Part shown: positions 1 to 22,222 of the stretch, one piece after another
Position numbering within the stretch: position 1 is the first letter of the stretch
How the letters are laid out: each line of letters begins with the position of its first letter
Source of the DNA: a virus
Strand: one strand, 5' to 3'
Virus record (IMG/VR): IMGVR_UViG_3300006916_000449
Location: 1-22,222 of that record
Length of the DNA stretch: 22,222 nt
Notes under the pieces: model-generated
What the model saw: the letters and a program-made list of their open reading frames with translations, nothing else
Databases searched by the model: none
Told to the model about the DNA's origin: nothing
Translations under genes and position numbers: made by a program

Positions 1-1
1 A

Positions 2-151
2 GAAGAGTTTCGTCAGCAGAATCGTGGAGATGTAGCACCTTCTGTTCCCCAATCACTCAAAGATGAACTTGATAGTCTGAGTTCTTCTAAAATGACTGAA
101 GATGAGGACGATGATGCAATGTCCTACTTTGCCCGTCTTGCCGAAGATTGA
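2..151 (+). CDS. 3' end of an unidentified acidic protein (partial)
   Basis: An open frame enters from the left edge and stops at TGA 149-151, giving the last 49 residues of a protein whose start lies outside the window. The tail is strongly acidic and ends in TEDEDDDAMSYFARLAED. A strong intrinsic terminator follows within 10 bases, which supports this as a real gene end. By my count GC is about 44%, richer than the AT-rich tail genes that follow. I do not recognise the family. A short hydrophobic peptide after an acidic stretch at the extreme C-terminus recalls clamp- or polymerase-binding tails of phage regulators such as T4 gp33, but that is only a guess. Confidence 0.7.
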   Translation, partial: EEFRQQNRGDVAPSVPQSLKDELDSLSSSKMTEDEDDDAMSYFARLAED

Positions 152-158
152 TAGAGTT

Positions 159-183
159 GGGGAGGGAAACCTCCCCCTTTTTT
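159..183 (+). terminator. Intrinsic (Rho-independent) terminator
   Basis: A perfect 7-bp stem, GGGGAGG (159-165) with CCTCCCC (170-176), closes a GAAA tetraloop and is followed by C and six T residues (178-183). It lies 7 bases after the stop codon of the upstream plus-strand gene. On the minus strand the hairpin is not followed by a T-run, so it should end plus-strand transcripts only. It does not obviously end the converging gp53 transcript, whose stop codon at 184-182 overlaps the T-run. Confidence 0.93.
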
Positions 184-835
184 ATGCAGGTGGTATGGTA
201 TTTCTAGTATTCTCTGTTATAATTAATCTTTCATCAATGTATTGAGAAGAAGTTTGATAAGTCATGATTTGTCTCATGTCATTCAAGAATTGTTGTAAGT
301 ATCTTGGTTTTAAAAGATATATATTAGATTTTTCTTGATTTTTTCTAACTTCGTATTCATAATTTGTAATTCCTCTGACTGGATTTAATTTTTGTGCAGT
401 ATAATCATCTGGATTAGGAATTTTAAAATCGCTATTAACTTCTTTTCCTTTTGGTAAAATTAATCGACCATTATTATCTTTTACTTCAGTTGTTTCATAG
501 TGGTGAATTGCATTGATGTCATCATACTTATTATTAGCGTATTCATATAGATGATAATTTGATAGAGGCCATTCATCTCTTATGTTAACAATACCTGCAG
601 TCATTATAACAACCCAATCTAGTTCTGCACTTCCATATAATTCTTCGGCAATCGTGTCTGGTCTTGCACCTTCTACAATTTCATACTTATTAAACAAAGT
701 AAAAACATTTTGGAGGTCATCACGAAGTTTGTTTCTTCTAAAAAGATTTTTTACCGCAACGTATTGATCAGAAGTATTTCTATTTGTCAGTGGTGATTGA
801 TAAAGTAAATTTGGTAGTTCTCTGAAATATCCCAT
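182..835 (-). CDS. 53: Baseplate wedge subunit gp53
   Basis: The 217-aa protein matches the T4 gp53 family as I know it from cyanomyoviruses. Recognisable landmarks are an N-terminal FRELPNLLYQSPLTNRNTSD, then VKNLFRRNKLRDDLQNVFT, LYGSAELDWVVIM, and INIRDEWPLS (about residues 80-95). T4 gp53 is 196 aa, so the length fits. gp53 is a structural baseplate wedge protein that helps join wedges around the central hub. It is the last gene of the minus-strand block, starting one base after the gp48 stop codon, so it is probably co-transcribed with gp48. The C-terminus runs to the T-run of the converging terminator. No domain is missing. Confidence 0.9.
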   Translation of the reverse strand: MGYFRELPNLLYQSPLTNRNTSDQYVAVKNLFRRNKLRDDLQNVFTLFNKYEIVEGARPDTIAEELYGSAELDWVVIMTAGIVNIRDEWPLSNYHLYEYANNKYDDINAIHHYETTEVKDNNGRLILPKGKEVNSDFKIPNPDDYTAQKLNPVRGITNYEYEVRKNQEKSNIYLLKPRYLQQFLNDMRQIMTYQTSSQYIDERLIITENTRNTIPPA

Positions 836-836
836 T

Positions 837-2024
837 TTAGTATCCTGTTCCGCCTACGTCATCGTGATCACTATAATATACTGGTGATAACTCTTGAAAT
901 GCTAATTGCATCGTACTCGAAACTGGAGCACCATCAGCATAAGTAGCATAATTTCCTTCACCAGTATAATTAATGCTCATATTTGTGAGAGCACAAAGTT
1001 TAAACCTATTTAAATAATTACTTCCCTTACCAATATATGATAATTTAAAAATATTCGGAGTTTGCATAAACTTATCTCCTGGAGATGATATTGGACTCAT
1101 GTTTTGTTTAAAAACCCTCATGATATCTTTAACCATCACTGCTTCTTTTTGATATCTTGGAGTGAATTTAAATTCGAAATTAAATTGTCTTAAAGTTGGA
1201 CCACTAAATAATAATTCCATATTTGGATTTATTATTGATCCAGTTGCTCTTGCAAATAATTGATCTGTGCTTACGTTTGCTCCTAGACTAGAAACTGCCT
1301 GTGAAGCAAAAAATAACCGCAACGCAGCTTGTACTTTTCGATCTTGCGCTATTTTTGCAGCATCAATTGTACTTGATGCTAATGATGTTGCTAATTCTTC
1401 TGGACTACCAGAAGATATTCCCTTTAGAGCAGTGCCAATAGCAGCAGCATAAAAATTGTTTAAATTACTTTCGCCAAAATTTGTTGCATTAGTATCAGAT
1501 ACTTGTCCAGGAATTGGTAATATTATTGATCCCAACCGATTTTCTGCAGTAGGATTACGAGCACCTCCAACAAATGGGTTATCAAAAGCATTCTGGTTTC
1601 TTACATTAATTATTGTAGTTCCCTTTTCAATATAATCGGTTCCATCTTTATTCTTTTCAAATACCTTTACTTGCTCTCCTGATGTATAACTAATACCTTC
1701 TGATTTTTTTCTTTCATACTTAATAATATCAAATTTTATATGATCTTGATCAAGATTAATACTTGCTATGGGATATCTTAAATTTGATTCTAATTTTTTT
1801 ATATTACGTCCAGCACCCAATTTTTCTATTTTGGGATCTTTATTGTAATCAGCATGGTCTTCTGTTATTCCCTCTCTACGACCATCAGGACCATAAACAT
1901 TTCCAAGCACTTCATAGTATTGGGGGTTGCCAGCATTATTAGGAGTATTATTAGGAGTATTATTAGGAGTAGGTCTGGGTCTTCCTCCACTATATCTTGT
2001 TCTACTTGCTCCTGTGTATGTCAT
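837..2024 (-). CDS. 48: Baseplate tail-tube cap protein gp48
   Basis: The 395-aa protein resembles gp48 of T4-like cyanophages; T4 gp48 is 364 aa. The C-terminal half has the typical order: LLFSGPTLRQFNFEFKFTPR (about residues 273-292), then IMRVFKQNM, TPNIFKLSYIGKGSNYLNRF, and CALTNMSINYTGEGNYATY near 340-360. gp48 is a tail-tube-fold protein that caps the baseplate hub and, with gp54, nucleates tube polymerisation. The first ~30 residues are low-complexity and include three NTPN repeats encoded by a perfect 12-bp tandem repeat. Upstream, the gene is separated by 11 bases from the 124-aa gene, and a TCTAAATA octamer at 2048-2041 may be an extra late promoter. Confidence 0.88.
   Translation of the reverse strand: MTYTGASRTRYSGGRPRPTPNNTPNNTPNNAGNPQYYEVLGNVYGPDGRREGITEDHADYNKDPKIEKLGAGRNIKKLESNLRYPIASINLDQDHIKFDIIKYERKKSEGISYTSGEQVKVFEKNKDGTDYIEKGTTIINVRNQNAFDNPFVGGARNPTAENRLGSIILPIPGQVSDTNATNFGESNLNNFYAAAIGTALKGISSGSPEELATSLASSTIDAAKIAQDRKVQAALRLFFASQAVSSLGANVSTDQLFARATGSIINPNMELLFSGPTLRQFNFEFKFTPRYQKEAVMVKDIMRVFKQNMSPISSPGDKFMQTPNIFKLSYIGKGSNYLNRFKLCALTNMSINYTGEGNYATYADGAPVSSTMQLAFQELSPVYYSDHDDVGGTGY
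1935..1970. repeat. Three perfect 12-bp tandem repeats within gene 48
   Basis: The plus-strand unit ATTATTAGGAGT occurs three times in a row (1935-1946, 1947-1958, 1959-1970). On the coding (minus) strand it encodes a repeated Thr-Pro-Asn-Asn tract near the N-terminus of gp48. In-frame slippage would lengthen or shorten a flexible N-terminal arm without disturbing the frame. Confidence 0.95.
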
Positions 2025-2035
2025 TATCGTTTTTT

Positions 2036-2410
2036 CTAACTATTTAGAATGAATTTTTGAATTGGAAGCTCTCTTGCATCTGCAAGCTCATCTGGATATA
2101 TTTGGTATAATGATCCAACAACTTCTTCCCAAGAATATTGACGATATTGTCTCCAGTGATAATTGATTCCACGAAATCCCCAACGAAATATATCAGTAAC
2201 TGCTACCAAAGGATTTTGATCGTATTGTATTAGAGGAGTTTTCGGTCTATAAACAAATACATAATACTTTCCAACATCTGGAACAAGCGTAGAGTCACTA
2301 CTAAGAGCATTCATTAATTCCATCATGATATCATCGGCATCTTCTGTGCCAATTAGATTATCAACCACTCCACGAATGCGATTGCTATTAATGTCTGTTG
2401 GATATCTCAT
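2036..2410 (-). CDS. Small conserved-looking tail-module protein, unidentified
   Basis: This is a 124-aa protein between gp4 and gp48. Its start codon overlaps the gp4 stop in an ATGA arrangement, which implies translational coupling. It is rich in aromatic residues in the middle and C-terminal part (KYYVFVYRPKTPLIQYDQ, FRWGFRGINYHWRQYRQYSW), with an acidic N-terminal half (EDADDIMMEL). It has no signal peptide and no membrane segment. I do not recognise a T4 counterpart. Its position inside a head-completion/baseplate operon suggests a virion or assembly protein, but this is inferred from context only. The gene seems intact and is coded in the same AT-rich style as its neighbours. Confidence 0.8.
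   Translation of the reverse strand: MRYPTDINSNRIRGVVDNLIGTEDADDIMMELMNALSSDSTLVPDVGKYYVFVYRPKTPLIQYDQNPLVAVTDIFRWGFRGINYHWRQYRQYSWEEVVGSLYQIYPDELADARELPIQKFILNS
2041..2048 (-). promoter_or_regulatory. Candidate late promoter for gene 48
   Basis: Read on the minus strand the octamer is TCTAAATA, one mismatch from the cyanophage/T4-type late consensus NATAAATA. It is the same octamer seen at 2847-2854. It ends 16 bases before the gp48 start codon, leaving only a very short leader, so it may be weak or accidental. Confidence 0.35.
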
Positions 2411-2847
2411 TTATGAATTCCCAATTCGTCTTCGGTGATTACTTTAAATTCCCATTGACGATCTTCACAGAAATCTTTTGCTGCTCTCCACTTTGCCTGA
2501 TTTCTTACATACTCTTTGACTTCGTAAATATATCCTTTAGTCTTTCTTTTTGGTCTTATTGGTTCAACACACTGCTTTTTGGGTTTTACCTCAATTAGCA
2601 TTTTTTTAATTGCACCATTAGATTCTTTTACTTTGATGTAGAAGTCAGGATAGTAACGATGAATTCTATTATCCAATGGTGAACGATAAGGGAGTGCAAT
2701 TTCTTCACTTGCCCATTCTAAAATATTTTCATTCTTATCACAATAAACCATAAACTTTCGCTCCCATAGAGAACGATATACTATATTTGATGGATTACCT
2801 TTATATTTTTTAGGAAAGGATGGTTGGTATTTTCCTTTATATGCCAT
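2407..2847 (-). CDS. 4: Head completion protein gp4 (PD-(D/E)xK nuclease fold)
   Basis: The 146-aa protein matches T4 gp4 (gp50/65), about 150 aa. The N-terminus MAYKGKYQP...YKGNP...YRSLWERKF is characteristic of the family. It has a complete PD-(D/E)xK-type active site: E29 in the WERKF helix, P67-D68 in RYYPDFYIKV, then E86 and K88 in MLIEVKPKK. In T4, gp4 acts on the filled head before tail joining and is thought to trim or process the packaged DNA end. It is the first gene of the minus-strand block, and its start codon touches the divergent promoter region. It overlaps the following 124-aa gene by four bases. Confidence 0.9.
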   Translation of the reverse strand: MAYKGKYQPSFPKKYKGNPSNIVYRSLWERKFMVYCDKNENILEWASEEIALPYRSPLDNRIHRYYPDFYIKVKESNGAIKKMLIEVKPKKQCVEPIRPKRKTKGYIYEVKEYVRNQAKWRAAKDFCEDRQWEFKVITEDELGIHK

Positions 2848-2854
2848 CTAAATA
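2847..2854 (+). promoter_or_regulatory. Late promoter for the plus-strand tail block
   Basis: TCTAAATA is one base off the T4-like late consensus NATAAATA. It lies 34 bases before the ATG at 2889, leaving room for a leader with a TAAGG ribosome-binding sequence at 2876-2880. The octamer overlaps the gp4 start codon on the other strand by one base. The same 7-mer CTAAATA occurs in mirror orientation at 2887-2881. Confidence 0.65.
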
Positions 2855-2880
2855 CTTAATAATGTAGGATTCGTATAAGG

Positions 2881-2888
2881 TATTTAGG
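2881..2888 (-). promoter_or_regulatory. Late promoter for the minus-strand gp4-gp53 block
   Basis: On the minus strand this reads CCTAAATA, one mismatch from NATAAATA. It lies 33 bases before the gp4 start codon and directly abuts the ATG (2889) of the divergent gene. With the plus-strand element it forms an 8-bp inverted repeat, CTAAATAC at 2848-2855 and its complement at 2880-2887. No clear Shine-Dalgarno sequence precedes gp4. Confidence 0.6.
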
Positions 2889-3644
2889 ATGCCAAGGATA
2901 AATGACTTAAAAGTAGGTGCTATCGAAAGAAGTCAAATTACCAATGTATCATTATCGAATTATTATCAAGTTCATATGACTGGACTTTCGGAAGGAAGTG
3001 GTCTTATGAAATTTCTTAAAAAATATGGATTAAAGGTGGATTGGTTGAGCAATAATCTTGGATTGATGTGTTCTGAGGCAACACTTCCCACTAGTTCTCT
3101 TGCCACAGCAGAGGTAAAAGATAATTTTCATGGTATTAATGAGCAATATGCTCATACGAGATTATATACCGATAGTGATTTTACTTTTTATCTTGATGGG
3201 GATTATCGAGTTTTGAAATTTTTTGAGGGTTGGATAGATTATGTTGCCGGTGAAAATAATTATCCAGTGAATAAGCAAGGTGGTCAAGTTTCGGTAGCAC
3301 ATGATGGATATTATAAAAGATTCAATTATCCTTTAGATCCCATTGATGGGTATAAATTGGATGGACTGTATATAACAAAGGGTGAAAAAGATTCAAACGA
3401 AAGAGAGAGACCAATTATATCCTATAGATTTTTTCATGCTTTTCCTAAAGCAATTACTTCTATTCCAGTTTCTTATGGAAGTGCAGAAGTTTTAAGAGTT
3501 ACAGTTTCTTTTGCTTATGATAGGTATATTGTTGAGCAATATAGAGGATGGAATAAAGGTCCTTTTCATGATTATCCTACTAATAAAACAGGATTGAACA
3601 TTGATGGGGATGATCAAGTAGGTCTTCCTCCTGGCGTGGGGTAA
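2889..3644 (+). CDS. 54: Tail-tube-fold baseplate protein, gp54-type tube initiator
   Basis: The 251-aa protein has the layout of T4-like tail-tube-related proteins. There is a WLSNNLGLMCSEATLPTSSL segment near residue 52-71, a central FTFYLDGDYRVLKFFEGWID motif, and a C-terminal strand VLRVTVSFAYDRYIVEQY. The C-terminal strand resembles the T4 gp54 end (VTFAYRVM). T4 gp54 (320 aa) sits on the gp48 cap and starts polymerisation of gp19 tube subunits. Gene 48 lies just across the divergent promoter, which fits that role. The alternative is a gp19-type tube protein, but those usually sit near the sheath gene. The start is supported by TAAGG eight bases upstream. Its own promoter is the CTAAATA element at 2848. 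Confidence 0.68.
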   Translation: MPRINDLKVGAIERSQITNVSLSNYYQVHMTGLSEGSGLMKFLKKYGLKVDWLSNNLGLMCSEATLPTSSLATAEVKDNFHGINEQYAHTRLYTDSDFTFYLDGDYRVLKFFEGWIDYVAGENNYPVNKQGGQVSVAHDGYYKRFNYPLDPIDGYKLDGLYITKGEKDSNERERPIISYRFFHAFPKAITSIPVSYGSAEVLRVTVSFAYDRYIVEQYRGWNKGPFHDYPTNKTGLNIDGDDQVGLPPGVG

Positions 3645-3650
3645 TAAATA
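3643..3650 (+). promoter_or_regulatory. Candidate late promoter for the gp26-type gene
   Basis: AATAAATA matches the NATAAATA late consensus exactly. It overlaps the stop codon of the preceding gene and lies 26 bases before the ATG at 3677, a good distance for a late promoter with a short leader. It is in the only gap above 30 bases within this part of the block. Confidence 0.5.
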
Positions 3651-3676
3651 ATCATACCTGAATTGTATCAAACAGT

Positions 3677-4399
3677 ATGCCTTTACCCAAGATTTCGACA
3701 CCGACATATGAGTTGGAATTGCCTTCAAATGGAAAATTAATTAAATATCGTCCATTTCTTGTAAAAGAAGAAAAAATTCTTATCATGGCACTGGAGAGTG
3801 AAGATCTTAAACAAATTTCAAATGCAATTAAAACTGTTATATCAGATTGTATTATTACAAGAGGAATTAAAGTAGATCAGTTATCAACTTTTGATATTGA
3901 ATATTTGTTTTTAAATGTTCGTGCAAAATCCGTAGGAGAATCTGTAGAAGTAAGTGTAACATGTCCAGATGATGGAGAAACACAATTACAAGTTGAAATT
4001 GATATTGATTTAATTAAGGTTCAAAAGAATCCTAATCATAGTAATATTATTAAATTGGATGATAATCTTTCGGTTAAAATGAAATATCCATCTTTAAATC
4101 AATTTGTTGAAAGTAATTTTGAAGTTGATAATAAAAATGAACAAGTTGATAAGTCTATTCAAGTGATAGCATCTTGCATTGGTCAAGTATTTACTGATGA
4201 AGAATCTTGGGATGCTTCTGATTGTAGTAAGAAAGAATTGAATGATTTCATCGAGCAAATGAATACCAAACAATTTAAGAAAATTGAAGAATTCTTTAAC
4301 ACGATGCCAAAATTATCACATACAATTAATGTGAAGAATCCAAAGACAGGTGTGGAGTCAGAAGTTGTATTGGAAGGGTTAGCAAGTTTTTTCAGTTAG
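3677..4399 (+). CDS. 26: gp26-type baseplate hub / tail assembly protein (zero-frame product)
   Basis: The 240-aa protein resembles the T4 baseplate protein gp26 family. It opens with a beta-rich PTYELELPSNGKLIKYRPF and KEEKILIMALES. It continues with a helical stretch and a VEVSVTCPDDGETQLQVEID strand pair, a hallmark I associate with this family. T4 gp26 is 208 aa and is needed for hub assembly. The gene sits directly before the tape-measure-like gene, where tail assembly chaperones lie in many long-tailed phages. Its last codons contain a perfect -1 slippery heptamer, T TTT TTC (4387-4393), just ahead of the TAG stop. A second, longer product (about 301 aa) is therefore expected. No strong ribosome-binding site is visible before the ATG. 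Confidence 0.8.
   Translation: MPLPKISTPTYELELPSNGKLIKYRPFLVKEEKILIMALESEDLKQISNAIKTVISDCIITRGIKVDQLSTFDIEYLFLNVRAKSVGESVEVSVTCPDDGETQLQVEIDIDLIKVQKNPNHSNIIKLDDNLSVKMKYPSLNQFVESNFEVDNKNEQVDKSIQVIASCIGQVFTDEESWDASDCSKKELNDFIEQMNTKQFKKIEEFFNTMPKLSHTINVKNPKTGVESEVVLEGLASFFS
4372..4399 (+). promoter_or_regulatory. Programmed -1 ribosomal frameshift site
   Basis: The zero-frame codons AGT TTT TTC AGT TAG contain the canonical X XXY YYZ heptamer T TTT TTC at 4387-4393. A Shine-Dalgarno-like GGAAGGG (4372-4378) ends 8 bases upstream, similar in placement to the stimulator of dnaX frameshifting. The zero-frame stop lies one codon after the heptamer. Slipping back one base continues at CAG (4393-4395) into an open frame of 62 codons. 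Only a weak downstream stem is visible (GCTC with GAGT), so the upstream element and the stop codon are the main candidate stimulators. Confidence 0.8.
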
Positions 4400-4581
4400 C
4401 GCTGGCTCATGAGAGTTTGGAAAATTATTACAAAACAAACTTTGCCTTGATTCAGCACCATAAATATTCATTGACGGAACTAGAAAATATGATACCTTGG
4501 GAAAGAGAAATATATGTTTCTCTTTTGCAACAATATATTGAGGAAGAAAATTTAAAACAGCAAAAACAGAGTGGTATTTAG
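4393..4581 (+). CDS. C-terminal extension of the gp26 frameshift product (gp51/T-like)
   Basis: This frame is read after a -1 shift at 4387-4393 and adds 62 residues to the first 239 of the gp26-type protein. It is well-behaved coding sequence: helical, with HHKYSLTELENMIPWEREIY in the middle and a charged C-terminal helix rich in Q and E. The tyrosine-rich start plus a PWERE motif looks like the T part of G/GT-type tail assembly chaperones. Cyanophage annotations often call a small ORF here gp51, the hub assembly catalyst. There is no independent ATG before codon 33 (4489), inside the conserved core, and no usable ribosome-binding site. Expression by frameshifting is thus the simplest reading. 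The stop overlaps the GTG start of the next gene by 11 bases. Confidence 0.78.
   Translation, partial: QLALAHESLENYYKTNFALIQHHKYSLTELENMIPWEREIYVSLLQQYIEEENLKQQKQSGI
4459..4466 (+). promoter_or_regulatory. Possible late promoter inside the gp26 extension
   Basis: CATAAATA matches NATAAATA exactly and lies 104 bases before the GTG at 4571 (170 before the ATG at 4637). It could give extra transcripts of the tape-measure genes. In AT-rich DNA such matches arise by chance, and this one is inside coding sequence. Confidence 0.3.
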
Positions 4582-6340
4582 TAGTCAAAGTTTTACGGCA
4601 CCTACTTTAGATAAAAAACCAAAGTTGGGGAAGAAAATGATTTCTTCTTCAGTTTTTCGTGGTGCCTTTAAATCTATTGGAAAATCGACTACTATCAAAA
4701 TTCCTAAAGGAATGCAAATAGGGGCAAGTAAGTCTTATGTTGATCCAAGTTATTTAAGAAAAGAAGAAAGCACGCCAATTGAACAAACATTAGTAGAAAC
4801 AAACAATATTCTTATAGAAATACAAAATCAGTTAGCAACTGATTTTGCTTATAGGATTGCAAAAGAGAAAGAAGATATACAAAAAATAAAAATTACATCT
4901 GATAAGGAAAAAAAGAGTAGGGCAGAAGCAGGTGTAGAAAGTGTAAAAAAAATTGGTGGTTTTGTTAAAAATCAAGTTGATAAAGTTACTACTCCTGTAA
5001 AAGGATTTTTTCAAAAAATACTTGACTTTTTTGGTGCCATTATTACTGGATTTGTAGTTAATAAGGCGATTGATTGGTTAACAAAACCAGGTAATGCTGA
5101 AAAAATAGCGGGGATATTTACTTTTATTGGGAAACATTGGAAACCAATTCTTGCTGTTATTGGCGGTTTTCTTTTAACTAATGTTGTATTAAAAATTTAT
5201 CGATTATATAAACTTATCCGTGGAGCACTGAGACTTATTGGTATTGGTAGACGTGGTGCTGGTGCTGGTGCTGGTGATGCTATAAGGAGAGGTGGTTTAA
5301 TTAGAAATGCTGCCGGTGGTAGAAGAGGTGTTAATGTTGAGATGGAAAGAATTACCAGAGCAAAACCTGGTTCTGGTGGACTACTTCATGAGAGAGTAGA
5401 TGTATATAAGAGAACTAAAAATCCAGTAGCAAAGGCAGTTCAAAAAGCAGAAGTATTATCAAAGTTAGCTGGTAAAAAGGTAGTAAAAGCACTTGGTGCA
5501 AAAGGTCTCATGAAATTTTTGAGACCAGTATTTAAAAGAGTACCTGTATTTGGAGCACTAATTGATTTTGCCGTGTCTCTTGCTCTTGGAGAGCCAATAG
5601 GTAGGGCAGCAGCAAAGTCGGTTGGTATGTTGCTTGGTAGTGCTTTAGGAACATTAATTCCAATTCCTGGTGTTGGAACATTTGCTGGGGGTTTACTTGG
5701 TGACTTTGTTGGTGGTAAAATTTACGATGCAATTGTTGGAGAAAAACAGGAAGATCCTTTAAAAATGAATAGAGGTGGTATTGTTCCTGGACCCAATATT
5801 AATAAGGACATTGTGCCAATACTTGCTACTCCTGGAGAGGCTGTTGTCCCTAAAAAAGAAACAGCAAGATTTTCGGGATTTTTATCTGATATTATTAGTA
5901 ATGGTGGAGAATTATTTGAGAAAATGTTTCTCTCATTGAGAAAACAAGAATATAATAATAATATATTTAAAGAAGCGAATGAAAAATTTGAAGAATCTAT
6001 AGAAGTGCTTTCCAAGTACTTTAAAAAAGAAACATTAAAAGCGCTTGATCCCAACTTATATAATAAATTATATGGTGCCATTGGAGGACCACGAGATTCA
6101 ATGGCAAATAAATCTTTGAATCCTGTGAAGAAAAATACTTCAAACATGTCAATGAGATCTATGAATAGGTCTCCATCGATTACAATGTTGCCTCCGATAA
6201 GTGCTGCCACTAATTTATCTGCTTCTAAAGTAAATTCAACACCCTCTGGTGGAGATTCGATAATTGCACTTGATGCAGAGGATAATGATAATTTTTATGT
6301 TTCATACTACACTGCATCTTCTCTTGGATTGGGAGTGTAA
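4571..6340 (+). CDS. Tape-measure-like tail protein
   Basis: The 589-aa protein is almost the same length as T4 tape measure gp29 (590 aa). It starts with a charged coiled-coil region (about 70-125). Hydrophobic helices follow: FFGAIITGFVVNKAIDWL near 155, WKPILAVIGGFLLTNVVLKI near 192, and a Gly/Ala-rich stretch before residue 395. Residues 399-430 carry GGIVPGPNINKDIVPILATP then GEAVVPKKE, a motif common near the C-terminus of phage tape measures. It directly follows the frameshifted chaperone-like gene, as expected. The start is ambiguous. GTG 4571 overlaps the preceding stop and has no close ribosome-binding site; ATG 4637 follows GGGGAAG by three bases and would give 567 aa. I kept GTG because the intervening codons look protein-like. 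Confidence 0.75.
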   Translation: MVFSSQSFTAPTLDKKPKLGKKMISSSVFRGAFKSIGKSTTIKIPKGMQIGASKSYVDPSYLRKEESTPIEQTLVETNNILIEIQNQLATDFAYRIAKEKEDIQKIKITSDKEKKSRAEAGVESVKKIGGFVKNQVDKVTTPVKGFFQKILDFFGAIITGFVVNKAIDWLTKPGNAEKIAGIFTFIGKHWKPILAVIGGFLLTNVVLKIYRLYKLIRGALRLIGIGRRGAGAGAGDAIRRGGLIRNAAGGRRGVNVEMERITRAKPGSGGLLHERVDVYKRTKNPVAKAVQKAEVLSKLAGKKVVKALGAKGLMKFLRPVFKRVPVFGALIDFAVSLALGEPIGRAAAKSVGMLLGSALGTLIPIPGVGTFAGGLLGDFVGGKIYDAIVGEKQEDPLKMNRGGIVPGPNINKDIVPILATPGEAVVPKKETARFSGFLSDIISNGGELFEKMFLSLRKQEYNNNIFKEANEKFEESIEVLSKYFKKETLKALDPNLYNKLYGAIGGPRDSMANKSLNPVKKNTSNMSMRSMNRSPSITMLPPISAATNLSASKVNSTPSGGDSIIALDAEDNDNFYVSYYTASSLGLGV

Positions 6341-6343
6341 TAA

Positions 6344-7855
6344 ATGGAAAGCGTCGAGAATTTAAAACTTAATGTTAGTAATATAAAAAGTGTATTGACT
6401 ACATCAAATAAAAATTTGAAACAGTTACAAATTAAAAAGACAAGTATATTAAGGAAACAAATACAAGGCGAAAAAAGATTTGAAAGAGAGAAAAAAATAG
6501 AGACCCCTAGAATTCCTGGATCCGAACTTGCCAAAGGAATTGTAAGAAAAATTGCAAGTCCTGTTATGGGAGTATTTGATAGAATAATGGGATTTTTCAG
6601 TGCTATATTACTTGGATTTGTAGTTAATAATTTGCCAAAAATAATTGCAGAGTTGACTCCTATTTTTGAAACTATGAAACCAATATATGAAGGTTTTATG
6701 AAAGGATTGGGATTTGTGATAAATGGAATAGGATTTTTGTATAATTCTGTTGCGCCATTATTTTTTAATGAAAATGAAGCACGAAATAATATTAAAACTG
6801 CAGAAGATACACTCAAATTAATTGATAAGGATTTAGATGAAGGTTTTGAATTGTCAAAAGATAATGATAATACTGAATCTGAGACAACTCAAACTCAAGA
6901 AGTAAATAATTATACGGATCCTTCTACGCCTGTCATTCAACAACAAACTCAAGTAAAACCGGAAATACAAAAAAGAAATACTGGTGGTTTAGTAAACAAA
7001 AGACAAAATGCGAATCTTCCACCAAGAAGAAATAATTATGAAAATGCAAAAACAAATCCTTTAAGGTTATTTGGAAAGGTAACAGAGCAAAACAGCGAAA
7101 ATGTAAATCTATTTGAAAAAAATAATGATAAATTAGAAGAAATTGCAAAATTATTAAAATCATCAGAAAGGAAAAAATCTATTACTACTAATGATAATAA
7201 ACCGGCAACTGATAATAAAGTTGTAATTAGTGATGGTAAAATTACCGGACAAATTGTTGGAAGAGTTGGGCATAGTGGGTATACGATCCCAGAAGGTCCA
7301 GAGGGTTCTCACATTCACATTGAAACTGGAAGGGGGGAAGGAGGAGCGGGAGGAGAGATTCCTTCATCAGTTTTGAGTAATATTATTGTTGGTGGTAAAC
7401 CATTGTCTGATTGGCCTCAAACTTCAACAATTGGTGATGGTAGAGGGCACCGTGGATTGGATTATGGTATTCCGAAGGGGACACCAATTACTCTTAAAGG
7501 GGGATTGAAACTTGTTGATTATGATACGGTTAGAGATCCAAGTGGATATGGAAATAATATAGTTATTGTGGATAAATATGGAAATTATTATTTAATTGCT
7601 CACTTATCCAGTGGACCAGAGAAATCTAAAGATGGTGAAGGTGGGCAGTTAAATAATAGTATAACATCTAGACAAATAATTCCTTTAAGTGACGAAATTA
7701 AGAAACAAATTATTATAGTTCCTGTAGAAAAGTTAGTGCCTATTGAAACTCCAGTTCCAGTTACTGGCAATTCTACAAAGGTCTATAGACCTGGTGGAGG
7801 AAAAGATTATGGTGGACGACCTTTAAATCCCTGGCAAACGAGAGGACCTCAATAA
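6344..7855 (+). CDS. Tape-measure-like protein with a permuted M23 metallopeptidase domain
   Basis: The 503-aa protein starts with a coiled coil (1-45). Hydrophobic helices follow (FFSAILLGFVVNNL near 84, FVINGIGFLYNSVAP near 125) that mirror the preceding protein, then a low-complexity charged linker (150-295). Residues 298-424 hold all M23 (LytM-type) metallopeptidase motifs: H323 and H325 in GSHIHIE, H369 and D373 in HRGLDYG, and H420 in LIAHLS. In known M23 enzymes the order is HxxxD, AHLS, HxH; here HxH comes first, so the domain looks circularly permuted. The expected activity is zinc-dependent cutting of peptidoglycan cross-bridge peptides, presumably during DNA injection. It lies three bases after the tape-measure-like gene and shares one base with the gp27-like gene. 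Confidence 0.75.
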   Translation: MESVENLKLNVSNIKSVLTTSNKNLKQLQIKKTSILRKQIQGEKRFEREKKIETPRIPGSELAKGIVRKIASPVMGVFDRIMGFFSAILLGFVVNNLPKIIAELTPIFETMKPIYEGFMKGLGFVINGIGFLYNSVAPLFFNENEARNNIKTAEDTLKLIDKDLDEGFELSKDNDNTESETTQTQEVNNYTDPSTPVIQQQTQVKPEIQKRNTGGLVNKRQNANLPPRRNNYENAKTNPLRLFGKVTEQNSENVNLFEKNNDKLEEIAKLLKSSERKKSITTNDNKPATDNKVVISDGKITGQIVGRVGHSGYTIPEGPEGSHIHIETGRGEGGAGGEIPSSVLSNIIVGGKPLSDWPQTSTIGDGRGHRGLDYGIPKGTPITLKGGLKLVDYDTVRDPSGYGNNIVIVDKYGNYYLIAHLSSGPEKSKDGEGGQLNNSITSRQIIPLSDEIKKQIIIVPVEKLVPIETPVPVTGNSTKVYRPGGGKDYGGRPLNPWQTRGPQ

Positions 7856-9171
7856 TGAATGCAGCACAAGCAAGTATATTTGAAGAATTTATAATTACAT
7901 CTGATGACGGAAGTAATTCTGTAAATCTTTATGATGGTCAGATAAGAATTATTAGTTTTGATTACTTTGAATCTATATTATCACCGTGCATTACTGGCAC
8001 AATTATAATTTCTAGTGGATCTGATGCTGCTGTATCGAGGGAAGATCCCCAAAATAGAGTAGGAAGTATATTATCGCATTTACCTCTTCGTGCAGGATCA
8101 ATAATATCGACAAAAATACGCACAAAAAATGGAGTATTGAATTTTTCTGGAGATGATTATAAAGTTTTATATGTGACAAAGGTTGTTCCTCTAATCCAAG
8201 ATTCTAATTCAGAAACAATATCTATAAAGTTTACATCTAAAATTGGATGGTTAAATGAAACTACCAGAATTACACGATCATTTAATGGAAAAATTACCAA
8301 ATCTGTAGAATCTATATTAACAAAAGAATTGGGTATAAAATCTAATAAAATTTTTATTGAAGAAGCAATCAATAGTCTCACATTTACTGGAATGAGAAAG
8401 AGACCATTTGATTTATTAATAGGACTTTTATTAAAACAATCTATACCCCCCAATACAGTAAATCCTGGTTATTTTTGTTATGAAACAAAGAGTGGATTTA
8501 ATTATGTTTCTATTGATACTTTGATAAATCGAGAGGAATTTAAAATTCCTTATGAATATAATGGCAAAAATATATCATCTTTTGAAACTAAAGATGACAG
8601 TGCTGATTTTAAGGTAGCAACATTTTCGACAGAAAAAGATCAAGATTTGTTGATGCAAATTAGATCTGGAATGTATGCTACAAAAAATTTATTTTTCAAT
8701 CCACTAACTTTTAAATTTACCGAAATTGACATATCTGTGATAACAAATTCAAAGTTTTCTTCATTGGGTAAAAAACAAAAACTTCCAAGAATTTTAGATC
8801 AAGATTTCAATGAGGGGAAAAAATATCATCGAGTTCAGTCTGCTATCCTAGATATAGGAAGTAATACAGAAGAAAAAACTCAAAATAATAATCCAGAACT
8901 TTACTATGCAGCAGGAACTACTAGATATAATGCATTATTTTCTCAAATTCATAATGTAACAATTCCATCAAATATTTTACTTGAAGCTGGAGATTCGATT
9001 ATTTTAAATATTGAAAGTATATCTAATGATAAGGTGCAAGGTGTTGATCAAGTTAAAAGTGGTAAATATATAATTAGGGGAATAAGGCATCATTTTACTC
9101 CTAAAGTATCTACTACTGGATTAAAACTTATTCGCGATTCTTATGGATTACATTTTAGTAAGAGCAAATAA
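7855..9171 (+). CDS. 27: Baseplate hub subunit, gp27-like
   Basis: The 438-aa protein lies between the tape-measure pair and the gp5-type OB gene, the place of gp27. Its sequence suits the family. An N-terminal beta domain includes LYDGQIRIISFDYFESILSP and CITGTIIISS. A middle region has SVESILTKELG and RPFDLLIGLLL, followed by GYFCYETKSGFNYVSIDTL (about residue 203). The C-terminal ASSEMBLY-type beta strands include GDSIILNIESIS and YIIRGIRHHFTP. gp27 forms the trimeric torus at the centre of the baseplate that binds gp5 below and the tube above. T4 gp27 is 391 aa. A GAGAGG ribosome-binding site lies nine bases before the ATG. Both ends overlap neighbours by one base (TAATG), implying coupled translation with gp5. 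Confidence 0.75.
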   Translation: MNAAQASIFEEFIITSDDGSNSVNLYDGQIRIISFDYFESILSPCITGTIIISSGSDAAVSREDPQNRVGSILSHLPLRAGSIISTKIRTKNGVLNFSGDDYKVLYVTKVVPLIQDSNSETISIKFTSKIGWLNETTRITRSFNGKITKSVESILTKELGIKSNKIFIEEAINSLTFTGMRKRPFDLLIGLLLKQSIPPNTVNPGYFCYETKSGFNYVSIDTLINREEFKIPYEYNGKNISSFETKDDSADFKVATFSTEKDQDLLMQIRSGMYATKNLFFNPLTFKFTEIDISVITNSKFSSLGKKQKLPRILDQDFNEGKKYHRVQSAILDIGSNTEEKTQNNNPELYYAAGTTRYNALFSQIHNVTIPSNILLEAGDSIILNIESISNDKVQGVDQVKSGKYIIRGIRHHFTPKVSTTGLKLIRDSYGLHFSKSK

Positions 9172-9683
9172 TGGAAGGACTAAATTCGGCACAATTTAAT
9201 TTTTATGGTTTGGGGACAAATGAGTGGATAGGTATGATATTGCCCTTTGAATCCCAAAAAGATCAATCTACGGGAAAGAAAGGATTTGGTTTTCGTTATC
9301 GAGTGGCTATTATGGGTTATCATCCACTTGATAATAGTATAACTGATGAAGAAATTACTTATGCCATAACTGGATTCTCACCTGCTGATGGCGGCGGCGG
9401 TGGATCGTGTTATAAAACATCTAAATTGACTCAAGGAGATGTTGTTTTGGGTAAATTTTTAGATGGTGATAATAAACAATTGCCAATTATATTGCATGTT
9501 TTATGTAGAACGTCTGATATACAATATGGATATGGATCTGGTAGATTTGATCCAAAAACTGGATTTGTTGGAAGTAGAAAAAAGACATCATTAACAAAAA
9601 ATCAAGAAACATGTGAACAAAAAGGAATATGCACGCCAAGACTAATACCTGGGAATGGGAAACAAGGTAGAACATCTCCATAA
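9171..9683 (+). CDS. 5: gp5-type OB-fold hub protein without lysozyme domain
   Basis: The 170-aa protein corresponds to the N-terminal OB domain of T4 gp5 only. About residues 15-112 form the OB-like region: EWIGMILPFE, RYRVAIMGYHP, a Gly-run loop (GGGGGS at 74-79), then LTQGDVVLGKFLDGDNKQLP and IILHVL. T4 gp5 (575 aa) continues with a lysozyme domain and a triple-stranded beta-helix. Here the remaining ~58 residues are a polar tail with two cysteines (QETCEQKGICTP), and no lysozyme sequence follows. The protein should plug the gp27 torus and anchor the spike. Its coupling to the gp27-like gene through TAATG supports a stoichiometric complex. Confidence 0.8.
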   Translation: MEGLNSAQFNFYGLGTNEWIGMILPFESQKDQSTGKKGFGFRYRVAIMGYHPLDNSITDEEITYAITGFSPADGGGGGSCYKTSKLTQGDVVLGKFLDGDNKQLPIILHVLCRTSDIQYGYGSGRFDPKTGFVGSRKKTSLTKNQETCEQKGICTPRLIPGNGKQGRTSP

Positions 9684-9686
9684 ATA
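9679..9686 (+). promoter_or_regulatory. Possible late promoter before the 496-aa gene
   Basis: CATAAATA matches NATAAATA exactly and overlaps the gp5 stop codon in a 16-base gap. Only 13 bases separate it from the ATG at 9700, so any leader would be a few bases long. It is listed as a weak candidate. Confidence 0.28.
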
Positions 9687-9699
9687 ATTCAAAAAATAT

Positions 9700-11190
9700 A
9701 TGTCAGTTTGTGCAGATCCTATCAGTAATACATCTGGTCATGTAGTAATTCTTCCAGATCCTTGTAAAGATAATACCTTTGCGAAGGCAGAAGCATATCT
9801 GGAAAACTTTTTTGCTTTGGTAACAAAACCACTTGATTCATCCTCAAGTTTAGATCAAGAATTGAAAAAAACCGTGAAACTTCTTTCTATTGGTATGAAA
9901 GGTTTTGTAAATTCTGTTGTGGGAAGATTTCAAGATGAATTGATTGAAAGAATAAAAGGTGGACTTGCAGGACTGGAAAATGCAGTTAGATCTTCATATA
10001 AAGGAAATGAATTATTCAAAGCTCTTGATGAATTAGCAAAAAAACAAGGCGCTCAAATTGATCCAGTTGATAATCTGTTTAAGGCACTTGCTTGTTTGGC
10101 AAATAAGGTTACGGATGCCGCAGAAAAAATATTCACTGATTTGCTATCACAAGCAGTAAAAAATGTATTGAATGTCCCTATTTGTGCAGTTGAGCAAATA
10201 TTGGGTGCATTTACTAATAAGATGATAGATATCATTGAGAGCACCGTTTCACCAATATTGGAACCGATTAAGAATGCATTAGAATTTGTTTTTGATGTAA
10301 GAGATTTTCTTGTTGGTGTAGTGAAAACATTGAGAAAGGTTGAAAATCTTTTAAATTGTAATGAGAAGAAAAAGTGTCCTCCATCTACAAAATATAAAAT
10401 CAATCAAGGATTGTTGAGAGATAGGGGAGAAGGAGAGCAGAAAGACGCCTTTGATAGAATATTTGCAAAAGGAGCACTGTCAAGAGGTGCTGCAAATCTT
10501 GCAAATGATTTTGAAAATCAATATGGATCATGGTCTATATTTGGCGAGACCCTAGAAAATGCTGATCCAAATTCGGGTTGTTATACTGGAAATGTTGTCA
10601 GTTGTGGCACACCAAATGTAGAATTTTTTGGTGGTGATGGTGCAGGAGCATTTGGAAGAGTAATACTTGGCAATATTATTAATGAAGTTGATAGTGAAGG
10701 TGTAATTGATTCTGCACAAAGGACTGCAAGTATTGTTGGTGTAGAAATTCAAGATCCCGGAAGTGGATATACAACTCCACCAATTGTATCTTTTACTGAT
10801 GCATGTGATAAGGGATATGGTGCATATGGCAGAGCAAACATAGATACAAATCCTAGTTCTCCAACTTATGGTCAAGTTACTTCTATAAGTATTATTAGTA
10901 AAGGAGAAAATTACCCAACGGAAGGTCTTATTGAAGATCCATTATACATTGAAGATATTGTAATTGAAAATCCCGGATCTGGATACTCTGAAGGTGATTC
11001 TGCTCAAGGGATTAAATTAACAATTCGTGATGGTCAAATTGTTGACACTGAAATTGAAAACTTAGGATACAATGGATTGCCTGACCTAAATATCAACAGT
11101 AACACTGGGTTTGGAGCTGTGCTAAGACCAATAATGGCAGTTGTTCCGCCACAGAGAGAAGTTATTCAAGTTATAGATTGTGTGAGGTAA
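9700..11190 (+). CDS. Virion structural protein with PGSGY repeats
   Basis: The 496-aa protein has two halves. Residues 1 to about 215 are helical and amphipathic with several cysteines. From about 310 onward the protein is beta-rich and carries repeats of the form V-x-I-x-(D/N)-PGSGY: P353-Y357 (DPGSGYTTPPIV) and P425-Y429 (NPGSGYSEGD). Two weaker copies (SKGENYPTEG, ENLGYNGLPD) lie among them. Such repeats are common in cyanomyovirus structural proteins. I do not recognise a T4 counterpart. It lies between the gp5 OB gene and the spike-like gene, that is, inside the stretch that in T4 is one gp5 gene. A hub- or spike-associated role is plausible but unproven. The next gene starts four bases after its stop codon. 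Confidence 0.7.
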   Translation: MSVCADPISNTSGHVVILPDPCKDNTFAKAEAYLENFFALVTKPLDSSSSLDQELKKTVKLLSIGMKGFVNSVVGRFQDELIERIKGGLAGLENAVRSSYKGNELFKALDELAKKQGAQIDPVDNLFKALACLANKVTDAAEKIFTDLLSQAVKNVLNVPICAVEQILGAFTNKMIDIIESTVSPILEPIKNALEFVFDVRDFLVGVVKTLRKVENLLNCNEKKKCPPSTKYKINQGLLRDRGEGEQKDAFDRIFAKGALSRGAANLANDFENQYGSWSIFGETLENADPNSGCYTGNVVSCGTPNVEFFGGDGAGAFGRVILGNIINEVDSEGVIDSAQRTASIVGVEIQDPGSGYTTPPIVSFTDACDKGYGAYGRANIDTNPSSPTYGQVTSISIISKGENYPTEGLIEDPLYIEDIVIENPGSGYSEGDSAQGIKLTIRDGQIVDTEIENLGYNGLPDLNINSNTGFGAVLRPIMAVVPPQREVIQVIDCVR

Positions 11191-11193
11191 CAT

Positions 11194-11724
11194 ATGGCAA
11201 ATTCTGATAGTTTATATCGAGAGGTTTGTAGTCCAAAATTAGTTATTGAGTCGAATTCTGAAGAGCAAACTACTGCCGGTAAATGTGCCTTTTCTATTAA
11301 AAGTGAAAACGAGTCTGGTATTCGTTGCTCACAAGGATTGTATGAAAATGGGATGTTTCATCAAGGAACAGAAGGACGGTTTGAAATAGAGTGTGGAGAT
11401 AAAAATAGAGATGGACAACCAGATTTTACTTTAATTGCACATAATGGCAATATTCATTTTAATGCTGATAGTGGATCATTCGTTGTAGGTGCAGAAACAA
11501 TTACTTTAAAGGCAACAGATGAAATTGTAATAGATGCTCCTTCAATTAGAATTGGAAATAATGAAGGGCAAACAAATAAAATTGAACTTCATGCACAAAA
11601 TTTGATTCCTGTAGAGAATGGAAAAATAAAAAAATTTGAATTGAAAGAAGCACTAATGTCTTCAAGCACAGTTGCATCTTTTAAAGGGTCATTAGCTTCT
11701 GGAAATCCAAAATTAAAAGCATAA
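11194..11724 (+). CDS. Beta-helical central spike (gp5 C-terminal-like) protein
   Basis: The 176-aa protein contains a run of short alternating strands at about residues 78-121 (FTLIAHNGNIHFNADSG, then SFVVGAETITLKATDEIVI, then DAPSIRIGN). The periodicity is that of the triple-stranded beta-helix of T4 gp5C and VgrG spikes. Cysteines occur at 12, 31, 45 and 67. The C-terminal 50 residues are polar and may fold back or bind a tip. A GAGG ribosome-binding site lies six bases before the ATG. I infer that it is the membrane-piercing needle, made from its own gene rather than as a gp5 domain. No PAAR-type tip protein is evident in the window. Confidence 0.62.
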   Translation: MANSDSLYREVCSPKLVIESNSEEQTTAGKCAFSIKSENESGIRCSQGLYENGMFHQGTEGRFEIECGDKNRDGQPDFTLIAHNGNIHFNADSGSFVVGAETITLKATDEIVIDAPSIRIGNNEGQTNKIELHAQNLIPVENGKIKKFELKEALMSSSTVASFKGSLASGNPKLKA

Positions 11725-11727
11725 AAA

Positions 11728-14700
11728 ATGGGAATACCAAGAATAAATCCAGATTTTTCTCAATTAGGTAATTCGATATTTGAAACCGTATATATTTACG
11801 ATAAACTTTATGCGAATGAAATTGTTGTAGATAACACAATTTTTACTGGTGATGTTAATCTTGATGTTTTACGAGTAAGAAAATATTTTAGTGTAGGTAC
11901 TAAGGAAAAACTTTTAAATGTTAATGATAATACTAAAAGAATTGGAATTAACACATTAAATCCTGATAGATCAATTGTTGCGATTGGTAATGTTGGAATA
12001 GGAGGAACGGTTGATATTAATGGTGGTAGGGTAGGTATTAATTCTGATTATATTGATCCAACAGGCAATAGAGTTCTTGAAGTTGGTGGAAGTATAAAGA
12101 TCACAAAATACATTTATGATCAATTTGATAAAAGAGGTAATAATACAAACGTTCTTTCTGTTGATGCAAATGGAATTTTCTGGAAAGAATTAAGTACAGA
12201 AGTTCAGGAAGGTGTCTTTTTACAAGAAGAAGGTGTTGAAGTAGGACAAGGGGTTTCTTTCACAAATATTAATTTCGTGGAGAGAAACAGTCTTGGTATT
12301 TTGACCGAGACTCTGGGAATTACATCTTCCGGAATTTTAGGACTTGCCACTATATTTTCCAATGATTATTGGGGAAATGCAATAGGTGGTGACAAGGCAG
12401 TTGCCGATAATAACATTTATAGAATGACCAATGTTGGTATTTTTACCAATAATCCATTAGTTGCACTACAGATTGGTAAAAATACTTCTGGTGTGGTTGC
12501 CATTACATCGGAGGGTAATCTTGGAATAGGAACTACAAATCCAAGATTTCCTTTGGATGTTTATGGCGGTGTCTCTATTAGTGGTGTAACAACTCTTGCA
12601 TCTGATGGAGGTATTACAACAACCGGTGGAGACTTATTTGTTGATAATGGTCTTTCTGTAGGAGGTGCTGCTACTATAGGAGGTGCTGCTACTGTAGGTG
12701 GTGAATTATTTGTTAAAGATGATTTATCTGTTTTTGGTGGAGATATAAAAACTAATCAATCCACATTTAACTTATTAAACACCACTGTAACCACATTAAA
12801 TCTTGGTGGTGCTGCAACTTCTATTGAGATAGGTAAGAATGATGCTACGGGCATTATAAGCATAAATTCTACGAAGGATTCAACCAGTAAAACAACAGGC
12901 GCATTAGTTGTTGATGGTGGTGTAGGAATTGCAAAAAGATTAACCGTAGATAATGTAAGTATTGCTAATACAGTTGGTGTTGGAAGTACTGCATATTTTG
13001 AGGATGAAGTTGATATTGATGGCACTCTAATACTAAATTCTTTTATACAGGATGTTAATGATTCTACTGGTGGCGATAAAGATTATCGTCTTGCTGCAGT
13101 TGGAAGTGGTGTTTCTTGGAGACCTTCTGGTGTTCAAACAAAGAGAACTATTTGGGTTTCGGAGAGTGGTAACGATGCCAATAGTGGATTACTTGAGGGT
13201 GATGCAAAAAGAACAGTTGGTGGTGCAGCAGCAATAGCAGAAGCGAGTGATACAATTGTTATAAGACCCGGAACATATGATGAAAACAATCCAATTGGAT
13301 TAAGAACTGACGTATCTGTTACAGGTCAAGATTTGAGATTGGTTACAATCAGACCTCAAAATTTGATGCGTGATATTTTTCATGTAAGAAGAGGATGTCT
13401 CATTGAGAATTTGAATTTTGCCTGTAAAAATAATGATGGAGATCCAAATGACAATGGAGTAAGTGTTGCAAATACTGGAGGAGGAGCAGTTGCATTTCCT
13501 CCAACACAAACAGACATTGATGCCGGGACTGCATATCAAGCGGTAAGTGGATTTACTGATGTTGGACCAGCAACAGAAGGTCCTACGGGAAGATGGAGAA
13601 GTCCATATATTAGAAATTGCACAAACTTCATGACCAAAAGTATTGGCATGAAGATTGATGGTAATCATGCCACAGCATCAAGTGATGGTGCTAATTTGAA
13701 ATCAATGGTTTGTGATTCATTTACTCAATACAATGAAGCAGGTATTGGAGTATCACTTACCAATGAAGCATATGCCCAATTAGTTTCTATATTTACAATT
13801 AATAATGATATAGGAATTTATGCTGATACTGGTGCTCAGTGTGATTTGACTAATTCTAATTCTTCCTTTGGAAATTATGGATTGGTTGCAGTTGGATTGG
13901 GAGCAACTCAATACACTGGTTTTGTTACTTCTAATACTGCTGGAGTTGCTTATGATTTTAATAACACCGATATTATAGTTGGCACTGCTGTTACCGACAG
14001 ATCCAATGTATATCAAAGACCTTTTGATGGGCAGGCAGTTTGGTTTGCGATTGATCTTGCAAACTATCCAGATGCAACTCCACCAAGTGGAAGCACAATA
14101 CTTCCATCTCCTATGAGAGAAGTTGAGAGAATTGATTTAATACCTAATGCTACTGGTAACTCTGGATTTAGTGCTGCTTCTCCTCCTAATGTGATTATAG
14201 AAGATTTTGATGATACTTTAGTTGAACCTAAAGGTCCTCAATCTATTGCTGCTCAAGCAACTGCAACTGTAAGTGCAGGAGGATCCATTACCCAAATTAA
14301 TTTAATTAGTAATGGTAGAAATTATCTTCCAACTCAAAATATAGTTGTTAGTATTAATGGAAATACTGGAATTGCGACTGCTATCATGAAACCTATCTAC
14401 TATACAGTTTCTGAAGCGGGCGATTTCAATTCTGTGGGTATGACGACTATAACCTTTAATGAATTTATACCATATGAATTATTTGAAGGAGATCCAATTT
14501 ATTTTGCAAGAATAAGTCGTATTCTTACATCTTCACATTCATTTGAATACATTGGTACTGGGACCACTATAAATAGTGCGTTACCCTTTGAGGGTGCAGT
14601 TCCAATCAAAGCTAATGAAGTTGATGCCAGAGATGGAGCACAAATTCCGTTTACTAGCACCGACCAAAAAGGAAATTTTGATATAGGAGAGGGGATACAA

Positions 14701-14790
14701 ATCGACCAAACAACGTCAACAATTAGAGGTAGAGATTTTAGTAGAGCAGTTCAGGCAGAAATTACACCATTAATACTTGCATTAAATTAA
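11728..14790 (+). CDS. Large tail fibre / appendage protein with beta-helix domain
   Basis: The 1020-aa protein starts with MGIPRINPDFSQLGNSIFET, probably an attachment region. It has several fibre-type GI(G/N)TxxP segments (IGINTLNPDRS; LGIGTTNPRFPLDVYGG near residue 266) and a TGALVVDGGVGIAKRLTVDN module. From residue 475 a right-handed beta-helix-like domain begins with IWVSESGNDANSG, followed by the DUF1565-like hallmark TIVIRPGTYDENNP (G515-Y517). Long stretches rich in G, N and S continue to about residue 780. A single PGSGY-like element (LISNGRNYLP) lies near 865. The stop of the previous gene is three bases before the ATG. The protein is probably a trimeric appendage; whether it is baseplate-bound (gp10-like) or a free fibre cannot be told from sequence. 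Confidence 0.75.
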   Translation: MGIPRINPDFSQLGNSIFETVYIYDKLYANEIVVDNTIFTGDVNLDVLRVRKYFSVGTKEKLLNVNDNTKRIGINTLNPDRSIVAIGNVGIGGTVDINGGRVGINSDYIDPTGNRVLEVGGSIKITKYIYDQFDKRGNNTNVLSVDANGIFWKELSTEVQEGVFLQEEGVEVGQGVSFTNINFVERNSLGILTETLGITSSGILGLATIFSNDYWGNAIGGDKAVADNNIYRMTNVGIFTNNPLVALQIGKNTSGVVAITSEGNLGIGTTNPRFPLDVYGGVSISGVTTLASDGGITTTGGDLFVDNGLSVGGAATIGGAATVGGELFVKDDLSVFGGDIKTNQSTFNLLNTTVTTLNLGGAATSIEIGKNDATGIISINSTKDSTSKTTGALVVDGGVGIAKRLTVDNVSIANTVGVGSTAYFEDEVDIDGTLILNSFIQDVNDSTGGDKDYRLAAVGSGVSWRPSGVQTKRTIWVSESGNDANSGLLEGDAKRTVGGAAAIAEASDTIVIRPGTYDENNPIGLRTDVSVTGQDLRLVTIRPQNLMRDIFHVRRGCLIENLNFACKNNDGDPNDNGVSVANTGGGAVAFPPTQTDIDAGTAYQAVSGFTDVGPATEGPTGRWRSPYIRNCTNFMTKSIGMKIDGNHATASSDGANLKSMVCDSFTQYNEAGIGVSLTNEAYAQLVSIFTINNDIGIYADTGAQCDLTNSNSSFGNYGLVAVGLGATQYTGFVTSNTAGVAYDFNNTDIIVGTAVTDRSNVYQRPFDGQAVWFAIDLANYPDATPPSGSTILPSPMREVERIDLIPNATGNSGFSAASPPNVIIEDFDDTLVEPKGPQSIAAQATATVSAGGSITQINLISNGRNYLPTQNIVVSINGNTGIATAIMKPIYYTVSEAGDFNSVGMTTITFNEFIPYELFEGDPIYFARISRILTSSHSFEYIGTGTTINSALPFEGAVPIKANEVDARDGAQIPFTSTDQKGNFDIGEGIQIDQTTSTIRGRDFSRAVQAEITPLILALN
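14568..14575 (+). promoter_or_regulatory. Candidate late promoter for the distal fibre genes
   Basis: TATAAATA is the exact T4 late promoter core. It lies inside the 1020-aa gene, 216 bases upstream of the ATG at 14792, and could give a separate transcript for the last two fibre genes. Confidence 0.4.
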
Positions 14791-14791
14791 T

Positions 14792-15463
14792 ATGGCAGTA
14801 GCACCATTAAATAAATTTATAACTGTAGCAGTACCGGTTGCACCTGGAATTAATACTGTATATACAACTCCTGTTGGTGTAAGTGCTATTGTATTATATG
14901 CCGGAGTTTCAAATGTTGGTTTAGGAACGACTACTTCATATCCAACAGTAACGTTTACGCACCAAAGAAAATCCACGGGAACAAGAACATTTGGTAATAC
15001 CAGAGATACGAGAATTGTAAAAGATATTGAGGTGCTACCGAATGATACATTGTTTCTTATTGATGGAAGATTAGTCTTAGAAAGAACTGCTGCTGTATCG
15101 GATTCATTGACTATTATTAGTGATCAGCATGGTGTCAGAGATATTCAGGGTGTTGAATATCATGCTCCTAATGGGGTAACTACTGTAACTACCACAACTC
15201 CTCATGGATTCCAAGTTGGTGATGAGATTACTATGGCAGATATTCAATTCACTTGTACGGGAGATGGATACGGAATAACCACAACGTTTTTCCCCTCACC
15301 ACAGAGAAGTTTTACTGTAGATGTATCAAATACTCCAACAACTTTTGAAGTAAATTCTGGTAAGAGTGTTGGCATTGCTCACAATCATGTTAGTGGAACA
15401 GGAAAAGTAGCACCCTTAAGATTGGAATTAACCCTTAGTATTCTTGAAAATAGTCTTGCATAA
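14792..15463 (+). CDS. Fibre-associated structural protein
   Basis: The 223-aa beta-rich protein lies between two fibre genes, starting two bases after one and ending three bases before the next. The first ~110 residues look like a compact beta domain (ITVAVPVAPGINTVYTTPVG, then IEVLPNDTLFLIDGRLVLER). The second half has TPHGFQVGDEITMADIQFTC, then TFEVNSGKSVGIAHNHVSG. I recall this HGF-x-GD...C...H-x-x-VSG pattern in several cyanomyovirus structural proteins. I cannot assign a T4 gene. Context suggests a collar, hinge or connector between baseplate and fibre. No frameshift or truncation is seen. Confidence 0.65.
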   Translation: MAVAPLNKFITVAVPVAPGINTVYTTPVGVSAIVLYAGVSNVGLGTTTSYPTVTFTHQRKSTGTRTFGNTRDTRIVKDIEVLPNDTLFLIDGRLVLERTAAVSDSLTIISDQHGVRDIQGVEYHAPNGVTTVTTTTPHGFQVGDEITMADIQFTCTGDGYGITTTFFPSPQRSFTVDVSNTPTTFEVNSGKSVGIAHNHVSGTGKVAPLRLELTLSILENSLA

Positions 15464-15465
15464 CA

Positions 15466-18400
15466 ATGGCAAAATATTTAAGCGGAAGAGTAAAAAGAAA
15501 AGAACAATCCAAAGTAGCAATTTCTACGGATCGCTACCGTTATCTTGGACTTAATGAAACTGAACCAAATTTAGGTGATCCTCTTTCCGGGACATTTCAA
15601 GACACTCCACCTGCTGGTACAAGATATCAAATAGTTTCCGTTGAAGGATATCCTGGAGAAAGATATTGGATTCCTGTTGAGGGTGGAATCATTCCAGGAT
15701 CTATTACTGTCTATGATGAATCTACTAAACTTGTTGGTAATATTAGTAGTATAACTCAACTCAATTTTATTGGTGCTGCTATAACTGCAACATCAGATTC
15801 ATTTAAAGAAACAACATTAACTTTAAGTGGCAATCATAGTTTTTCTGTTGGTTTAGGTATTACACAGGGTAACAATAATGTTACTGGTTTTGTAAAATAT
15901 TCTACAACAACAGTTGGATATGTTACTGTCACTAATGTTGAGGGATCGTTTGCTCAAAATGCAAGTGATGAAATTTATGAGGATGGAGTAACCACTGGAT
16001 TAACCGTAGATTCTTTATCTTCGATTATTGAGACTGGAGTTAAAGCAGACATAACTGTTTCTCCACAATTCTTTTCTGAAAATAAAGAATTAATATTTAA
16101 TGATAATGGGGAATTTAATGGTGCTAGTGTTTATTGGGATAAGTCTAATACACGATTAGGTATTAATAGTAGTGATCCTGCACATACTTTAGATGTTACA
16201 GGAGATATTGATGTAAGTGGTAGCATTAAAGTTGGAGCAACTATCTATGATAGTGATGGTGATCCAGGAACTGACGGGCAAATTCTTGCGAAGGGAGCAG
16301 GAAATCCTGGGACAATAGATTGGGTTCGTTTGGAATCTATTATTACTGGTGCTGGTGGAACAATTGGTAATATTCAGTTTCATGGCACTACTGGATTGGT
16401 TCAGGGTGATGATGAATTAAATTTCAATCCTTATAATGAGTTTATTGGTATTGGTACTAATGATCCGGCACAGAAGTTTCAAGTTGGAGTAGATGGAAAA
16501 AGATATACAACAAAGAAATTAACTTTAGATAGTGCTATAGGTGATAATTATAGTGCAGGAGATTTAGTTCAATTGAGAACGGCAGCTTCTCCATTTGGAC
16601 TGCAGGATATATTTGGAACTCTTGTATATGATGTACCTTCTGCTGGAACAGCACTAACGGTTAGAAATAGTAATTACGAAACAAAAGGTACTCAATGGAG
16701 TTCTTTTACTGGTAATGGGTATAGAATATACTTTAATAACACTGTTTTAGCTACTGGCAGGTATATAACTTCTGTTGGAAATGATGCCACCATACCAGAA
16801 ACTACCTACGAGGGAGATGATGTCTTTGTAGTTACTAGCACTGGTGATGTTGGTATTGGCACAGTAAATCCAAGGACAAAGAGAGATTCTACGACAGTTA
16901 ATTTAGATGTTGCCGGTGATGTTTTATTTAAAGGTGATAATAACTATGATCTTCACTGGGACAAGAGTGCTTATAGTTTAATACTCGATGATAATGCCAA
17001 GTTTGCCGCAGGCACTGACTCTGATTTAGAAATATATCATAATGGCACTACTGGATATATTGAAAACAACACCGGACATTTTTATATTAGAAATGCTGGG
17101 TCAAATATTAATTCAAACATTTATATTCAGGCAAGAAGTGGAGAAAATAGTATTATTTGTAACGATGATGCTGGCATAGATCTTTATTATAATAATAGTA
17201 GAAAAGCATATACAGATATCAGTGGTTTTCGTATAGATGGTAGATTATATGTTGATCACAGCACATCAGAGTTTCATGGAGATGTAATATTTGATGGAAA
17301 TACTGCTGGTCGTGATATTTACTTTGATGTGAGTGAAAACTCTTTATATGCTTATGATAATGCAGAATTTCGTGTAGGGACAACTGCCGACCTACGAATT
17401 TACCATGATTCTACACTCACCAAAACATATGTTGGGTTAGATTCTAGTGGTGGTAAGACATTAGACTTCGTTTCTTTTGATAATAATCTTGGCATAAGCA
17501 CTGCCATGAGAGTGACACATGTTAATAGTGGAGATAATTATAATACTTATGTAAATCTATACTATAATGGAGTTGAAAAATTAGAAGTAACGGAAAATGG
17601 TATTGATGTAACGGGTCATGTAGAAACCGATACATTAAATGTTTCTTCTGCATCAACTATTTCTAATATTAAGATTGGTGGTCTTGGTGGAAATCTTTCT
17701 AATACAATAGATACAACTTCTGGAAATTTAATTATTAATGCTCAAGGTGGTTCTAATACAATTGTTACTGATAGCGAACTGCAAATTAATAGTACTGAAC
17801 CAACCACTGGTAATAATGATGGTGCTTTAATTGTTGCTGGTGGTGTTCATATCAGAAGTGATTTGATATTATGTAATGATCCTGATATCGTGGATACTAT
17901 TGACCCCGTTAAAGTTGGTATTGCAACAAGAACTCCTGTTGATAGACTTCAAATAGGATCACGGAACGAATTTATACCAGTTGTAAATACAAATACTGGA
18001 GATCTTGCTGCTCCTGTTGGTGGTTTGGGTACCAATGAAATTACTGGAATCACAATATCTGGATCTGGTATTGTATTGGGACAAGAAGTAAAATCTGGAT
18101 TCCATACAGTTGGCACGAAGATTTCAAATATTGTTGGAAATACAATTATTGTTGATACTTATGCAACTAATACTGTAGCACAAACTAATGTTCCTATTAC
18201 TTTTGGTATAAGAAATGATAGTGCTGTTATTGCTATTGGACAAACCGGTTCTGTTGGAATAGGCACTACAAGTGCCGAAGCAAAATTAGATGTTCGTGGT
18301 AATTTACAAGTTACTGGAATTGCATCAGTCAGTGAAACTATAAAAGTTGGTGCGGCTGTAACGATTTCATCAAGTGGAGATACATTCATATCTGGTATCA

Positions 18401-21400
18401 CATCTGTAGGCACTGGTGTGACCATTACTCCATCTAATGGAGGTATTGCCGTCACCGGAATTATAACAGCAACTGGTGGATTTATTGGCACAGTTAATAG
18501 TAGTGATATTGTTGGTGATATAACAGCAACTAATATTAATGTTACCGAAGAAAGTACTGATGCCGAGTGTAATATAGTTTTTGTAACCGCATCTAATGGA
18601 ATTCTTCCACCAAAAACTAATGCCAACTTAACTTATGATTCAAGTACTGGAAAATTGCAATCTGCTAGTTTTGAGGGTGATGGATCTTTACTGACTGGTG
18701 TTATTGGTGTAGGCACTGGCGTTGAACTTCAATCAAATGGAACTTCGGTTGGAGCTGCAGCAACAATTAATTTTAGTGGAGGATTTAATGTATTACTTTC
18801 TACTTCAAGTGGTGTTGCGACAGTAACTCCAACAGCAACGGATAGAAGTGTTTTCTCTCATTATTCTGATTATGCAAGTCATAGTGAAACATCAAATTAT
18901 GCATACGGTATTGTAGGTATTGCAAACACTTCTTACAATGAAGTAGGAATACTTACTGCAAATTCATCTTCTGCAGATAGTTTTGGATGGTCAGTAGCAA
19001 CCAGTGCTGATGGCAAGACTATTGTTGTTGGAGATCGCTTTGGTGATGGTAATGCAACAGATTCAGGCGCAGTTTATGTCTTTGATCGTGAAGGAAATAC
19101 CTATAGTCAAGTAGGTGTCTTGACAGGTTCTTATTCTACCGATAATTATGATAATTTTGGACAAGCAGTAGCAACCAGTGCCGATGGTAAGACCATTGTT
19201 GTTGGTGCTTTTGATGATGAAACTTCTGGCACTACTGGTTATGGTCTTGTTTATGTTTATGATCGTGTTGGAAATGACTTTAATGAAGTAGCAATTTTAA
19301 CTGGTTCTTATGCCACCGAATCTTTTGATTACTTTGGATGGTCAGTAGCAACCAGTGCCGATGGTAATACTATTATTGTTGGTGCTTATGGTGATGAAAC
19401 TTCTGGCACTACTGGTCATGGTCTTGTTTATGTTTATGATCGTGTTGGAAATGACTTTAATGAAGTAGCAATTTTAACAGCATCTGATCAAGGTGCAGGT
19501 GATTCTTTTGGACAGGATGTTGCATGTAGTGTTGATGGTAAGACTATTGTTGTTGGTGCTGGTGGTCATGACGATCTTTCGGGACATACATCTTCAGGCG
19601 CAGTTTATGTCTTTGATCGTGTTGGAGATGATTTTAATGAAGTAGGAATTTTAACAGCATTTGACAGTAATAATTACTACTTTTTTGGAAATGAAGTAGC
19701 AACTAGTGCTGATGGCAAAACTATTTTTGTTGGTAGAAGTTCTATTTCTGCTAATCAACCTGGTGCTGTTTATGTTTATGATCGTGTTGAAAATGACTTT
19801 AATCAAGTAGGAATTTTAACAGGTTTTTATGCCGATGATGATGATCAATTTGGGATCTCTGTGGCATGTAGTGCCGATGGTAAGACGATTATTGTAGGAG
19901 CTCAAAGTGATGAGTATCCTGGTTCTGGCAATGGTTCTGGTCTCGTTTATGTTTTTAATCGTCAGGGAAACAACTTTAATGAAGTAGGAATTCTCACCGG
20001 ATCTTATGCTTCTAATACTGGTGATTATTTTGGACATTCTGTAGCAACCAGTGCCGATGGTAAGACCATTATCGTTGGTGCTTACAATGATGAGATTAAT
20101 AGTGAACAAGGTCTTGTTTATGTTTTCGATCAAAATGTAAATACAAAATCACTTTTAAGGACTATAGATGAAAAAAATATAATTATAGAATCTAATTTAA
20201 CAGTAACGGGTGATATTAAAGGAACTGCAGATAATGCCGATAGAAGTATTTTCTCTTCCTATTCCGATTATGCAAGTCATAGTGAAACATCAAATGGATC
20301 TTATAATCTTGTAGGTATTGGATCAACTTATATTGAAGTAGGTGCTATAGAACTTGATAATCCTAACTCTAACGATGAATTTGGACACACAGTAGCAACC
20401 AGTGCTGATGGTAAGACCATTATCGTTGGTGCTCCCGATCATGATACTAATTCATTATCAAATGTAGGTGCAGTTTATGTCTTTGATCGTGAAGGAAATA
20501 CTTATAGTCAAGTAGGTTTCTTTACTGGTTCTTATGCTACCAGTAGCAGCGATTATTTTGGACAAGAAATTGCATGTAGTGCCGATGGTAAAACCATAGT
20601 TGTTGGCAACCAATATAGTGAATTACCAGGATCGGAGTCGAATAGTGGACTTGTTTATGTCTTTGATCGTGTTGGAAATGATTTTAATGAAGTCGGTATC
20701 TTAACCGGATCTTATGCTTCTCAAAATAGTGATAATTTTGGATCGTCAGTAGCAACCAGTGCCGATGGTAAGACTATTGTTGTTGGTGCTCTTCTGGATG
20801 AGAAGGGTGTTGATAGTGTTGATGGCGGAGGTGTAGTTTATGTCTTTGATCGTGTTGGAAATGATTTTAATGAAGTAGGTATTCTAACAGTATCAAGTGG
20901 TGCATTTGTTTTTGATTATTTTGGATATTCTGTAGCAACCAGTGCCGATGGTAAGACTATTGCTGTTGGTGCGTATGGTGATGAAAGTGGCGTAACAGTA
21001 ACTGATGTAGGTGCAATTTATGTCTTTGATCGTGTTGGAAATGATTTTAATCAAGTAGGTATTCTAACAGCATCTTACGATACCGTGCGCTATGACTTTG
21101 GACGCGAAGTAGCAATCAGTGCCGATGGTAAGACTATTATTGGTAGTGCTTATTATGAGTCTGGGACCGGTGATCCTACTAAAGGCACTGTTCATGTCTT
21201 TGATCGTGTTGGAAATGATTTTAATGAAGTAGGTATTCTAACAGCAGGAACTGAATATGCTGATAATCATGATTATTTTGGATGGTCAGTTGCATGTAGT
21301 GCCGATGGTAAGACTATTTTTGTTGGTGCTCCCAATGATGAATATTCATCTACTTCTACTACTGGCATTGTTCATGTTTTTAATCGTCAGGGAAATAACT

Positions 21401-21996
21401 TTAATAAAGTAGGTATTATAACCGGTTCTTATGCTACTAATCTTGCTGATAAATTTGGATACGCAGTGGCATGTAGTGCAGATGGTAAGTCTGTTATTGC
21501 TTCTGCTCTCAATGATGAGATTGGAGGTACTAGTGCTGCCGGTGTCGTTTATGTCTTCGATCAAACAACAGTTGCCAGAGATGCAATTACGGCAACAGAT
21601 ACTGGTGTTTTAATTACCGGAGATCTCAATGTAACTGGTGATATTACTGCATTCTATACTTCTGATGAAAGATTAAAGGATAATATCACTCCAATTGATG
21701 ATCCTTTGGCAAAGGTAATATCAATTAGTGGTAACACATTCGATTGGAATCAAAATTCCAATAAGTCTGGTCATGATGTTGGTGTTATTGCACAAGAAAT
21801 AAAAGAAATTCTGCCAGAAGCTGTTACTGAAAGAGATAATGGGTATCTTGCGGTTGATTATTATAAAGTAATTCCTCTCCTAATTGAGGCAATCAAGGAA
21901 CTTTCTGAAGATAGAAATATCATAACTTCTAAAAACGGAGTTAAGTATCGTTTCGTTGTTGACGATGATGGAAACCTATCAACTGAGAAGGTCTAG
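15466..21996 (+). CDS. Giant tail fibre with two seven-bladed propellers and S74 chaperone
   Basis: The 2176-aa protein begins with a probable virion-attachment region (1 to about 110). Fibre segments with GI(G/N)xxxP motifs follow (LGINSSDPAH near 232, IGIGTNDPAQ near 328, VGIGTVNPRT near 462), then a beta-rich shaft (480-800). Residues 1126-1556 and 1592-2033 are two copies of a seven-repeat FG-GAP-like array: (Y/S)FG-x-x-VA(T/C)SADGKTI-x-VGA...VYVFDR-x-GN-x-FNEVGIL, period about 59 residues. The C-terminus is an S74 intramolecular chaperone starting at SDERLKDN with catalytic S2066 and K2071, then GHDVGVIAQEIKEILPEAV. Autocleavage would remove the last ~111 residues after trimerisation. 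The propellers sit next to the distal end and are the likely receptor-binding parts. Confidence 0.85.
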   Translation: MAKYLSGRVKRKEQSKVAISTDRYRYLGLNETEPNLGDPLSGTFQDTPPAGTRYQIVSVEGYPGERYWIPVEGGIIPGSITVYDESTKLVGNISSITQLNFIGAAITATSDSFKETTLTLSGNHSFSVGLGITQGNNNVTGFVKYSTTTVGYVTVTNVEGSFAQNASDEIYEDGVTTGLTVDSLSSIIETGVKADITVSPQFFSENKELIFNDNGEFNGASVYWDKSNTRLGINSSDPAHTLDVTGDIDVSGSIKVGATIYDSDGDPGTDGQILAKGAGNPGTIDWVRLESIITGAGGTIGNIQFHGTTGLVQGDDELNFNPYNEFIGIGTNDPAQKFQVGVDGKRYTTKKLTLDSAIGDNYSAGDLVQLRTAASPFGLQDIFGTLVYDVPSAGTALTVRNSNYETKGTQWSSFTGNGYRIYFNNTVLATGRYITSVGNDATIPETTYEGDDVFVVTSTGDVGIGTVNPRTKRDSTTVNLDVAGDVLFKGDNNYDLHWDKSAYSLILDDNAKFAAGTDSDLEIYHNGTTGYIENNTGHFYIRNAGSNINSNIYIQARSGENSIICNDDAGIDLYYNNSRKAYTDISGFRIDGRLYVDHSTSEFHGDVIFDGNTAGRDIYFDVSENSLYAYDNAEFRVGTTADLRIYHDSTLTKTYVGLDSSGGKTLDFVSFDNNLGISTAMRVTHVNSGDNYNTYVNLYYNGVEKLEVTENGIDVTGHVETDTLNVSSASTISNIKIGGLGGNLSNTIDTTSGNLIINAQGGSNTIVTDSELQINSTEPTTGNNDGALIVAGGVHIRSDLILCNDPDIVDTIDPVKVGIATRTPVDRLQIGSRNEFIPVVNTNTGDLAAPVGGLGTNEITGITISGSGIVLGQEVKSGFHTVGTKISNIVGNTIIVDTYATNTVAQTNVPITFGIRNDSAVIAIGQTGSVGIGTTSAEAKLDVRGNLQVTGIASVSETIKVGAAVTISSSGDTFISGITSVGTGVTITPSNGGIAVTGIITATGGFIGTVNSSDIVGDITATNINVTEESTDAECNIVFVTASNGILPPKTNANLTYDSSTGKLQSASFEGDGSLLTGVIGVGTGVELQSNGTSVGAAATINFSGGFNVLLSTSSGVATVTPTATDRSVFSHYSDYASHSETSNYAYGIVGIANTSYNEVGILTANSSSADSFGWSVATSADGKTIVVGDRFGDGNATDSGAVYVFDREGNTYSQVGVLTGSYSTDNYDNFGQAVATSADGKTIVVGAFDDETSGTTGYGLVYVYDRVGNDFNEVAILTGSYATESFDYFGWSVATSADGNTIIVGAYGDETSGTTGHGLVYVYDRVGNDFNEVAILTASDQGAGDSFGQDVACSVDGKTIVVGAGGHDDLSGHTSSGAVYVFDRVGDDFNEVGILTAFDSNNYYFFGNEVATSADGKTIFVGRSSISANQPGAVYVYDRVENDFNQVGILTGFYADDDDQFGISVACSADGKTIIVGAQSDEYPGSGNGSGLVYVFNRQGNNFNEVGILTGSYASNTGDYFGHSVATSADGKTIIVGAYNDEINSEQGLVYVFDQNVNTKSLLRTIDEKNIIIESNLTVTGDIKGTADNADRSIFSSYSDYASHSETSNGSYNLVGIGSTYIEVGAIELDNPNSNDEFGHTVATSADGKTIIVGAPDHDTNSLSNVGAVYVFDREGNTYSQVGFFTGSYATSSSDYFGQEIACSADGKTIVVGNQYSELPGSESNSGLVYVFDRVGNDFNEVGILTGSYASQNSDNFGSSVATSADGKTIVVGALLDEKGVDSVDGGGVVYVFDRVGNDFNEVGILTVSSGAFVFDYFGYSVATSADGKTIAVGAYGDESGVTVTDVGAIYVFDRVGNDFNQVGILTASYDTVRYDFGREVAISADGKTIIGSAYYESGTGDPTKGTVHVFDRVGNDFNEVGILTAGTEYADNHDYFGWSVACSADGKTIFVGAPNDEYSSTSTTGIVHVFNRQGNNFNKVGIITGSYATNLADKFGYAVACSADGKSVIASALNDEIGGTSAAGVVYVFDQTTVARDAITATDTGVLITGDLNVTGDITAFYTSDERLKDNITPIDDPLAKVISISGNTFDWNQNSNKSGHDVGVIAQEIKEILPEAVTERDNGYLAVDYYKVIPLLIEAIKELSEDRNIITSKNGVKYRFVVDDDGNLSTEKV
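18841..20133 (+). repeat. First propeller unit (seven FG-GAP-like blades)
   Basis: The unit begins with the linker DRSVFSHYSDYASHSETSN and a lone NEVGIL strand, then seven blades. Their FG pairs start at 18982, 19156, 19333, 19507, 19684, 19849 and 20029 (spacings 58, 59, 58, 59, 55, 60 codons). It ends at YVFDQ without the final NEVGIL strand. The N-terminal strand would therefore complete blade seven, as in Velcro-closed propellers. Confidence 0.9.
20239..21564 (+). repeat. Second propeller unit (seven FG-GAP-like blades)
   Basis: It starts with nearly the same linker (DRSIFSSYSDYASHSETSN), 1398 bases (466 codons) after the first copy. Its FG pairs start at 20380, 20557, 20737, 20920, 21097, 21277 and 21454. 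It also ends at YVFDQ. Blade 1 in both units carries REGNTYSQVG and blade 6 in both carries NRQGNNFN, so the whole unit was duplicated. Both units are followed by a LxVTGDI strand that leads to the next module. Confidence 0.9.
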
Positions 21997-22023
21997 GACA
22001 CTCACCCGACTGGCACACACCCC

Positions 22024-22052
22024 TTGACCACCCGGTCCAGATGCCCTATAAT
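22024..22052 (+). promoter_or_regulatory. Near-consensus sigma70 promoter
   Basis: TTGACC (22024-22029) and TATAAT (22047-22052) are separated by exactly 17 bases. This is an excellent host sigma70-type promoter, 5/6 plus 6/6. Transcription would start near 22059, giving a leader of about 17 bases before the ATG at 22076. It lies in a 79-base gap of about 57% GC (my count). It differs in type from the late octamers elsewhere and marks the change from late to probably early genes. No terminator hairpin for the fibre gene is visible in this gap. Confidence 0.85.
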
Positions 22053-22075
22053 ATGGGGGTAATCAACGGAACAGC

Positions 22076-22222
22076 ATGAACGAGTACGTCAAAGGCATTG
22101 TGATCGACATTTGCTCTCGCTCTTTCCTTCTGCTCAGCAGCGAAGGAGATGAGAAGTTCGTAGAGTGCGATACTGTCGATCAATTTATGAATGTCCTCGA
22201 AGTTGTAACTGCCAATTTGGAA
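22076..22222 (+). CDS. 5' end of a small unidentified, probably early, protein (partial)
   Basis: An open frame of 49 codons starts at ATG 22076 and runs off the right edge. It encodes MNEYVKGIVIDICSRSFLLL and continues with an acidic, helical segment (EGDEKFVECD, DQFMNVLEVV). No strong ribosome-binding site is seen; GGA at 22069 is weak. The gene lies directly behind a sigma70-type promoter, so early or middle expression by host polymerase is likely. GC is about 44% by my count, higher than the tail genes. I do not recognise the family. Confidence 0.65.
   Translation, partial: MNEYVKGIVIDICSRSFLLLSSEGDEKFVECDTVDQFMNVLEVVTANLE

Follow-up and report, generated by a model that had tools for sequence, protein, structure and literature searches.

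The 22,222-base virus record that we analyzed (the window), of the T4-like cyanomyovirus kind, contains a 503-aa ORF that very probably carries a circularly permuted M23 (LytM/lysostaphin-type) metallopeptidase domain, this being the best explanation of the observations as a whole. A segment homologous to the C-terminal half of normal M23 domains (half A) precedes a segment homologous to their N-terminal half (half B), several phage groups share this order, and the ORF is flanked by genes for tail tube-like, gp26-like, gp27-like, and gp5-like proteins (Pfam and PHROG; Table 1). As 14 IMG/VR contigs encode the 503-aa protein at 100% identity, it is not the product of misassembly in a single record.

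Table 1. Coordinates of the ORF with the probable permuted M23 domain, its parts, and neighboring genes in the window
Feature	Position	Strand	Basis
gp26/baseplate hub-like protein	3677..4399	+	PF12322, E 6e-76; PHROG
Upstream predicted virion protein, 589 aa	4571..6340	+	
Probable permuted-M23 ORF, 503 aa, predicted virion protein, directly upstream of gp27	6344..7855	+	
N-terminal part: hydrophobic segment (residues about 70-140), then low-complexity linker	6344..7231	+	read from sequence
Half A, ancestral C-terminal half of M23 (GQIVGRVGHSG...GSHIHIE)	7232..7327	+	
HIH: H323, predicted water-activating His; H325, predicted zinc ligand	7310..7318	+	analogy with M23 review
Linker, residues 329-365, joining ancestral C- and N-termini; GRGEGGAGGEIPSSVLSNIIVGGKPLSDWPQTSTIGD	7328..7438	+	
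Half B, ancestral N-terminal half of M23 (HRGLDYGIPKGTPI...GYGNNIVIVDKYGNYYLIAHLS)	7439..7615	+	
HRGLD: H369 and D373, predicted zinc ligands	7448..7462	+	
HLS: H420, predicted second catalytic histidine	7601..7609	+	
gp27-like baseplate hub/tail protein	7855..9171	+	phrog_350, E 1.2e-72
gp5-like baseplate hub, N-terminal part	9171..9683	+	phrog_1922, profile 16-147
gp5-like baseplate hub, remaining part	9700..11190	+	phrog_1922, profile 204-651

Motif order and homology of the two halves

Direct reading of the codons places H323 at 7310, H325 at 7316, H369 at 7448, D373 at 7460, and H420 at 7601, confirming the order HIH, HRGLD, AHLS of the original prediction; its claim that all zinc ligands and the catalytic His are kept also holds, all five residues being present in the window. 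HIH, HRGLD, and HLS occur once each in the 503-aa ORF and in that order, there is no second HxH after HLS in this ORF, and none of 200,000 shuffled versions of its protein gave the ordered pattern. According to the M23 review, enzymes of the family bind zinc through both named residues of H(x)nD and through the second His of HxH, a role in activating water is proposed for the first HxH histidine together with another His, and the catalytic His lies about 30 residues ahead of HxH (PMC9662197). The window has the HxxxD zinc motif (H369-RGL-D373) and an HxH with the second His in the zinc-ligand position (H323-I-H325), but its linear order is HxH - HxxxD - H instead of HxxxD - H - HxH, and H420 comes 95 residues after H325. 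The Gly-rich linker of the original prediction does join the halves, with limits at residues of about 329-365 rather than 328-365, and a "VGGKPLS"-like piece of it recurs in alignments of several permuted relatives.

We propose that an M23 domain was duplicated in tandem and that the outer halves were then lost. This would have moved the ancestral C-terminal half, with its hairpin and HxH strand, to the front and left the ancestral N-terminal half (HxxxD ... HLS) last, with the former C- and N-termini bridged by a linker of about 37 residues and the new termini placed in the segment after HLS. Within a single chain, H325, H369, and D373 are predicted to hold zinc and H323 and H420 to activate water.

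Pfam recognizes half B alone in the window protein (residues 368-423, profile positions 2-54 of 96) and its score of 22.5 bits does not reach the M23 gathering score of 28.7. Among seven relatives scanned, S-TIM5 (36.6), S-TIM54 (49.1), and the Moraxella protein (33.3) pass that score, the Acinetobacter protein (21.0) and L031, an IMG/VR relative (23.9), stay below it, and S-EIVl and S-CBP1 have no Pfam M23 match. The best Pfam stretch of S-TIM5 is the C-half, which lies ahead of the rest (residues 17-51, profile 45-79). A phmmer search of the PDB matched the window protein to 5kqb in two swapped pieces, query 365-386 to chain 26-46 and query 295-354 to chain 86-142, both weak at 8.0 and 2.2 bits, respectively.

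For a more direct comparison, we built HMM profiles from 54 distinct normal-order M23 domains and scored full proteins against the two halves, the single domain, and a doubled profile in which the normal domain is written twice (junction 120|121). The window scored 24.3 bits on the N-half (residues 364-422) and 8.0 bits on the C-half (E 0.39, residues 293-327; best shuffle 5.4), so that half A of the window is by itself weakly supported and owes its significance to the family. The window matched the doubled profile in a single stretch that spans the junction (hmm 77-197, residues 292-423) and scored 27.6 bits versus 21.9 on the single profile, the best of 2,600 shuffled sequences reaching 5.3 and 5.5, respectively. 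The corresponding doubled and single scores were 21.8 and 14.5 for L031, 19.4 and 10.4 for S-TIM5, 46.4 and 20.2 for S-TIM54, 69.9 and 59.7 for Acinetobacter, and 67.2 and 55.5 for Moraxella. Seven of the nine permuted proteins (the window, L031, S-TIM5, S-TIM61, S-TIM54, Acinetobacter, and Moraxella) thus crossed the junction in HMMER, representing six independent cases as S-TIM5 and S-TIM61 are alike; S-EIVl and S-CBP1 gave no alignment across it, their first half having diverged too far from that profile. Of the normal-order controls, S-SRP01 showed no material gain (102.5 doubled versus 101.0 single), and S-PM2, S-RIM44, and S-SRM01 scored lower on the doubled profile.

Profile-profile comparison with hhalign agrees with the original prediction that half A corresponds to the C-terminal and half B to the N-terminal part of M23. 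Against normal M23, half A of four HxH members aligned to template positions 84-115 of 122 with probability 96.7 and half B to positions 2-79 of 122 with probability 97.7, and the whole domain of the HxH members scored 110.5 on the doubled profile versus 69.6 on the single one. Half A of Acinetobacter plus Moraxella reached probability 95.2; taken alone, half A was not significant for the S-EIVl type (34.3) and the S-CBP1 type (46.2). The S-EIVl type nevertheless crosses the doubled junction in hhalign (102-170; 100.1 versus 90.1), unlike the S-CBP1 type. A profile built from eight permuted domains found 31 solved sequences at E <= 1; the three alignments shown are to M23 chains, each of which matches in two segments whose order is swapped, as in 3slu, where profile positions 51-128 match chain 221-304 and positions 6-32 then match chain 308-334. 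With the halves matching opposite ends of normal M23 profiles and the order kept across phage groups, the claim of circular permutation is supported, and neither of the two outcomes that the original prediction named as speaking against it was encountered.

Permuted relatives and the state of their active sites

The full-length window protein had no match among named phages at E 1e-5, and relatives were therefore reached via the domain alone and via gp27. Domains sharing 30-42% identity with that of the window retain the permuted order. The complete HxH-type active site is found in the window, L031, S-TIM5, S-TIM61, and S-TIM54, S-TIM5 and S-TIM61 being identical over the aligned domain; in our alignment, HxH is present in all five members of this type and Asp in both HLD rows. 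L031 is 30% identical to the window protein overall and 43% within the domain; it retains the five active-site residues in the same order, and its neighboring genes are homologous to those of the window and arranged alike. Scanning IMG/VR with the domain of S-TIM5 or of S-TIM54 brought up no relatives, and a scan with the alignment of the window, L031, S-TIM5, and S-TIM61 gave 17 loci: 14 copies of the window, one in the record of L031 (L134), one fragment matching L031 as far as the fragment extends (L135), and one normal-order protein (L136).

In other relatives (the S-EIVl, Acinetobacter, and Moraxella types), the sequence HLD puts Asp in the place of the zinc-ligand His of HxH. The Acinetobacter type comprises tape-measure proteins of Vieuvirus phages from 24 phage records and all of the best 80 of 142 IMG/VR loci (49 distinct segments). 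"Tape-measure-like", as the original prediction called the window protein, is literally true of these relatives (TIGR02675) and unproven for the window protein itself. Six Moraxella phage records matched, and Mcat20, the sequence read, has HLD. In Mcat18, Mcat21, and Mcat22, the domain match spans two annotated tail genes, suggesting that the gene may be split or frameshifted. The S-EIVl type is a stand-alone 248-aa protein (L046:3980-4726), annotated "peptidase M23 family", with 69 IMG/VR loci (L051-L117 among them), of which 46 pass and 23 fail a strict motif-order filter; the 46 comprise 30 distinct segments, and HLD replaces HxH in all 30. NCBIfam has no match for either the S-EIVl or the window protein. 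In an alignment of 25 rows of HLD-type sequences (22 S-EIVl-type and 3 Acinetobacter-type), five positions never vary: H and D in HLD, H and D in HxxxD, and the histidine of LH.

The S-CBP1 type (S-CBP1, DSL-LC07, P60, and 76 IMG/VR loci with 56 distinct segments) goes further: HLD is found in 56/56 segments, and Ser replaces the HxxxD histidine in all 54 that reach that site. To judge from these residues, the S-CBP1/P60 type looks like a degenerate permuted M23. Podovirus internal virion proteins (L045:415-3378, L377:370-3372, and L217-L292) end in this apparently degenerate domain, and in S-CBP1, a Pfam glucosaminidase domain lies ahead of it.

These substitutions are what could be expected if the domains were broken halves of former tandem M23 domains, retained as structural filler with no active site, the S-CBP1/P60 type having lost the HxxxD histidine as well. 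We nevertheless consider this unlikely, as the five active-site residues are intact in the window, L031, S-TIM5, S-TIM61, and S-TIM54 at 34-45% identity to the window domain, and the catalytic positions of the HLD types are invariant in the 25 rows. That the window domain would be enzymatically active, as the original prediction expects, is plausible.

In cellular genomes, the permuted form was found in Acinetobacter only, among the matches listed and the genomes sampled. A search of bacterial-genome contigs gave at least 447 confirmed stretches, of which 80 loci were kept; seven of them match the full domain, all in Acinetobacter (L293-L299, presumed prophages), and the motif-order filter found the permuted order in none of L300-L372. 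In 274 genomes from the class of an Acinetobacter genome, an even draw from a larger group, there was no match at 1e-22 except that genome itself. The plasmid collection gave 16 matching records, the 11 with >=80% coverage being all from Acinetobacter.

The permuted domains could form one phage-borne superfamily that arose by a single tandem duplication and fusion of M23 halves, spread among myo-, sipho-, and podoviruses as a virion-borne wall hydrolase, and in the larger groups found here exchanged the zinc His of HxH for Asp, giving an H/D/D metal site, a reading that we regard as possible but doubtful. In a tree of the shared half (32 rows, 69 columns; the Moraxella row has 46 aa), five label changes between permuted and normal were needed. 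A single permuted clade was not rejected with all 13 permuted rows (AU p 0.323) or with the 11 rows excluding S-CBP1 types (AU p 0.266). In the literature searched, we found no description of an H/D/D metal site in M23.

Predicted structures, gene context, and likely function

AlphaFold modeled the window domain with moderate confidence using 22 aligned sequences (pLDDT 66.5, pTM 0.64). Ten-residue blocks of the 164-residue segment scored 75-94 over positions 41-110 and 82-84 over 121-140, and those of the hairpin before HIH about 37-60. The model of the S-EIVl type is a confident single domain containing both halves (pLDDT 93.9, pTM 0.88). In VIA, its residues 46-144 match lysostaphin 252-336 (Z 4.0, 2.7 A, 72 residues, 19% identity). 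The lysostaphin HxH motif is at positions 360/362, and the match ends before it, as permutation predicts; yet a Z of 4 is low, and other folds score equally, the match being one of three rows at Z 4.0-4.4 together with LecB (4.4) and thrombocorticin (4.0). The matched stretch includes His329, the role of which is given in a passage of the M23 review (PMC9662197). Foldseek found no match in the PDB at E <= 0.001 for either model, and VIA with the window model returned no M23 among the best 50 of 88 chains at Z >= 2, the top hit being Vav1 (Z 4.0). A sequential aligner may miss a permuted domain, and such a miss is no evidence for permutation. Among predicted viral proteins, Foldseek gave one match at E <= 0.001, a 1,191-residue protein aligned over 148 columns (TM 0.65, 4.3 A, E 2.6e-6).

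Known phages have oligomeric baseplate-hub and tape-measure proteins, and half A of one chain could complete half B of the next in a domain-swapped assembly, pairing in cis and in trans being inseparable by sequence alone. We find this improbable: the single-chain fold predicted for the S-EIVl type makes within-chain pairing possible, and the distances from the end of HxH or HLD to the HxxxD histidine, 38 residues in S-TIM54, 44 in the window, and 68 in L051, look long enough to span one domain.

A wall-hydrolase domain is encoded directly upstream of gp27 in 7 of the 10 cyanomyoviruses examined, a set that leaves out the upstream gene of MH319754 (L039). The domain in this slot is a normal M23 in S-PM2, S-RIM44, and Sf-FP1, a diverged normal M23 in S-SRM01, Phage_lysozyme plus M23 in ACG-2014f, Phage_lysozyme2 in S-SKS1, and VanY in DSL-LC03; the slot proteins of P-SSM2, Bellamy, and SynMITS9220M01 have no Pfam domain at E 0.01. 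The normal-order M23 of S-SRM01 (L038:4082-5992) appears to be without the HxxxD histidine. The original prediction had reasoned that homologs with a full normal M23 domain could show HIH to be unrelated; such homologs do occupy the slot, yet HIH is not thereby unrelated, because half A aligns to the HxH segment of normal M23 domains. The idea that half B alone is M23 and HIH a chance motif in an unrelated linker, which the Pfam match to half B alone and the poor score of the window's own half A might suggest, is already disfavored and highly improbable given the hhalign match of half A to the M23 C-half, the leading C-half of S-TIM5, the good conservation of half A in L031, and the failure of shuffling to yield the pattern.

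The gene order gp26-like, two large ORFs, gp27, gp5 seen in the window (PHROG/Pfam) is also annotated in S-SRM01 and P-SSM2, which additionally carry a small gp51 gene. Of 333 named records with gp27 relatives <60% identical, 319 are named Synechococcus, Prochlorococcus, or cyanophage. In PHROG, the N-terminal part of the 503-aa protein weakly matches three families whose function is unknown (phrog_35997, 35029, and 3405). A short stretch, 39% identical over 57 aa, occurs in both the 589-aa and the 503-aa ORF upstream of gp27 (4901-5068 and 6464-6634, the latter being residues 41-97 of the 503-aa ORF), a hint of an old duplication. The gp5-like hub is divided between two ORFs that lie 16 bases apart and differ in frame; at this place, L031 has a single 645-aa ORF, and P-SSM2 and S-SRM01 have one annotated gene. 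The first of the two ORFs has no Pfam match, and neither has a Pfam lysozyme match. Farther along, at 15466-21996, the window encodes a 2,176-aa tail-fiber-like protein that has 11 stretches of FG-GAP_2 and ends in a Peptidase_S74 chaperone domain.

The best reading of the window ORF is a virion murein endopeptidase built on a permuted M23 fold and predicted to be active. Because of the motif, fold, and context, the domain would most likely be virion-borne and cleave the stem peptides of peptidoglycan during DNA entry.

Comparison with known systems

M23 is a well-studied family of cell-wall hydrolases, and a permuted form is easily overlooked, as Pfam catches half of the window domain and Foldseek returns no M23 structure. 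Most records label the permuted proteins hypothetical, structural, or tape measure, and recognizing the permuted M23 would allow candidate virion lysins to be annotated in several phage groups. The relatives also offer natural experiments on why phages shifted the termini of a tail-embedded hydrolase and on an Asp-for-His change in a predicted zinc site. We found no description of a permuted M23 domain in the full-text literature searched, mostly without subscription papers, and the main text of the M23 review contains no word beginning with "permut" (PMC9662197). PMC12667903 mentions permuted endopeptidases of the kind treated in its reference 35, a paper on NlpC/P60, PMC12419801 and PMC12067865 concern other folds, and PMC5513430 applies the phrase to genomes.

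A precedent for permutation in a cell-wall hydrolase superfamily exists in the circularly permuted NlpC/P60 enzymes of the YaeF/LRAT type, described in PMC6403190. These have a cysteine peptidase fold unrelated to M23. The virion-associated M23 lysins phi29 gp13, Tal2009, and CwlP have the normal motif order. The job proposed for them in the M23 review, local wall digestion, is the one that we suggest for the window protein (PMC9662197). The slot proteins S-PM2p208, S-RIM44 W270710_012, SfFP1_14, and ACG-2014f Syn7803US40_11 resemble the window in having an M23 module directly upstream of gp27, but differ in their HxGxD ... H ... HLHFE order and their length of 653-749 aa. With M23/LytM as a whole (PF01551; lysostaphin, LytM, and MepM/ShyA), the window protein shares the same motifs, half-by-half similarity, and a predicted beta-rich fold; it differs in its sub-gathering Pfam score and in having HxH first and HxxxD and HLS second.
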